Positions 1 through 64,000 of a stretch of 64,000 bases of DNA are shown in pieces. Source of the stretch: Pseudovibrio ascidiaceicola (GTDB lineage: Bacteria > Pseudomonadota > Alphaproteobacteria > Rhizobiales > Stappiaceae); assembly GCF_900114245.1 (NCBI RefSeq), contig NZ_FOSK01000010.1:62001-126000 (forward strand), written 5' to 3'. Position 1 is the stretch's first letter; the number at the start of each line of letters is the position of its first letter. The position numbers and the translations under genes were made by a program. Below the pieces are notes generated by a model. It had not been told where the DNA came from. It saw nothing but the letters and a program-made list of their open reading frames with translations, and made no database searches.

Positions 1-524
1 GCAAGTTCACAGAGGGCAGATTTAAGCGCCTTTTGGATTTGGGTTGCGGTACTGGATTATGTGCTGAGGCAATCGGCGATCTTGCGCTGCATAAGACTGG
101 AGTGGACCTCTCTGAAGGTATGCTTGATAAGGCTGATCAGAAAGAGCTTTATGATGATCTTTACCTGAATGACTTAACTGAGTTCCTGCAGAACGACTGG
201 GAAGACCACTGGGACTTAATCATCTCAGGCGATACGTTTATTTATCTTGGGGCACTGGAGGAAGCTGTTGCTGGCCTTGCGAAGAATTTAGAGCTTAATG
301 GCAAGGTAATCTTCACAACAGAAACAGCCACAGATGAGGTTTTTTCAGAAAAACCATATGTGATGAGCAATCGCGGAAGGTTTGCCCATTCAGCTGAGTA
401 TCTACGCAAAGTGCTGGCGGACAATGGGTTTACGCTGATTGAACTTGATGAAATCACGCCGCGCTATGAGGATGGAAACCCCGTTCTGGGGCTTGTTGTT
501 GTTGCGCAGTATAACGGCAAGTGA
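1..524 (+). CDS. class I SAM-dependent methyltransferase, 5' end cut off
   Basis: The reading frame is open from base 3 and ends in TGA at 522-524, so the beginning of the gene lies outside the window. The visible 173 residues start just before the SAM-binding motif I (DLGCGTG). They continue with an acidic strand (GVDLSEGML), a motif II-like stretch (LIISGDTFIYLG) and a post-III strand (LNGKVIFTTET). This is the Rossmann core of a small-molecule or protein methyltransferase with its last C-terminal strands. The substrate cannot be read from the fragment. The first possible internal start, TTG at 33, falls inside motif I and is not credible as the real start. Confidence 0.85.
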   Translation, partial: KFTEGRFKRLLDLGCGTGLCAEAIGDLALHKTGVDLSEGMLDKADQKELYDDLYLNDLTEFLQNDWEDHWDLIISGDTFIYLGALEEAVAGLAKNLELNGKVIFTTETATDEVFSEKPYVMSNRGRFAHSAEYLRKVLADNGFTLIELDEITPRYEDGNPVLGLVVVAQYNGK

Positions 525-629
525 ACTCAGCGAGCGCTTGAGATTTCTGAGTTTGCCCGATAAAGCCGCTCAGCTACGCTGGTCTGCTGCAGGCGTTTGA
601 TAAGCTCATACGCCAACTTTCTACATTGC

Positions 630-1073
630 CTAGTCTTCCTCTTCCAGAACGCGTAGGGCGGCGTCTATGGCCAATGTGTAGCCGTGAGCGCCCAGGCCAC
701 AGATCATGCCTTTTGCGACCTTGGAGATGTAGGAGGTGTGGCGGAACTCTTCTCGCTGATGGATGTTTGAGAGATGGAGTTCGATCACAGGACGTTCCAC
801 GCTGGCTATTGCATCCATGATAGCAATTGACGTGTGGGTGTAAGCGCCGGCATTGAGCACGATTGCGGTCCGTGTCTGACGGGTCTGGTGGATCCAGTCG
901 ATCAGCTCGCCTTCGTGGTTGGACTGCTTGCATTCCAGGTCTACACCCAGCTGTTTTGCGTGGGCGCGGCACTGATCTTCAATCTCTGCAAGCGTGGTGG
1001 AGCCATAAACTTCTGGCTGGCGCATTCCAAGCAGGTTCAGGTTCGGTCCGTTGAGGATGAGGATCTTCTTCAT
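630..1073 (-). CDS. aroQ: type II 3-dehydroquinate dehydratase
   Basis: Converts 3-dehydroquinate to 3-dehydroshikimate in the shikimate pathway in the cytosol. The 147-residue length is normal for the dodecameric type II family. The N-terminus has the family pattern ILNGPNLNLLGMRQPEVYG, with the active-site Tyr in VYG. The lid Arg and the ELHLSN segment with the catalytic His near residue 100 follow. I take ATG at 1071-1073 as the start because it directly precedes the conserved ILNGPNLN strand; the frame is open a little further upstream but carries no family sequence there. It stands alone, without the accB-accC genes that often follow aroQ in other bacteria, next to a TetR gene on the same strand. 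Confidence 0.95.
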   Translation of the reverse strand: MKKILILNGPNLNLLGMRQPEVYGSTTLAEIEDQCRAHAKQLGVDLECKQSNHEGELIDWIHQTRQTRTAIVLNAGAYTHTSIAIMDAIASVERPVIELHLSNIHQREEFRHTSYISKVAKGMICGLGAHGYTLAIDAALRVLEEED

Positions 1074-1111
1074 GAAAGCTCTCTGAAGTTGTGCGGTGAT
1101 CAAGTCTCACC

Positions 1112-1735
1112 TTAATGGCTCGAAAGCAGCTGAGACGCAAGGTCTTTGCTGTCGAGGCCGAGTGTTGACTTCAGTTCGTCCTTAAGGATCTGGACGGCCA
1201 TGTCTGGTGTCAGATCTGTGTCGGGCAGATTGGACACGTCATAAAGATTGAAAGCCAATGACATGAGTTTCCATGCAACAAGTTCAGCGGGCAGGGTGAG
1301 GGTATACTCGCCAGACCGGACACCTTCCTTGAGGTTGTTGCAGATCCATTCATGGCTTTTGTTGGTTTCTTCAGCGTAGACACGCGCAAACTCCGGATCT
1401 CTGTTGGCTTCATCTGCCGCGCTGATCCATATGCTGGTCTCCGCTTTTTCCTGAGGAGTTGCATTGAAGCTGATGAGACGGAGCAGGGCTTGTGTTGGAG
1501 GAAGATCTTTGGAGACCGAGATGCAGTTGTCGCCGTTTTTTTGAGACAGGTAGCGCAGGGCTTCGCACTTTAAATCTGTGAGTGATTTAAAGTGGTGGTG
1601 AAGAATGCCGGTTGCGGCTCCAAGTTGCTTGGCAACTGCACGGGTGGTGATGCCAGCAAATCCATTTTCCTTCACAACATCCAGTGTTGCCAGAATGATT
1701 GCTTTGCGGCGTTCTTCCTTCGCCAGATAGGCCAT
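1112..1735 (-). CDS. TetR family transcriptional regulator (BetI-like)
   Basis: 207 residues. The N-terminal helix-turn-helix is plain: residues about 11-53 include TLDVVKENGFAGITTRAVAKQLG followed by the recognition helix and the HHHFKSLTDL signature typical of BetI-like TetR proteins. The C-terminal helical part resembles the BetI ligand-binding domain. The gene is transcribed away from a MATE efflux gene, with 150 bases between the two starts holding palindromes and a good promoter. The simple reading is a local repressor of the efflux gene that is released by a transported compound. The ligand is unknown. The start ATG at 1733-1735 has only a weak GGAA-type ribosome site. Confidence 0.9.
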   Translation of the reverse strand: MAYLAKEERRKAIILATLDVVKENGFAGITTRAVAKQLGAATGILHHHFKSLTDLKCEALRYLSQKNGDNCISVSKDLPPTQALLRLISFNATPQEKAETSIWISAADEANRDPEFARVYAEETNKSHEWICNNLKEGVRSGEYTLTLPAELVAWKLMSLAFNLYDVSNLPDTDLTPDMAVQILKDELKSTLGLDSKDLASQLLSSH

Positions 1736-1760
1736 ATAGCGTTCCAGATTATCTCTTTAA

Positions 1761-1812
1761 ATTGGTCAATCTTGACATAGCATGAAATTGAGCGTATGTC
1801 CAAGTTGATCAA
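1761..1812. promoter_or_regulatory. candidate TetR operators between the TetR and MATE genes
   Basis: Two similar palindromic boxes flank the promoter of the MATE gene: ATTGGTCAAT at 1761-1770, just upstream of the -35, and the perfect palindrome TTGATCAA at 1805-1812, at the expected transcription start. Both fit a shared TTGrTCAA core. Their placement on either side of the -35/-10 is what one expects for a TetR-type repressor that blocks both divergent promoters. That the neighbouring TetR protein binds them is an inference. Confidence 0.5.
1772..1800 (+). promoter_or_regulatory. sigma-70-type promoter for the MATE gene
   Basis: TTGACA at 1772-1777, a 17-base spacer and TATGTC at 1795-1800. 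The -35 is a perfect match and the -10 matches four of six. Transcription would start near 1806, inside the palindrome, and lead into the MATE start at 1886. Confidence 0.6.
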
Positions 1813-1885
1813 TCGTTCAAGTTCAAATTCTTCTCAATTTTGATCGGAAATGCGGGAGGGCGCTCTCGAAGGCAAAGGGGAAAGC

Positions 1886-3262
1886 ATGTCAGTGACAATG
1901 GCAAACGAGCAGATGACCAGGGGACATCCGGCGAAAGAGTTTTTCCGGTTTGCGGTTCCTGCTGTGCTTGGCATGATTTCCATTGCGTCTGCCAGTATTG
2001 TTGATGGCATCTTTGTCGGAAACTTTGTTGGCGCGACGGCTTTGGCTGCGATTAGCCTGATCACGCCTATGTTTGCACTCTACTTTGGCGTAGTGGTGAT
2101 GCTGACCGTTGGTGCTGCCGTGATGGCTGGCAAGTTCATCGGTGAGAAACGGGAAAGAGATGCCTCCAACATCTTTATGAAGGCGCTGATCAGCGTCTTG
2201 GCCTTTTCCGTGGTGTTTGCGGCATTGCTGCTTATCTTTACGCCAACAGCTGCACGGATGCTTGGTGCAAACACGGAGACTGCTGAGATGGTGGAGACGT
2301 ATATCTTTACCGTTGCCTGGTTCTTTCCCGGTTTGAGCCTTGCGGTCGCACTGTCTCACTTTGTCCGCGTTGACGGACGTCCCAACTTTTCCCTTGCAGG
2401 GATGGTGATGATCACCGTGGTCAACATTGTGCTGGATGCCTGGATGATCGGGTATCTGGGGTGGGGCGTTTGGGGTGCTGCGTTGGCAACGGGGCTGGCC
2501 AGTCAGGCTGGCATGTTGTTTCTGCTTTTGCATTTTGCCAATAAAAGCGCAAAGTTGCGGTTTTTGCGGCCTTTTGGGTCTTGGCGGGTGATGTACACGG
2601 CTGCCTATAATGGTCTGTCTGAGTTCATCAACGAAAGCTCTGGCGGTATCGTTGTGTTCCTGTTTAACTGGATCCTGATTACCGAAATCGGTGCCCAAGG
2701 TGTGGCTGCGTTCACTATCGTGAACTACTTGTTTTTCAGCGGCATCATGGTGTTTTATGGCGTGGGTGAGGGGCTCGGGCCTCTGGTGAGTGTCAATTTT
2801 GGGGCTCGGAAACCGCGCCGAATTTATCAGTTTTTGTCACTTGGTGTTGGGACCAACTTCGTTGTTGGCTTGCTGCTGGCCTGTCTATTGATTTTTCAGC
2901 CCATGTTGCTGGCAAGCGCCTTTGTTGGAGATGCAGATCAGGCGACGGTGAAGCTGACGATCGAGATCATTGGTGTGATCTGGCCTGTTTTCCTGTTCAA
3001 CGGGGTCAACATCGCGTTCTCCGGCTATTTTACAGGTATGCATTGCGCGACCCAGTCGGCACTGATTGCGGTGTCCCGGTCTCTGGTTATGCCGCTTTTG
3101 CTGATTGTCGTCCTGTGGTTTGTGATTGGGCCGATGAGCGTGTTTTACGCCCTGCCTGTGGCTGAGGCGCTGACGTTGGTCATGACGCTTTTGATGTTCT
3201 CGCAGAAAAAGCCACACTGGATACTTCGTCAGACGCGGCGCACCGCCTCTGGCGTGCTCTAG
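1886..3262 (+). CDS. MATE family multidrug efflux transporter
   Basis: A 458-residue inner-membrane protein with about 12 hydrophobic segments in two halves, the usual MATE topology and length. These carriers expel cationic drugs or other organic compounds in exchange for Na+ or H+. The N-terminal half contains the family-typical VDGIFVGNFVGATALAAISL segment, where an acidic residue sits early in TM1-2 of each half. It resembles the MepA/NorM branch. I chose ATG at 1886 because AAAGGGGAAAGC precedes it at good spacing; in-frame codons upstream encode no membrane sequence. It is divergent from a TetR gene that probably controls it. A strong terminator follows. Confidence 0.92.
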   Translation: MSVTMANEQMTRGHPAKEFFRFAVPAVLGMISIASASIVDGIFVGNFVGATALAAISLITPMFALYFGVVVMLTVGAAVMAGKFIGEKRERDASNIFMKALISVLAFSVVFAALLLIFTPTAARMLGANTETAEMVETYIFTVAWFFPGLSLAVALSHFVRVDGRPNFSLAGMVMITVVNIVLDAWMIGYLGWGVWGAALATGLASQAGMLFLLLHFANKSAKLRFLRPFGSWRVMYTAAYNGLSEFINESSGGIVVFLFNWILITEIGAQGVAAFTIVNYLFFSGIMVFYGVGEGLGPLVSVNFGARKPRRIYQFLSLGVGTNFVVGLLLACLLIFQPMLLASAFVGDADQATVKLTIEIIGVIWPVFLFNGVNIAFSGYFTGMHCATQSALIAVSRSLVMPLLLIVVLWFVIGPMSVFYALPVAEALTLVMTLLMFSQKKPHWILRQTRRTASGVL

Positions 3263-3321
3263 GCCATTCAAATTTTACTGAGTGAGTCTTTCGGTGACTA
3301 AGTAACTTACACGTTAGGTGC

Positions 3322-3361
3322 ACGGGGTTTTGCTTACTCAAGCAAGACCCCGTTTAATTTT
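3322..3361 (+). terminator. Rho-independent terminator after the MATE gene
   Basis: Arms 3322-3335 and 3340-3353 form a 14-bp stem with one G-T wobble around an ACTC loop, followed by TTAATTTT. Confidence 0.85.
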
Positions 3362-3514
3362 GTTGCCGGAATTTGTAGTAAAATATCTCGAGTGTCTTTT
3401 GCGCGCGTGCCTACGATCACAATCTGGAGATATTTCATAGTTTTTTATGGACAAGTACTTTGACGTAGGCAATGTGGTGCCTGTGCAAAATGTCACGCGT
3501 AGTTTTGCGTGTCT

Positions 3515-3557
3515 ATTGACGGTCAATCGAACAACAGAGCTACAGCCCGGAGGCTGT
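3515..3557 (+). promoter_or_regulatory. leader palindrome and SD-containing hairpin of the aminotransferase operon
   Basis: ATTGACGGTCAAT at 3515-3527 is a perfect palindrome about its central G and looks like a regulator site. At 3542-3557, ACAGCC-CGGA-GGCTGT is a perfect 6-bp stem whose loop and 3' arm contain the GGAGG ribosome site (3549-3553) of the aminotransferase start at 3561. When folded, the hairpin would partly mask translation initiation. Both elements are read directly from the sequence; the regulatory role is inferred. Confidence 0.45.
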
Positions 3558-3560
3558 AAA

Positions 3561-4901
3561 ATGAGCCACATCTTTCCTAGAAATACCCGTGTAACACTAC
3601 CAACAGCTGCTAAAGGCGACGGGTGCTACCTCATTGATTCCACTGGTAAGAGATACCTTGACGCCTGTGGGGGCGCCGCGGTTTCCTGTCTTGGTCACTC
3701 TAATGAACAAGTGATCGACGCGATTAAGGACCAGCTGGATAAGTTTTCGTTCGCTCACACTGGCTTTTTTGGCAGTGAGCCGGCGGAAGAGCTTGCTGAT
3801 AAATTGGTGGCCCAAGCTCCTGAAGGCATTGACCGTGTCTATCTGGTTTCAGGTGGATCGGAGGCAATGGAGTCTGCTGTTAAATTGGTACGGCAGTACT
3901 TTGTTGAAAAGGGAGAAAACCAACGCTCGCATATGATTGCGCGTTGGCAGAGCTATCACGGAAATACGCTGGGAGCGCTTTCTGCTGGTGGCAACAAGTG
4001 GCGCCGTGAAATGTTCGGTCCATTGCTGATCGAAATGTCTCATATCGATCCTTGTTACGCCTATCGCTACAAAGAAGAGAGTGAAACGCTCGAAGAATAC
4101 GGCCAGCGTTCTGCTAATCTTCTTGAAGAAGAGATTTTGCGTGTTGGATCGGAAAAGGTCGCTGCGTTCTTTGCTGAGCCGGTTGTTGGTGCAACCATGG
4201 GCGCGGTTCCGGCTGTTAAAGGCTATCTGAAACGTATCCGCGAGATCTGTGACAAGTACGGCATCCTGCTTGTGTTGGATGAAGTGATGTGTGGCATGGG
4301 TCGCACCGGTCATATCTTCGCGTGTAACGAAGATGAGGTTCGTCCGGACATCGTCGCCGTTGCGAAGGGGATTGGTGCTGGTTATCAGCCACTTGGTGCA
4401 ATGCTCTGTTCTAAAGAGATCTATGACACCATCGCGACGGGTTCTGGCTTCTTCCAGCATGGTCATACCTACATGGGGCATTCGCTGGCTGCTGCCGCTG
4501 GTGCTGCTGTTATGGACCAGTTGACTGCCCCGGGCCGTATGGAGCATGTGCGGGCCATGGGTGAGAAGCTTTCCGCTGCGCTGCATGACGAGTTTGGTCA
4601 GCATCCGCATGTTGGCGATATTCGCGGGCGTGGTCTGTTCCGTGCGCTGGAGCTGGTTAAGGATCGCGACACGAAAGAGCCTTTGGATCCGTCCTTCAAG
4701 CTTCATGCAAAAGTGAAGCAGAATGCCATGAAGGCTGGACTGATGTGTTATCCGATGGGCGGTACGGTTGACGGAAAAATCGGCGACCACATTCTGCTCG
4801 CGCCTCCGTTCATCATTGATGACAGTCATATCGGCGAGATCGTTGAGAAGCTAAGCCTTGCAATGAAAGAGAGTTTCACGCAGGTCGGAGTTTCTGTCTA
4901 A
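3561..4901 (+). CDS. class III PLP-dependent aminotransferase
   Basis: 446 residues of fold-type I, class III (omega-type) aminotransferase. SGGSEAMESAVKLVRQYF near residues 97-114 binds the cofactor phosphate. LVLDEVMCGMGRTG has the ring-stacking/pyridine-binding Asp240, and VAVAKGIGAGYQPLGA carries the Schiff-base Lys269. Such enzymes move amino groups from non-alpha or alpha amines to 2-oxo acids. The start ATG at 3561 has GGAGG seven bases upstream, although the frame is open further 5'. The next gene overlaps its stop by one base (TAATG), so the two are translationally coupled. The partner is a beta-keto acid cleavage enzyme, which suggests a beta- or gamma-amino acid whose keto product is then cleaved. 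Exact substrate unknown. Confidence 0.9.
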   Translation: MSHIFPRNTRVTLPTAAKGDGCYLIDSTGKRYLDACGGAAVSCLGHSNEQVIDAIKDQLDKFSFAHTGFFGSEPAEELADKLVAQAPEGIDRVYLVSGGSEAMESAVKLVRQYFVEKGENQRSHMIARWQSYHGNTLGALSAGGNKWRREMFGPLLIEMSHIDPCYAYRYKEESETLEEYGQRSANLLEEEILRVGSEKVAAFFAEPVVGATMGAVPAVKGYLKRIREICDKYGILLVLDEVMCGMGRTGHIFACNEDEVRPDIVAVAKGIGAGYQPLGAMLCSKEIYDTIATGSGFFQHGHTYMGHSLAAAAGAAVMDQLTAPGRMEHVRAMGEKLSAALHDEFGQHPHVGDIRGRGLFRALELVKDRDTKEPLDPSFKLHAKVKQNAMKAGLMCYPMGGTVDGKIGDHILLAPPFIIDDSHIGEIVEKLSLAMKESFTQVGVSV

Positions 4902-5737
4902 TGACAAAACGGCTCATCATGAGCGCGCCGAATGGTGCGCGTCGTGGCAAAGCGGATCATCCGCAGCTGCCGGTGACGATTGAAGATGTCGTTGCTTGCG
5001 CAGTGAACGTGGAAGCGGAGGGCGCGGATGCCCTCCATGCCCATGTGCGCGGTGCGGAAGGGCAGCATGTTCTGGATGCTGGTCTTTACAAGGAGCTGAT
5101 CCTTGAAGTGACGGCCAAGTGCCCTGAACTTGCTGTTCAGATCACCACCGAAGCTGTTGGTCGGTACAGCGCGCAGGAACAGTATGATGTTGTTGCTGCT
5201 GTGGAGCCTGAGGCTGTTTCTGTTGCCATGCGTGAAATGGCGCCAGAGGGCGGTGATATGGATCTGGCGCGCCGGTTCTATCATGAAGCGAAGGAGGTGG
5301 GCCGTGCGGTTCAGCATATCCTGTATGCTCCGGAAGATGTGGCTCGTCTCGATCTGTTGATGGGTGAGGGCGTTGTTCCGGCCGGGTATGGCAGCCAGCT
5401 TTATGTGCTGGGGCGTTATGCTAAGGATCAGGAGAGCGATCCACGTGACTTGCTTGGTTTCCTTAGCGCTCGCGATGCGGCAGCTCATATCGCTCAGAAT
5501 AACCCGTTCATGCTTTGCGCCTTTGGGCGGGCTGAAACGGCATGTGGTGCGCTGGCCTTTGGTCATGGTGGACATGCGCGGATCGGCTTTGAGAACAGCT
5601 TGTGGCATGGCACTGGCAAGCTTGCCAAGGACAACGCAGAGCGTATTCAGGTGGTCTCTCATATCCGCAGTGAAATGGGTTATGAAGGCGCCGTTTCCAA
5701 GGATGATGTGCTGAAGGTGCTTGGAAAACCACAGTAA
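4901..5737 (+). CDS. beta-keto acid cleavage enzyme (BKACE / DUF849, Kce-like)
   Basis: 278 residues, one TIM-barrel domain. The family, founded on 3-keto-5-aminohexanoate cleavage enzyme of lysine fermentation, condenses a beta-keto acid with acetyl-CoA to give acetoacetate and a new CoA ester. Zinc ligands fit the family: His46 and His48 in ALHAHVR, and Glu231 in RIGFENSLW. The gene starts at the A of the upstream stop codon, so it is coupled to the aminotransferase. BKACE members use many substrates besides 3-keto-5-aminohexanoate, and no other lysine-fermentation gene is nearby. The name should therefore stay at family level. A shared bidirectional terminator follows. Confidence 0.9.
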   Translation: MTKRLIMSAPNGARRGKADHPQLPVTIEDVVACAVNVEAEGADALHAHVRGAEGQHVLDAGLYKELILEVTAKCPELAVQITTEAVGRYSAQEQYDVVAAVEPEAVSVAMREMAPEGGDMDLARRFYHEAKEVGRAVQHILYAPEDVARLDLLMGEGVVPAGYGSQLYVLGRYAKDQESDPRDLLGFLSARDAAAHIAQNNPFMLCAFGRAETACGALAFGHGGHARIGFENSLWHGTGKLAKDNAERIQVVSHIRSEMGYEGAVSKDDVLKVLGKPQ

Positions 5738-5762
5738 AGTGGGATTTCGAGACTGAGAATTC

Positions 5763-5797
5763 AAAAGGCTGCTATCTATGCGATAGCAGCCTTTTTT
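5763..5797. terminator. bidirectional terminator between BKACE and secreted-protein genes
   Basis: Arms 5763-5776 and 5782-5795 form a perfect 14-bp stem around TATGC, with A-rich and T-rich flanks on both sides. It lies between two convergent genes and can serve both. Confidence 0.85.
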
Positions 5798-6130
5798 CTA
5801 TTTGCAGTCTTTGCTGTATTCTTTGATCAGATCTTCGCGGTGGTCTGGGTCGGCTTCCAGAATGGCGGAGATCTTGCCGGAGCCGTAGCCAAGTGCGTAG
5901 ATGGCTTCCTGTTTTTTCATGCCTTTGGCATAGGCCATGGCTGTGATGACGCCTCTGGCGATGTCCTGCTTGTTGCTCTGGTTACTCACGCCGTAGAGGT
6001 AGTAGCAGATGATGTGCTCTTCGTTTTTCTTAGCGAATTTTTCTGCTCTGCTTTGATTAAAGCCTGCATCTGCAACTGATGCGCTTGCGGTGAGCATAGC
6101 CAGCCCACCGAGGATAACTCGTTTACTCAT
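5798..6130 (-). CDS. small secreted protein of unknown function
   Basis: 110 residues. The N-terminus MSKRVILGGLAMLTASASVADAG is a clear Sec signal peptide, with probable cleavage after ADA near residue 22. The mature part of about 88 residues is helical and lysine-rich, with two cysteines (IICYYLYG and the C-terminal KDCK) that could form a disulfide in the periplasm. I do not recognise the family. I used ATG at 6128-6130 because it starts the signal peptide; the longer in-frame extension is not signal-like. It stands alone between convergent and same-strand neighbours. Confidence 0.75.
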   Translation of the reverse strand: MSKRVILGGLAMLTASASVADAGFNQSRAEKFAKKNEEHIICYYLYGVSNQSNKQDIARGVITAMAYAKGMKKQEAIYALGYGSGKISAILEADPDHREDLIKEYSKDCK

Positions 6131-6258
6131 GAAAAAGCCCCCATGTTTTCGAGGGCAAGTCTGGGAAGGTATTGTGGCGACTTTTTCCTGAAATTCAGGA
6201 GAACCCATGTAATCGACAGGTATCTTTGGGGCGCCTGTGGCCTAAGCGTGGCAGTTAC

Positions 6259-6993
6259 TCAGTGCACGTCCAATCCGTACTTGCGGAAGGTTTCTTTGGC
6301 AGCTTCAGTTTCTTCGGCTGATGGCTCGCGGGTGTCTTTGAGCTGATAGGCTTTGCCCATGGATTGCCACTTGTGTTCGCCCATTTTGTGGAAGGGCAGC
6401 ACATCAACGCGCTTTACATTGCCAAGCTCGGAGACGAACTTCGCGACACCTTCAACGTTCTCGAGTGCATCGGTGAGACCCGGTACGAGTACGAAGCGGA
6501 TCCAGACGTCTTTTTCCATCTTTTCCAGACGCTTTGCGAACTCAAGAGTTGGACCAACTTCAACGCCGGTGACCTTCTTGTAGGTTTCTGGTACCCAGGA
6601 TTTGATGTCGAGCAGGTAGAGGTCTGCCATGTCGATGGTTTCGTCATCGAGGTTGGCGTGCAGATAGCCGGAGGTGTCCACGGTGGTGTGAACGCCCATC
6701 TGGTTGCAGCCCCAAAGGAGTGTTTTCAGGAACTCTTTTTGCGCCATAGGTTCACCGCCACTCACGGTCAGGCCGCCGCCACCAGTTTCAAAATAGGTGC
6801 GGTAGGTGGAGATGTCCTTCAAAAGCTCATAGGCGGAGGATTGTTTCCCGGCTTTCAGCTTTAGAGTGTCCGGGTTGTGGCAATAAAGGCAGCGCAGCGG
6901 ACAGCCAGAGGTGAACACAATGTAGCGCAGGCCCGGACCGTCTACCGTTCCGCCTGTTTCTACTGAGTGAACATAGCCCATGGTGTCTTGCAT
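6259..6993 (-). CDS. pflA: pyruvate formate-lyase activating enzyme (radical SAM)
   Basis: 244 residues. It makes the glycyl radical on PflB using SAM and a [4Fe-4S] cluster. The cluster motif CX3CX2C is at Cys31, Cys35 and Cys38 (CPLRCLYC), followed by HNPD. A glycine-rich GGGLTVSGGEP SAM-binding motif is near residues 72-82. The length matches the enterobacterial activase. ATG at 6991-6993 has AAGGACG upstream. The gene lies 287 bases downstream of pflB, on the same strand but beyond a strong terminator, so its expression depends on readthrough or its own promoter. Function is confined to anoxic conditions because both the cluster and the radical are oxygen-sensitive. Confidence 0.96.
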   Translation of the reverse strand: MQDTMGYVHSVETGGTVDGPGLRYIVFTSGCPLRCLYCHNPDTLKLKAGKQSSAYELLKDISTYRTYFETGGGGLTVSGGEPMAQKEFLKTLLWGCNQMGVHTTVDTSGYLHANLDDETIDMADLYLLDIKSWVPETYKKVTGVEVGPTLEFAKRLEKMEKDVWIRFVLVPGLTDALENVEGVAKFVSELGNVKRVDVLPFHKMGEHKWQSMGKAYQLKDTREPSAEETEAAKETFRKYGLDVH

Positions 6994-7082
6994 GGCTGGC
7001 GTCCTTTATCATTGTTTGCGAGCGGCCTGTTTTGGATAGGGAGTGAGGATTTTTCCTCGGGCCGCTTCTGCTTTTTATAATG

Positions 7083-7117
7083 CTTTAAAAGTAAGGCCTT
7101 TGACCTTGTTTTTAAAG
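7083..7117 (-). other. inverted repeat in the pflB-pflA spacer
   Basis: CTTTAAAA at 7083-7090 pairs with TTTTAAAG at 7110-7117, with an inner AAGG/CCTT pair. It lies 90-125 bases upstream of the pflA start, downstream of the pflB terminator. It could be an RNA processing hairpin or an operator for a separate pflA promoter. Confidence 0.4.
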
Positions 7118-7195
7118 ATGAAATTGTGCAACTCAGCCATTCATTTTCGGTGCATGTGCGCTCCTGTCGCATGAGATTGGCTCTTTTGTCGCAAT

Positions 7196-7230
7196 AAACA
7201 AGGCGCGGGACTGAGCCCCGCGCCTTGTTT
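7196..7230 (-). terminator. terminator directly after pflB
   Basis: Arms 7196-7209 and 7217-7230 are perfectly complementary over 14 bp with a 7-base loop. On the minus strand the stem is followed by TTTATT. It is strong by eye and sits between pflB and pflA. Confidence 0.8.
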
Positions 7231-7280
7231 TGGAATTTGAGAGGTCAGCGCTGTTAACGCTGACCGTTGACCAAGTGCTA

Positions 7281-9572
7281 TTAGCGCTGACCGTGGAATG
7301 TACGGTTGATCACATCCATCTGCTGCTCACGGGTCAGCTTGATGAAGTTCACAGCGTAACCGGAGACACGAACGGTGAGCTGTGGGTACAGTTCAGGATG
7401 TTCCATTGCGTCTTCCAGGGTCTTGCGATCGAACACGTTCACGTTGATGTGGTGACCCATGTCATGCATGTAACCGTCGAGCAGGTGGGACAGGTTGTCG
7501 ATCCGTTCAGCTTCGTCCTTGCCCAGTGCGCCCGGGATGATGGAGAAGGTGTAAGAGATACCGTCCTGGCTGTCTTCGTAAGGAAGTTTGCAGAGGGACT
7601 TCATGGAAGCCACTGCGCCCTTCTGGTCACGGCCATGCATTGGGTTTGCGCCCGGTGCAAATGGTTCGCCTGCTTTACGTCCATCCGGAGTAGAGCCAGT
7701 CTTTTTACCGTACACCACGTTGGATGTGATGGTCAGGACAGACTGTGTAGGTGTCGCATTGCGGTACATTGGCTGATTGCGGATTTTGCCCATGAATTTC
7801 TTCATGATGTCTTCTGCAATCACATCAACGCTGTCGTCGTTGTTACCGAAGCAAGGGAAGTCGCCCTCAATTTCGTAATCAACTGCGAGACCTTCGTCGT
7901 TACGGATGATCTTGACCTTCGCGTTTTTGATCGCGGAGATACTGTCAGCAACAACAGACAGACCAGCAATACCACATGCCATGGTGCGCAGGATGTCGCG
8001 GTCATGCAGCGCCATTTCAACGCGCTCGTAGTTGTACTTGTCGTGGCTGAAGTGGATGCAGTTCAGCGCCTGAACGTAGACTTTTGCAATCCAGTCGAGC
8101 ATCTGGTCGTAAAGTGGTTCCAGCTCATCCCATTCCAGCACGTCGCCGGTGATTGGGTGCGCTTTTGGCCCAACCTGTTTGCCAGTTTTTTCGTCAATGC
8201 CGCCGTTGATTGCGTAAAGCATTGCTTTTGCAAGGTTGGCACGTGCACCAAAGAACTGCATCTGCTTGCCAATGCGCATTGCAGATACACAGCAAGCGAT
8301 ACCGTAGTCATCACCCCAGTAACGACGCATCAGGTCGTCATTTTCGTACTGAACAGAAGATGTCTCGATGGAGATCTTTGAGCAGTAGTCTTTGAAGCCC
8401 TTAGGCATATGCTCGGACCACAGAACGGTCAGGTTTGGTTCTGGTGCAGGGCCGAGGTTCACAAGGGTCTGCAGAACACGGAAGGAGCTTTTGGTGACCA
8501 GTGTCCGGCCATCGATGCCCATGCCGCCGATGGATTCAGTTACCCATACCGGATCGCCAGAGAACAGCGCGTTGTAGTCTGGAGTACGCATGAAGCGAAC
8601 CATACGGAGCTTCATGACGAAGTGATCCATCAGTTCCTGTGCTTCATCTTCCGTGATGACGCCTTTGTCCAGATCGCGCTGGATGTACACGTCGAGGAAG
8701 GTGGTTGTGCGGCCCAGAGACATGGCTGCACCGTTCTGCTCTTTGATCGCAGCAAGGTAGCCAAGGTAAAGCCACTGAATGGCTTCGCGAGCGTTTTCTG
8801 CAGGGCGGCTGATGTCGCAGCCGTGTGCAGCGCCCATTTCCTTCAATTCAACGAGGGAACGGTACTGTTCAGAGATTTCTTCACGAAGGCGCAATGTTTC
8901 TTCGTTCAGGACGTTGCCGTCCAAAGAAGCATGCTGTGCTTTCTTGTCTTCCATCAGCTTGTCGATGCCGTACAGCGCAACGCGGCGGTAATCGCCGATG
9001 ATGCGGCCGCGGCCATAAGCATCTGGAAGGCCGGTTACGATGCCAGCGGAACGAGCGCGGCGAATTTCCGGAGTGTAAAGATCGAACACACCGTCGTTGT
9101 GTGTTTTGCGGTGCTTAGAGAAAACCTCAGCGGTTTTTTCTGAGAGTTTGTAACCGTTGCTCTCCAGAGCGGCTGCTGCCATTTTCAGGCCGCCGTAAGG
9201 CATCAAAGCGCGCTTCAATGGGGCATCGGTCTGCAAACCAACGATCTTTTCGAGATCTTTGTTGATGTAGCCTGGTGCGTGAGAAACGATAGAAGAAACA
9301 ACTTCAGTGTCAGCGTCGAGAACGCCTTTCTTGTTTTCTTCTTTCATCAACTCAAGAACGTTGTCCCAGAGTTTGGTTGTTGCAGCGGTTGGGCCAGCAA
9401 GGAAGTCGTCAGCACCTTCATAAGGGGTGTAGTTGAGCTGAATGAAATTGCGCACGTCAATTTCTTTGTTCCAGTCACCCTTTTTGAAACCTGCGTAAGC
9501 CTTGGGTCCGTCGTCTTTCAGAAATGGAAGAGTGTCGGAGGTAGCTTTATCGATGTTCTGGTGAACGCCCAT
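7281..9572 (-). CDS. pflB: pyruvate formate-lyase (formate C-acetyltransferase)
   Basis: 763 residues, the usual PflB length. It cleaves pyruvate with CoA to acetyl-CoA and formate during anaerobic growth. The two adjacent catalytic cysteines are in [10 protein letters not shown], a little after residue 420. The glycyl-radical loop is RVSGYAVNF with Gly738 near the C-terminus. I start at ATG 9570-9572, which has AAGGACC six bases upstream; two in-frame ATGs up to 9590 give a start up to 6 residues earlier. The gene is preceded by an FNR-type box with a fitting -10. No formate channel gene (focA) is next to it, unlike in enterobacteria. Confidence 0.97.
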
Positions 9573-9676
9573 TTTTAGGTCCTTCATCATTTGAGCAATT
9601 TAGCGTGGTGCTACAAGTAAATTCCAAAGGCTTGCAGTGAGTTACGCTTCCTTGCGTCCAGTGCTTGTTGACATTG

Positions 9677-9717
9677 ACTGTACGCCTCAAGTGGGGCCGC
9701 ATCTTGATTTATGTCAA
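9677..9717 (-). promoter_or_regulatory. FNR-type class II promoter of pflB
   Basis: On the minus strand TTGACATAAATCAA (9717 to 9704) matches nine of ten half-site bases of the FNR consensus TTGAT-N4-ATCAA. Twenty-one bases further on is TACAGT (9682-9677), a four-of-six -10. A start near 9670 puts the centre of the box at about -41, the class II activator position. The FNR-family protein itself is not in the window. Confidence 0.65.
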
Positions 9718-9966
9718 TTCCGAAATGGCTGGCAGACCTGCAAAAAATGCAAGGCAACATTATACAAATGCATACATTTTGGATATTGGGCGACCAATTG
9801 TGGGTGGTGATATAACTCGCTCAAGTTGTGTGCGTTGCAAGGAGGTCTGGAATGGTTCTAGTCCTATGAATTTGCTTATGAAATTACGTGTTAGGAGGTG
9901 CGGATTTTGTGCGTTTGCGAAACAGTGTAACAGGGCGCCCGCATTTTCACTTAGGTGCGGTCTAAG

Positions 9967-9989
9967 TACATTATAGTAAGTATAATGTA
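9967..9989. repeat. perfect inverted repeat, possible operator
   Basis: TACATTATA at 9967-9975 and TATAATGTA at 9981-9989 are exact complements around GTAAG. No T-run follows, so it is not a terminator. It is far from any start codon, about 400 bases upstream of pflB and 265 bases past the end of the DSD1 gene. Confidence 0.5.
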
Positions 9990-10252
9990 GGTAGGTCAAT
10001 TTTGCATAGCTGATATGCGAAGTTTGAAATATTAGTGGCGGGGGTGGAAAATCGACTTTTAGGGTTCTGGGCAGCACCTGGAGGTGGCCAAAAAGACTCA
10101 ATTTCACCACAAATCTTGATTGGTAAACGGTGATATCCACGAGAGATTCAGAGTGCCGCAATTGGAAAAAACTTTTGCCAATCAATTTCCTAGTGCGACA
10201 ATCTGTAGGGCTCAATGAGATGTGACCGATATAATTGATGGAACGGGTTGAC

Positions 10253-11380
10253 CTACCATCTGTTGCAGCGTGGCCACCACTCTCCTTCATGGTCTCCGTC
10301 AATCAGATGGTAGCCCTCATAGGCGGCGACAGTCATGCAAGAATGGTTGGGCAGAACACGGAGCTGTGATCCCAGAGGGTACAATTCGAAGGGAAGAGGG
10401 CTTCCGTCTCTGGTGGTGATGTAGCCATGCTCCTGGCTGACACCTTGCACATAAAGCAGTGGATCCAAGTGGCCGTCTGCATCGCTTAGAAGGCCGAAGC
10501 CACAGTCATTGCTTTGGCTTGCGCAGGAACGGTCCTTGGAGAGTGCTAGTCCGCCAGCATCGATGACAATGCGGTTGAGGTGTGGGGCGTGGCTGATGAT
10601 GCTGGTGAGTACGGTGGCAGCCACATCTTCCATTGCGCACATGCCAAGGTTTGCCTGAAACACATCCTGAAAGACGTAAACGCCTGCGCGAACGTCAGAA
10701 ACTCCGTCAAATGATGTTCCGAAGAGGGCTGTTGGTGTGGAGCCGATGCTGACTTGCGGGCAACGTAGGCCTGCTTCCAGAATGGCGTCTTTAACGGCAA
10801 GCGTTGCTGTGCGCTCCTGTTCCGCAGCGGCTTCCAGCTCCTGCTTGCCGTTTGCTGCATAGCTCACGCCGCCACCATGGGCCATAACGCCGGCGAATTC
10901 CATGTTAGATGCGTTTGCAAGTATTCTGGCGACATCTACGGCGCGCTGTTGATCTGCCTTTACGCCAGTGCGGTGACCGTCCACATCGACCTCCAGATAG
11001 ACGCGCGGCTTTGGGCCATCCAATGTCATGGTAGATAGGTGCGTTGCCATTTCGGTACTGTCCAGACAGATGGACATTTGGGCGCCGGCGCGGTTGAGGC
11101 GCATGATGCGTTCCATCTTTTGCGGGATGATGGAGACGGCATAGAGGATATCTTTGAGGCCAAAGGAGGAAAAGTATTCTGCTTCCTTCAATGTGGAAAC
11201 GGTCCAGCGGTCTGCGCCATGCTCTTGCAGAATGCGGGCGACATCAATGGACTTAGCTGTTTTGAGGTGCGGGCGCAGCGGAACGTCGATCTGTTTGAAC
11301 CTGTCCGCCATGCCTTTGATGTTTCGGCGCATTGCAGCTTCATCGAGCAAAAGGCAAGGGGTTTGAAGGTCTTCAAGCAT
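10253..11380 (-). CDS. DSD1-type PLP enzyme (D-threonine aldolase / D-serine dehydratase family)
   Basis: 375 residues of fold-type III PLP enzyme, with an alanine-racemase-like N-terminal barrel and a C-terminal beta domain. The Schiff-base Lys lies in RPHLKTAKS near residue 48. The C-terminal PNHSCMT motif supplies the His-X-Cys zinc ligands known from eukaryotic-type D-serine dehydratase and metal-dependent D-threonine aldolase. It probably degrades a D-beta-hydroxy amino acid; sequence alone does not separate aldolase from dehydratase. ATG at 11378-11380 starts the conserved LEDLQTPCLLLD strand; an in-frame TTG 15 bases upstream is less likely. No regulator or permease accompanies it. Confidence 0.85.
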   Translation of the reverse strand: MLEDLQTPCLLLDEAAMRRNIKGMADRFKQIDVPLRPHLKTAKSIDVARILQEHGADRWTVSTLKEAEYFSSFGLKDILYAVSIIPQKMERIMRLNRAGAQMSICLDSTEMATHLSTMTLDGPKPRVYLEVDVDGHRTGVKADQQRAVDVARILANASNMEFAGVMAHGGGVSYAANGKQELEAAAEQERTATLAVKDAILEAGLRCPQVSIGSTPTALFGTSFDGVSDVRAGVYVFQDVFQANLGMCAMEDVAATVLTSIISHAPHLNRIVIDAGGLALSKDRSCASQSNDCGFGLLSDADGHLDPLLYVQGVSQEHGYITTRDGSPLPFELYPLGSQLRVLPNHSCMTVAAYEGYHLIDGDHEGEWWPRCNRW

Positions 11381-11664
11381 TGAGTGGCTCCGCAATCCAG
11401 ATTGTTCCTCGTAAAAATGCCTAGCAGATCTGAGAAGGAATAAACAGTCGTATGCTCCGGTTTTATAAGAGAGCTACATTTTCTCACTATTTCAGTCTCT
11501 TAAGGGATCTTATGAACTTACAAGACGTGCTGCTCTGATGGGCGAGCGGGATGAGTGTTTGCCGCAATCTCCTCAACTTCTCGATGATTAACACACTGAT
11601 TATCAAGAGGAGGCAGATAGGCAGGTCTGATCGGCGATTGTTTATGGCTTGAGGAGACTGGCTA

Positions 11665-12039
11665 ATGAATGCGGAGAAAGTCCTGAGTATTTTAAATCCT
11701 GAACTGAAGAAGAAGCTTGCTGATAAATATGATGCTGCGGTGCCCGGTATGTCTGAGAGTGTGGTGGACTGGGCCTACGACAAGCATTATGGCCGGGAAG
11801 GGGTTGACCTGAAGACCCGGCAGTTGTGCAGTATTGCAGCTTTGACAGCGATGGGCGGCCATACAGGGCCGCAATTGGCCATGAACATTGAGCACACACT
11901 AAACTCAGGTGCGCGGCCCTCCGAGATTCTTGAGATCATCTGGCAAATGGCGGTCTATGCAGGCGTGCCCGCCGCCCTGAATGGCCTGAACACAGCAATC
12001 GCGTACTTTGAAGAAAAGGGGCTGGATCCGCGGTCTTGA
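11665..12039 (+). CDS. carboxymuconolactone decarboxylase-like protein
   Basis: 124 residues, one CMD domain of six helices. The core TRQLCSIAALTAMGGHTGPQLAMNIEHTLNSG and the SEILEIIWQMAVYAGVPAALNGL segment match the gamma-CMD branch. The redox CXXC of AhpD-type members is missing, and the only cysteine is in RQLCS. Function is therefore not an AhpD-like peroxidase partner. A decarboxylase or an uncharacterised small-molecule role is possible. AGGAGACTGGCTA before ATG 11665 is a good ribosome site. No aromatic-degradation gene is adjacent. Confidence 0.8.
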   Translation: MNAEKVLSILNPELKKKLADKYDAAVPGMSESVVDWAYDKHYGREGVDLKTRQLCSIAALTAMGGHTGPQLAMNIEHTLNSGARPSEILEIIWQMAVYAGVPAALNGLNTAIAYFEEKGLDPRS

Positions 12040-12091
12040 TAGAGTGTCTGGATATGGAAGTGGGTGATGAGCTAACCTCTATATACCTTTA

Positions 12092-12108
12092 TTAAAATAA
12101 TATTTTAA
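12092..12108. repeat. AT-rich palindrome in the lipoprotein leader region
   Basis: TTAAAATA-A-TATTTTAA is an exact 17-base palindrome in a very AT-rich stretch between two plus-strand genes. It may be an operator or part of an AT-rich promoter region. Confidence 0.35.
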
Positions 12109-12237
12109 CTTAAATATCAATGATATAGCTTGTTAGATTGTTCTTGATATGAGTTGTATTTTGCTTGCGCGCACTTCTAAGTTTGATTTCCTGCTGTTAC
12201 TCCAATTGTGTGAAATGTGCATATATGGAGATTGAGT

Positions 12238-12726
12238 ATGAAGGTGTTGCTGCGACGCGCGCTCATGGTTGGCGTGCTGGCGATTTTGGCGGGTTGTAAT
12301 TCCGGGGTTTCCTCTCAAAAGGAATTTTCCCGCATCATGTATCAGGAGAACCTTTTTCCTGAATACCCGAAAGCTGGTCGGACTTATCTGAGCTTCAATC
12401 GGTTACATGGTTTCCAGGTAGAGTATTTCGGATCGAATAAATCGAATTTCCTTTGGTACCCTGGAAACAAAGTGGTTCTTCCCGGCAGATGGAAAGTGGA
12501 CGGGAAATTGGTTTGCTACCAGTATGGCTCAAACACTTACAATCCGGTCACTGATAAGCGTGGCGGCAAGTGGAGTTGTACACCTCGGGAGTTCTCCGCC
12601 AAAGGTGTCGTCGCCTCATTGAAGGGGGATCCTTATGGACTTAGTCGTTCCAAAAAGGCGCCGTATATTTTGCAAAAATGCAAAGCGCCTAAGAAGTTTA
12701 AACTGCGCCGAGCAGCTACTTGCTGA
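12238..12726 (+). CDS. putative lipoprotein of unknown function
   Basis: 162 residues. The N-terminus MKVLLRRALMVGVLAILAGCN is a lipoprotein signal with lipobox LAGC, modified Cys near residue 20. The mature part has four more cysteines (KLVCYQY, KWSCTP, LQKCK and the C-terminal ATC) and several aromatic strands (FQVEYFG, FLWYPG, GRWKVDGKLVCYQY). It suggests a small disulfide-bonded beta domain in the periplasm or outer membrane. I know no family name. GGAGATTGAGT precedes ATG 12238. The upstream region is strikingly AT-rich compared with the neighbours, which may mark a recently acquired gene. Confidence 0.75.
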   Translation: MKVLLRRALMVGVLAILAGCNSGVSSQKEFSRIMYQENLFPEYPKAGRTYLSFNRLHGFQVEYFGSNKSNFLWYPGNKVVLPGRWKVDGKLVCYQYGSNTYNPVTDKRGGKWSCTPREFSAKGVVASLKGDPYGLSRSKKAPYILQKCKAPKKFKLRRAATC

Positions 12727-12742
12727 TCAGATATCTTGAGGT

Positions 12743-12765
12743 CGCGCGGAGCGATGCTCCGCGCG
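12743..12765. terminator. GC-rich hairpin between convergent genes
   Basis: A 10-bp perfect stem around GAT at 12743-12765, located between the lipoprotein stop and the convergent aldo/keto reductase stop. The T-tract is weak on both sides, so termination is plausible but not certain. Confidence 0.5.
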
Positions 12766-12773
12766 CTTAATCC

Positions 12774-13835
12774 TTACTTCTTCTTCGCGGGGCGGGATGG
12801 GCCTTCGCGTTCGGAGGATTGGGCCCAAAGGTTGATGTTGGCTTCTGTGGCGTACTGATCGATGGCGGTCAGCTCTTCCTCTGTGAACTCCAGATTGTTG
12901 ATGGTGGCTGCACAGTCGATCACTTGCTCCTTACGGCTTGCGCCGATCAGTGCTGAGGTGACCCGGCCTTTGCGCAGAACCCATGCCAGAGCCATCTGGG
13001 CGAGTGTCTGCCCACGGTTCTCAGCAATCTCGTTGAGCGAGCGAATGTGGTTTAGGGTGGTTTCGTTGAGGAAGCTTTCCTGGAAGGAGCCGACGTGTTT
13101 GCCCGCGCGGCTGTCCTGCGGAACGCCACCCAGGTATTTGTTGGTCAGCATGCCCTGTGCAAGCGGGGAAAAGACGATCGATCCGATGCCTTCTTCTTCC
13201 AGCGTGTCAAGCAGGCCGTCTTCTTCCACCCATCGGTTGAGCATGGAATAGCTTGGCTGATGGATGAGGCATGGGGTGCCCAGTTCCTTCAAGATCTTCG
13301 CTGCTTCCTTGGTGCGCTTGGAGTTGTAAGAGGAAATGCCAACATAGAGCGCTTTACCCTGACGGACGATCTGGTCGAGGGCCATCATGGTCTCTTCCAG
13401 TGGTGTGTCCGGATCAAAACGGTGGGAATAAAAGATGTCGACGTAGTCCAGTCCCATGCGCTTCAAGGACTGATCGCAGCTGGCCATAAGGTACTTGCGG
13501 CTGCCCCATTCGCCATATGGTCCCGGCCACATGTCATATCCCGCTTTGGAAGAGATGACGAGTTCGTCGCGGTATCCGGCAAGGTCGGTGCGCAGGATCT
13601 CACCAAAGGCGGTTTCTGCACTGCCTGGAGGTGGGCCGTAGTTGTTGGCAAGGTCAAAGTGGGTGATACCCAGATCAAACGCGGTGCGGCACATCTCACG
13701 TTTGGTCTGGTGTGGGGTGGTTTCACCGAAGTTGTGCCAGAGACCGAGGGAGATGGCAGGTAGCTTGAGGCCACTCTTCCCGCAACGGTTGTACTTCATG
13801 GTGTCGTAGCGATTTTCAGCTGGTTGCCAAGCCAT
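12774..13835 (-). CDS. aldo/keto reductase, L-glyceraldehyde 3-phosphate reductase type (YghZ-like)
   Basis: 353 residues. The start region YNRCGKSGLKLPAISLGLWHNFGETTP is typical of the YghZ/Gpr branch, which reduces L-glyceraldehyde 3-phosphate and methylglyoxal with NADPH. The AKR tetrad is present: Asp and Tyr in FDLANNYG, Lys in ISSKAGYDMW and His in FYSHRFD. ATG at 13833-13835 has GGGAGG seven bases upstream. It lies 111 bases downstream of xthA on the same strand, with a hairpin between. A role in detoxifying reactive aldehydes is likely; the true substrate is inferred from family resemblance. Confidence 0.88.
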   Translation of the reverse strand: MAWQPAENRYDTMKYNRCGKSGLKLPAISLGLWHNFGETTPHQTKREMCRTAFDLGITHFDLANNYGPPPGSAETAFGEILRTDLAGYRDELVISSKAGYDMWPGPYGEWGSRKYLMASCDQSLKRMGLDYVDIFYSHRFDPDTPLEETMMALDQIVRQGKALYVGISSYNSKRTKEAAKILKELGTPCLIHQPSYSMLNRWVEEDGLLDTLEEEGIGSIVFSPLAQGMLTNKYLGGVPQDSRAGKHVGSFQESFLNETTLNHIRSLNEIAENRGQTLAQMALAWVLRKGRVTSALIGASRKEQVIDCAATINNLEFTEEELTAIDQYATEANINLWAQSSEREGPSRPAKKK

Positions 13836-13888
13836 CAGATGTCCTCCCAGACTTCTGTTTATTTGTTTTGGATGGAAAATAAGGAGGG

Positions 13889-13917
13889 CTGGTGGCGCGG
13901 TTGCCACCAGATTTTTT
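13889..13917. other. hairpin in the xthA-aldo/keto reductase spacer
   Basis: CTGGTGGC (13889-13896) pairs perfectly with GCCACCAG (13903-13910). The T-run lies on the plus-strand side, opposite to the direction of the flanking genes, so it is not an ordinary terminator for xthA. It may be a leader structure of the reductase mRNA. Confidence 0.4.
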
Positions 13918-13946
13918 GAAGGGTACGCTCAAAACGAGCGCGGTTT

Positions 13947-14729
13947 TTAAGCGGAGAGTTCAACCCAGACCGGGACGTGGTCTGATGGTTTTTCCCAGCC
14001 GCGGACGTGTTTGTCGATGCCGACGCCCTGCATGATGCGGGCGGCTTCCGGTGAGAGCAGCAGGTGGTCGATGCGGATACCGTTGTCACGTTGCCATGCA
14101 CCTGCCTGATAATCCCAGAACGTGTAGGTTCCGGCGGTACCATTGGTGGCGCGGACGGCTTCGGTGAAACCGAGGTTGAGCAGGGCGCGGAAACGCTGGC
14201 GGCTTTCCGGGCGGAAGAGGGCATCACCGACCCAAGCCTCTGGCTTCTTTGCGTCTTCCGGCTCAGGAATGACGTTGTAATCGCCAACCAGCAGGAAGGC
14301 TTCTTCCTTTTCCAGTTGCTTAACGGCATGCTTGTGAAGGCGGTCCATCCAGCGCAGTTTATAAGGGAATTTTTCTGTCTCTACCGGATTGCCGTTTGGC
14401 AGGTAGAGGCAACCTACACGGATTGGTTCGTTGTCGCCTGCTATGACGGCCTCAATGTAACGGGCTTGTTCGTCTTCATCGTCACCTGGCAGGCGGCGGT
14501 TGACCTCTTCAAACGGGCGCTTGGACAGGATTGCTACACCGTTGAAGCCTTTCTGGCCGTGGGTTTCCAGATTGTAACCCAGCTCCTCAAACAGAGCGCG
14601 CGGGAAGTTCTCATCAACCGATTTAATTTCCTGAAAACAGGCGACGTCTGGCTGTTCTTCTTCGAGCCATTTGAGAACCGTTTCTAATCGCGCTTTGACG
14701 CCATTAATGTTCCAGCTTGCGATTTTCAT
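13947..14729 (-). CDS. xthA: exodeoxyribonuclease III (AP endonuclease)
   Basis: 260 residues. Cuts DNA at abasic sites in base-excision repair and degrades 3' ends. The exonuclease-endonuclease-phosphatase fold is clear: MKIASWNINGVKARL at the start, the metal-binding Glu in ACFQEIKS near residue 34, LVGDYNVIPEPEDA with catalytic Asp/Asn, and the C-terminal SDHVPVWVEL with the Asp-His pair. Length and motifs are complete. ATG at 14727-14729 is the obvious start because the conserved strand begins there. Confidence 0.96.
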   Translation of the reverse strand: MKIASWNINGVKARLETVLKWLEEEQPDVACFQEIKSVDENFPRALFEELGYNLETHGQKGFNGVAILSKRPFEEVNRRLPGDDEDEQARYIEAVIAGDNEPIRVGCLYLPNGNPVETEKFPYKLRWMDRLHKHAVKQLEKEEAFLLVGDYNVIPEPEDAKKPEAWVGDALFRPESRQRFRALLNLGFTEAVRATNGTAGTYTFWDYQAGAWQRDNGIRIDHLLLSPEAARIMQGVGIDKHVRGWEKPSDHVPVWVELSA

Positions 14730-14919
14730 CGGGTTTCCCTTCGAGAAGCAGCGAGGTCAGAGCTCTGCGCATCAATGCATTTGCAGCAGTTGCTCTGGCT
14801 GCTTGGTCTATATGTGTCTTGATTTGTTCTAGCACGGTGCCAGAGGAGGGCAAGGTGAGCAGCACAACTGTGTGTGGATGAGGGCTTGTCGTATGGCGTC
14901 GGGCAATCTTGGGGCGGCT

Positions 14920-15159
14920 TTACTTGGTTTTCTGATCTAAAAGCCTTTTGAGGTATTCAAGGATGAAGGCCAGTGCGATGAGTTGCCCACCGATTGCAAA
15001 TGAACTCACAAGGACAGATGCCTGGGTCACAAACTGATCGGCAGTGTAAGCGAAGACGCCGAAATGCCAGTTCGCTATGAGCGACGTGACGATCTGCAGT
15101 ACGCCAATACTCAGGAGCGCGTAAACAACCAGCTTGTGTGCGTTTTGAAAGGACAGCAT
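14920..15159 (-). CDS. small two-helix membrane protein of unknown function
   Basis: 79 residues with two hydrophobic segments, about residues 10-30 (VVYALLSIGVLQIVTSLIA) and 45-68 (ASVLVSSFAIGGQLIALAFILEYL), and a basic tail (KRLLDQKTK). No enzyme motif is visible and I do not recognise a family. ATG at 15157-15159 follows an AGAGAGG ribosome site. Codon use resembles the neighbours, which supports a real gene. Confidence 0.6.
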   Translation of the reverse strand: MLSFQNAHKLVVYALLSIGVLQIVTSLIANWHFGVFAYTADQFVTQASVLVSSFAIGGQLIALAFILEYLKRLLDQKTK

Positions 15160-15370
15160 GAGGCCTCTCTGAGGGTGTTGCGTGGGAGGGAACAAGTTCT
15201 ACGCAGTGCGCGGATAACTGTTTTGCGTTGAAATGTGCGTTGGTTTGAGAGGAAAGCGGGAAAGCTGCGTTTTTGTGTGGTGGGGCTTTGAGGCTGGTAG
15301 GGCGTGGTTGCTTTGGGATGCATTCACGCCCGTTGTCTGACTTATCCCCCTGATGTGCGACTGGCTTATC

Positions 15371-15712
15371 TTAGATGGAGAAGCTTGTGCCGCATCCGCA
15401 GCCGGCGGCGGCTTGAGGATTTGAGATCTGGAAGGACTGGCCCATGAGATCTGTCACGAAGTCAATTTCGGAGCCTGCCATGTATTGCAGGGAGATGCTG
15501 TCGATGAGAACCGTCGCGCCGAGTTTGGCGAGGACGAGGTCGTCGTCTTCCTGTTCTTTTACAATGTCATACTTGTATTGAAAACCGGAACAGCCGCCAC
15601 CTTCGACAGAAATGCGAAGCATACTGCCATTGGTTTCTGTTTCCAGTATCTGGGCAACGCGTTTTGCGGCCTTGTCGGTCAAGCCGACAGTGTTTTCAGG
15701 GGTCTGGGTCAT
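15371..15712 (-). CDS. erpA: iron-sulfur cluster insertion protein ErpA (A-type carrier)
   Basis: 113 residues of the HesB/IscA A-type carrier family. It carries [2Fe-2S] or [4Fe-4S] clusters to apoproteins. The three ligand cysteines are Cys41 (GGGCSGFQYKY), Cys105 and Cys107 (AGCGCGTSFSI). The overall sequence is closer to ErpA than IscA, and in alphaproteobacteria this gene is regularly found divergent from dgt, as here. ATG at 15710-15712 is the start. Confidence 0.93.
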   Translation of the reverse strand: MTQTPENTVGLTDKAAKRVAQILETETNGSMLRISVEGGGCSGFQYKYDIVKEQEDDDLVLAKLGATVLIDSISLQYMAGSEIDFVTDLMGQSFQISNPQAAAGCGCGTSFSI

Positions 15713-16028
15713 AAGCTCAGTCTTGTTTCGGCTTGCGTACTTTCTTTAAAGCTGTTTGCTTTTGGTTTGGGCTGCTTAAACAGCTTTAAAGATTATTTAT
15801 CTGCGTATTCTTATCCGAAAACCGGTAGCCACTTTTCGGGAATGCGCTTTGCCTTATAATTTAGGTGGTCTCCATGGTAATTTCCATAGTATTTTATTGC
15901 TAAATTACATTTGGCTTGGGAAAGCGGTTGTTTACAGGGCCTTTACATCTGTTATGTCATTGCTGTGATACGAAAATCGCAGGGAATGACCTGGGCATTT
16001 TCTGATTGTAAGGGGTGGGGGATAAAGA
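15713..16028. other. erpA-dgt divergent spacer
   Basis: 316 bases with no gene. It holds one copy of the dispersed palindromic repeat (15802-15848). A stem-loop at 15956-15990, pairing GTCATT and CTGTGAT with their downstream complements across a small bulge, lies in the presumed dgt leader. Confidence 0.6.
15802..15848. repeat. dispersed palindromic repeat, copy 1
   Basis: 47 bases with core CCGAAAA-N11-TTTTCGG. A second copy at 45347-45393 has the same length and orientation and differs at six positions. The core (CCGAAAACCGG...CACTTTTCGG) is the intergenic repeat seen many times in Rhizobium, Agrobacterium and related genomes. Confidence 0.8.
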
Positions 16029-17246
16029 ATGGTCAAGACGTTAGGATACGGGGCTCAGCCACGGGCGGAGTATGCTGTTGATCCGGAAGTCAGCCGTGGC
16101 CGACTTTTTCCAGAACCGGAGAGCCCGACACGCACGCCGTTTCAGCGTGACCGTGATCGTATTATTCATAGTGCTGCTTTCCGCCGCCTTAAGCATAAGA
16201 CTCAGGTGTTTGTGTATCATGAGGGTGACCACTTCCGCACACGTCTGACACACACCATTGAGGTCTCCCAGATTGCGCGCTCGCTGGCGCGTGCGCTGCG
16301 GTTGGATGAGGATCTGGCGGAGTGTCTGGCGCTGGCGCATGATCTTGGACACACTCCGTTTGGGCATGAGGGTGAGGACGTGATGCATGAATGCATGGCG
16401 GACTATGGCGGGTTTGATCACAACGCCCAGTCTCTGCGCATCGTGACGGATCTGGAACGCCGGTATGCGGAGTTTGATGGGCTCAATCTGGCGTGGGAGA
16501 CGCTGGAAGGGCTTGTGAAGCACAATGGGCCGCTGACGGATCGATCCGGCGCGCCGTGTGGCAAGCTTGAAGGCAAGCATTTGCCGTTTGCTGTGAGTGA
16601 GTACGCCAAGCATCAGGATTTGCTGCTCTGGTCGTGGCCGAGTGCTGAAGCGCAGGTGGCGGCGATAGCAGATGATATTGCATATGACGCGCATGATCTG
16701 GATGACGGATTGCGGGCAGGGCTGCTCAGTTTTGAGGCTATGAAAGACGTGCCGTATCTGAAGCGTATTCTGGATGAGGTGGACGGGAAATATCCCGGTC
16801 TTGAGGATGCACGGCGTATTCACGAGATTGGGCGCAGATGTATTACCGGCATGGTAGAGGACGTGATTGCGGAGAGTATTTCCCGAATTAATCAGGTTTC
16901 TCCCAAGAAATGCGGGGATATTCGTGATGCAAATGGTCCTGTTATTGCCTTTTCAACTGAAATGGCGCGAGAAGAGCGCGAGTTGAAAGAGTTTTTATTT
17001 GCCAATCTGTACCGGCACGAAAGTGTTCTGGCGGTTCGCAGGAAGGTTGCCAAAGTGGTGCGGGATTTATTCCATGCCTACTTTAAGGCACCGGAAAGAA
17101 TGCCAGAACCTTGGTGTACAGGGCTGAAAGGTGAGGGTGATGATGTGAAGGCCCGCAGGGTCTGTGACTTCATTGCAGGCATGACAGACCGTTATGCCAT
17201 AGACGAACATCGACGATTATTTGACGATACCCCAGAACTGGGGTAA
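16029..17246 (+). CDS. dgt: deoxyguanosinetriphosphate triphosphohydrolase-like protein (HD domain)
   Basis: 405 residues, the size of the alphaproteobacterial Dgt-like branch. It hydrolyses dNTPs to deoxynucleosides and triphosphate. The HD metal site is visible: His75 (RTRLTHT), His104-Asp105 ([12 protein letters not shown]) and a later Asp in [14 protein letters not shown]. The N-terminal [15 protein letters not shown] segment is the family signature. ATG 16029 follows GGGGTGGGGGATAAAGA. It is transcribed away from erpA and upstream of argS with a 91-base gap, the conserved order in this group. Confidence 0.93.
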
Positions 17247-17337
17247 TGCGCCAATTCAAACACTATTAATTCATGGAGTTTATGTGGGGCTATGGCTTTG
17301 CAAAACCCTGTGAGCTGTCAAAACTAGGCTATTAAAA

Positions 17338-19092
17338 ATGAACATCTTTGCAGACTTCGCCGAAAGGGTAAACAGTGTAGTCAAGGGTCTCGACCTTGCT
17401 GCTGACGCGCCGGAGCTGGATCTCCGACGTGTGACTGTTGAACCTCCTCGGGATGCTGCTCATGGCGATCTGGCGACCAACGCTGCCATGGTGCTGGCTA
17501 AACAGCTGAAGATGAAGCCGCGTGATCTTGCCGAAAAGATTGCAGAAGGCCTGCGCGCGGACAGTGAAGTTGATGCTGTTGATGTTGCCGGACCTGGCTT
17601 CATCAACATCCGCGTGAACAAGGTTCTGTGGGAGCGTGTGCTGGCAGATGTTGTTGCCAAGGGCAATGCGTTTGGCAGTGGCAGCCGTGGTGCTGGTCTG
17701 AAGGTGAACGTGGAGTATGTTTCCGCGAACCCGACCGGCCCGATGCATGTGGGCCATACACGCGGCGCTGTTGTGGGCGATGCGCTGGCGAGCCTGTTGC
17801 AGTTTGCCGGTTACGATGTGACCCGCGAATACGTGATCAACGATGCTGGCTCCCAGATCGATACTCTGGCGAAGTCCGCCTTCTTGCGCTACCGCGAAGC
17901 GCTGGGTGAAGACATTGGTCAGATCCCTGAGGGCTATTATCCGGGCGAATACCTCATTCCCGTCGGCAAAGCGCTGGCAGAGGAGTTTGGTGAGAGCCTG
18001 AAGGATATGAGTGAGGGCGAACGTCATGCTATGCTCAAGAGCTATGCCGTTGACAAGATGATGGATTTGATCCGTGAAGACCTTAGTGCTCTGAACGTTA
18101 AGCACGACGTGTTCTTCTCAGAAAAAACCATGCATGGTCAGGGGAATGCCATTGATCTGACGCTCGATGCTCTGCGTCAGCGCGATCTGGTTTACACTGG
18201 CACTCTGCCACCACCAAAAGGCGAAGTGCCGGATGACTGGGAAGACCGTGAACAGACTCTGTTCCGTTCTTCCAACTACGGTGATGACAGTGACCGTGCG
18301 CTGGTGAAATCTGATGGCAGCTACACCTACTTTGCGGCTGACGTTGCTTATATGCGCGACAAGATCGAGCGCGGGTTCAAAGAGATCATCTTTGTGCTTG
18401 GTGCGGACCATGGCGGCTATGTGAAGCGTCTGGAAGCGATCGGCAATGCGATCTCCGGCGGTGATGTGGATGTGATTGTGCGTCTGTGTCAGCTCGTGAA
18501 GCTTTTCAAGGGCGGCGCCGAGTTCAAAATGTCCAAGCGCTCTGGTAATTTCATCACCCTTCGCGATGTGGTTGATGAAGTGGGCGTAGATGCGGTACGC
18601 TTTATGATGCTCTATCGTAAGAACGATGCGCAGCTGGACTTCGATTTTGACAAGGTGAAAGAGCAGTCAAAAGACAATCCAGTGTTTTATGTTCAGTACG
18701 GTCACGCTCGGTGTCATTCTGTGCTGCGTCAGGCTGCTGGAGAGCTGGATTGGTTCTCCAATACCCCTGAAGAGTTGCAGTCTGCAGATTTTGCACAACT
18801 TGAAGATGAGGGTGAACTTGCACTGGTCGCGAAGATGGCTCAGTGGCCTCGAATTGTAGACGGAGCCTCAGAAAATCACGAGCCGCACCGCATCGCGTTC
18901 TATCTGTATGAGCTTGCAAGCGCCCTGCATGGACACTGGTCCAGAGGCAAGGAAAAGCCGCAATTACGCTTTATTAATGATAAAACGCCAGAATTAACCA
19001 AAGCTCGACTCGCGTTAGTTTACGCAGTTTCACAGGTAATTGCTTCTGGCCTCAATGTTTTGGGTGTCACAGCACCAAATGAAATGCGCTAG
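17338..19092 (+). CDS. argS: arginyl-tRNA synthetase
   Basis: 584 residues, class I. Charges tRNA-Arg. The HIGH motif appears as PMHVGHTRG near residues 133-141 and the KMSKS loop as [10 protein letters not shown] near residue 397. The N-terminal additional domain (residues 1-110) that binds the tRNA D-loop and the C-terminal DALR anticodon-binding domain ([36 protein letters not shown]) are both complete. ATG 17338 is the start. It lies between dgt and a SPOR protein on one strand. Confidence 0.97.
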
Positions 19093-19172
19093 TGCCTGAG
19101 CATAGTTGATAGAGTACTGGAGGTTCGCGGTGGGGATTGCGAGCCTCTTATTTAAGGGAAAACACCGCTGCA

Positions 19173-22004
19173 ATGACCAATCGCTCCAAGTATCCGGGAC
19201 CGGGTGAGGTTTCTGCTAGGCAATCGGCAGGCGATGAACCGCAACAGTGGGCAGGCGATCAAGATCCGCTCGTAGAACTTGCCAGAATTGTCGGGGAGAG
19301 CGCTGCTCAGTACCGTCCTAGTTCTCGCGTCGAAAGCGAAGTCTCTGACCGTCCGCTGTTTCCAAAAACTGATGAGCGCAGCGTTGCTGCCGATCATGCT
19401 CCACAGCATGGCTCTCAGGATGCCACGTTGGCCGATGATTATTCAGTGGGTGCAGCTGAAGCAAATGAGCCTGCATCAACTCAAGATTCATTTGCGGCTC
19501 TGGATGCTGTGTTTGCATCTCCAAAGACTTCCGCGTCACCTGCACATGCTGATCCATTTGCGGATTTAAGTGCTGCTGCGTTGTCCGCTGGTGCACCAAG
19601 TGAGGCTGTTGATTACGTCAGCGACCTTCCTCCTGTTCCAAAAGCGGTGGCTGTGCCTGAAGCTAAGCCAGTTCCTGCGCCTGCACCTGTGCGCCAGTCT
19701 GTGACTGCCGCTGACGTGACTGCAGAGCCGGAAATGGATGATATTCTTTCCCGCGACCTTGAAGAGAGCCTTGTTGCTTCTCTGAATCAGTCTCAGGTGG
19801 AGCGTGAGCAGACGTCTCGTCCTCAACGGTCCGTGAGCCGTGCGACACCGACGCTGGATGCTGTTGGTGCACGGGATGTTCGTCCTGAGCAGACTTTGCG
19901 TGAGCGTTTGGAACGCCGCACTGCGGATGCTCCGCGTGCAGTTGAAACACCGCGTGCGGCTGAGCCTGCTGCTCCTGTGCAGAGTGCGGCATCTGCTGCG
20001 CCGAGAGCTCTGGATGAGCTTTCCCAAAGTGATTATGATAGCTGGCGCGCCGAGCGCGCTGCAGAGCGTGCAACCGCAGCTGCCGCTGCTAAACCTGTTC
20101 AGCCTGCTCCGGCACCAGCGCCTGCGGTTGAAGAAGCTCCTGCCGCGCCTCAATTGCGTGGCACGCATGATGATGTGGCGGCTGCAGCTGAATCTGTTTC
20201 ATTTGAACCGGATATGACCGCGTTTGCGATGGACACCGGTGCTGAGCTTGAAGGTGAGCACATCACTGCTCCTGAAGTGTCTGCACAGGAAACTGTTATT
20301 CCTGCCAAGCACCTTGAAGAAGCCTTGATGGCTGAGTTCAGTCTTGAAGGTGAAGCGCAGCCGAGCGTTGTTGCTGAACCTGTTGCGCCTCAGCCTGCGC
20401 GCAATGTTGCGCAAGACATTGAAGCGAGCGTTGATGACATCTTCGCAGATGAAATTGCGCAGGAGCCGCAGCCAGAACCAGAGCCGGAAGTTGAAATCGG
20501 TCCTGAAGTGGCTGCAGAGCTGAATGAATTTGAACGCATGAGCGCCGGTTTTGAACAGGTTGCTCAGGAAATCGACCCATTTGCCAATGAGGGCGATGAC
20601 GCCTGGCAGCTGGACGAAAGCGTTGCAAGCGACACGTCTTTGGATGAAATGTCCTGGCCTGCAGCTGCTGAGAAGCTGGCGCAGACGGAAGCTGCTCATC
20701 AAGAGGCAATGAGTGCTGCGAAAAAGCAGGGTGAAGAGCAGTCTCCTCCTCCTGGCGGATATGATCTTGATGCTGTGGCGCAGGCCATGCGCAAAGAAGA
20801 CCCGAGCCTTGATGGCGGTGTTCTTCCGCAGGCTGTACCGCGCGTTTCTGTTGATGTTCCGATTGAAGCAGACGAGAGCCGCAGTGGCGGCGGTATGCGG
20901 AAAGGCCTGATGGCTGCTGCATCCATTGTTGCGATTGTTGTGGTTGGCGGTGCCGGCTTGTTCCTGTTCGACTTTGGCGGAGCAGGCGGAGATGCGACAC
21001 CGCCACCGGTCATTCGCGCTGATGCCTCTCCAATGAAGGAGGTTCCATCTCCTTCTGCGCAGCCTAAAAATGACACTGCAAAAGTCTTTTCTCCGCAGGA
21101 AGCGTCTCAGCCAGTTACTGGTGAGAAGATGATTCAGCGTGAAGATGCAGCTGTTACTCCACTGCCGCCTGCGTCCAGCGAAACGGATACTGCCAAGTCC
21201 AGCGTGTTTGATGTGAACCCGACGAAGAAGGTGCGAACCGTTATTGTTCGTCCTGACGGAACCATCGTTCAACGGGCTGGTGGTGCAGAGGCTAATACGT
21301 CTGCGCAGCCACGTGTTGTTACAAGCAGCACTGTGCGCAACAGCAATCCACAGAATACGGGTAGCACCACACCAGCGGCAACGTCTGGGCAGTGGGATCC
21401 ACTTCCGGGTGAAACCCAGAGTGCTAACCAGCAAACTGCTGCTGTGCCAACAACCACAAGCTTGCAGGATGCGTTTGCGAACGCTCCGGTGGCAACACGG
21501 ACCGAGACGCGCAACACGCTTCTGGGTGTGAGTGTTGTGCCACAGTCCAAGCCGTTTGTTGTGGCCTCTGCCAATACAGGCAGTGGTACTGTTCGCTCCA
21601 ACACACTGACGCCGCTGCAACCACAGCAGACGTCTCGTGCCAGCAACGCGCCACTGAACCTGACTGGTAATCAGAACACGCAGACAGCTGCTGTAAATCC
21701 GCAGGCGATTGCTCCAACTCCGACACCGAGTGAAGGTGTTGTGGGTGAGATTCCTGGTGGTACTTACATCGTGCAGGTGGCTTCTGTGCGCACTGTTGAG
21801 GATGCTCGTGGTCAGATCCGCCGCTACAACAGCCGCTATCCAAACCTGATGGCTTTGGTGACGCCGGTGATTACGCGTGCTGATCTTGGCGACAAAGGCA
21901 TTTACTACCGTATTCAGGTGCCGTTTGACGGTCCGACCAGTGCGAACACCTTCTGCGGTGAGTTTAAATCTGCTGGTGGCGACTGTTACGTTCGCCGCAA
22001 CTAA
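19173..22004 (+). CDS. SPOR domain protein with long disordered Ala/Pro/Glu-rich region
   Basis: 943 residues. The first ~570 residues are low-complexity, rich in Ala, Pro, Glu and Val, with no recognisable fold. One transmembrane helix follows at about 574-598 (KGLMAAASIVAIVVVGGAGLFLF), then another low-complexity stretch. The C-terminal SPOR domain is at about 861-943 (GGTYIVQVASVRTVEDARGQIRRY ... YYRIQVPF ... CYVRRN). SPOR domains bind denuded glycan at division sites, so the C-terminal part is probably periplasmic and the long N-terminus cytosolic. I prefer ATG 19173; an in-frame TTG at 19137 is an alternative. It sits between argS and nagZ, consistent with septal wall metabolism. Confidence 0.88.
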   Translation: MTNRSKYPGPGEVSARQSAGDEPQQWAGDQDPLVELARIVGESAAQYRPSSRVESEVSDRPLFPKTDERSVAADHAPQHGSQDATLADDYSVGAAEANEPASTQDSFAALDAVFASPKTSASPAHADPFADLSAAALSAGAPSEAVDYVSDLPPVPKAVAVPEAKPVPAPAPVRQSVTAADVTAEPEMDDILSRDLEESLVASLNQSQVEREQTSRPQRSVSRATPTLDAVGARDVRPEQTLRERLERRTADAPRAVETPRAAEPAAPVQSAASAAPRALDELSQSDYDSWRAERAAERATAAAAAKPVQPAPAPAPAVEEAPAAPQLRGTHDDVAAAAESVSFEPDMTAFAMDTGAELEGEHITAPEVSAQETVIPAKHLEEALMAEFSLEGEAQPSVVAEPVAPQPARNVAQDIEASVDDIFADEIAQEPQPEPEPEVEIGPEVAAELNEFERMSAGFEQVAQEIDPFANEGDDAWQLDESVASDTSLDEMSWPAAAEKLAQTEAAHQEAMSAAKKQGEEQSPPPGGYDLDAVAQAMRKEDPSLDGGVLPQAVPRVSVDVPIEADESRSGGGMRKGLMAAASIVAIVVVGGAGLFLFDFGGAGGDATPPPVIRADASPMKEVPSPSAQPKNDTAKVFSPQEASQPVTGEKMIQREDAAVTPLPPASSETDTAKSSVFDVNPTKKVRTVIVRPDGTIVQRAGGAEANTSAQPRVVTSSTVRNSNPQNTGSTTPAATSGQWDPLPGETQSANQQTAAVPTTTSLQDAFANAPVATRTETRNTLLGVSVVPQSKPFVVASANTGSGTVRSNTLTPLQPQQTSRASNAPLNLTGNQNTQTAAVNPQAIAPTPTPSEGVVGEIPGGTYIVQVASVRTVEDARGQIRRYNSRYPNLMALVTPVITRADLGDKGIYYRIQVPFDGPTSANTFCGEFKSAGGDCYVRRN

Positions 22005-22037
22005 ATACGCTTTCCCTTTTCGGGGACTACGCTTTGG

Positions 22038-22064
22038 AGCTTGACGCCGTACCAGCGTCAAGCT
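22038..22064 (+). other. hairpin just upstream of nagZ
   Basis: AGCTTGACGC (22038-22047) pairs perfectly with GCGTCAAGCT (22055-22064) around a 7-base loop, 13 bases before the nagZ ATG. There is no T-run. It may set the relative translation or stability of the two cistrons. Confidence 0.45.
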
Positions 22065-22077
22065 ACCAGCTTTACTC

Positions 22078-23091
22078 ATGTTTTTAAAATCGTTCATTTC
22101 CGGATGCCTTGGACCTGAGCTCAGCGCTGAGGACAAAGCTTTTTTTCGTGACCAGCAGCCGTTTGGTCTGATCCTATTTGCCCGAAACATGGAAACGCCG
22201 GAGCAGATCCGCCGACTTTCTGCTGATTTTCGCGAGGCTGTTGGCCGTGCGGATGCGCCTGTTTTTATTGATCAGGAAGGTGGACGTGTACAGCGCTTTG
22301 GGGCGCCGCATGTGCCGATTTATCCAGCGGCAGGGACGATTGGGCGCCTTTATGCGCAGGATGTTGACGTGGCGAAACGAGCTGCTTATCTGCATGCCTT
22401 GCTGATTGGGCTGGATCTGCGTGATCTTGGGCTGAGCGCCAACTGTATTCCGTGTCTTGATATGCCGATTGAAGGTGCGAGTAACATTATTGGTCTGCGG
22501 GCCTACGGGTCTGATGCTGCGCTTGTGAGTGATTTGGGCCGTGCTGCGATGGATGGCTGCCTTGCGGCTGGTGTGATGCCGGTTATGAAGCATATGCCGG
22601 GCCATGGCCGAGCACTGGTTGATAGTCACTTATCCTTGCCTGAAGTGACAAGCCCACTTGAGGAGCTTGAAGAGCGGGACTTTTTACCGTTCAAATCCTT
22701 GCGGGATTGCCCGATGGGGATGACAGCTCACATCGTCTTTAAAGAGATTGACGGAGATCATCCTGTTACGCAATCTTCCTATGCTATTCAGAAGGTTATC
22801 CGGGAAGCGATTGGTTTTGACGGTGTCTTGATCAGTGATGACATCTCCATGAAAGCGCTTGGCGGTGATTTGAAGGGCAGGGTTGAGAAAATTGTTGCGG
22901 CGGGATGTGATCTTGTTCTGCATTGCAATGGTGAACTGGATGAGATGAAGGTGGTTGCTTCTGCCGTGCCGGAGATAGATGGCAAGCGCGCTGAGCGTAT
23001 CGAAGCGGCTATGCAGCGAAATACCCAAGTGTTTGATGGGGATGAAACGGCACTGCGTGCGGAGTTTGATGAGCTGTGTGCGGTCGTGTAA
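22078..23091 (+). CDS. nagZ: beta-N-acetylhexosaminidase
   Basis: 337 residues, glycoside hydrolase family 3. Releases N-acetylglucosamine from anhydro-muropeptides in the cytosol during wall recycling. The KHMPGHG motif near residue 165 and the mobile loop DSHLSLP with the catalytic His follow the family pattern. The nucleophile Asp lies in GVLISDDISMKAL. ATG 22078 is the first codon of the conserved start. It lies between the SPOR gene and scpA, the usual order in this group. Confidence 0.95.
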   Translation: MFLKSFISGCLGPELSAEDKAFFRDQQPFGLILFARNMETPEQIRRLSADFREAVGRADAPVFIDQEGGRVQRFGAPHVPIYPAAGTIGRLYAQDVDVAKRAAYLHALLIGLDLRDLGLSANCIPCLDMPIEGASNIIGLRAYGSDAALVSDLGRAAMDGCLAAGVMPVMKHMPGHGRALVDSHLSLPEVTSPLEELEERDFLPFKSLRDCPMGMTAHIVFKEIDGDHPVTQSSYAIQKVIREAIGFDGVLISDDISMKALGGDLKGRVEKIVAAGCDLVLHCNGELDEMKVVASAVPEIDGKRAERIEAAMQRNTQVFDGDETALRAEFDELCAVV

Positions 23092-23156
23092 GGCGGCGTC
23101 TTCTAGCCAGGCTGTAAGACGTTCTATTCAGGTGTGCGCTTTAAAGGGATTGATGC

Positions 23157-24029
23157 TTGAGCGACGTTGAGACCACAGAGCAGATAGAGGAGGCGTTGGC
23201 AGGTGCGGCAGCTGTGGAACAGCCCGCGACTGGCGACCCGAACCTGCTTGTTGATGTGGACGGGTTTGAAGGCCCGCTTGATGTCCTGCTCACACTGGCC
23301 CGCAGCCAGAAGGTTGATATCACCAAGATCTCCATTCTGGCGCTGACAGAGCAGTATCTTGAGTTTGTAAAGGAAGCGCGCCGTTTGCGGCTGGAGCTGG
23401 CCGCGGACTATCTGGTGATGGCAGCATGGCTGGCTTATCTGAAATCCCGTTTGCTCATACCGCAGCAAAAAGACAGTGACGAACCAACGGGGGAAGAGTT
23501 GGCGGCAGCGCTGGCGTTTCGTCTGCAGCGATTAGAAGCTATGCGGGATGCGTCTGCTAAGTTGATGAACCGGTCGCGTCTTGGACGGGATTTGTTTGCG
23601 CGTGGTGCTCCTGAAACTGTGTCGGTGGAACGCCGCAGTGTTTGGACTGCCACGCTCTATGATTTGCTGATGGCTTATGCGTCTCAGCGTCAGCGCCACT
23701 CGGTGACGTCCGTGCATGTGAAGCGGCGTGAGGTTTGGTCGCTTCAGGATGCGCGCGATATTCTGACCCGTCTTGTGGGGCAGGTCGCTGTGTGGACGCC
23801 GATTGAGCGGTTTTTGACGGCTTATCTGGAAGATCCGCAGGAACGGGCGACGGCAATGGCTTCTGCGTTCTCGGCCAGTCTGGAGTTGGTGCGTGAAGGT
23901 GTGATCGATATTCAGCAGTCCGGGCCATTTGAGACGATCTACGTGCGTGCCTCACAGCGGACGCCGGAAGAGATTGGTGCGGGTGAGCCTGCTGAAGAGC
24001 TTCAGGAAAAAGAGGTTGAGTTGTCATGA
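23157..24029 (+). CDS. scpA: segregation and condensation protein A
   Basis: 290 residues. The kleisin subunit that bridges SMC heads in bacterial condensin. The N-terminal VDGFEGPLDVLLTLARSQKVDITKISILALTEQYLEF is the ScpA signature, and the C-terminal winged-helix region follows. The start is TTG at 23157: an ATG five bases upstream is out of frame and no in-frame ATG occurs before the conserved region. AAAGGGATTGATGC provides the ribosome site. The stop overlaps the scpB start by four bases (ATGA). Confidence 0.94.
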   Translation: MSDVETTEQIEEALAGAAAVEQPATGDPNLLVDVDGFEGPLDVLLTLARSQKVDITKISILALTEQYLEFVKEARRLRLELAADYLVMAAWLAYLKSRLLIPQQKDSDEPTGEELAAALAFRLQRLEAMRDASAKLMNRSRLGRDLFARGAPETVSVERRSVWTATLYDLLMAYASQRQRHSVTSVHVKRREVWSLQDARDILTRLVGQVAVWTPIERFLTAYLEDPQERATAMASAFSASLELVREGVIDIQQSGPFETIYVRASQRTPEEIGAGEPAEELQEKEVELS

Positions 24030-24742
24030 GTAAAACGCCAGACCTGCTCGACACAGTCGCACAAGATGAGGCCATTGAAGTTGCAGATGCCGGGGAACTT
24101 CTGGAAACAGAGCGCATGGTTGAAGCTTTGATCTTTGCCAGTGCGGAGCCTTTGAGTTTTACAGAGCTGACAAAGCGTATTCCGGGAAACCGGGATATTC
24201 GCGGCGCGCTTAACCGCCTGCGCGCGTTTTATCGCAAGCGCGGCGTGCAGTTGCGGTCTACGGAGGATCGCTGGTCGTTTCGCACTGCTGAAGATCTGTC
24301 GTTTATTTTGCACCGGGAAGCGGTTGAGCAGCGGCGCTTATCGCGGGCTGCGCTGGAAACCTTAGCTATTATTGCCTTTCACCAACCTGTGACCCGGGCA
24401 GAGATTGAAGATATTCGCGGCGTTTCTACATCTAAGGGCACGCTTGATGTGCTGCTGGAAACGGGCTGGGTACGTATGCGAGGTCGCCGTAGAACGCCGG
24501 GGCGTCCTGTAACCTATGGAACGAGCTTTGATTTTCTTGATCATTTTGGTCTTGAGAACATCAAGGATTTGCCGGGACTGGAAGAGCTGAAAGGGGCAGG
24601 GTTGCTTGATAGTGCGATCCCCGCCAGCTTCCATGTGCCTGCACCGGATGACAGTATTGATCTGACAGAAGATGAAGATCCTCTGGAAGAAAGTGAAATG
24701 TTTGCAACTGGCGCACTTGAAGAAGACGCCGGAGAAAAATAA
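24026..24742 (+). CDS. scpB: segregation and condensation protein B
   Basis: 238 residues. Homodimer that stabilises ScpA on SMC. Two winged-helix domains: residues about 29-110 (MVEALIFASAEPLSFTELTKRI) and 110-185 (LSRAALETLAIIAFHQPVTRAEIEDIRGVSTSKGTLDVLLETGWV). The acidic C-terminal tail is normal. It overlaps scpA by 4 bases. In related genomes tatA usually follows; here an ABC ATPase gene intervenes. Confidence 0.95.
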   Translation: MSKTPDLLDTVAQDEAIEVADAGELLETERMVEALIFASAEPLSFTELTKRIPGNRDIRGALNRLRAFYRKRGVQLRSTEDRWSFRTAEDLSFILHREAVEQRRLSRAALETLAIIAFHQPVTRAEIEDIRGVSTSKGTLDVLLETGWVRMRGRRRTPGRPVTYGTSFDFLDHFGLENIKDLPGLEELKGAGLLDSAIPASFHVPAPDDSIDLTEDEDPLEESEMFATGALEEDAGEK

Positions 24743-24800
24743 ACACATGCAAGGGGCGCGATGTTGTGTTCGGCCGCCTTGCAAGTTTTATGAGGGACGA

Positions 24801-25883
24801 ATGGAGCCAGGGAAGGTTGCAGCATCAGAACGGCTGGTGTTTGACAATATCTACCATCATTATGGGGACTTACCTGCGGTTCGCGGTGTTTCGCTTTCTT
24901 TGAAAAGCGGAGAAGTGCTGTGTTTGCTGGGGCATTCTGGTTGCGGAAAGACAACGGTGCTGCGTATTGCCGCCGGTGTCGTGCGTCAGCAGCAGGGAAG
25001 CGTCCGGATCAATGGTTCTGTAGTTGCTGATGAGCGGACTTTTCTGCCGCCAGAAAAGCGCGGTGTGGGGCTTATGTTCCAGGACTATGCGCTGTTTCCG
25101 CATCTAACGATTCTTGAAAATGTGAAGTTTGGCCTTTCTGACCTTTCTTCTGAAGTGGCCGAGCGCCGTGCGCGTGATGCGCTGCACATGGTTGGTCTCG
25201 GTCAGTATCTGGATGATTATCCGCATGGATTGTCTGGAGGTGAGCAGCAACGTGCTGCGCTGGCGCGTGCAATGGCACCGCGACCTCATACACTTTTGAT
25301 GGATGAGCCATTTTCAGGACTGGACAGTCGCTTGCGTGATGATGTGCGCACGCAGACGCTGGATATGATTAAAATGCAAGGTGCGACAGCGGTTGTGGTG
25401 ACTCATGATCCTGAAGAAGCCTTGCGTGTGGGTGACCGAATTGCGCTGATGCGTAACGGGGAGGTGGTGCAACTGGCGACGCCAGAGGATATCTACTTCC
25501 GCCCGAATAGTTTGTTTGCTGCTAAATTCTTTTCCGATCTCAATGAGATACCCGGAAAAGTTGTTGGTGGCCGCGTGGTCACGCCTATCGGGAATTTTTC
25601 CTCTAATGGCCTTGAAGAAGGGGCTCATGCGACCTTATGTGTAAGACCACATCACTTAAAGGTATGCCATGGTGAGGGACAGTTCAAAGGCAGAGTAATT
25701 TCTCGCGCAATGGCAGGTGAGACAGATCTTCTGGACGTACAAGTTGATGGAATTGAGCGTCTTCTACGTATTCGTACGAGGGATGTATTACAATTCTACC
25801 CAGAAAATGTCATAGACTTGTGTATAAATGCAGAGAATGTTTTGGTTTTTGGGCGAGAGACGTCAGTAAATCATAGTGGGTAA
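24801..25883 (+). CDS. orphan ABC transporter ATP-binding protein (PotA/FbpC type)
   Basis: 360 residues. Walker A GHSGCGKTT, Q-loop FQDYALFPHL, signature LSGGEQQRAALARA, Walker B LLMDEPFSGLD and the switch His in VVVTHDPEEAL are all intact. A C-terminal TOBE-like region follows (LCVRPHHLKV, LLDVQVDG). It resembles the ATPases of iron(III), spermidine or molybdate importers. No permease or binding-protein gene is near, so it must serve a system encoded elsewhere. ATG 24801 follows GAGGGACGA. The last 200 bases are more AT-rich than the rest. Its place between scpB and tatA interrupts a usually tight cluster. Confidence 0.88.
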   Translation: MEPGKVAASERLVFDNIYHHYGDLPAVRGVSLSLKSGEVLCLLGHSGCGKTTVLRIAAGVVRQQQGSVRINGSVVADERTFLPPEKRGVGLMFQDYALFPHLTILENVKFGLSDLSSEVAERRARDALHMVGLGQYLDDYPHGLSGGEQQRAALARAMAPRPHTLLMDEPFSGLDSRLRDDVRTQTLDMIKMQGATAVVVTHDPEEALRVGDRIALMRNGEVVQLATPEDIYFRPNSLFAAKFFSDLNEIPGKVVGGRVVTPIGNFSSNGLEEGAHATLCVRPHHLKVCHGEGQFKGRVISRAMAGETDLLDVQVDGIERLLRIRTRDVLQFYPENVIDLCINAENVLVFGRETSVNHSG

Positions 25884-25891
25884 TTCTTCTG

Positions 25892-25910
25892 GATACTACC
25901 TATTAGTATC
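25892..25910 (+). other. inverted repeat between the ABC gene and tatA
   Basis: GATACTA (25892-25898) and TAGTATC (25904-25910) are exact complements around CCTAT. No T-run follows; possibly an operator or a weak hairpin upstream of tatA. Confidence 0.35.
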
Positions 25911-25965
25911 TGGGGGATGTAGTGTCTCTCGAAACACAGTTCAGGGTTCTTAAGGAGTTTGGTTG

Positions 25966-26211
25966 ATGGGCTCAATTGGTATTTGGCAAATTGTCATCAT
26001 CGCGGTTGTCGTAGTTCTGCTGTTTGGTCGCGGAAAGATTTCCGAGCTGATGGGCGATGTTGCAAAGGGCATCAACAGCTTCAAAAAGGGGCTGAATGAT
26101 GATGCTGCGGAAGCAAAAGAAAAAGAAGAAGATCCTAAAGTGATCGACCATGCGCCGGGTGATACCGTGAATGCGCAGGAAAAAACTGAAGACACCGCGA
26201 AAAAGGACTAA
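25966..26211 (+). CDS. tatA: twin-arginine translocase subunit TatA
   Basis: 81 residues. Forms the variable-size channel of the Tat pathway that exports folded proteins. Short N-terminal helix ([16 protein letters not shown]), the hinge FGRGKI, then the amphipathic helix ([19 protein letters not shown]) and an acidic/basic tail. ATG 25966 has AAGGAG eight bases upstream; an in-frame TTG directly before it is unlikely to be used. First gene of tatABC. Confidence 0.95.
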
Positions 26212-26241
26212 GTCTCCTTTAAGGTAGTCTGTGTAATTTAC

Positions 26242-26317
26242 CTAGGGAAAGTCGGCGTTTTCTGGCTTAGAGTTTGTGATCTACGCCTTTCCCTAGTGAA
26301 TGTGCCGTTTGCGGCAC
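26242..26317 (+). other. two stem-loops in the tatA-tatB spacer
   Basis: CTAGGGAAAG (26242-26251) pairs perfectly with CTTTCCCTAG (26287-26296), extended inside by GCGT/ACGC across a small bulge. A second hairpin, GTGCCG-TTTG-CGGCAC, lies at 26302-26317. Neither is followed by a T-run. The 170-base spacer is long for a tat operon. Confidence 0.5.
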
Positions 26318-26381
26318 GACATGTCTATGATGAGAGCCTGGCAACGGGCTGTCATTGAGACACTAACGAAACGGCTTCTTT

Positions 26382-26870
26382 ATGTTCGATATCGCATGGA
26401 CAGAGCTGCTGCTTGTTGCTGTGGTTGCCATTTTGGTGGTTGGCCCCAAAGAACTGCCGGGCATGTTGCGCACAATCGGGCGCACAATCGGCAGCGTGCG
26501 GCGTATGGCTGGCGAGTTTCAGTCTAGTTTGAATGACGCTGTCAAAGAAGCGGAGAAGCAGACCGGCATTGATGAAATGCGGAAGCAGGCTGATGCTGCA
26601 CAGAACTTCAATCCACTTGATGACTTGAAAAAGACATTAGCGGACGAGAAGAAGAAGCTTGAGGACAGCATGAAAACTGCGGAAAGCGACGTGAAAAGCT
26701 CGCTGAACGGTGAGGGCTCTACGGAGAGCAAGCCGGACAGTGCGCCAGAAGCTGCGCCTGTGAAAGCAGAGGTTCCGACGCAGAAAGTTGTTTCTTCAGC
26801 TGAGCTGGCTTCCACGCAAAAAGCAAAAGAAAGTGCCGCAAGCACTCCTTCCAGCAAAGATGAAAGCTAG
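26382..26870 (+). CDS. tatB: twin-arginine translocase subunit TatB
   Basis: 162 residues. Works with TatC in binding twin-arginine signal peptides. N-terminal helix FDIAWTELLLVAVVAILVVGPKELPGML with the conserved Glu in the membrane segment and the GPKELP hinge, then the amphipathic and helical domain, then a Ser/Ala/Glu-rich disordered tail. Position between tatA and tatC confirms the subtype. Confidence 0.94.
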   Translation: MFDIAWTELLLVAVVAILVVGPKELPGMLRTIGRTIGSVRRMAGEFQSSLNDAVKEAEKQTGIDEMRKQADAAQNFNPLDDLKKTLADEKKKLEDSMKTAESDVKSSLNGEGSTESKPDSAPEAAPVKAEVPTQKVVSSAELASTQKAKESAASTPSSKDES

Positions 26871-26882
26871 GGCGGCTATTTT

Positions 26883-27668
26883 ATGAGTGATAACGAAATT
26901 GAAGATTCGCGTGCGCCGCTGATTGAGCACCTGATCGAATTGCGTTCCCGCCTGATGAAGTCGGTGATTGCGATCGCCATTGCCTTTGCGGTTTGCTTTT
27001 ACTTTTCAAATGACATCTTCAACTTCCTGATCGAGCCGTTTTCTGAAGCGGCTGGGGCAAGCATTGAAGTCAAGCTGATCTACACCGCTCCGCATGAATG
27101 GTTCTTCACGCAGATGAAGCTGGCTTTGTTTGGAGCGCTGTTTATTGCGTTTCCGGTTCTTGCCAGTCAGATCTACATGTTTATGGCGCCCGGGCTTTAT
27201 AAGCATGAGCGCAGTGCGTTTATTCCGTATCTGATCGCGACACCTGTTTTGTTCGTGATTGGTGGATCGCTGGTGTATTACCTCGTGCTGCCAATGGCGA
27301 TGGGCTTCTTCCTGGCCATGCAGCAGATGGGTATGGACGGGCAAGCGTCCATTGAGATGCTTCCGCGTGTGAGTGAGTACCTGAGCTTTGTGATGGTTCT
27401 GATCTTCGCGTTCGGTCTGGTTTTTCAGCTTCCGGTTGTTTTGACGCTTATGGGACGCGCGGGTCTTGTGACCTCTGAGTCTTTGAAGGGTAAGCGGAAA
27501 TATGCCGTTGTTGCTGCGTTTGCAGCTGCGGCAATTTTAACACCTCCTGATCCGATTTCGCAGATCGGTCTTGCACTTCCTACTCTGCTTCTCTACGAAG
27601 TCTCCATCTATTGTGTAAGGCTCGTCGAGAAGAAACGTAAAGAGAAGGAAGCGGAAGAAGAGGCCTAG
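26883..27668 (+). CDS. tatC: twin-arginine translocase subunit TatC
   Basis: 261 residues with six membrane helices. Recognises the twin-arginine signal. The N-terminal APLIEHLIELRSRLMKSV motif with the key Glu and the YTAPHEWFFTQMKLALFGALFIAFPVL segment are conserved. RBS and ATG lie 12 bases after tatB. The lysine/glutamate-rich C-terminal tail is cytosolic. Confidence 0.96.
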   Translation: MSDNEIEDSRAPLIEHLIELRSRLMKSVIAIAIAFAVCFYFSNDIFNFLIEPFSEAAGASIEVKLIYTAPHEWFFTQMKLALFGALFIAFPVLASQIYMFMAPGLYKHERSAFIPYLIATPVLFVIGGSLVYYLVLPMAMGFFLAMQQMGMDGQASIEMLPRVSEYLSFVMVLIFAFGLVFQLPVVLTLMGRAGLVTSESLKGKRKYAVVAAFAAAAILTPPDPISQIGLALPTLLLYEVSIYCVRLVEKKRKEKEAEEEA

Positions 27669-27740
27669 TCTCACTTCCATCCTGATTTATGAGTTTCCCG
27701 GCGGGTTATTTGAAGGCAAACCTGCCGGGGTTACTAAGTT

Positions 27741-29018
27741 ATGCTTGATATCAAGTGGATTCGTGAAAATCAGGAGAGCTTTGATACAGCTCTCGCTAAA
27801 CGCGGCCAAGAGCCACGCGCTGCGCTGCTCGTTGAACTGGACGATGCGCGCCGTTCCCACACCACCAAGCTTCAGGAGGCGCAGCAGCGCCGTAACTCCG
27901 CATCCAAAGAAATCGGCATGGCCATGGGCCAGGGCGACAAGGAAAAAGCAGAGGCCCTGAAGGCTGAAGTTGCCGAAATCAAAAGCTTTATTCAGAACGG
28001 CGAAGAGGAACAGCGCAAGCTGAACGCGGCGCTCGAGGATGCTCTGGCTGTTATCCCCAATATTCCGCATGAGGATGTTCCGCTTGGTGCGGATGAGGCT
28101 GACAACGTTTTGCTTCACACGCATGGCGAAAAGCCGCGTAACAATTTTGAGCAGAAAGAACATTACGAGCTGGGTGAACAACTTGGCGGCATGGACTTTG
28201 AAACCGCTGCTAAAATGTCTGGCTCCCGTTTTGTGTTGCTGAAAGGTCAGATTGCGCGACTGGAGCGTGCGATCGGTCAGTTCATGATTGACCTGCACAC
28301 GCAGGAAAACGGCTACACCGAAGTTTCTCCTCCGCTGTTGGTGCGTGATAACGCGCTTTACGGCACCAGCCAGCTGCCGAAGTTTGCTGAAGACCTGTTC
28401 CGTACGACAAATGATCACTGGCTTATTCCAACAGCAGAAGTTCCGCTGACGAATGTGGTTGCCGGTGAGACGCTTGCTGAGGCGGACCTGCCGCTGCGTA
28501 TGACTGCTCTGACCTATTGCTTCCGGTCTGAGGCCGGGTCTGCTGGTCGTGATACGGCTGGTATGCTGCGTCAGCATCAGTTCCAGAAGTGTGAGCTTGT
28601 TTCTATCACGGATGAGAACAGCTCTCTGGAAGAGCTGGAGCGGATGCGTGAGTCTGCTGAAAAGGTTCTGAAGCTGCTTGGCTTGCACTACCGTGTTGTC
28701 ACACTGTGTGTTGGTGATATGGGCTTTGGTGCTCGTAAAACCTACGATATTGAAGTTTGGTTGCCAGGTCAGGATGCTTACCGCGAGATTTCTTCCTGTT
28801 CTGTTTGTGGTGACTTCCAGGGCCGCCGCATGAATGCACGCTACCGCGTGGAGGGCGAGAAGGCTCTGAAGTTCGTTCATACTCTGAACGGTTCTGGTCT
28901 TGCTGTTGGGCGTTGTCTGATTGCTGTGATGGAAAACTATCAGAATGCAGACGGAACAATTACAGTTCCTGAGGTTCTTCGCCCGTACATGAATGGCCTT
29001 GAAGTCATTGGCGCTTAA
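27741..29018 (+). CDS. serS: seryl-tRNA synthetase
   Basis: 425 residues, class II. Charges tRNA-Ser and tRNA-Sec. An N-terminal long coiled coil (residues about 30-105) reads the tRNA extra arm. Motif 2 is [21 protein letters not shown] and motif 3 is [19 protein letters not shown]. The [22 protein letters not shown] region matches bacterial SerRS. Start ATG 27741. It follows tatC as in most relatives. Confidence 0.97.
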
Positions 29019-29102
29019 TAATTGATGTAAGCGTATTTTCAGCAGAAGGGCGGTTGCGTTCTTCTGCTGTACTGCGCGACTTATATGAGGAATTGCTGCG
29101 AT

Positions 29103-29867
29103 ATGCGTATCTTACTAACCAACGATGACGGGATCCACGCTGAGGGTCTTGAGGTTTTGGAGCGCATTGCGCGGCAGATTTCAGATGATGTTTGGGTTGT
29201 TGCGCCAGAAACCGACCAGAGCGGTGTGGCGCACTCCCTGTCTTTGAATGATCCTTTGCGCGTTCGTGAAATTGACAGCCGTCACTTTGCAGTTCGCGGT
29301 ACACCAACGGATTGTGTGATCATGGCGGTTCGTTCCATCATGGATACACCGCCTGATCTGGTTCTTTCCGGTATCAACCGGGGTGCGAACATTGCAGATG
29401 ATGTGACTTATTCCGGCACCATTGCTGCGGCTATGGAAGGCACTTTGATGGGCGTTCGTTCCATAGCGCTTTCTCAGGCCTATGCATTTGGTTCTGAGTT
29501 TGGCCCAAGCTACGACACCGCTGAAGCGCATGCTGTTGGTGTGATCCGTAGCTTGCTGGAGTTTAATCTGCCATCTGACACGCTGCTGAACGTGAACTTC
29601 CCTAAAGACGCGCCTGACATGGTTAAAGGTGTTAAGGTTGTGCGTCAGGGCAAGCGCGATGCGGGCTCGCTCTACATTGAAAGCCGCAAGGATGGCCGTG
29701 GTAATCCATATCACTGGCTTGCTTTCCAAAATCGCGTGCCCAATGCGCGTGAAGGGACTGATATCAGCGCTTTGAAAGAGGGCTATATTTCGGTCACGCC
29801 TTTGCATTTGAACCTGACAGCTGATGAGTTGATGGGGCAGTTGGAAAAGACGCTCGAAAAGTCCTGA
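29103..29867 (+). CDS. surE: 5'/3'-nucleotidase SurE
   Basis: 254 residues. Metal-dependent survival phosphatase that removes phosphate from nucleoside monophosphates. The metal site is at LTNDDG (Asp8-Asp9), then Ser/Asn in DQSGVAHS and [28 protein letters not shown] 29103 directly precedes the conserved RILLTNDDG strand with AGGAA upstream; an ATG at 29085 is also in frame. First gene of the surE-pcm-LytM group, an order shared with enterobacteria, where nlpD and rpoS follow. Confidence 0.95.
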
Positions 29868-29874
29868 TATGATG

Positions 29875-29960
29875 AGAACCTGCTGAGGTCCTTCGGGTTC
29901 GCGTCAGGTTCTGAGGTTATATGTGCGTATTCTTCAAAGGGCCGAGGTGGACCTTTGAAG
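29875..29960 (+). other. two stem-loops in the surE-pcm spacer
   Basis: AGAACCTG (29875-29882) pairs with CAGGTTCT (29905-29912). CTTCAAAGG (29932-29940) pairs with CCTTTGAAG (29952-29960). The second is followed by GTGCGTTCTTTTG, a weak terminator tail. Confidence 0.4.
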
Positions 29961-30027
29961 GTGCGTTCTTTTGAGTTTGCTGGTTTGCCATCAGGCTTTG
30001 CACTGCAGATAGACGGAGTGTTTTAAA

Positions 30028-30720
30028 ATGGAAGACAGTCTGTTTGCTGATGAAGATGGTCGCTTTGATGAGAACCTTGCCAAGCAAGCGGCATGGGTGA
30101 TGAAGCTGCGATCTGAGGGCGTGCGGAACCTTGAGGTTCTGGGTGCACTTGAAGCTATTCCACGTAAAATATTCTTGTCAGCCAGCCAGCAATTTCTGGC
30201 CTTCGAAGATCGTGCATTTCCAATTGATTGCGGGCAGATGAGCACGCAGCCATCCTTAATTGGGAAGGTTGCTGATTTCCTGCAGATGAAACCGGATCAT
30301 TCCTTGCTGGAGATTGGCAGTGGGTCCGGGTACCAGTGCGCGGTTCTTTCCAAAATCTGTGATCGCATTGTTTCGCTGGAGCGCTACCGGACGCTGGCTG
30401 ATCTGGCGCGTGAGCGGCTTCGGTCTTGTAAGATCAATAATGTCGACGTTATTCATGCAGATGGTCTTGTGGCACCTGTTGATGAAGAAGATGATGGTGG
30501 CCCGTTTGACCGTATCATTTTGAATGGTGCGCTGGACCGTGTGCCGGGCTTCTTGTTCGACCGTCTTGCGCCAGGAGGGCGTTTGTTGGCGCCAATTAAG
30601 CACGAAAGCGGTATTTGCCGCCTGATCCAGTATGACAAAGGTGGCCGCGGTCTTGATGAAACCGACCTTGGTGGCTTCCGCTATCTTTCTCTCACTCCGG
30701 GAATAGCTGCGAAACTATAG
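30028..30720 (+). CDS. pcm: protein-L-isoaspartate O-methyltransferase
   Basis: 230 residues. Methylates isoaspartyl residues in damaged proteins using SAM. SAM motif I is LLEIGSGSGYQCAVLSKI near residues 92-108, preceded by the GQMSTQPSLIGKVADFL substrate region typical of PCMT. The C-terminal APIKHESGICRLIQYDK strand completes the fold. ATG 30028 is the only sensible start. Neighbours surE and the LytM gene support the assignment. Confidence 0.93.
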   Translation: MEDSLFADEDGRFDENLAKQAAWVMKLRSEGVRNLEVLGALEAIPRKIFLSASQQFLAFEDRAFPIDCGQMSTQPSLIGKVADFLQMKPDHSLLEIGSGSGYQCAVLSKICDRIVSLERYRTLADLARERLRSCKINNVDVIHADGLVAPVDEEDDGGPFDRIILNGALDRVPGFLFDRLAPGGRLLAPIKHESGICRLIQYDKGGRGLDETDLGGFRYLSLTPGIAAKL

Positions 30721-30809
30721 GGGAATGAGGCTTTAATTAAGTCTTTATCAACTCTGTTGTCAGTAAACTTACGCCAGTTAGCCTTTTATTTGTATTGGGT
30801 AGGGCGGAT

Positions 30810-32558
30810 ATGCAGTTTCATTCCCGTGAGAAAGCCAGATTGCGGCGCGGTGTAGCCTTGTTTTTGCTGTCAGCAGGTCTTGCTGGTTGTAGTGGCAATG
30901 TGGACCGGTTTGGCAAATCTGAATATGTTGATGAACCAACGTCTCCGGCTCGAACTGCCGTTGTGGTGACGCCCGGACTTCCATCATCAAGCACAAAGTC
31001 TGTTGTTCAGCGGGGCGTTTTGCTGCCTGCGCCAACATCAAGCGATGCTCCTATTGTGACTGGGTCTGCGCAATCGCGCGGGTATCCGGCGCAAACATGG
31101 CAGCCAACATTTTCCAAACAGCCTGTTCCGGTGAGCCAGCGCACGCGCGCGAGTGCTCTGGTTCCTGCTGCACTTGCTAAAGCGCCTAATGATGGCACGC
31201 TTGGCTGGACTGCGGTTGGTGGCCGTGTTGTCACGCTGAAAGCCAATGAGAGTGTTGATAGTCTTGCGTGGCAATACCGTGTTCCGGCGAACGAGATTCT
31301 TCATGCCAATCGCGTAACAGTGAGCTCTGCGCTGCAGCCCGGTGATTCTGTTGTTATTCCGGTGAAGATGGTTCGCAAGTCGAACCGTTTGCCGAAAGCC
31401 AGTGCTCGTGTGTTGCCGTCCAGTAATCAGCAGCCTCAGACGACGGCCTCTATTCCTTCGCAGTATGTTGCGCCTTTGAATGCAAATGGCTCTGCTTCCA
31501 GGCAGTCTCGTGATGTGTTTGCGACCAAGATTGCGGCTGCGTTGCTTCCTCCGGGTAATGTGGGAGAGCGATCGCGCCCTGTTTACAGTGATGCGCCTCC
31601 AGCAGCTTATCCGGTGCAAAGGCGTGCACCAGCAGCAGCTGTGCCTGCGTCTTCGCTTCAGCCAATTCAGCAGCCTGCATCGTCGCAGGTCTATCGTGCA
31701 CAGCAGCAGCCGACGACATATCGCAGTCAGTCTTTGACGCCGATTGTGGCTCCGCAGCCTGCGACTGCGCAGCCATCTTATGGTGTGCCTGTTACGGGAC
31801 AGGCGGCTCGCAGCGTTGCTCCTCTGCGAGTTTCAGCTGTGCCAAAGAGTAAACCTAGGGCTTCTGTTGCACAGCGTCCGGCATCGGTTGCCAGCGTGAC
31901 AACCTCAAATGCAGTACCGAAGCCAAAGAGAATTGCTTTGGCGGGCCTAAGTCCACAACGAGTGGCTGCTCCTGTCGCGACACAGCGAACGCTGGCAAAC
32001 TCTCTTGCACCTGCACCAGTTCACACTGCGAGTGTAGAGAAGCCGCAAAAGCCGATTGTTCCGGTTATCTCTGAAGCTGAGTCGGATGTTGTTCGTTTGC
32101 AGCCGACCGAGGTTTCCAAGCCAGCCCCTGTGCAGCCTGTTGCGACGGCGAAGGCTCCAAAGGTTGCTGTTGCCGATGAGGCGACATTCCGCTGGCCAGT
32201 GCGTGGGCGGATTATTTCTGACTTTGGTGTGAAGCCGGGTGGGTCTAAAAACGACGGCATTAATCTGGCTGTTCCATCGGGTACAGACATTAAAGCTGCA
32301 GAAGACGGAACCATTGTTTACGCCGGTAATGAGCTGAAAGGCTTTGGAAATCTGGTGCTGATCCGTCACGACAATGGCTGGGTCTCAGCTTATGCGCACA
32401 ACAAAGAGCTGAAGGTGCGCCGAGGTGATGCCGTGCGTCGTGGTCAGACCATTGCTATGGCTGGCGCGACCGGATCTGTGACACAGCCACAGCTCCACTT
32501 TGAGCTGCGCAAAGATAATAAGCCGGTAGATCCCATGAACCATCTACCGCGCTCCTAA
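30810..32558 (+). CDS. LysM-LytM lipoprotein, NlpD/DipM-like amidase activator
   Basis: 582 residues. Lipoprotein signal with lipobox LAGC (Cys near 28). A LysM motif at about 140-190 (VTLKANESVDSLAWQYRVPANEILHANRV) binds peptidoglycan. A long Pro/Ala/Gln-rich linker follows, then an M23 LytM domain at about 462-582. The catalytic HxxxD of active M23 enzymes is replaced by NDGIN, and the domain reads like E. coli NlpD (YAGNELKGFGNLVLIRHDNGWVSAYAHN). I therefore expect a non-catalytic activator of cell-separation amidases rather than a hydrolase. ATG 30810 follows AGGGCGG. It follows surE-pcm, the same context as nlpD. Confidence 0.88.
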   Translation: MQFHSREKARLRRGVALFLLSAGLAGCSGNVDRFGKSEYVDEPTSPARTAVVVTPGLPSSSTKSVVQRGVLLPAPTSSDAPIVTGSAQSRGYPAQTWQPTFSKQPVPVSQRTRASALVPAALAKAPNDGTLGWTAVGGRVVTLKANESVDSLAWQYRVPANEILHANRVTVSSALQPGDSVVIPVKMVRKSNRLPKASARVLPSSNQQPQTTASIPSQYVAPLNANGSASRQSRDVFATKIAAALLPPGNVGERSRPVYSDAPPAAYPVQRRAPAAAVPASSLQPIQQPASSQVYRAQQQPTTYRSQSLTPIVAPQPATAQPSYGVPVTGQAARSVAPLRVSAVPKSKPRASVAQRPASVASVTTSNAVPKPKRIALAGLSPQRVAAPVATQRTLANSLAPAPVHTASVEKPQKPIVPVISEAESDVVRLQPTEVSKPAPVQPVATAKAPKVAVADEATFRWPVRGRIISDFGVKPGGSKNDGINLAVPSGTDIKAAEDGTIVYAGNELKGFGNLVLIRHDNGWVSAYAHNKELKVRRGDAVRRGQTIAMAGATGSVTQPQLHFELRKDNKPVDPMNHLPRS

Positions 32559-32598
32559 TAAAAGGGGGAGGGTTCTTCTTGGAACTCTTTTCATAGGT

Positions 32599-32643
32599 AA
32601 AGCCCGCCGCGTTAATGACCTTCACGTGGCGGGCTTTTTTCTT
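32599..32643 (+). terminator. terminator after the LytM gene
   Basis: AAAGCCCGCC (32599-32608) pairs with GGCGGGCTTT (32628-32637), followed by TTTTTCTTTTTT. The convergent DUF815 gene ends 24 bases beyond. Confidence 0.9.
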
Positions 32644-32666
32644 TTTTGGAGGGTGTATCTGATTTG

Positions 32667-33560
32667 TCAGGACAGTGTCTGACTGAGGCGGCCTGCCAGG
32701 TCCTGAATAAACTGCCATGCGACACGGCCAGAGCGGGCGCCGCGTGTGGTGGACCATTCCAGAGCCTGCGCGCGTAGCTGTTCCTGTTTGAGCTTTAAGC
32801 CGAAGTGCTCTGTGTAGCCGTAGATCATATCCAGATACTCATCCTGAGAGCATTTGTGGAAGCCAATCCAAAGGCCGAATCGATCAGAAAGTGAGACCTT
32901 TTCTTCCACGGCTTCGCTTGCGTGGATTGCGGTTGAACGCTCATTCTCCATCATGTCGCGCGGCAGAAGGTGCCTGCGGTTGGATGTGGCGTAAAAGAGG
33001 ACATTCATTGGTCGACCTTCAATACCGCCGTCCAGAGCGGCTTTCAGGCTCTTGTAGCTGGTGTCGTCGCCATCAAAAGACAGGTCATCGCAAAAGATGA
33101 TGAAATTGTAAGGCTTGCCGCGCAGCTCGTTCATCAGCGCAGGGAGCGCTTCGATGTCTTCGCGGTGAATCTCGATGAGGACGAGCTTACGGACGCCTTC
33201 GGAGTTCGTGTGTGCTGCGTTGATCGCTGCATGAGCAGATTTCACCAAAGATGACTTACCCATGCCTCTGGCGCCCCACAAAAGCACGTTGTTGGCGGGA
33301 AAACCTTCTGCGAACCTACTCGTGTTCTCCATCAGCATTTTCTTGGAGTGATCGACGCCTTTGAGCAGGCTAATATCAACCCGATTGACTTTGGGTACAG
33401 GTGCAAGCTCAAACGGGGAAGGGTGGAATACAAAGGCATCGGCTTCGTCGAAATTAACAGTAACCGGAGGCTTTGGAAGGGAGCTGGCCAACAGGGCGAC
33501 AATCTCGTCCAGCTTGGATGTAAGAAGGGCGACTTCAGAGGTATTTTCTTTAGTGGTCAT
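32667..33560 (-). CDS. DUF815 family AAA-type ATPase
   Basis: 297 residues. Walker A is GARGMGKSSLVKS near residue 95, Walker B is FIIFCDDLSFD, and sensor 1 is LFYATSNRRHLLPR. The family is found throughout alphaproteobacteria but its target is unknown. The C-terminal helical lid includes the arginine-rich TTRGARSGRVAWQF. ATG at 33558-33560. It lies between the LytM gene and yajC on the opposite strand, an arrangement kept in relatives. Confidence 0.85.
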   Translation of the reverse strand: MTTKENTSEVALLTSKLDEIVALLASSLPKPPVTVNFDEADAFVFHPSPFELAPVPKVNRVDISLLKGVDHSKKMLMENTSRFAEGFPANNVLLWGARGMGKSSLVKSAHAAINAAHTNSEGVRKLVLIEIHREDIEALPALMNELRGKPYNFIIFCDDLSFDGDDTSYKSLKAALDGGIEGRPMNVLFYATSNRRHLLPRDMMENERSTAIHASEAVEEKVSLSDRFGLWIGFHKCSQDEYLDMIYGYTEHFGLKLKQEQLRAQALEWSTTRGARSGRVAWQFIQDLAGRLSQTLS

Positions 33561-33875
33561 GTGTATCTACGTGATTAACTCAGGTGCGCTGGCATAGGCT
33601 TTACGCATAATGCACTAGGTGAAAAATTGTCTCAGCGGCGGTTCTGCTATTTGATCTGCGGCCAAGTATCCCTATTTACAGCTGTATCATGTCCAATACT
33701 CTTGGGGAAAGTCCCAGTTAGCATGTCAATGCCTTGAAAACACTGGAGTGGACTGTATAGTCCAGCGCAAAATCCTTGTTCTTTCGGGCCAAGGTCAATT
33801 TTGGAGGGGTTTACCTCGCCAATTGTTTAATGAACGCCACCAGGTTCCTCGGGAATTTGTGGTAAGGAGAAACTA
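33561..33875. other. DUF815-yajC divergent spacer
   Basis: 315 bases without a gene. I see a short perfect inverted repeat TGGACT-GTAT-AGTCCA at 33749-33764, possibly an operator or leader hairpin of yajC, and the AAGGAGA ribosome site of yajC at its end. Nothing else stands out. Confidence 0.5.
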
Positions 33876-34205
33876 ATGTTTATTACCCCTGCCTATGCAC
33901 AGGCCGCAGGCGGCGTGCCAGACGTTGTAATGTCTATTGTGCCGTTCGTCCTGATCTTCGTGATCATGTGGTTCCTGATCATTCGCCCTCAGCGTCAGCG
34001 CATGAAAACTCATCAGGAAATGGTGAACAATCTGCGTCGTGGCGACACCGTTGTGACCTCTGGCGGTCTGATTGGTAAAGTTGCTAAGATCGTTGATGAT
34101 GCTGAACTGCAGGTGGACATTGCTGAAGGTACGCGTGTGCGTATTGCTCGTGCCATGATCCAGGAAGTTCGCTCCAAAGGTGAACCTGTTAAGGATGGCG
34201 AATAA
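33876..34205 (+). CDS. yajC: preprotein translocase accessory subunit YajC
   Basis: 109 residues. One membrane helix (VPFVLIFVIMWFLIIRPQRQRMKTHQEM) followed by a small beta domain. Forms a membrane complex with SecD-SecF that helps SecYEG. The N-terminal ITPAYAQAAGG is normal for alphaproteobacterial YajC. AAGGAGA lies five bases before ATG 33876. First gene of yajC-secD-secF. Confidence 0.95.
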   Translation: MFITPAYAQAAGGVPDVVMSIVPFVLIFVIMWFLIIRPQRQRMKTHQEMVNNLRRGDTVVTSGGLIGKVAKIVDDAELQVDIAEGTRVRIARAMIQEVRSKGEPVKDGE

Positions 34206-34300
34206 TCGCGCCTTGATACCTGTAGTTTCAGACCGCTTTCCTGTTTCGGCCTTTGCCACAGTGAGAGCGGTCTGCCTATTCTAGGACCGGGCATATACTC

Positions 34301-35905
34301 ATGCTTCATTTCGCGCGTTGGAAAATCGCCCTGATTATCGTCGTGGTGCTGGGCGGTATCTTTACAACATTGCCGAACTTCTTCCCGGCAAGTACCGTTC
34401 AATCCTGGCCGGATTTTATGCCTAAGCGCCAGATTGTTCTCGGTCTTGACCTTCAGGGCGGTGCTTATCTGCTCTATGAGGTTGATAAGGAAGATTACAA
34501 AGAAAAACAGTTCCGTCAGCTGGTTGGAAATATCCGCCGGGCCCTGCGCGAGAACCCACGTATCGGTTACACCGGCCTGGGTATTCAGGGAGACGGCGTT
34601 CAGGTTCGCATTCGTGATAATGCACGCTTCGATGAGGCTGAACAGCGTCTTGCTGAACTGGTAAAGCCGCTTAACTCCGGCGTTTTCGGTGGTGCAGCGG
34701 TCAACGAATTTGTTCTTGAACCTCAAGGTGACGGCCTGTTCCGCATGGCTTTCTCTGAGGAAGGTCTGGACATGCGCCTTGCTTCCGTTGTGAGGCAGTC
34801 CATTGAGGTTATCCGTCGCCGTGTTGATGAACTTGGCACGACTGAGCCTTCCATTCAGCGTCAGGGCACTGACCGTATCCTTGTTGAAGCGCCGGGTGAA
34901 TCCAACCCTCAGCGCCTGAAGGACATTATTGGTGCGACTGCGCAGCTGACGTTCCATCTTGTCAGTCAGGAAATGAGCGCGTCACAGGCACTTCAAGGCC
35001 GTCCGCCAGCAGGCACGATGGTTGTTGAGGGTTCTGATGGCCAGCCATACCTGCTGGATGAAAACCCGTTGCTGACGGGTGAAGAGCTGCAGGACGCTTC
35101 TGTTGCGTTTGACCAGCAGACAAACGAGCCTGTTGTGAACTTCCGCTTCAACACTGCCGGTGCCCGCGTCTTTGCAGATGTGACCCGCGCAAATGTTGGT
35201 CGTCCGTTCGCGATTGTGCTGGATGACGAAGTGATCACCGCTCCGGTTATCCGTCAGCCAATCACAGGCGGTTCCGGTCAGATCTCCGGCAGCTTCACTG
35301 TTGATGGTGCGAATGATCTTGCTGTTCTGCTGCGTGCTGGTGCGCTTCCTGCGCGTCTGGATGTGGTTGAAGAGCGTTCTGTTGGTCCGGGCCTTGGTCA
35401 GGATTCCATTGATAGCGGTAAGGTTGCTTCCATCGTTGCAGCAGCGGCGGTTGTGATCTTCATGCTGGCGGCTTATGGCCAGTTTGGTATCATCGCGAAC
35501 CTTGCCCTTGCTTCCAACGTTTTCCTGATCTTTGGTGTGCTCACCACGCTTCAGGCAACGCTGACCCTGCCGGGTATTGCGGGTGTCGTTTTGACAATTG
35601 GTATGGCGGTTGATGCCAACGTGCTGATTTATGAGCGCATTCGTGAAGAGGCACGCGCAGGTCGTTCTGCTATTGGTTCGATTGATGCGGGCTTTAAGCG
35701 TGCACTTGGCACCATTTTGGATGCAAACATCACAACGCTGATTGTGGCTGTGATCCTGTTCTTCATCGGTTCCGGTCCTGTTAAAGGGTTCGCGGTTACG
35801 CTGATGATCGGTATCTTCACCACAGTGTTCTCTGCGTTTACCATCTCTCGTTTCCTCATCTCAGTATGGGTGAAGCGTAAGCGTCCATCCAAACTGCCAA
35901 TCTAA
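34301..35905 (+). CDS. secD: protein translocase subunit SecD
   Basis: 534 residues. RND-type membrane protein that uses proton motive force to pull exported chains. One N-terminal membrane helix, a large periplasmic P1 region (residues about 30-360) and five C-terminal helices. The conserved LGLDLQGGAYLLYEVD, RRRVDELGTTEPSIQRQG and GMAVDANVLIYERIREE motifs are present. ATG 34301 has no strong ribosome site but is the start of the conserved N-terminus. secF follows after 16 bases. Confidence 0.97.
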   Translation: MLHFARWKIALIIVVVLGGIFTTLPNFFPASTVQSWPDFMPKRQIVLGLDLQGGAYLLYEVDKEDYKEKQFRQLVGNIRRALRENPRIGYTGLGIQGDGVQVRIRDNARFDEAEQRLAELVKPLNSGVFGGAAVNEFVLEPQGDGLFRMAFSEEGLDMRLASVVRQSIEVIRRRVDELGTTEPSIQRQGTDRILVEAPGESNPQRLKDIIGATAQLTFHLVSQEMSASQALQGRPPAGTMVVEGSDGQPYLLDENPLLTGEELQDASVAFDQQTNEPVVNFRFNTAGARVFADVTRANVGRPFAIVLDDEVITAPVIRQPITGGSGQISGSFTVDGANDLAVLLRAGALPARLDVVEERSVGPGLGQDSIDSGKVASIVAAAAVVIFMLAAYGQFGIIANLALASNVFLIFGVLTTLQATLTLPGIAGVVLTIGMAVDANVLIYERIREEARAGRSAIGSIDAGFKRALGTILDANITTLIVAVILFFIGSGPVKGFAVTLMIGIFTTVFSAFTISRFLISVWVKRKRPSKLPI

Positions 35906-35921
35906 CTCGGAGCATGATCCT

Positions 35922-36863
35922 ATGAAACTTCTTAGACTTGTTCCGGAGCAGACCAATTTCCGCTTTATGCATTGGCGGGTTTTGAGTTTTCCGTTTTCTG
36001 GAATTACGGCAGTTCTTTCTGTTGTGCTGTTCCTGACAATCGGCCTGAACTACGGCATCGATTTTAAGGGCGGAACGCTGATCGAACTGCAGTCCACAAG
36101 CGGTCCTGCAAACCTTTCTGAAATTCGCCGGACCCTTGGTGGTCTTGATCTGGGTGATGTGCAGGTACAGGAATTCGGTAGTCCTACCGAAGTTCTGATC
36201 CGCATTGAATCTCAGGGCGAAGGTGAGAGTGCGCAGCAGGATGTGGTTGAGAGTGTCCGTGGTGCCTTTACCGATGGATACGAATTCCGCAGAACTGAAG
36301 TGGTTGGACCTCGTGTTTCCGGCGAGCTTGCTTATGCAGGAACGCTGGCGGTCGGGTCTGCCTTGCTGATGATCATGTTTTACATCTGGTTCCGCTTTGA
36401 ATGGCAGTTCGCAGTTGGCGCGATTATCACCACCTTCAATGATATCCTGCTGACAGTTGGATTGTTTGCGGTGTTGCAGCTGGACTTTACGCTGTCCAGT
36501 ATTGCGGCGGTGCTGACGATTATCGGTTACTCACTTAACGATACGGTGGTTGTTTATGACCGTATTCGTGAGAACCTGCGTCGTTACAAGCGTCTTTCTC
36601 TGGAAGAGCTGCTTGATAAGTCCATCAACGAGACACTGTCCCGTACAACAATGACATCGGTGACCACTTTGCTGGCGCTGTTTGCGTTGTACTTCCTGGG
36701 CGGTGAAGTGATCCAGTCATTCGTACTGGCAATGATCTTCGGTATCGTGATCGGAACTTACTCTTCTATCTTCCTTGCCTCTCCGCTGCTGATGCTCATG
36801 AAGCTTCGCACCAGCGTGTTTGACAAGAAAGACGACGAAACATCTCCTGCAAAATCTGCTTAA
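35922..36863 (+). CDS. secF: protein translocase subunit SecF
   Basis: 313 residues with six membrane helices. Partner of SecD. LNYGIDFKGGTLIELQ after TM1 and GYSLNDTVVVYDRIREN in TM4 are the SecF signatures, the latter with the conserved proton-path residues. It is directly downstream of secD with a 16-base gap and followed by a perfect terminator. Confidence 0.97.
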   Translation: MKLLRLVPEQTNFRFMHWRVLSFPFSGITAVLSVVLFLTIGLNYGIDFKGGTLIELQSTSGPANLSEIRRTLGGLDLGDVQVQEFGSPTEVLIRIESQGEGESAQQDVVESVRGAFTDGYEFRRTEVVGPRVSGELAYAGTLAVGSALLMIMFYIWFRFEWQFAVGAIITTFNDILLTVGLFAVLQLDFTLSSIAAVLTIIGYSLNDTVVVYDRIRENLRRYKRLSLEELLDKSINETLSRTTMTSVTTLLALFALYFLGGEVIQSFVLAMIFGIVIGTYSSIFLASPLLMLMKLRTSVFDKKDDETSPAKSA

Positions 36864-36888
36864 CCAGCAGAAACTGCTTAGATTTTAG

Positions 36889-36925
36889 ATGGGGCTGACC
36901 ACAGTTGTGGTCAGCCCCATTTTCT
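36889..36925 (+). terminator. terminator after secF
   Basis: Perfect 14-bp stem (36889-36902 with 36907-36920), AGTT loop, then TTTCT. Confidence 0.9.
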
Positions 36926-37007
36926 ATTGGACATTCTTTCGCGTGTAATTAAACAGAGGCTATCAATTTGCGCGTACACTGGGTGAAAACAGCCATTGGA
37001 GGACACT

Positions 37008-37412
37008 ATGGGAAAACGTGGAGAGCCTTTGGAGGTGCGGGATGCGCATTATCCAAGCATGGTTCAGATCGATGCCTACGGAAACGGCGGGTTTCGATTT
37101 GCGGATATGTCTCATCGTGGATCGCTGATGTGTGTGCCGTCTGGTGTTTATGGTTGGGCACCTACCAGCTTTGACGAGGTTACGGATGAAGCACTGGCGC
37201 AAATCCTTGCAGAATCTGATGATATTGAAGTGTTGCTAATCGGTGCTGGTGACGAGCTGAAGCCATTTCCAGAGTCTCGTAAGGGGCCGTTTCGTGAGAA
37301 GGGCATCATGGTCGATAGCATGTCCACTGGCGCTGCCGTGCGCACATACAATGTGCTTCTTGGTGAAGACCGTGCTGTAGCAGCCGTGTTTATTGCAGTT
37401 GAAGACGTTTAA
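37008..37412 (+). CDS. Mth938/DUF498 protein (NDUFAF3-like)
   Basis: 134 residues, one Mth938-like alpha/beta domain. The pattern IDAYGNGGFRFADMSHRGSLMCVPSGVYGW and EVLLIGAGDELKPFP ... GIMVDSMSTGAAVRTYNVLLGEDRAVAAVFI is the DUF498 family, to which the mitochondrial complex I assembly factor NDUFAF3 belongs. No catalytic site is visible. ATG 37008 has GGAGGA upstream. It lies downstream of secDF and directly before a gene of the NDUFAF6 family, which points to a shared role in respiratory membrane assembly (inference). Confidence 0.88.
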   Translation: MGKRGEPLEVRDAHYPSMVQIDAYGNGGFRFADMSHRGSLMCVPSGVYGWAPTSFDEVTDEALAQILAESDDIEVLLIGAGDELKPFPESRKGPFREKGIMVDSMSTGAAVRTYNVLLGEDRAVAAVFIAVEDV

Positions 37413-37432
37413 AAGAAGCGTGGAACCCAGCT

Positions 37433-38293
37433 ATGAGCCAGGCCTATGACCACTGTAATGATTTCGTAAAACGCTTCTCCTACGAGCGTTACCTGAGTAC
37501 ATTGTATGCTCCGATCATTGCGCGTCCGAGTTTGATTGCCCTTTACGCCTTTGCCTGCGAGATTGCGCGTATCCGAGAGCTGGTGAATGAGCCGATGCCC
37601 GGAGAAATTCGTTTGCAGTGGTGGCATGATGCGCTGAGTGGCACTGACCACGGTGATGTGATGCACAACCCGGTTGCGCAGGCGATCATTGAGACGATTG
37701 AACATCATAAACTGCCAAGAGAGCCGTTCCTCAACCTGATTTCTGCGCGCCGGTTTGATCTTTATTCTGATCCGATGCCGACCATCAATGATCTGGAAGG
37801 GTATTGCGGGGAGACTAACTCTACAGTCGTTCTGCTTGCCTCGATGATCCTGAGTGGGAAACCAGCAGATCGTCAGGTTTCTGACGCATGTGGGCATGGT
37901 GGTGTGGCGTATGCGATGTCTGGCCTTATGCAGACACTGGCGTGGCAGGCATCGCGGCATCAGCAGTTCCTTCCAAAAGATGTGATGGAACGACATGGTG
38001 TGGAGGCCAACACCTTGCAGGGAAACCGCTCAAATGATGCGCTCTGGGCGGCTTTTGAAGAGATGATAGAGCTGAGTAAAAAGCACCTCGATGATTGTGA
38101 GAATGCGTTGGAAGGGATTGATCCGTCAGTGCTGCCAGCGTTCTTGCCTGTGTTTCAGGTGGAGTTGTTCTTCAACGAGGCAGACAAAGACAGTTTTGAG
38201 CCGCTGCAAGTTTGCGGTGGAGCGCCGCATATGCGCCGTGTTTGGCACATGTGGCGCACGTCTCGCCGACTTAGCAAACTCTCACGGAAATAG
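37433..38293 (+). CDS. squalene/phytoene synthase family protein (NDUFAF6-like)
   Basis: 286 residues of the trans-isoprenyl diphosphate synthase fold. The first Asp-rich motif of true phytoene synthases is absent: the region reads EIARIRELVNEPMPGEIRLQWWHDAL. The second is also degenerate (DLEGYCGETNSTVVLL). I think it is not a carotenoid enzyme but a member of the branch that includes the complex I assembly factor NDUFAF6. No crt gene is nearby. It follows the NDUFAF3-like gene after 20 bases, suggesting an operon. Confidence 0.85.
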   Translation: MSQAYDHCNDFVKRFSYERYLSTLYAPIIARPSLIALYAFACEIARIRELVNEPMPGEIRLQWWHDALSGTDHGDVMHNPVAQAIIETIEHHKLPREPFLNLISARRFDLYSDPMPTINDLEGYCGETNSTVVLLASMILSGKPADRQVSDACGHGGVAYAMSGLMQTLAWQASRHQQFLPKDVMERHGVEANTLQGNRSNDALWAAFEEMIELSKKHLDDCENALEGIDPSVLPAFLPVFQVELFFNEADKDSFEPLQVCGGAPHMRRVWHMWRTSRRLSKLSRK

Positions 38294-38295
38294 AA

Positions 38296-38318
38296 AAAGG
38301 CCGGAAAGTCCGGCCTTT
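38296..38318. terminator. bidirectional terminator
   Basis: AAAGGCCGGA (38296-38305) pairs perfectly with TCCGGCCTTT (38309-38318). It lies between two convergent genes, with an A-run/T-run on both sides. Confidence 0.8.
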
Positions 38319-38347
38319 CCTGTATCTGATGGCATGGTGTAAGCGAG

Positions 38348-39745
38348 TTAAACGTTTGCTACCCATGCCTTGAAATCGTCCAGACCCCGCTTGGCCATAA
38401 CCTGCTTTTTAAGGCGGGTCTTTTCTTTCCCGCGCAGGCGCTTTCCTTCCGGATGCTTTGGCATTTCGTCCAGAGGTGGCAGCAGGCCGAAGTTGATGTT
38501 CATTGGCTGGAATGAACGCGGGCCAGAGCCATCTTCACGATCAATGTGACCACCTGTGATGTGGTTGACGATAGCGCCGCACGCGGTTGTTACTGGTGGA
38601 GGTGCTATGTCTGTTCCGAGCGCCTGATGAGCTGCGAACAGGCCAGTCAAACACCCAACGGCGGTGGATTCCACATACCCTTCACAGCCGGTGATCTGAC
38701 CTGCAAAGCGCACGTGAGGCAGAGCTTTGAGGCGCATCTGATCATCCAGAAGACGTGGCGAGTTGAGGAAGGTGTTGCGGTGCAGGCCGCCGAGGCGTGC
38801 AAACTGCGCTTCTTCCAGACCCGGGATCATACGGAGAATTTCTGCCTGCGCGCCGTACTTCAGTTTGGTCTGAAAACCAACCATGTTGTAAAGCGTGCCA
38901 AGGGCATTGTCCTGACGCAGCTGTACCACAGCGTAGGCCTTGATGTCCGGCTGATGGGCGTTGGTCAGGCCCATTGGTTTCATCGGGCCGTGGCGCAAGG
39001 TTTCGCGGCCACGTTCCGCCATCACTTCAATTGGAAGGCAGCCATCAAAGTAGGGCGTGTTTTCTTCCCATTCTTTGAATGAGGTCTTTTCGCCGCCGAT
39101 CAGTGCATCGATAAAGGCTTCGTACTGCTCTTTGTCCATCGGGCAGTTGATGTAGTCTTTACCTGTACCTCCCGGGCCGACTTTGTCATAACGGGACTGG
39201 TACCATGCCTTGTCCATATTGATGGATTCGGTATGGATGATTGGCGCGATGGCATCAAAAAAGGCGAGGGAATCTTCGCCGGTTGCCTGCAAGATCTGCT
39301 CGGAAAGAGCTGGAGATGTGAGCGGGCCAGTTGCCAGAATGACCTGACCGCTTTCCGCGGATGGAATTTCAGTCACTTCTTCACGGAGGATCTCTACGTT
39401 CTCGTGACCTTCCAGCGCGGCTTGCACAGCTTCGGAAAAGCCATCGCGATCCACGGCCAGCGCACCGCCAGCAGGGACCTTGTTGGCATCCGCGCATCTC
39501 ATGATCAAGGAGCCGGCGGCACGCAGCTCAGCATGAAGCAGGCCGACAGCGTTGTTTTCAGCATCGTCAGAACGAAATGAGTTGGAGCACACCAGTTCTG
39601 CAAGGCCATCTGTTTTGTGTGCATCGGTCTCGCGTGTTGGGCGCATTTCGTGCAGAACGACCTTCAGGCCCTTTTCCGCAATCTGCCATGCTGCTTCGGA
39701 GCCTGCCAGGCCGCCGCCAACCACGTGTATGGGCTGCTTCGTCAT
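38348..39745 (-). CDS. trmFO: methylenetetrahydrofolate-tRNA (uracil-54-C5)-methyltransferase
   Basis: 465 residues. Makes ribothymidine-54 in tRNA with methylenetetrahydrofolate and FADH2. FAD-binding [12 protein letters not shown] at the start, the catalytic cysteine region [14 protein letters not shown] near residue 53, and a second cysteine in [14 protein letters not shown]. GidA-like architecture but TrmFO length. ATG at 39743-39745 lacks a clear ribosome site but begins the conserved strand. Confidence 0.95.
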
Positions 39746-39899
39746 TTCCTATCCAATCGACTGGGCTTCTGTTGCGCTAATGCGTCTGATGAAGCCTAAG
39801 TGTTTATCGCTTGCGAATTGCTTAGCCTCTGAACTTGCTCAGTTCAATCATTTAGGCCATCAATCTTCCATGGTTGTGCAAAGTGATTCACAAAAACAC

Positions 39900-40565
39900 A
39901 TGTATTTTTCAAATAAGAAACTGAAGACAATTTCTAGAGCTCTCGTGATTGCAATTGGCGCAATCGGGCTAACTGCGTGCATGAGCCAAATTAATAGAAA
40001 GCCAAGCACCTGGTATACTCAGATGGGCGGTATCGAAAATAAAGGTAATACGCTTTACATCTGCCACGGTTTCGGCTGCGAATATCGCACAGCAGTGACG
40101 TTTAGCGAAAAAGACAAACAGCGGTTGCGCGCGATTTTGAAGCGAGGTCAGCGTAGCCCTGAAGCTGAACGTGCTGCAATTTCCAAAGCAGTACAATGGC
40201 AGGAGAGGCGTGTTGGCCCTGTCGTCGGGTCGTCTAACGATATTGGCGGACTGGATATGGGAAATGGCAATGTCAAAGGGCAGATGGATTGCATTGACGA
40301 GGCGACCAACACGACCAGCCTGTTGATTTATGCGAATTCTCAAGGCTGGCTCAAATACCACCGTGCGGCGCGTCCTGCCTCTCGCGGGTACTTCCTTGAT
40401 GGCAAATATCCGCATGCTTCAGCTGTTGTGGTGGATACGACGACTGAGATTCCTTGGGTGGTGGACAGCTGGCGCCTGAGTAATGGCAAGCCGCCGGATA
40501 TTCTGCATATGACTAAGTGGCTGACCATGACCAGTGCTGATCTGGAAAATCCGTCAGGCGGATGA
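39900..40565 (+). CDS. lipoprotein with transglutaminase-like Cys-His-Asp triad
   Basis: 221 residues. Signal KKLKTISRALVIAIGAIGLTACMS is lipoprotein-like, lipobox LTAC with Cys near residue 23. The mature part has a papain/transglutaminase-like order of candidate catalytic residues: Cys131 in GQMDCIDEATNT, His172 in PHASAVVVDT and Asp189 in WVVDSW. I do not know a named family; this is a motif reading. Upstream in-frame codons run into trmFO antisense and are not credible; ATG 39870 is the nearest alternative. Neither start has a good ribosome site. Confidence 0.7.
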   Translation: MYFSNKKLKTISRALVIAIGAIGLTACMSQINRKPSTWYTQMGGIENKGNTLYICHGFGCEYRTAVTFSEKDKQRLRAILKRGQRSPEAERAAISKAVQWQERRVGPVVGSSNDIGGLDMGNGNVKGQMDCIDEATNTTSLLIYANSQGWLKYHRAARPASRGYFLDGKYPHASAVVVDTTTEIPWVVDSWRLSNGKPPDILHMTKWLTMTSADLENPSGG

Positions 40566-40703
40566 GCTGGTGACGAAGAGCTGCGCGGTGATGCGCATAA
40601 AGCAATGATGATTTGGATAGCGTATCAGCGAGGCTGGTGCGCTTTTCTTTTGTACATTTGCTTTTGAGGGGAAAGGCCTGCCGTTTAGAAAAAATGGGGC
40701 CCT

Positions 40704-40872
40704 AAAACAGCTAACGCCCGTCGATGGGAGGAACGACGGGCGAAGCTAGTAAACAGAGAACTGGGAGGAAATCTCTGTTTAGGAACCATCAAACAGCTTG
40801 GGAGGAGGTGCTGCCTGAGGATTGTATGTTAGGCTGCCGAGGTTTAATTGGGAGGAGTTCCTCAGCGGCCTT
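40704..40872 (-). ncRNA. candidate anti-Shine-Dalgarno small RNA with four stem-loops
   Basis: Read on the minus strand there are four consecutive hairpins, each with CCTCCC in the loop. H1 pairs 40860-40870 with 40832-40842 (9 of 11 pairs). H2 pairs 40810-40818 with 40789-40797 (9 bp with two wobbles). H3 pairs 40772-40780 with 40751-40759 (9 bp perfect). H4 pairs 40734-40742 with 40715-40723 (9 bp perfect). A TATAAA box at 40885-40880 puts the transcript start at the foot of H1. The pattern matches the alpha-r14/NfeR1 and CcsR small RNAs of alphaproteobacteria, whose loops block ribosome sites of target mRNAs. The 3' end is uncertain: T-rich sequence follows H4, and a six-T run lies near 40689. 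Confidence 0.7.
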
Positions 40873-40879
40873 GAGTTGG

Positions 40880-40885
40880 TTTATA
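40880..40885 (-). promoter_or_regulatory. -10 box of the small RNA
   Basis: TATAAA on the minus strand, seven bases before the first hairpin. I see no convincing -35 at 17 bases, so an alternative sigma factor or an activator is possible. Confidence 0.5.
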
Positions 40886-41211
40886 CAAAAGACTTTCCAA
40901 TTGTGCATCACATCATTTCGCATGTCCGATATGCAAAAAATGCATGGCATTATGGCGAATGATGGCGCTACCACTCTTTAAAACGACATAAATGCCAAAA
41001 TTAACGATTGTGCGGTGCGGTAGTTTTGTGATTTGGGGCACAAATCTGCATACCTGAGGGGCTGAGAACGCTATTTTTAGGCAGTTGGCGCTCAAAACTT
41101 AATCATATTTCAATGTGTCGGCCATTTTGGGCAGGTTTTGTGGTGGGGCGACAGCAATTGGAATTTTGTGTTGTTTGCATGGAAAGAGCCTGCTGTGGAG
41201 TGTGGTCTTTG

Positions 41212-41244
41212 CAAAAAAAAATGACCGGGACAGTGCCCGGCCAT
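41212..41244 (-). terminator. terminator of uvrA
   Basis: ATGGCCGGG/CCCGGTCAT stem on the minus strand (41244-41236 with 41229-41221), with one wobble, followed by a run of nine T. Confidence 0.9.
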
Positions 41245-41251
41245 TTGGTTT

Positions 41252-44185
41252 TTACTCTGCTGCATCCAGCTTGTTGGCGCTTCGCCTTTCAAACAATTCC
41301 TTGAGGAAGTGCCCTGTATAGCTCTCCGGTACCTCCGCCACGTCCTGCGGGCGGCCTGTTGCGACGATGGTTCCGCCGCCGTCTCCGCCTTCAGGTCCAA
41401 GGTCAAGGATCCAGTCTGCGGTTCTGATCACTTCCAGATTGTGCTCAATCACGAGAACTGTGTTGCCTTGATCGACCAGCTCATGAAGAACGTCAAGCAA
41501 CTTTGCGACATCGTGGAAATGGAGGCCGGTTGTTGGTTCGTCCAGAATGTAGAGCGTGCGACCGGTTGAGCGTTTGGAAAGCTCTTTTGCTAGCTTCACA
41601 CGTTGTGCTTCGCCGCCCGACAATGTGGTCGCCTGCTGGCCCACCTTGATGTAGCCAAGGCCCACGCGGGCAAGGGTTTCCATTTTATCGCGGATGGATG
41701 GCACGGCAGAGAAGAAGCTTGCTGCTTCTTCAACGGTCATGTCCAGCACATCTGCAATGGATTTTCCCTTGAACTGAACTTCCAATGTCTCGCGATTGTA
41801 GCGCTTGCCCTTACAGACATCACAGGTGACATACACATCGGGCAGGAAGTGCATCTCGATCTTGATGACGCCATCCCCCTGACAGGCTTCACAGCGTCCG
41901 CCTTTCACGTTGAAAGAAAAGCGACCTGGGGCGTAGCCACGTGCTTTTGCTTCCGGCATGCCTGCGAACCATTCACGGATTGGAGTGAAGGCGCCGGTGT
42001 ATGTGGCCGGGTTGGAGCGCGGGGTTCTGCCGATTGGGGACTGATCAATGTCGATGACTTTGTCGAGGCGCTCCAGACCTTCAATGCGGTCATGCGGGGC
42101 AGGGTTGTCGCGTGCGCCATTGAGGCGGCGAGCTGTTGCCTTATAGACGGTGTCGATCAGGAAGGTGGATTTACCACCGCCAGACACACCTGTCACGCAT
42201 GTGAAGGTTCCAAGCGGGATCGTTGCATTGACATCTTTAAGGTTGTTGCCGCGTGCGCCGAACACCTTGATCTGACGGTTCTTGTCGATCTTGCGTGGTT
42301 CATCCGGCTGCGGAATGCTCATTTTGCCGGAGAGGTACTTGCCGGTCAGGGAAGATGGGTTGGCCATCACTTCTTCCGGTGTACCTTGTGCAACCACCTG
42401 ACCGCCATGGATACCTGCGCCTGGACCTACGTCCACCACATAATCTGCGGTCAGGACGGCGTCTTCGTCATGCTCAACTACGATAACTGTATTGCCCAGA
42501 TTACGCAGGTGCTTCAGCGTTTCCAGCAGGCGAGCATTGTCGCGCTGGTGCAAGCCGATGGAAGGTTCGTCCAGAACATAAAGAACGCCGGTGAGGCCAG
42601 AGCCAATCTGGGAGGCGAGGCGGATACGCTGACTTTCGCCGCCAGACAGAGTGCCTGATGAACGGTCCATGGAAAGGTACTCAAGACCAACGTCATTGAG
42701 GAATTTCAGGCGCTCGCGGATTTCCTTGAGGATGCGATAGGCGATTTCGTTTTGCTTGTCGGAGAGCTTCTCATCAATGCTGGAGAACCAGTCATGTGCA
42801 GTCTTGATGGAAAGGGCGGTGATCTCACCGATATGGCGGTCTGCAATCTTGACGCACAGGGCTTCAGGTTTTAGGCGATAGCCGTTACAGGCATCGCAGG
42901 CATGGTCGGACTGGTAGCGTGAAAGCTCGTCGCGCACCATTTGAGAATCTGTTTCACGCCAGCGACGCTCAATGTTGCCGACAACGCCTTCAAATGGCTT
43001 TTCGGTTTTGTAAGAGCGGGTACCATCGTCGTAAACGAACTGTACTTTTGTGTTGCCGGTTCCAAACAGCACTGCATTGCGAAAATCTTCCGGCAGGTCT
43101 TTCCAGGCTTTGGTCATTGGCTGTTTGTAGTGCTTCGCCAACGCTTCCAGTGTCTGGGTATAATAAGGAGAAGTAGAGCCGGTCTTGGACCATGGCAGAA
43201 TCGCGCCACCGCGGAGGGAGAGGGTCTGGTCCGGAACGACAAGTTCGGCTTCAAAAGCAAGCTTGGTGCCGAGGCCATCACAGGTTGGGCAGGCGCCAAA
43301 CGGGTTGTTGAATGAGAACAGGCGTGGCTCGATTTCCGGGATTGTGAAGCCGGAAACCGGGCAGGCGAATTTTTCAGAGAAGACGATCTGTTTGGCTTTG
43401 CCCTTTTCGTCTTGCTGATCTGCAAACTCGATTGTTGCCAGACCTTCTGCCAGCTCTAGTGCTGTTTCCAGAGAATCTGCGAGGCGGCCTGCCATGTCTT
43501 CACGCACGACGACGCGGTCAACGACCACGTCAATATCGTGCTTGAACTTCTTATCCAGAGTAGGTGCATCGGCGATTTCATAATATTCGCCGTCAACTTT
43601 TACGCGTTGGAAGCCCTTCTTCATCAGCTCGGCGAGTTCTTTTCTATATTCCCCTTTGCGGCCACGCACGATGGGGGCCAGCAAGTACAGGCGAGTTCCT
43701 TCTTCCAGCATCAAAATGCGGTCGACCATCTGGGAAACGGTCTGACTTTCAATTGGAAGGCCTGTTGCCGGGGAATATGGGATGCCCACGCGCGCGAACA
43801 GAAGGCGCATATAGTCATAGATTTCGGTGACTGTGCCGACTGTGGAGCGGGGGTTTTTTGATGTGGTTTTCTGCTCAATGGAGATGGCAGGTGACAGGCC
43901 GTCAATCTGATCCACATCCGGTTTCTGCATCATTTCAAGGAACTGGCGGGCGTAAGCGCTTAGGCTTTCAACGTAGCGGCGCTGCCCCTCGGCATAAATG
44001 GTATCGAAGGCAAGCGAAGATTTGCCTGAGCCGGACAGGCCAGTCATAACAATGAGGCTATCGCGTGGAAGATCCAGATCCACATTTTTCAAGTTATGTT
44101 CGCGAGCGCCACGTACAGTAATCTGCTTCGTAAGATCTGCGCGCGCGGGAGTGTTGTGTGTGTCATGTGTTGGCGACTTCGCCAT
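41252..44185 (-). CDS. uvrA: excinuclease ABC subunit A
   Basis: 977 residues. Damage-recognition ATPase of nucleotide excision repair. Two ABC modules: Walker [10 protein letters not shown] near residue 48 and GVSGGGKST near residue 670; signatures TLSGGESQR and TLSGGEAQR; zinc fingers [21 protein letters not shown] and the CEACQGDG ... CDVCKGKRY pair. ATG at 44183-44185 has AAAGGA upstream; a GTG 18 bases earlier is in frame. Its promoter overlaps a perfect SOS box. Divergent from ssb, as in many alphaproteobacteria. Confidence 0.97.
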
Positions 44186-44287
44186 GGAACTGTCCTTTAT
44201 CACGGATGCCGAGTTCGCATATAAAAAGCAAAACAGGTCTGGGCGCGATCCTCAAAATGCAGGAGAATGTGCGCTAGAAAGCAGGTG

Positions 44288-44317
44288 GAACATAAACGGA
44301 ACAATTTTAAGGAGCAA
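44288..44317 (-). promoter_or_regulatory. uvrA promoter with LexA (SOS) box
   Basis: On the minus strand TTGCTC (44317-44312), 17 bases, TATGTT (44294-44289). The SOS box GTTC-N7-GTTC occupies 44302-44288 and overlaps the -10. The form equals the GAAC-N7-GAAC LexA site of alphaproteobacteria. Confidence 0.8.
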
Positions 44318-44381
44318 GCCTTTTTGAGTTTGCTCGCGCAAAATTGTCTTTTAGAAAAATTGAGAGTTGAACTTGGCAGTT

Positions 44382-44414
44382 TTGCAAGGCATTGTGCTGG
44401 AACAAATATAGAAC
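44382..44414 (+). promoter_or_regulatory. ssb promoter with LexA (SOS) box
   Basis: TTGCAA at 44382-44387, and an AT-rich -10 (AATATA, 44405-44410, 17-base spacer). The perfect box GAAC-N7-GAAC at 44400-44414 covers the -10. A 170-base leader would separate it from the ssb start, so a second promoter nearer the gene may exist. Confidence 0.65.
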
Positions 44415-44586
44415 GAGTGGAGAGCCTTGCTTGCGGGCGTCTGATATTCCGACTGAAAGCCTAGGAAATGTGGACAACCACGGCGGCTTTGAGAAAGTCT
44501 GTTTGAATTGTAGAGCGCGGAGCATAGGTTACTTGCCAACTTAACTCGCTTAAACTTTGGGCGAGTTCAGACTTAGGAGTAATTCA

Positions 44587-45144
44587 ATGGCCGGTAGCGT
44601 CAATAAAGTCATTTTGGTTGGAAATTTGGGCGCAGATCCGGAAATTCGCCGTACGCAGGACGGTCGTCCAATCGTCAACTTGCGTATCGCTACTTCGGAG
44701 AGCTGGCGTGACCGTAACAGCGGCGAGCGCCGTGAGCGGACCGAATGGCACCGTGTTGTTGTGTTTAATGAAGGCCTTGCGAAGGTTGCCGAGCAATTCC
44801 TGCGCAAAGGCTCCAAGGTTTACATCGAAGGTCAGTTGCAAACCCGCAAATGGCAGGACCAGAGCGGCCAGGATAAATACTCCACCGAGATCGTTCTGCA
44901 AGGCTTCAACTCGACGCTGACTATGCTTGATGGTCGCGGCGAAGGCGGTGGTGCAGGCAGCCAAGGTGGTCAGTCCGGTGGCTTCGGCGGCGGCGGCGGC
45001 GGTGGCGGCGGATACGACCAGGGCGGTGGCTTTGGCGGTGGTGGCTCCAGCAATCAGGGCGGCGGCTTCGGCGGTGGCGGCGGAGGTGGTCAAGCACCAT
45101 CTGGCGGTTTCGGCGGTGGAATGGACGACGAAATTCCGTTCTAA
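44587..45144 (+). CDS. ssb: single-stranded DNA-binding protein
   Basis: 185 residues. OB fold at residues 1-112 ([19 protein letters not shown] ... STEIVLQGF), then a linker of Gly-rich repeats, and the C-terminal acidic tip DDEIPF that recruits partner proteins. AGGAG lies before ATG 44587; an in-frame upstream codon at 44557 is less likely. The Gly-rich linker is longer than in E. coli SSB but normal for this class. Divergent from uvrA; SOS box upstream. Confidence 0.96.
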
Positions 45145-45166
45145 GCCAAGCAGACAATTCAAGATG

Positions 45167-45203
45167 GCCCGGAGTGAGCATTGTTTCACTACCGGGCTTT
45201 TTT
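45167..45203 (+). terminator. terminator of ssb
   Basis: GCCCGG(AGTGA) pairs with (TCACTA)CCGGGC, followed by six T. Confidence 0.9.
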
Positions 45204-45346
45204 GTGCTCTGGTGCGAAGTCTTGTTAAAGGGAGGGCGCGACTAGAGGTGCTGGCTTGAGGTGTGGTGAAATGTCTGCTTGGGGGCGTGCTCTTAAAGCA
45301 GTTCGCATTTATGTTGAAGCATCTGAACTGCTTTAGCCTTTGTTTT

Positions 45347-45393
45347 TGCGTATCTTTATCCGAAAACCGGTTCCCACTTTTCGGCGATGCGCT
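45347..45393. repeat. dispersed palindromic repeat, copy 2
   Basis: Same element as at 15802-15848, 41 of 47 bases identical, same orientation. Upstream, AAGCAGTTC and GAACTGCTT (about 45297-45333) form an additional inverted repeat that may belong to the element. It lies between ssb and tRNA-Glu. Confidence 0.8.
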
Positions 45394-45464
45394 GTAAAAT
45401 AAAAGAGCAGCAGCACGCGCAGAAACGCAATGCCAGCAAACGAAATAAATTAAAGGGAAAGAAT

Positions 45465-45539
45465 TGGTACGCCCAAGGGGAATCGAACCCCTGTTTCCGC
45501 CGTGAAAGGGCGGCGTCCTAACCGCTAGACGATGGGCGC
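45465..45539 (-). tRNA. tRNA-Glu (anticodon TTC)
   Basis: A complete 75-nt cloverleaf on the minus strand, with encoded CCA. Acceptor GCGCCCA pairs with TGGGCGT. Anticodon stem CCGCC/GGCGG encloses loop CTTTCAC with anticodon TTC. The T-arm is AGGGG-TTCGATT-CCCCT. It reads GAA/GAG codons. Confidence 0.96.
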
Positions 45540-45729
45540 ACTCTACAGCATTTGCGCATGTGGCGCGCTGTGTGAGGAGGCTTATAAGTTTTCAGTAGGA
45601 TATTGTCTAGTGCTTAAAATTTTATAATTCAAACAATCCACAAATATGGATTTGGTCTATTCTTTTCTCTATTATTGTTAGTTTTCAGCGCCTCAATTGA
45701 AGTTGAGACGCTGAAAGCTTGTGCTGGAA

Positions 45730-46170
45730 TTACCAGCTGCCGGTGTTGCTCATAGAGAGCCATGGCTCAGCTGGCTCAAGGCTTCCACTTTTTTGCAAAA
45801 GCTCAATGGAAATCCCATCTGGAGAAACAATGAATGCCATGCGACCATCACGGGGTGGTCGGTTGATGGTGATACCTGCTGCCTGCAGCTTCTCGCAGGT
45901 CTCATAGATATTGTCGACTTCATAAGCGAGGTGACCGAAGTTGCGCCCTCCGGCGTATTCTTCCGGATCCCAGTTATAGGTCAACTCAAGGGCTGGGGCG
46001 GAGGATGCATTGAAGTTCTCTTTATCTTCAGATGCGGCCAGGAAGACCAGCGTGAACCGGCCAGCTTCGCTTTCGTGGCGGCGTACTTCTTCCAGCCCAA
46101 AGATACTGCAATAAAAGTTCAGGGATTCATCAAGGTCTTTGACGCGGACCATAGTGTGTAGATAACGCAT
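45730..46170 (-). CDS. gloA: lactoylglutathione lyase (glyoxalase I)
   Basis: 146 residues, VOC fold. Converts the methylglyoxal-glutathione hemithioacetal to S-lactoylglutathione. Metal ligands fit: His5 ([10 protein letters not shown]), Glu in ALELTYNW, His in NFGHLAYEV and Glu in GISIELLQ. Length and order match the nickel-type bacterial GloA. ATG at 46168-46170. It is alone; a palindrome lies about 110 bases upstream. Confidence 0.94.
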
Positions 46171-46587
46171 GTCGAACTCTTTCTTTTATGGGATTGGCTC
46201 TGTGAAGTGAGAACCAGCAGAGGTTGAAGTTGGGCGAAGCTAGCGTGAAAAATGCTGAGAGGGAAGGGCGTCCAGTATTTCTGAATTCAGAATATGCAAG
46301 GTATGCTCCGCAATAGTGTGTATCTGATGACAAGCGGAGACTTTGAAAGTAACGCGGGGATTCATGGGATAAAATCTTCAGTAGTGTTAGCTATACCCCC
46401 TCCAAACTTCAGGTAAATGGTGTTGATAGGACAACACTAACCAAATCAATGGGGGATCATTTAGCTCTTTGTTAATTTTTTACCTTTTTGCCGTCGGGCG
46501 TAATGATATTCTTTTTGTGGAATCAAGTGGTGTTCGGTTTTGATCGAGCGTTACATTTCAGATGCGGCAAATTTCGGGGCATTCATC
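46171..46587. other. gloA-cold-shock divergent spacer
   Basis: 417 bases with no gene. It holds the perfect palindrome TTCTGAATTCAGAA (46279-46292) on the gloA side and the inverted repeat GTGTTG-ATAGGA-CAACAC (46421-46438) on the cold-shock side. A long T-rich leader precedes the cold-shock start. Confidence 0.55.
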
Positions 46588-47169
46588 ATGGTGGTAAAAA
46601 CGGCGCCTCAGGTAGGCTCTGTCGAGGACCTGGTTGACGATACAGCCTTAGATGTTCTTCAAGTGGCAGGAACAATCAAGTGGTTTGATATTGGCAAAGG
46701 CTATGGTTTTGTAGAGCCAGAAGACGATCTGCCTGACGTCTTGTTGCATGTTACATGCTTGCGCCGAGACGGTTATCAGACAGCGTATGAAGGTGCGCGT
46801 GTTGTTTGCGAGGTACTTAATCGTCCGCGCGGATTGCAGGCGATGCGCATTCTTTCCATGGATGAGAGTTATGCGGTTCATCCTTCTCAGCTACCACCTT
46901 CTCGGACGCACGTGCAGGTGACGCCAGAGGGTAGCTTTATCGACGCGGAAGTGAAGTGGTTTAACCGGGTTAAGGGCTTTGGTTTCCTAACGCGCGGCGA
47001 GGGAACGGAAGATATCTTTATTCATATGGAAACATTGCGCCGTTTCGGTATTACGGAGTTGCGGCCCGGCCAAAAGGTGCAGGTGCGCTTTGGTGATGGG
47101 CCGAAAGGCAAGATGGCTGCGGAAGTTCGGCCTGTTGGGAGCGGTACTCACATTCCGGCATCCCACTGA
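46588..47169 (+). CDS. protein with two cold-shock domains
   Basis: 193 residues. Two cold-shock domains bind single-stranded nucleic acid. CSD1 is at about 27-93 ([33 protein letters not shown]), with RNP1 KGYGFV but a degenerate RNP2 (VLLHV). CSD2 is at about 120-183 ([31 protein letters not shown]), with intact RNP1/RNP2. This tandem form is typical of alphaproteobacteria. The start is uncertain: ATG 46588 is preferred, TTG 46540 is in frame. A terminator follows. Confidence 0.88.
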
Positions 47170-47220
47170 TGAGAGTCTGACGATTTTCAGATCACATTCC
47201 TGAGATTTGCTGATTTTAAG

Positions 47221-47246
47221 CCCTTGGCGACTTGCCAAGGGTTTTT
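47221..47246 (+). terminator. terminator of the cold-shock gene
   Basis: CCCTTGGC-GACTT-GCCAAGGG followed by five T. Confidence 0.9.
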
Positions 47247-47285
47247 CTTTGGCTCAATGCTAAAGAAAACGAGGTTTAAGGCTAT

Positions 47286-47723
47286 ATGACGGTTCTTCGA
47301 ATTGCATTCATTTTTGTTGTGCTGGGTATAACATCAGCGGTTGCTGCGGGTATGAGAACTGAGATGCTTGAGGTGCGTAGTGCCAATGGAACGCATGAGT
47401 TTCAGGTTGAAGTTGCTGAAACGCCTGATGACAGGGCTCAAGGTTTGATGGGCCGAACGGATCTGACGGCTGATCAAGGGATGCTGTTCATTTTCCCGCA
47501 GTCGGGTCTTCAGTATTTCTGGATGAAAAATACGCCGACTTCGCTTGATATCATCTTCATCGGGTCTGATTACAAAGTGAAAAGTATTGCTGCAAACACA
47601 GTGCCGTACTCGGAAGAGATTATTCCTTCCGGTTTGCCTGCTCAATATGTTTTAGAAGTGGTGGCTGGGCGCGCGGCTGAATTGGGCATACAGCCCGGAG
47701 ATCGCGTTATTCGTATCCCATAG
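47286..47723 (+). CDS. DUF192 periplasmic protein
   Basis: 145 residues. Signal peptide MTVLRIAFIFVVLGITSAVAAG, then a DUF192 domain (VEVAETPDDRAQGLMGRTDLTADQGMLFIFPQSGLQYFWMKNTPTSLDIIFIGSDYKV). The family is common, exported, and without a settled function. Follows the cold-shock gene in the same direction beyond a terminator, and converges on galE. Confidence 0.88.
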   Translation: MTVLRIAFIFVVLGITSAVAAGMRTEMLEVRSANGTHEFQVEVAETPDDRAQGLMGRTDLTADQGMLFIFPQSGLQYFWMKNTPTSLDIIFIGSDYKVKSIAANTVPYSEEIIPSGLPAQYVLEVVAGRAAELGIQPGDRVIRIP

Positions 47724-47787
47724 ATGAAGTGTTGAGTGGTTCGCAGGAAAGTGTGCCGACTGAGGAGTTCAGCCGGCACAATGGCGT

Positions 47788-48777
47788 TTAAAGGCTGTTT
47801 TTGAATTGGAGCTTTTTCTCCCAATCCAGCGCGTGCTTTACGATTGTTGGCAGGTCATCAAAGCGGGGCTTCCATTCCAGATTGCTCATGATTCTGGAGT
47901 TGTCTGCGACAACCTTTGGAGAGTCGCCAGCACGGCGGGGTTCTTTTTTCACCTCAAAATCAACATCGGATACGGCTTTCACAGCATCGATGACCTGAAG
48001 GACTGAATAGCCGTCACCGTAGCCTGCGTTCATGATAATGCTATCCCCGCCATCGCGCAGGCGTTTTAGGGCAAGGTAATGTGCGCTTGCAAGGTCGGAA
48101 ACGTGGATGTAATCGCGCACTCCGGTCCCATCTGGTGTGTCGAAATCATCGCCAAAAATGCCGAGATGGGTGCGTTTGCCGAGGGCAGCTTCGCAGGCCA
48201 CTTTGATCAGATGTGTCGCATTCTTGGTGGATTGGCCAGTGCGACCTTCGGGGTCTGCGCCTGCCACATTGAAATAGCGTAGAGCCGTGTATTTAAACTC
48301 GTGCGCAGCGGCGGTGTCGCGCAGCATAAGTTCTGTCATAAGCTTTGAGGTGCCGTAAGGGCTTAAGGGGGTTAGGGGTGTATCTTCAGAAACTGGGATA
48401 ACTTCTGGATCACCATAAACAGCTGCGGTTGATGAGAAAATGAAATGCTTGATGTCATTTTTTACGCAAGCTTCAATCAATGTACGTGAGGCTGCTGTGT
48501 TATTCTCATAATATTTCAATGGGTTAGAGACAGATTCTGGGACGATAATTGAGCCGGCGAAGTGAATGACCGCAGAGATGTCGTGGTTGCGGAAGATTGT
48601 CTGGAGCAGATCAAGGTCTGTGATTTCGCCTTCGTAAAGCTTAGTGCTCTGCGGTATGGCCCAATCGAAGCCCGTGGACAGGTTGTCTATGACGACAAAA
48701 TCCTCTCCAGCGTCGTGAAGGCACCACGTCATGTGGCTTCCAATATATCCGCAGCCGCCTGTTACAAGTATGGTCAT
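47788..48777 (-). CDS. galE: UDP-glucose 4-epimerase
   Basis: 329 residues, extended SDR. Interconverts UDP-glucose and UDP-galactose. NAD-binding GGCGYIGSH, catalytic SSTAAVYG and the YGTSK Tyr-Lys pair, then RYFNVAGADPEGRTG and GDDFDTPDGTGVRDYIHVSDLA typical of GalE. ATG at 48775-48777 has GGAG seven bases upstream. Not in the nucleotide-sugar operon at 58-61 kb but may share products with it. Confidence 0.93.
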   Translation of the reverse strand: MTILVTGGCGYIGSHMTWCLHDAGEDFVVIDNLSTGFDWAIPQSTKLYEGEITDLDLLQTIFRNHDISAVIHFAGSIIVPESVSNPLKYYENNTAASRTLIEACVKNDIKHFIFSSTAAVYGDPEVIPVSEDTPLTPLSPYGTSKLMTELMLRDTAAAHEFKYTALRYFNVAGADPEGRTGQSTKNATHLIKVACEAALGKRTHLGIFGDDFDTPDGTGVRDYIHVSDLASAHYLALKRLRDGGDSIIMNAGYGDGYSVLQVIDAVKAVSDVDFEVKKEPRRAGDSPKVVADNSRIMSNLEWKPRFDDLPTIVKHALDWEKKLQFKNSL

Positions 48778-48858
48778 TGTCTGCTCCAAGACTTTCAAAA
48801 TAGGTGTGTTTCATAGAGCGCTTATGAGCTGATCTCTATGCAAAAGAATTAGCCTTGA

Positions 48859-49791
48859 TTATTCGCCCTCAAGAATCTGGTGATCGCGGGCAGCTTGAAC
48901 TTCGAGGAACACGCGTCCGATCAGCGGTTGTGCCCTTTTGATCGTATCTTCCAGTGAGAAAATGACTTCTTCAACTGCGCCTGCTGTCAGGGCATCTTCG
49001 AAATCCAGAGAGGCTGCGAGGAGGACATCATTCGGACCCAGATGCAGCGTGCGGATTTCATTCACACCCTTTACTGCTGCAGGTGCTTGCAGGATTTCTC
49101 TCACGGATGCGACAAGCTCGTCTGAAGCACTTTCGCCGATGAGGAGGCCTTTGGTCTCCAGTGCCAGAACAAAGGCCGTGCCTGCGAGGATTAGGCCAAT
49201 TACGACTGATGCTGCGCCATCAAGCCATGCGATGCCCAAAGCTTGAGCGCCGTAGATGCCGACAAGGGCTACGAGCAGGCCGAGCATTGCGGCTGTATCT
49301 TCAAAAAGTACTGTGAAAACTGTCGGGTCTTTGCTGTCGCGTACAGCTGCAAGGAAAGGGCGCTTGCCTTTGGTTTTTTTGAACTCTTTATAGGCGACCA
49401 TCCAGGCCCAGCCTTCAAAAATGATTGCGAGCCCAAGAACGATATAAGCGATCAGAGCAGATTCAATCGGGTGAGGATTGAGAATTTTCTGAATGCCTTC
49501 GTAGAGCGAAATGCCTGCGCCGACAGCGAAAATCATGATGGCGACGACAAATGCCCAGAAGTAAATTTCTGAGCCGTATCCGAATGGGTGTTTTTCATCT
49601 GCAGGTTTTTCAGCGCGCTTCATGCCAAGCAGCAGCAGGCCCTGATTTCCCGTGTCAACGAGCGAGTGAATGCCTTCGGACAGCATTGCGGCAGACCCGG
49701 TATAGGCTGCGGCAGCAAATTTGGTGATTGAAATGAGTGTGTTGCCAGCAAGGGCGGCGAAAATCACTTTTTTTGAGCCGTGGGCAGCCAT
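48859..49791 (-). CDS. cation diffusion facilitator family transporter
   Basis: 310 residues. Six helices, with metal-binding His/Asp in TM2 (GIHSLVDTGNQ) and Glu/Asp in TM5 (LFEDTAAMLGLL), then a cytosolic dimer domain (residues about 210-300). Probably exports Zn2+ or a similar divalent ion by proton exchange. The substrate is not fixed by sequence. No regulator adjacent. Confidence 0.87.
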   Translation of the reverse strand: MAAHGSKKVIFAALAGNTLISITKFAAAAYTGSAAMLSEGIHSLVDTGNQGLLLLGMKRAEKPADEKHPFGYGSEIYFWAFVVAIMIFAVGAGISLYEGIQKILNPHPIESALIAYIVLGLAIIFEGWAWMVAYKEFKKTKGKRPFLAAVRDSKDPTVFTVLFEDTAAMLGLLVALVGIYGAQALGIAWLDGAASVVIGLILAGTAFVLALETKGLLIGESASDELVASVREILQAPAAVKGVNEIRTLHLGPNDVLLAASLDFEDALTAGAVEEVIFSLEDTIKRAQPLIGRVFLEVQAARDHQILEGE

Positions 49792-49868
49792 TCGAATCCT
49801 CCGTAAAATACAAGGGTGACTTTACGAAGGGGATTTGGGACTGCAAGCTCTATCTCATTTAGAGAGAA

Positions 49869-49895
49869 GAGCGCCCACAAGAGGTATGGGCGCTC
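49869..49895 (-). terminator. hairpin after marC
   Basis: GAGCGCCCA/TGGGCGCTC is a perfect 9-bp stem just past the marC stop, followed on the minus strand by TTCTCTCT. A moderate terminator. Confidence 0.6.
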
Positions 49896-49902
49896 GCCTG
49901 AA

Positions 49903-50535
49903 TTATGAATGCATCTCGATTAAAGAGAAGATGCCGTCTGCGACGAACTGAACGGACAGCGCTGCGAGGATCACACCGAACAGACGGGTGATGATGAGCT
50001 GAACTGTTGAGCCGAGCAGTTTATCGATGCGCGCTGCCAGCAAAAACACAAAGAAGCTGAGTGCAAGCACAGAGAGAAGGACTGCGATCAGGCTCATCTG
50101 GCCTGAGAAGCCCGGTGCCTGACCGGCGAGCAGGATGATTGCAGAGATTGTTGCCGGGCCTGCAATGAGCGGAATCGCCAGTGGGAACACTGCTGTCTGG
50201 GACAAGTCTTCCTGTTCGACAACCTTTTCCGCACTTTCAGCTTTACGCTTCTGGCGATGTTCGAACACCATCTCAGTTGCAATGATGAAGAGCAGTAGGC
50301 CGCCTGCAACTTTAAATGCAGCTTGAGAGATGCCGAGAACTTCCAGAAGCTGGCGTCCGGCAAAGAAAAATGCCAGGAGCGTGATGCCAGAAATGATCAC
50401 AGCTTTAATAGCGATCTGTCGGCGCTCAACACTGCTTGCCCCGGCGGTCACGGCCAGAAAAATCGGTGCCAGACCAATCGGGTCGATGGTGACAAACAGC
50501 ATGGCAAATGCATTGATGAGGAACTCAATGAGCAT
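49903..50535 (-). CDS. MarC family integral membrane protein
   Basis: 210 residues with six hydrophobic segments. The family start IEFLINAFAMLFVTIDPIGLAPIFLAVT and the mid-protein VFPLAIPLIAGPATISAIILL segments are characteristic. The first studied member, E. coli MarC, turned out not to be a drug transporter, and the function remains open. ATG at 50533-50535. Upstream of gyrA on the opposite strand. Confidence 0.88.
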   Translation of the reverse strand: MLIEFLINAFAMLFVTIDPIGLAPIFLAVTAGASSVERRQIAIKAVIISGITLLAFFFAGRQLLEVLGISQAAFKVAGGLLLFIIATEMVFEHRQKRKAESAEKVVEQEDLSQTAVFPLAIPLIAGPATISAIILLAGQAPGFSGQMSLIAVLLSVLALSFFVFLLAARIDKLLGSTVQLIITRLFGVILAALSVQFVADGIFSLIEMHS

Positions 50536-50870
50536 TGCGCTTTACCTTGTATGTTGTGTTGGCCCGTCTTTCGGGCGTTTTAACCCGCATTTCTGCGGTT
50601 CTTGAGAGGGCGCTACCAGACAAAGTTGTATTTGGCAAGAGTTTGATAGGATTTTACACTCCCTGAGTCTGACTTAGTATTTTTATGAGGAAGGGCGGTG
50701 CTTTTGAGTAACGAAACTGCGTAGAAAGGCCTAGTAACCAGTTGTTGGTGAGGCCGTGGGGTAAGGTAGTTGTTATTAGGTGCCTTTTCAGGGCTTAAGG
50801 CGTTTGGTTCTGCGGGTTGAATCGGGTATAAAGACTGGGAATTCTGACTTAAAATTGATGAGAATAATCC
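50536..50870. other. marC-gyrA divergent spacer
   Basis: 335 bases with no gene. It contains a GCCCG/CGGGC hairpin with TTTT near 50566-50581, reading away from gyrA's start. It also holds a promoter for gyrA, TTGGTT at 50804-50809 and TATAAA at 50827-50832 with 17-base spacing. Confidence 0.6.
50804..50832 (+). promoter_or_regulatory. promoter of gyrA
   Basis: TTGGTT (50804-50809), 17 bases, TATAAA (50827-50832), 39 bases before the TTG start. Confidence 0.5.
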
Positions 50871-53651
50871 TTGGCAGATCAGGACTTAAGTACACCACCA
50901 GGTGGCCTACCTAGCGACATTCGGCCCGTCTCTATCACAGATGAAATGAAGCGCAGCTATCTCGATTACGCAATGAGCGTGATTGTGAGCCGTGCGCTTC
51001 CCGATGTTCGTGATGGTTTGAAGCCGGTTCACCGCCGTATTCTGTATTCTATGCATGAAAACGGATATGAGTGGAACAAGCCCTACCGTAAATCCGCCCG
51101 CGTCGTTGGCGACGTTATGGGTAAATATCACCCACATGGTGATAGTGCGATTTATGATGCTCTTGTTCGTATGGCGCAGGATTTTTCCATGCGCCTGCCA
51201 CTCATTAATGGGCAGGGTAACTTTGGCTCGGTTGATGGTGACCGTGCTGCGGCGATGCGTTACACAGAGTGCCGCCTCGAAAAAGTTGCTCAGACACAGC
51301 TTTCCGATATCGACAAAGATACCGTGAACTTCAACGAGAACTACGATGGTTCCGAGACGGAACCTGAAGTTCTCCCAGCACGCTACCCGAACCTACTGGT
51401 AAACGGTGCTGGTGGTATTGCTGTTGGTATGGCGACCAACATTCCACCACATAACATGGGTGAAGTGATTGATGGCACGATCGCAATGATCGAGCGCCCT
51501 GAAATCACTCTGCCGGAGCTGATGGAGATCATCCCGGGTCCGGACTTCCCGACCGGTGGTATTATTCTTGGCCGTGCTGGCATCAAATCAGCCTATGAGA
51601 CTGGACGTGGTTCCGTTCTTATGCGCAGCCGGGTTGAGACGGAAGAAATCCGCTCAGGCCGTATGGCTTTGATTGTCACTGAAATCCCTTATCAGGTGAA
51701 CAAATCCTCTATGATCGAGAAGATCGCAGAGCTTGTTCGTGAGAAGCGGATTGAGGGCATCTCTGACATTCGCGACGAATCTGATCGCCGGGGCATGCGC
51801 GTTGTTATTGAGCTGAAGCGTGATGCGGTTCCGGATGTTATCCTGAACCAGCTTTATCGTTACTCTCAGCTTCAGCAGAGCTTTGGTTGTAACGTTGTCG
51901 CTCTGAATGGTGGGCGTCCTGAACAGCTTGCGCTGCAGGATATGTTGAAAGCATTCATTGCTTTCCGTGAAGAAGTTATTGGCCGCCGGACCCGTTTCCT
52001 TCTGAACAAAGCGCGTGATCGTGCTCATGTTCTCGTTGGTTTGGCTGTAGCAACAGCCAATATCGATGATGTTATTCATCTGATCCGCACTGCACCGGAT
52101 CCTGCGACAGCGCGCCGTCAGCTGATGGAGCGCAATTGGCCAGCGAAAGACATTGAACCGCTTATCCAGCTGATTGATGATCCGCGCTACGCTATTCAGG
52201 AAGATGGCACGTTCAAGCTTTCTGAAGATCAGGCTCGCGCCATTCTGGACTTGCGCTTGCAACGTCTGACTGCTCTGGGCCGCGATGAAATTGGCGATGA
52301 ACTCGATAAGCTGGCGACAGAGATCAAGGACTATCTTGATATTCTGCGTAGCCGTGAGCGTATTCTTCAGATCGTTCGTACCGAGCTTGAAGAAGTGCGT
52401 GATGAGTTTGCGACACCTCGCCGGACTGAAATTACTGATGGCGGCGGAGATCTGGATGATGAAGATCTGATCCAGCGTGAAGATATGGTCGTGACCGTGT
52501 CTCATACCGGCTACATCAAACGCGTTCCTTTGGACACTTATCGTGCGCAGCGCCGCGGCGGTAAGGGGCGTTCTGGCATGCGGACGAAGGACGAAGACTT
52601 TGTAACCCGCCTGTTCGTTGCAAATACGCATACGCCGGTTCTGTTCTTCTCGTCTCGCGGTATTGCCTACAAGATGAAAGTCTGGCGCTTGCCTTTGGCT
52701 AGTCCTCAGGCGCGTGGTAATGCGCTGGTCAATATGCTTCCTCTGGAGCAGGGTGAACGCATCACATCCATTTTGCCGCTTCCTGAGAACGAGGAAACTT
52801 GGGCTGAGTTGGATGTTATGTTCGCGACCAAGCGCGGCACGATCCGTCGGAACAAGCTCTCCGATTTCGCTCAGATCAACAAGAACGGCAAGATCGCCAT
52901 GAAGTTGGAAGAGGGCGATGGCATCGTCAACGTGATGACTTCAACGGAAGATGATGATGTTCTGCTGACGACTTCTTCGGGTATGTGTATTCGCTTCCCG
53001 GCAACGGATGTTCGTGTGTTCTCTGGTCGTAACTCTGTTGGTGTTCGCGGGATCAACCTTGCTGAAAGCGATCACGTCATCTCCATGACGATTCTGGGTC
53101 ACTTCGAGTGTGATTCAGAAGAGCGTACGGCTTATCTGAAGCTTTCCCGTGCCATGCGCGGCGAGGAAGCAGAAGGTAATGTGTCGTTCGAAGATGCTGG
53201 CATGTCTAAAGAACGCTTTGAAGAGATGAATGAGAGTGAAGAGGTCATTCTTACTGTTTCTGAAAAGGGTTATGGCAAACGCACGAGCTCCTACGAGTAC
53301 CGTACCACCGGTCGCGGTGGTAAAGGCATCGCAGCGATGACGGTGAACGATCGTAATGGTCGCTTGGTTGCGTCTTTCCGCAGTGAAGACAGTGACGAGA
53401 TTATGCTGGTGACCAATGGTGGTCAGCTGATCCGTTGTCCGGTCAATGGCATCCGCATTGCTGGTCGCTCGACGCAGGGTGTGACTGTGTTCAATACCTC
53501 TGCTGAAGAGCAAGTTGTTGCGGTGGAACGCATTAGCGAAGCTGATGATGACGAGAATGCTGAAGCTGACGACGTCGTTGAGGCTGGTGGCGACACTGGA
53601 GAGGCTCCGGCATCTGAGGGTGACGGCGGTGAAACGCCAAGCGCTGAGTAA
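50871..53651 (+). CDS. gyrA: DNA gyrase subunit A
   Basis: 926 residues. Cuts and rejoins DNA during negative supercoiling. Catalytic Tyr131 in [10 protein letters not shown]. The quinolone-determining region reads HGDSAIYD, with Ser92 and Asp96 at the positions of E. coli Ser83 and Asp87, so no common resistance change is seen. The GyrA box [11 protein letters not shown] opens the C-terminal beta-pinwheel, which ends in a long acidic tail. The start is TTG 50871: an in-frame stop lies six bases upstream (50865-50867) and the next ATG would remove conserved N-terminal residues. A terminator follows at 53668. Confidence 0.97.
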
Positions 53652-53667
53652 TTGCTGTAGATTTTAG

Positions 53668-53698
53668 AAAAAGGCGGGGCATGTGCTCCGCCTTTTTT
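53668..53698 (+). terminator. terminator of gyrA
   Basis: AAAAAGGCGG/CCGCCTTTTTT stem with a 10-base loop and T-run. Confidence 0.88.
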
Positions 53699-53907
53699 GT
53701 TTCTGGTCCTTCGTTCCATGAGTAGGGCACCGCAGTTTGTCTCAACTATAGGTCAAATTCTGCAGGAACAGCCCTAAATGCTATGGTCTCATTGTCAGAA
53801 ATAGCTTGAAACGCATGGGGAAAATGGGTTCAATCGCGCCAACGCCCGAGAGGTAAGTGTCATTTATGATGCTTATGGGGAGAGGCATTTGTGACGCGAG
53901 AGATTAT

Positions 53908-54411
53908 ATGAAGCGCATTGCACTTTATCCGGGGTCTTTTGATCCTATGACACATGGCCATCTGGACATTCTGGAACAATCATTGGTTCTAGCTGATGAG
54001 GTGATTGTAGCCATTGGTATTCAGGCTTCCAAGGCCCCGTTGTTTTCCTTTGAAGAACGCGTGGAGTTGATCCGCCTTGCGTGTGAAGAACAGTTTGGAG
54101 CAGAGAATGCTGCTCGTATTCGCACTGTCTCCTTTACGAGGCTTGTCGTGGACGCCGCGCGGGAGCATGGCTCCAACATTCTGGTGCGCGGACTTCGAGA
54201 TTCAACCGATCTCAACTATGAAATGCAAATGGCTGGAATGAACGGGGCGATGGCTCCTGACATCAAGACCGTATTTTTTCCAAGCTCACCTGTGATGCGC
54301 CCCATTACGGCTACACTGGTGCGCCAGATTGCAAAGATGGGGGGAGATTACAGTTCGTTTGTCCCCAAGTGTGTTGAGGCTGCGCTCAAAAAGCGCTTTG
54401 AGATTGCTTAA
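53908..54411 (+). CDS. coaD: phosphopantetheine adenylyltransferase
   Basis: 167 residues. Fourth step of CoA synthesis: joins ATP and 4'-phosphopantetheine. The nucleotidyltransferase motif is [13 protein letters not shown] at residues 8-20, with the catalytic His. [31 protein letters not shown] and the C-terminal [13 protein letters not shown] match the family. ATG 53908 directly precedes the first strand; in-frame ATGs upstream are not conserved. Downstream of gyrA, upstream of two cyclophilins. Confidence 0.95.
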
Positions 54412-54559
54412 AAACAACGCAACAGAAAAGACTGCCTATTTGATAGGGTTAGACTTTTTTAGCGCGTCGCGTTTATGTGCAATCACGTAACACCCGCTAA
54501 ATTTTGTTTTGAATGCGTATCTCTTTTCGAAAGCCAATTGGGAGTTTGGGAGGTACGCC

Positions 54560-55117
54560 TTGACTAAGACAAGGACAGAAATCTTGCTACGTATCCTGAC
54601 AGCATGTGCGATGGTTCTGGGCGCATTTATGATGCCTTTTACCGCCAGCGCCAAAGATCTTGAAAACACGATTTATCTGGACCTGAAAGACGGGCGCGTT
54701 GAAATTGCGCTGCGTCCTGATCTTGCTCCTGAGCATGTGAAGCGTATTAAACAGCTTACGCGTGAAGGTTTTTATGATGGCATCGTATTCCATCGTGTGA
54801 TTGACGGCTTCATGGCGCAGACTGGTGACCCAACCGGCACTGGCATGGGTGGTTCTGAAATGCCTGACCTGAAAGCTGAGTTCTCCAAGGCTCCGTTTAA
54901 GCGCGGTACTCTTGGCATGGCGCGTTCCCGCAGCCCGAACAGTGCGAACTCTCAGTTCTTTATCATGTTCAATGATGGGTCCTGGCTTGATGGTCAGTAT
55001 ACCGTATTTGGTGACGTGGTTTCCGGAATGGACGCTGTAGACAAGATCAAACGCGGCGAACCTGTTCGTAACCCTGATAAGATCATCAAAATGCAGGTTG
55101 CGGCAGACGCCAAGTAG
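54560..55117 (+). CDS. exported cyclophilin-type peptidyl-prolyl isomerase
   Basis: 185 residues. A signal peptide (residues 1-32, LLRILTACAMVLGAFMMPFTASAKD) sends it to the periplasm, followed by a complete cyclophilin domain (FHRVIDGFMAQTGDPTGTG, NSQFFIMFNDGSWLDGQYTVFG). It speeds proline isomerisation during folding. I place the start at TTG 54560 because GGGAGG lies six bases before it; there is no ATG that keeps the signal peptide. It is paired with a cytosolic paralogue 46 bases downstream. Confidence 0.9.
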   Translation: MTKTRTEILLRILTACAMVLGAFMMPFTASAKDLENTIYLDLKDGRVEIALRPDLAPEHVKRIKQLTREGFYDGIVFHRVIDGFMAQTGDPTGTGMGGSEMPDLKAEFSKAPFKRGTLGMARSRSPNSANSQFFIMFNDGSWLDGQYTVFGDVVSGMDAVDKIKRGEPVRNPDKIIKMQVAADAK

Positions 55118-55163
55118 AGGCTATGTCTGCACTCAGACTTATTCTAAGATAAAGGACAGTCCC

Positions 55164-55634
55164 GTGGCTGATATCAAAGATCCAGAAAACACACTGCTGC
55201 TGGAAACCACTCAGGGTAACGTTGTTATTGAACTGCGTCCTGACCTGGCACCTAACCACGTTGCTCGTATTAAAGAGCTGGCACGTGAAGGCTTTTACGA
55301 CGGCATCGTGTTCCACCGTGTGATTGACGGTTTCATGGCTCAGACCGGCTGCCCACAAGGTACAGGCACTGGTGGCTCTGGCAAGAAGCTGAAAGCTGAA
55401 TTCAACGATGCGAAACACGTTCGCGGCACTTGCTCCATGGCTCGCTCTATGGATCCAAACTCCGGTGACAGCCAGTTCTTCATCTGCTTCGGCGATGCTT
55501 CCTGGCTCGACGGCCAGTACACCGCTTGGGGTCAGGTTGTCGAAGGTATGGACAACGTTGACAAGATCAAACGTGGTGAACCTGTTTCCAACCCAGATAA
55601 GATCGTATCTTTGAAGGTTGCTGCAGACGCTTAA
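55164..55634 (+). CDS. cytosolic cyclophilin-type peptidyl-prolyl isomerase
   Basis: 156 residues, a single cyclophilin domain with no signal peptide. Core motifs are FHRVIDGFMAQTGCPQGTG and DSQFFICFGDASWLDGQYTAWG. Start is GTG 55164 with AAAGGA seven bases upstream. It is highly similar to the preceding exported protein, so the pair arose by duplication and differs mainly by the signal. A terminator follows. Confidence 0.93.
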   Translation: MADIKDPENTLLLETTQGNVVIELRPDLAPNHVARIKELAREGFYDGIVFHRVIDGFMAQTGCPQGTGTGGSGKKLKAEFNDAKHVRGTCSMARSMDPNSGDSQFFICFGDASWLDGQYTAWGQVVEGMDNVDKIKRGEPVSNPDKIVSLKVAADA

Positions 55635-55656
55635 TAGCGAACGCACTGCGAATTAT

Positions 55657-55686
55657 AAAAGGCTCGGCATTTTGCCGGGCCTTTTT
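55657..55686 (+). terminator. terminator after the cyclophilin pair
   Basis: AAAAGGCTCGGCA (55657-55669) pairs with the downstream arm (55673-55685) with one T-G wobble, TTT loop, T-run. Confidence 0.9.
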
Positions 55687-55907
55687 GTTAGGGCCATGCA
55701 AATGGAAGCAGCGCTATTCTAAACAGGTTGACCTAAATCGCGTCAGGGGGTATCTCCCTCTGGCTTCAATCGTTTGACTGCGGGACAGGTGACAGCAAGG
55801 CCTGCAGAGAACAAACGGATTTGGCAATAATTCCAATAAGACAGCACGGAGATGGCGACCACATACTGTGCGGCGCTGAGTTGCTGTTTTGTAAAGCTGG
55901 ATACCCT

Positions 55908-56993
55908 ATGCTGGTTGATGATTTTGATTTTGATCTGCCGCCGGAAAACATTGCGCTCCGCCCGGCAGTTCCGCGTGATAGTTCACGGTTGTTGGTGGTG
56001 CGCCCCGATGGTGAGCAACTGCTGATAGATGATCAGGTGCTGTCTCTGCCTGATCTTTTAGAGCCGGGTGACGCACTCGTCTTTAATGATACAAAAGTTA
56101 TTCCGGCACAGCTGCTTGGCTTCCGCTCACGTGATGGCGTGACGGCAAAAGTTGGTGTGACATTGCACCAGCGGGCCAGTGCCAAGGAATGGCGTGCATT
56201 TGTTCGCCCTGCTAAAAAACTGAAAGTTGGCGATACTGTTCGTTTTGCTTTTGACGAGGAGAGCAAGGATACCGCAGAGCTTTCTGCTGTTGTGACTGAG
56301 AAGTCCGAGGCTGGCGATATTCTGTTCGAGTTTGACCGCTCTGCCGGTGAGCTGGATGCTGCGATTGCGCAGGTGGGCCACATTCCACTGCCGCCTTATA
56401 TTGCAGCCAAGCGTGCTGAAGACGATCAAGACCGCAAAGATTATCAAACCATCTATGCAAAGTATGAGGGTGCTGTTGCTGCGCCCACTGCTGGCTTGCA
56501 TTTTACAAATCAGTTGTTTGCTGCCCTTGAAGAGCGGGGTATTGAGAAACACTTTGTGACGCTTCATGTGGGCGCTGGAACGTTTTTGCCAGTCAAAGCC
56601 GACAAGACTGAAGACCATAAGATGCACTTTGAGTATGGCGAGATCAGCGGTGAGACAGCTGCAGCACTCAATGCTGTACGTGCTCGTGGCAACAAGATTG
56701 TTTCTGTTGGCACAACTTCACTGCGCATACTGGAAAGTTCAGTATCTGAGGATGGCGTGATCACCCCGATTTCTCAGAGCACCGACATTTTTATTACGCC
56801 GGGCTATCAGTTCAAAGCCATTGATGCGCTGATGACCAACTTCCATTTGCCGCGCTCTACGTTGTTCATGCTTGTGAGCGCATTGAGTGGCATGGACGAA
56901 ATGCGCGCTGCTTATGAGCATGCGATCAGCACTGGCTACCGTTTTTACAGTTATGGAGACAGCTCGCTGCTGTTCAAGAAGGCTTCAAAATGA
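55908..56993 (+). CDS. queA: S-adenosylmethionine:tRNA ribosyltransferase-isomerase
   Basis: 361 residues. Adds the cyclopentene precursor ring from SAM to preQ1 at tRNA position 34. The start [30 protein letters not shown] is the QueA signature, with APTAGLHFT and [11 protein letters not shown] in the middle and [17 protein letters not shown] near the end. ATG 55908 is preferred over upstream in-frame codons. Overlaps tgt by four bases (ATGA), so the two queuosine genes are coupled. Confidence 0.96.
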
Positions 56994-58171
56994 CCGAAAC
57001 ATCTCGTGAAACACAGCAGGACACCAAACCGTTCTCCTTTAAACTGCTGAAAACAGATGGCATGGCGCGCCGCGGTGAAATCACAACACCGCATGGTAAG
57101 GTTCGTACGCCTGCATTTATGCCAGTTGGTACTCAGGCGACTGTTAAGGCTATGTATCCGCAGCAGGTGCGTGATCTGGGTGCGGATGTTGTTCTTGGTA
57201 ATACGTACCACCTGATGTTGCGTCCAACTGCTGAACGGATTGCCAAGCTTGGCGGCCTGCACAAGTTTATGGGATGGGACCATACCATTTTGACCGATTC
57301 CGGCGGATTTCAGGTGATGTCTCTGTCTGGTCTTCGCAAGATGACTGAAGAAGGCGTAACCTTCTCGTCTCACCATGATGGGTCTAAGCACTTCATGAGC
57401 CCGGAGCGTTCTGTTGAAATTCAGGGCCTGCTTGGTTCTGATATCCAGATGCAGCTTGATGAGTGTATTGCGCTTCCTGCTGAGAGAGCCGAAGTTGAAC
57501 GTGCGATGCAATTGTCTCTGCGTTGGGCTGAACGTTCCCGTGCTCAGTTTGAGAAAATGGGTGGACCAGAAAAGGGGCAAGGTCTTTACGGTATCGTTCA
57601 GGGCGGTGATGTACCTGATCTACGTGTTGAATCTGCTCAGCGTCTCGGTGAGCTTCCGATGGAAGGTTATTCCGTTGGTGGTCTGGCCGTGGGTGAGCCT
57701 CAAGCCGTTATGCTGAAGATGTTGGAAATTACAACACCAGCGATGCCAAAGGATAAGCCACGATACCTGATGGGTGTTGGTACACCAGAAGATATTCTGG
57801 AAAGTGTCGCGCGTGGTATTGATCAGTTTGACTGTGTGATGCCAACCCGTGCTGGCCGCCATGGCTTGGCCTATACGCGTTTTGGTAAGGTGAACCTGAA
57901 GAATGCCCGTCATTCTGAAGACCCGCGCCCATTGGATGAGCAATCCAATTGTGAAGCAACCTCCAAATACTCCCGCGCTTATCTGCATCATCTGGTGCGC
58001 GTGAATGAAGGTCTGGCGGCAATGCTGTTGACCTGGAATAACCTTGCTTACTACCAGTATCTGATGCAGGGCATCCGTGATGCGATTGATGAAGGTCGGT
58101 TTGAGGAATTCCGCCAGCAGACCAAAGAAGACTGGGCGCGTGGCGATATTGAGCCTTATGTTTGGTCATAA
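56990..58171 (+). CDS. tgt: queuine/preQ1 tRNA-ribosyltransferase with altered zinc site
   Basis: 393 residues. Exchanges guanine-34 for preQ1 in tRNAs with GUN anticodons. The catalytic Asp regions [10 protein letters not shown] and [17 protein letters not shown] are intact. The zinc site differs: in the Zymomonas enzyme Cys318, Cys320 and Cys323 plus a His bind zinc, but here the aligned positions are Ser319, Cys321 and Thr324 (QSNCEATS), with the RAYLHHL His kept. Only two of the four ligands remain. The fold may be held by other contacts, and loss of the site may be shared by relatives. Translationally coupled to queA. Confidence 0.95.
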
Positions 58172-58194
58172 GCTTCAGCGAACATGAAACTATG

Positions 58195-58227
58195 AAGGCT
58201 TGGGTGTGAGAATGCCTAAGCCTTTTC
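58195..58227 (+). terminator. terminator of queA-tgt
   Basis: AAGGCTTGGG pairs with CCTAAGCCTT (one wobble), followed by TTTTC. It overlaps the end of the convergent dehydrogenase gene. Confidence 0.8.
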
Positions 58228-59513
58228 TATAGGCGCCATAGAAGCACATGTTCTGGTGTCTTCTCCCTTTCTAAAAGACCGTGAAGATCCGCCACAAAGA
58301 CTTTTTCTGCACTTAAGTACCGTTCCATCACATGCCAAGGTTCTTCGTTCTCGAAGAAAGCATGATGGGGGACTGCCAGAATAACCGCATCACAGTCACC
58401 TGGCGGAGTTTCCTGGTAGAGCTCAACGCCAAAGTGCTCCTTCGTGTGTTCCGGATCGGCTAAAGGATCAACTGCGAAGATGTGGGCTCCGAAGCGCTCC
58501 AATTCTCGGATCAGGTCGATTACTTTGGAGTTTCGAGTATCAGGCACATCTGCCTTGTATGTGATGCCCAATATGGCAATACGAGGCGGCATGGGGCGTG
58601 CAAGTTTTACGCAACCCTGAATGACTTCTGTTGCAATGAACCGGCTCATGCTTTCATTGGTGCCTCGCCCTGCAAGGATAACCTGAGGGGAGAAGCCAAG
58701 CTGATGTGCTTTATCTGTCAGGTAGTAAGGGTCAACGCCGATGCAGTGACCGCCGACTAAACCGGGATGAAATGGCAGGAAGTTCCATTTGGTTGAGGCG
58801 CCTTCCAGAACATCGCGTGTATCGATGTCCATTGCGTGAAATAGCATGGAGAGCTCATTCATGAGAGCTATGTTCAAATCACGCTGTGTGTTCTCAATGA
58901 CCTTGGCCGCCTCTGCGACTTTGATGGATGAGGCTTTGTAAACACCAGCTTTGACGATCTTTCCATAAAGCTCCGCCAGTGTTTCAAGTGCATCCTCTGA
59001 ACTGGCTGAAACGATTTTGAGCAGGTTGGAAAGTGTGTGTTTTTTGTCGCCGGGATTGATCCGCTCGGGTGAGTATCCGATCTGGAAATCTTTTTGAAAC
59101 CGCAGGCCGGATTCTCGTTGTAGCAAAGGGATCGCAATCTCTTCGGTTGCACCGGGATAAACTGTGGACTCGAAAACAACGATGTCGTTGGGCTTCATAA
59201 AGGCACCAACGACTTTTGAGGCCTTCTTGATCGGGCCGAGATCAGGGCGCTTGGAGATATTTATTGGGGTAGGGACTGCAACAATGTGGATCCGCGCCTG
59301 TCTGATATCAGGCGCGGAATACGTGAGCGTCAGATTTTTGGAAGAAAGAGCCGTCTTGCTGACAGATGCAGTTCTATCATTTCCCTCGAGAAGTTCTTGA
59401 ACACGATGACGATCTATATCGTAACCAATGGTTTTGATACCGGCATGCGCCAGCGCACAAGCAACGGGTAAGCCTACATAACCAAGCCCGACAACTGAGA
59501 CGATTTCTTCCAT
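58227..59513 (-). CDS. nucleotide-sugar dehydrogenase (UDP-GlcNAc/UDP-glucose type, TviB/WbpO-like)
   Basis: 428 residues. Oxidises the C6 of a UDP-sugar to a uronate using NAD. N-terminal Rossmann motif VVGLGYVGLPVACALAHAG. Middle SPERINPGDKKHTLSNLLKIVSA is the form seen in the UDP-N-acetylhexosamine branch. Catalytic Cys in VGGHCIGVDPYYLTDKA near residue 265. Last gene of the galU-epimerase-dehydrogenase operon (21 bases after the epimerase). Substrate is inferred: UDP-GlcNAc or UDP-GalNAc more likely than UDP-glucose on motif grounds. Confidence 0.87.
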   Translation of the reverse strand: MEEIVSVVGLGYVGLPVACALAHAGIKTIGYDIDRHRVQELLEGNDRTASVSKTALSSKNLTLTYSAPDIRQARIHIVAVPTPINISKRPDLGPIKKASKVVGAFMKPNDIVVFESTVYPGATEEIAIPLLQRESGLRFQKDFQIGYSPERINPGDKKHTLSNLLKIVSASSEDALETLAELYGKIVKAGVYKASSIKVAEAAKVIENTQRDLNIALMNELSMLFHAMDIDTRDVLEGASTKWNFLPFHPGLVGGHCIGVDPYYLTDKAHQLGFSPQVILAGRGTNESMSRFIATEVIQGCVKLARPMPPRIAILGITYKADVPDTRNSKVIDLIRELERFGAHIFAVDPLADPEHTKEHFGVELYQETPPGDCDAVILAVPHHAFFENEEPWHVMERYLSAEKVFVADLHGLLEREKTPEHVLLWRL

Positions 59514-59534
59514 AAAATGGCACCTTGGGATGTC

Positions 59535-60545
59535 CTACACATTGTAGTAATCCCGGTACCATTTGACGAAGTTTGCAACCCCTGCCTTTACAGAGGTTTG
59601 CGGTTTGAAGCCGGTTGTTTCAATCAGATCCGTCACATCAGCAAAGGTAGCTGCAACGTCTCCTGGCTGGAATGGCAGGAATTCTTTCTTTGCAGTCATG
59701 CCCAGCGCGTCTTCGATAGCGGCAAGGTAATCCATTAACTGTACTGGATCGCTGTTGCCGATGTTGAAGAGTTGATAAGGGGCGCTGGAGGTCGCTGGAT
59801 CAGCTGCTTTGCCATCCCAATCATCCGTACGTTTTGGCGGAAGGTTCGCAACCCGCACAATACCTTCCACAATATCATCCACGTATGTGAAATCGCGGAT
59901 CATATTGCCGTGGTTGAACAGAGGGACAGGTTTACCCTCTAATATGGCTTTGGTGAACTTGAACAGAGCCATATCTGGGCGTCCCCAAGGACCGTACACG
60001 GTAAAGAAACGTAGGCCTGTGCAAGGGATGTCAAAGAGGTGGGCATAGGAATGGGCCATGGCCTCGTTGGCTTTTTTGGTAGCCGCATAGAATGAAACCG
60101 GATGATTGCCGCCACGGTGCGTTGATAATGGCATCGTCTCATCCAGCCCGTAGACAGAACTGGTGGAAGCATAGACCAGATGCTTTACACCATGAGCGCG
60201 CGCGCCTTCCAGCATGGATAAAAAGCCAGTGACGTTTGCATCGACATAAGATTGCGGGCTTTCAAGCGAATAGCGCACGCCTGCCTGAGCTGCCAAATGA
60301 ATGACCTTTGACGGAGCATGTTGCTTGAAGATGCGCATAACAGCTTCTGCATCTTCAAGTCTGATCCGTTCCTCTGTGAAATGGTTTGAGGATGTGAGGC
60401 GCTTCAGTCGCTCTTCCTTCAGTGTCACGTCATAGTAATCTGTGACACAGTCCAGGCCGATGACATGATAGCCATCTTGTAACAGACGGAGGGCTACAGC
60501 GTTGCCGATAAAGCCGGCAGTGCCTGTTACAAGTACTTTTTCCAT
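59535..60545 (-). CDS. UDP-glucuronate 4-epimerase-like NAD-dependent epimerase
   Basis: 336 residues, extended SDR. GTAGFIGNAVA at the N-terminus, HLAAQAGVRYSLESPQSYVDANVTGF, the STSSVYGLDETMP and YAATKKANE catalytic motif, and FFTVYGPWGRPDMAL match the LspL/Cap1J uronate 4-epimerase branch. It would turn UDP-glucuronate (or its N-acetyl form) to the galacto form used in surface polysaccharides. Seventeen bases after galU. ATG at 60543-60545. Confidence 0.9.
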   Translation of the reverse strand: MEKVLVTGTAGFIGNAVALRLLQDGYHVIGLDCVTDYYDVTLKEERLKRLTSSNHFTEERIRLEDAEAVMRIFKQHAPSKVIHLAAQAGVRYSLESPQSYVDANVTGFLSMLEGARAHGVKHLVYASTSSVYGLDETMPLSTHRGGNHPVSFYAATKKANEAMAHSYAHLFDIPCTGLRFFTVYGPWGRPDMALFKFTKAILEGKPVPLFNHGNMIRDFTYVDDIVEGIVRVANLPPKRTDDWDGKAADPATSSAPYQLFNIGNSDPVQLMDYLAAIEDALGMTAKKEFLPFQPGDVAATFADVTDLIETTGFKPQTSVKAGVANFVKWYRDYYNV

Positions 60546-60562
60546 TTCACGTATCCCGATAC

Positions 60563-61447
60563 TCAGCTGGTTTTTACAAGAAGCTTGTCCAACATTGGGC
60601 GCAGCTGCGCAGCCAGCTCCGAATCATCCAATGCGTAAGCGACATTTGCCGATAAGAACCCTGAGCGAGAACCACAGTCATAAGTTTCTCCACGGAATTC
60701 GACGCCGTGGAAGTCCTGCTGGCCCATCAATGTGAGCATGGCATCGGTAAGTTGGATTTCACCGCCGGCACCTGTGCTCTGGTTTTCCAGGAGACCGAAA
60801 ATTTCTGGCTGCAAGATATAGCGGCCATTGATGTAAAGATTCGACGGCGCAGTTCCCTCTGCTGGCTTTTCAACCATGCCGGTGATGGAGAAGGTGTCGT
60901 CATTGCGTGGAGTATCACGCTCGACAATACCGTATTTGTGTGTCTGGTCCCACGGCACTTCTTCCACTGAGATGATGTTGCCACCATGGTTCTCATAGGC
61001 CTCTACCATTTGCGAGAGACAGCCTTTCGGTGCCTTCATGAGCATATCTGGCAGCAAAATTGCGAAAGGTTCATTGCCGATGATGTCGCGCGCGCACCAG
61101 ATCGCATGCCCCAAACCGAGAGGTTCCTGTTGACGTGTGAAACTGGTTGTGCCTGCGGATGGGCGGATCTTTTCCAGAAGCTCCAGCGCATGGTCTTTGT
61201 TTCTGCGGCGCAGAGTTTCTTCCAGCTCGTAAGCAATGTCGAAGTGATCTTCGATCACCTGCTTATTTCTGCCTGTTACAAATACGATATGCTCAATCCC
61301 GGCAGCGCGAGCTTCATCAACCACGTATTGGATGATAGGCCGATCCAGAATGGTCAGCATTTCTTTTGGAACGGCTTTTGTTGCAGGAAGGAAGCGAGTG
61401 CCCAGACCAGCAACCGGGAGAACAGCTTTTCGTATCGCACGTGTCAT
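60563..61447 (-). CDS. galU: UTP-glucose-1-phosphate uridylyltransferase
   Basis: 294 residues. Makes UDP-glucose, the entry point for the sugar operon. [18 protein letters not shown] at the nucleotide site, [20 protein letters not shown], the catalytic Lys in [15 protein letters not shown], and the standard length. ATG at 61445-61447. First gene of the three-gene operon; a palindrome lies 95 bases upstream. Confidence 0.96.
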
Positions 61448-61541
61448 ATATTTGAATTCCTTAGGTCAAGGAGATCGAAACAATTATTTTCTTAGCACTT
61501 ATCTGCAGCAAATTAGGCTCGTCAATGGTACCAAATGAAAT

Positions 61542-61553
61542 TGTCCTAGGACA
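61542..61553. promoter_or_regulatory. palindrome in the galU-cysQ divergent spacer
   Basis: TGTCCTAGGACA is an exact 12-base palindrome, roughly centred between two divergent operons (95 bases from galU, 156 from cysQ). Candidate regulator site. Confidence 0.4.
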
Positions 61554-61708
61554 TAATGCTTCGATTGCCCGAAATTTGAATTACTCATTCTTTAGAGATG
61601 TTCATTCGCAGTCAATTATCGCGAAATTGTGAAGCTCTCTTGTTTCTCCAGAACATGCTGTTTTAAAAGTTACTCCAAGATGAACAGAAAGCTATCAAGG
61701 GTGTAATT

Positions 61709-62518
61709 GTGATTGAAGGTTTTAAGCTTGCGGCGCTGGAAGCCGGACAACGAATTCTGGGGATTTATGAGGAAGGCTTTCAGTCAGAGACAAAAGGAGA
61801 CGGTTCTCCGGTCACAATTGCAGACCAGCAAGCCGAAGAAATTATCCTCAATCACCTGTCTACTCTCTGTCCAGATGTACCTGTGATTGCCGAAGAGGCA
61901 ATGGCTGCCGGAATTATGCCAGAAATCGGGTCCCGGTTTATTCTTGTAGACCCTCTGGATGGCACGCGAGAATTCATTAGCCGGAATGGCGAGTTCACAG
62001 TCAATATCGCTTTAATTGAGAATGGAATGCCCACCAAAGGCGTTATCTTTGCCCCTGTGACCGGTGAGCTGTTTTGGGGGCACGTTGGACAAGGTGCCTA
62101 CCGTGCGGAAGTCAAAGGGCTTGAGTTGGGGGAGGCTGTTGAAATGAGCTGTTCTGCCTTTGCTGAAGAGCTGCGGGTTCTTGCTAGCCGATCGCATCGC
62201 AGTGAACGGACCAATGCTCTGTTAGAGAAATTGGAGAACTCGTCGATTGTTGCTGCTGGGTCGTCTTTGAAATTTTGCCGGTTAGCAGAAGGTAAAGCCG
62301 ATTTTTATCCGCGTATGGAGCCGACGATGGAGTGGGATACCGCAGCCGGGCAGGCGATCCTTTGTGCAGCTGGAGGAGCCGTCATTGTCGAGGGTGGAGC
62401 GCCACTTGCATACGGCAAGCTCAAAACCCTTCAGGGCAAGCCTTTCGCAAATCCGTGCTTTTTAGCAGTCGCGGACGAAAAAATTATTTCCCATTATGGC
62501 TTAAGGTCGGGTTGGTAA
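61709..62518 (+). CDS. cysQ: 3'(2'),5'-bisphosphate nucleotidase
   Basis: 269 residues, inositol-monophosphatase superfamily. Removes the 3' phosphate from PAP, a product of sulfate reduction, and recycles PAPS. Metal motifs DPLDGTREFI near residue 81 and WDTAAGQAIL near residue 210, with Glu in IAEEA. Start is GTG 61709 with AAGGGTG upstream. It precedes cysD-cysN, which fits sulfate assimilation. Confidence 0.94.
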   Translation: MIEGFKLAALEAGQRILGIYEEGFQSETKGDGSPVTIADQQAEEIILNHLSTLCPDVPVIAEEAMAAGIMPEIGSRFILVDPLDGTREFISRNGEFTVNIALIENGMPTKGVIFAPVTGELFWGHVGQGAYRAEVKGLELGEAVEMSCSAFAEELRVLASRSHRSERTNALLEKLENSSIVAAGSSLKFCRLAEGKADFYPRMEPTMEWDTAAGQAILCAAGGAVIVEGGAPLAYGKLKTLQGKPFANPCFLAVADEKIISHYGLRSGW

Positions 62519-62589
62519 GCTTCGGCGCATCAATGCTCAACCGTTAAACTCTGGTCCAAGACTTAACGACACGTCCTTTGGAGACCGTG

Positions 62590-63498
62590 ATGGGCATTGA
62601 TAGCCAGTCGCACTTGCGACGACTAGAAAACGAGAGCATTCATATTATTCGCGAGGTAGCAGCAGAGTTTGACAACCCTGTGATGCTTTACTCTATTGGT
62701 AAAGACAGCGCGGTGATGCTGCACCTTGCTCTTAAAGCCTTTTATCCTTCCAAACCTCCATTTCCTCTTTTGCACGTGGATACCACGTGGAAGTTTCAGG
62801 AGATGATTACCTTTCGTGACTACACGGTAGATAAGTATGGGCTCGACCTGATCGTTCACACGAACGAAGAAGGTGTTAAAAACAACATCAATCCATTTGA
62901 TCATGGCAGCTCCAATTATACGCACATCATGAAAACGGAAGCGCTGAAAGAAGCACTCACGCAATACAAGTTTGATGCAGCCTTCGGTGGGGCGCGGCGT
63001 GATGAAGAAAAATCTCGCGCAAAAGAACGCGTTTTTTCGTTCCGTTCTGCGAGCCATGGTTGGGATCCTAAGAACCAGCGCCCGGAACTGTGGTCACTTT
63101 ATAATGGTCGGATCGCCAAGGGTGAGTCTATTCGCGCATTCCCGCTCTCCAATTGGACTGAGCTGGATATCTGGCAGTACATTCTGGCTGAAGGCATTGA
63201 AATTGTGCCGCTCTACTTCTCTGCCAAACGCCCTGTGGTTGAGCGGGATGGTACTTTGTTGATGTTGGATGACGATCGTTTTCGTCTGGAGCCGGGTGAG
63301 AAAGTTGAGCAGCGTGATGTTCGTTTCAGAACTCTTGGCTGTTACCCGCTGACTGGAGCTGTGGAATCCACAGCTGACACTCTTGAGGACATTGTGAGTG
63401 AGATGCTCATTGCACGGACTTCTGAGCGTAGTGGTCGCCTGATTGACCATGACAGCTCCGGCTCTATGGAAAAGAAGAAGCGTGAGGGGTATTTCTAA
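62590..63498 (+). CDS. cysD: sulfate adenylyltransferase subunit 2
   Basis: 302 residues. ATP sulfurylase small subunit: makes APS from ATP and sulfate together with CysN. PP-loop [10 protein letters not shown] near residue 35, [21 protein letters not shown] and the C-terminal [15 protein letters not shown] are family marks. ATG 62590 has GGAG seven bases upstream; TTG 62578 and GTG 62587 are in frame. cysN follows with no gap. Confidence 0.97.
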
Positions 63499-64000
63499 AT
63501 GAACAAGATCGCGCCAGTGGCAGAAGCTTTTGATCTGTCCACCTATATCAACTCACAAGAGTCTAAAAGTTTCCTGCGGTTTTTGACCTGCGGCAGTGTT
63601 GATGATGGAAAATCCACGCTGATTGGTCGTTTGCTCTACGATACCAAACTGATTTTTGAAGATCAGCTTGCCGCGCTTGAAAAAGACAGTCGTAAGCACG
63701 GAACCGTTGCGGATGAAATTGATCTTGCTTTGCTCGTGGATGGCTTAGAGGCTGAACGGGAGCAGGGGATTACTATTGATGTTGCTTACCGCTTTTTCTC
63801 GACTGAAAAACGGAAGTTTATTGTTGCTGATACGCCTGGGCATGAACAGTATACACGGAACATGGCGACCGGTGCGTCGACAGCAGATCTTGCAATTTTG
63901 CTGGTTGATGCGCGCAATGGATTGCTGACGCAGACACGTCGCCATGCGTTTATTGCATCTTTGCTGGGTGTGCGTCATGTGGTTCTGGCAGTCAACAAGA
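63499..64000 (+). CDS. cysN: sulfate adenylyltransferase subunit 1, 3' end cut off
   Basis: The window ends after 167 codons. The GTPase domain is plain: P-loop [10 protein letters not shown] near residue 32, switch [10 protein letters not shown] near residue 111, and the NK of the guanine motif at the window edge. It drives APS formation by GTP hydrolysis. ATG 63499 directly follows the cysD stop TAA. Whether an APS kinase domain is fused at the C-terminus (CysNC), as in many alphaproteobacteria, cannot be seen. Confidence 0.95.

Follow-up and report, generated by a model that had tools for sequence, protein, structure and literature searches.

A predicted, conserved four-hairpin anti-Shine-Dalgarno RNA gene upstream of trmFO in Pseudovibrio, most likely working like NfeR1

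The 64,000-nucleotide stretch of Pseudovibrio ascidiaceicola DNA that we analyzed (hereafter, the window) carries on its minus strand a predicted, conserved RNA gene of four hairpins, each with an anti-Shine-Dalgarno (aSD) motif, at the genomic place of NfeR1. The gene falls outside both the Rfam cut-off and the three-hairpin definition of the alpha-r14 family, and it most likely works like NfeR1. Our best explanation, to which we assign a probability of roughly 85%, is that the array encodes a trans-acting small RNA that is orthologous by position to alpha-r14/NfeR1 and acts in the same manner: activation by a regulator of the LsrB/VtlR type, and masking of ribosome-binding sites in transport mRNAs by aSD loops, here borne on four hairpins. 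Computation provides the sequence, the predicted fold, the conservation, the covariation of two hairpins, the shared locus, and the promoter box on which this explanation builds. The whole predicted gene spans about 170 nt (40704 to 40873, minus strand), as judged from its fold, its match to the Rfam ar14 model, and its conservation in the genus; its 5′ end (40873) and 3′ end (40704) are both predicted positions.

When read from 40873 to 40704, the minus strand was predicted to fold into four adjacent hairpins with CCTCCC in every loop, in agreement with an earlier note on this DNA. The minimum free energy of a 201-nt stretch was -67 kcal/mol, compared to a mean of -41.5 kcal/mol for shuffled sequences (z = -6.52), and none of 200 shuffles was as stable. 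We scored four CCTCCC-loop hairpins in the whole 64-kb window, all of which lay within the array. Clusters of at least two such hairpins never arose in 40 dinucleotide shuffles of the window, where single ones occurred at a mean of 1.8 and a maximum of 5.

Hairpin 1 (40831 to 40871, on the minus strand like the other three) is the extra 5′ unit. It has its foot at 40871, displays the aSD motif CUCCUCCC at 40857-40850, and forms 11 of 12 stem pairs, with one C.A mismatch. Hairpin 2 (40784 to 40823) displays CCUCCUCCC, the last letter of which is at 40800, and its stem consists of 9 unbroken pairs (two of them G.U), one mismatch, and then 4 pairs. The stem of hairpin 3 (40750 to 40781; UUCCUCCC at 40770-40763) has 10 unbroken pairs. 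Hairpin 4 (40704 to 40747; UUCCUCCC at 40733-40726), the presumed terminator, combines 9 unbroken pairs with an outer 4-pair AGCU helix and is followed by a short U run, GUUUU only; it was absent from the output of a terminator scan with a loop limit of 8. Three stems had been described as 9 bp long and free of mismatches, and three are indeed unbroken if G.U pairs are counted, but their lengths are 9, 10, and 9 bp. The core UCCUCCC is common to all four loops, and the gaps between successive hairpins are 7, 2, and 2 nt.

The array lies approximately 380 nt 3′ of uvrA, which ends at 41252 on the same strand and was identified by the NCBIfam UvrA equivalog. Also on the minus strand, trmFO (NCBIfam TrmFO equivalog) runs from 39745 to 38348. 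A plus-strand protein gene stands between the array and trmFO; it had no match in Pfam or NCBIfam, and from its appearance only, the protein is lipoprotein-like. A protein-coding reading of the array itself was also considered, given that a plus-strand ORF of 85 amino acids and a minus-strand ORF of 61 amino acids overlap it, neither with a Pfam match. Because close orthologs differ by indels of 1 and 2 nt, which break the frame, we take neither of these ORFs to be a gene. Four small ORFs at 40724-41406 likewise had no Pfam match up to an E value of 1.

We found the array 3′ of uvrA in 15 of 16 Pseudovibrio genomes, counting that of the window. Four hairpins were scored in 13 of the 15 array-bearing genomes, five in genome G013, and three in G012, where one of the three scored hairpins lies outside the array and inspection by eye reveals four, one of them with a poor stem. 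A stricter loop filter leaves out one of the four hairpins of G001. The remaining genome, G011, gave neither an ar14 match nor a DNA match, and its stretch before trmFO lacks uvrA and contains a single weak aSD hairpin. A DNA search with the RNA as the query matched 12 of the 16 genus genomes, with the matches in G001 and G013 covering the second half only. In three of the four genomes without a DNA match (G008, G012, and G014), the array occupies the same position but is built on different stems.

Across an alignment of the 15 orthologs (A1), mean pairwise identity was 93% for the aSD letters, 70% for the stems, and 58% for the spacers, and 22 of the 32 aSD columns were invariant. These values agree with the proposal that the loops, not the stems, are conserved; random changes in the loops with fixed stems had been named as the pattern that would speak against it, and we saw the opposite, with loops conserved while stems drift. 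Since G001, G008, G012, G013, and G014 have other stems or another number of hairpins, we limited pair counts to an alignment of the ten close orthologs among the 15 (A3, nine distinct rows). In A3, 96.9% of cells were paired, and four pairs had changed on both sides, compared to 0 to 2 when partners were slid by 1 to 3 columns and a mean of 1.2 in shuffles (1/500). The covariation score was 0.157, versus 0.119 (standard deviation, 0.009) in shuffles, none of 500 being as high, and further pair types were not above shuffles (21 versus 19.9; 115/500). The changed pairs were distributed unevenly over the array. Hairpin 1, with 98.0% of cells paired, showed changes on both sides of one pair and on one side of six, and hairpin 2, with 95.7% paired, had three pairs changed on both sides. 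Hairpin 3 showed no both-side change among the ten close relatives, and all 13 pairs of hairpin 4 were unvarying in this set, so neither gives covariation evidence in A3. Hairpin 3 does have differing but pairing stems in G001, G008, G012, and G014, and in far relatives the stem sequences differ while pairing is retained. This conservation supports a real RNA.

A covariance-model search with alpha-r14 had been suggested in the earlier note. The Rfam ar14 model (RF02344) matched the array at 40826-40709 with an E value of 8e-8, but its score of 49.8 bits is under the curated cut-off of 58.8 bits, and the match covers hairpins 2 to 4 only, with hairpin 1 outside. At E 0.001, ar14 matched in 46 of the 61 genomes searched, that of the window included; the cut-off was passed by 21 of the 61 and by none of the 16 Pseudovibrio genomes. 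There were no ar14 matches in 14 control genomes. The ar15 model had no match up to an E value of 5 at 40200-41400. At the gathering threshold, Rfam reported a tRNA alone in the window; that tRNA gene lies at 45468-45539 on the minus strand and scored 65.7 bits.

We then compared trmFO loci from named genomes, namely, those of the best 80 of 588 relatives, some of which are short at the upstream end. The closest trmFO relatives in named genomes were from Pseudovibrio, at 94% and 79% identity. At least two aSD hairpins stood upstream of trmFO, and on its strand, in 49 of these best 80 loci, where some of the two-hairpin groups may be chance; 31 of the 80 had no array in this position, and none had aSD groups on the strand opposite trmFO. 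Rfam, run on 12 of the 80, returned 16 ar14 matches above the cut-off in 9 of the 12. Sinorhizobium meliloti 4H41 (locus L163) has two ar14 genes upstream of trmFO, with scores of 108.7 and 107.8 bits. Further above-cut-off matches fell in S. glycinis (two) and in records of Rhizobium, Brucella, Nitratireductor, Aminobacter, Labrenzia, and Roseibium, and none in Pseudovibrio (L107 and L108) or Aurantimonas (L151). Because the array shares its place upstream of trmFO with these genes, S. meliloti ar14 included, we regard it as a positional ortholog of alpha-r14.

Given that the array lies downstream of uvrA on the uvrA strand, and does so throughout nearly all of the genus, it could also be viewed as a 3′ end element of uvrA, whose hairpins would end or stabilize the uvrA mRNA and whose CCUCCC loops would be by-products. 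However, uvrA is equipped with a separate terminator-like hairpin (41246-41219), a conserved TATA-bearing block lies directly 5′ of the array, and uvrA was found within only 9 of the best 80 trmFO loci, compared to the 49 with aSD groups. We therefore consider a uvrA element quite improbable and favor an independent small RNA gene of the alpha-r14/NfeR1 kind.

The number of hairpins varied widely among the relatives. In our rule-based count over the best 80 of 588 trmFO loci, three-hairpin units numbered 59, two-hairpin units 16, and four-hairpin units 5, with a single unit each of six and twelve; a further 36 hairpins stood alone, many of which are possibly noise. The four-hairpin units include those of Brucella/Ochrobactrum (L123, L132, L135, and L154) and Pseudovibrio (L107). 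Within the uvrA-trmFO interval of other genera of the family Stappiaceae, we found, for example, two three-hairpin units in G017, G018, and G026, four three-hairpin units in G020, and two four-hairpin units in G025. Since hairpin number varies in this way, we see the four-hairpin array as a variant and not as a new kind; four is one point in a range in which three is commonest. A four-hairpin array departs from the three-hairpin family, but it is not unusual, as 4, 6, or 12 hairpins in a row occur in relatives.

Three of the longer rows deserve individual description. In Aurantimonas L150, twelve aSD hairpins follow one another at 2195-2690, arranged as if in four tandem triplets, and a U run follows only the last. 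The six aSD hairpins of L136 resemble two triplets. At L105 (G046), eight scored hairpins stand in a row at 2484-2800 before trmFO, one of them without the full motif.

The NfeR1 promoter is described as activated by LsrB at TGCA-N6-GCAT, from -72 to -60 (PMC10746234), and an LsrB consensus, GCAT-N3-TG-N3-T, is placed at -61 to -49 before AbcR1 (PMC8844928). Upstream of the array, at 40922 to 40944 on the minus strand (spanning roughly -71 to -49 relative to the presumed start), we found an LsrB-like operator of the form TGCA-N6-GCAT-N3-GG-N3-T (TGCATTTTTTGCATATCGGACAT). Its first motif, TGCA-N6-GCAT, is exact at 40944-40931, or about -71 to -58 if the start is at 40873, and is a putative site of the NfeR1 type; its second, at about -61 to -49 from the same start, has GG in place of TG. 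Written with K at that position, a composite box (assembled, and its K chosen, after the sequences were seen) occurred in 12 of 15 ortholog promoters at an identical distance. Both motifs are missing from G001 and G014, G008 has the second motif only, and the published GCAT-N3-TG-N3-T is exact in only 4 of the 15 orthologs, the window not among them.

Genome-wide, the composite box occurred 18 times, versus once for the reversed pattern, and aSD arrays account for two of the 18. By itself, TGCA-N6-GCAT is not a rare motif (7 occurrences in the window versus 5.9 expected), so our evidence is the composite box together with its position and conservation. Another aSD array in the genome, at C27:53 kb, is preceded by the same box, and so is the second of the two S. 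meliloti ar14 genes at trmFO, which bears the box described for NfeR1; it was not found before an aSD element on C32 or the first S. meliloti ar14 gene.

Between this operator and the array lies a predicted -10 box, TATAAA (40880 to 40885, minus strand), for which the evidence is the spacing of TATA from a CATGC block in the orthologs. TATA stands 40 nt after the start of the block in 13 of the 15 orthologs, 41 nt in G014, and, in G012, 62 nt from the first of two CATGC blocks. The rows of a further alignment, A2, were cut by a search for TATA, so TATA invariance in A2 alone is no evidence. The box had been placed exactly at the foot of hairpin 1; in fact, it ends 8 nt before that foot, which suits a start near 40873. 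We recognized no -35 element, and a sigma-70 scan lists no consensus promoter for the array. A missing -35 element would suit dependence on an activator, but the result is also a plain negative.

Within our best explanation, we infer transcription, LsrB control, target pairing, and silencing as follows. A LysR-type activator of the LsrB/VtlR kind would bind the box at 40944-40922 and bring RNA polymerase to a promoter that lacks a good -35 element. The RNA would start near 40873 and end in hairpin 4, and its four separate stems would keep the aSD copies open. Each copy could then pair with Shine-Dalgarno regions, above all in mRNAs for the solute-binding proteins of uptake systems, and this pairing would bar ribosomes and block translation, by analogy with NfeR1. 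If the loops act alike, the RNA could gain or lose hairpins and still function.

We searched the genome for candidate targets and found 22 perfect GGGAGGAG-N2-9-ATG sites, compared to 11 for the reversed pattern. Twenty of the 22 were fetched (all but those on contigs 43 and 45), and the 10 of these 20 with an ORF of at least 250 amino acids were scanned, the rest being short ORFs. The scanned candidates comprised three solute-binding proteins (one of the DctP type and two of SBP_bac types), one nucleoside transporter, two AMP-binding enzymes, one SoxA-type cytochrome, one LuxR regulator, one P450, and one protein without a match; the P450 start is probably internal to its gene, as the profile match begins at position 112. 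Two tested NfeR1 targets are described as encoding periplasmic transporter components (PMC10746234). Our candidate list, with transport proteins making up 4 of the 10, agrees with those targets, which is suggestive only.

It is also conceivable that the array serves as a decoy that binds something other than mRNAs, such as a protein reading the CCUCCC loops. Conservation of the aSD letters but not the stems would fit this idea, and the many copies would suit a sponge. To our knowledge, however, no protein is known to read CCUCCC loops. The loops of NfeR1, moreover, are described as silencing mRNAs, and as doing so redundantly (PMC10746234, PMC8844928). A decoy thus appears very improbable, and we continue to favor a small RNA that would silence mRNAs for transport proteins.

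Three further matches to the ar14 model were present in the window's own genome. A second aSD array (L036, G000 C27:49500-57500) lies at approximately 3750-4060 on the plus strand, where three hairpins were scored together with one more upstream, between genes read by eye as aminopeptidase P and PrmA. An AbcR-like RNA (L037, G000 C27:186000-194000; 4054-4190, plus strand) adjoins a LysR gene. This RNA, at C27:190 kb, scored 31.6 bits with ar15 (E 9e-5), under the cut-off of 40, and 33.4 bits with ar14 (E 1.2e-4). It displays CUCCUCCC in its first loop and then UUCCCCUC, with GCAT-N3-TG-N3-T upstream, and is perhaps better seen as AbcR than as ar14. AbcR is described as adjoining lsrB or vtlR in S. 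meliloti, Agrobacterium tumefaciens, and Brucella abortus (PMC8844928), and the place of the LysR gene suggests that it may be the LsrB ortholog; no NCBIfam model shown for that gene reaches its cut-off. The element on C32 (L035, G000 C32:156000-164000; minus strand, approximately 3940-4020 of the reverse complement) has two aSD hairpins, and its second stem is common to ten loci of the genus, its own included.

Elsewhere in the genus, at L055, L064, and L070 (in G008, G012, and G014, respectively), approximately four to five aSD hairpins occur soon after a small ORF, an arrangement resembling the Rhodobacter CIN1 locus, and beside a gene read by eye as PrmA. By eye, these three small ORFs look DUF1127-like, and a DUF1127 link was accordingly considered and dropped: Pfam found no DUF1127 in any of the three, its two matches to other families were at chance level, and NCBIfam gave none for the one tried.

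These observations raise the broader possibility, which we advance tentatively and regard as doubtful, that aSD hairpins are an evolving modular cassette at one old location before trmFO, where hairpins would come and go (2 to 12 in a row) as the loops remain fixed. Their number would tune how many mRNAs are held at once, and one LysR regulator would drive the window array, the C27:53 kb array, and AbcR as a multivalent brake on uptake.

In a search by titles and abstracts of a limited collection, we found no paper about such an RNA in Pseudovibrio. Our reading would bring Pseudovibrio and its family into the alpha-r14/NfeR1 system, which is described for rhizobia and related bacteria, and it links an aSD RNA with both a promoter box and a location, the stretch before trmFO. 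It also makes available natural arrays with differing numbers of like loops, and hence a testable form of the question of why there are several loops if the three S. meliloti loops are redundant, and whether their number determines the strength of silencing.

Several known RNAs invite comparison with the array. The loops of the Rhodobacter CcsR RNAs also carry aSD sequence. Like the array, CcsR1-4 of the CIN1 locus are several related units in tandem, and they are described as cut from one precursor (PMC10253847). The array could therefore be a precursor of this type, one transcript that RNase E would cut into short aSD RNAs. However, CIN1 lies 3′ of a DUF1127 gene (ccaF1), whereas the gene upstream of the array is uvrA, and Pfam found no DUF1127 among the neighbors or in the four small ORFs. 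The CcsR RNAs are separate units, whereas the array is one compact predicted RNA whose short gaps leave little room for cutting. We consider such a precursor improbable, and we found no link to CcsR here.

The sX13 RNA of Xanthomonas (Rfam RF02232) gave a weak alignment over the same hairpins, with 25.9 bits versus a curated cut-off of 50. AbcR1 and AbcR2 (alpha-r15; Rfam RF02345, ar15) are described as having one CUCCUCCC loop and UUCCCCUC between the stems, LsrB/VtlR control, and transporter mRNAs as targets (PMC8844928). They share with the array a CUCCUCCC aSD motif in a hairpin loop, but they combine one aSD loop with UUCCCCUC, whereas the array has four aSD hairpins and no ar15 match.

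The alpha-r14 RNAs are described as having three hairpins with an aSD motif in each (PMC10746234, PMC7143759). The Pseudovibrio array departs from this in having four. It also departs in its motifs: alpha-r14 RNAs carry CCUCCUCCC in every loop, whereas the array has CCUCCUCCC in hairpin 2 only, CUCCUCCC in hairpin 1, and UUCCUCCC in hairpins 3 and 4. It differs as well in having uvrA as a neighbor, a trait that recurs in other genomes of the window's family. In other respects, the array and alpha-r14/NfeR1 are alike: both have tandem hairpins with unrelated stems, an aSD motif in every loop, a GC-rich last hairpin, a position upstream of trmFO, and an LsrB-type box, here approximately 71 nt before the presumed start. 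The variable stems and conserved loops of alpha-r14 recur in the array, as the identities across the 15 orthologs show. The proposed kinship of a four-unit aSD RNA with alpha-r14/NfeR1 is thus upheld by the subthreshold ar14 match, the compensatory changes in hairpins 1 and 2, the promoter box, and the genomic place that the array shares with rhizobial ar14 genes, a likeness that is no part of the family descriptions cited here.
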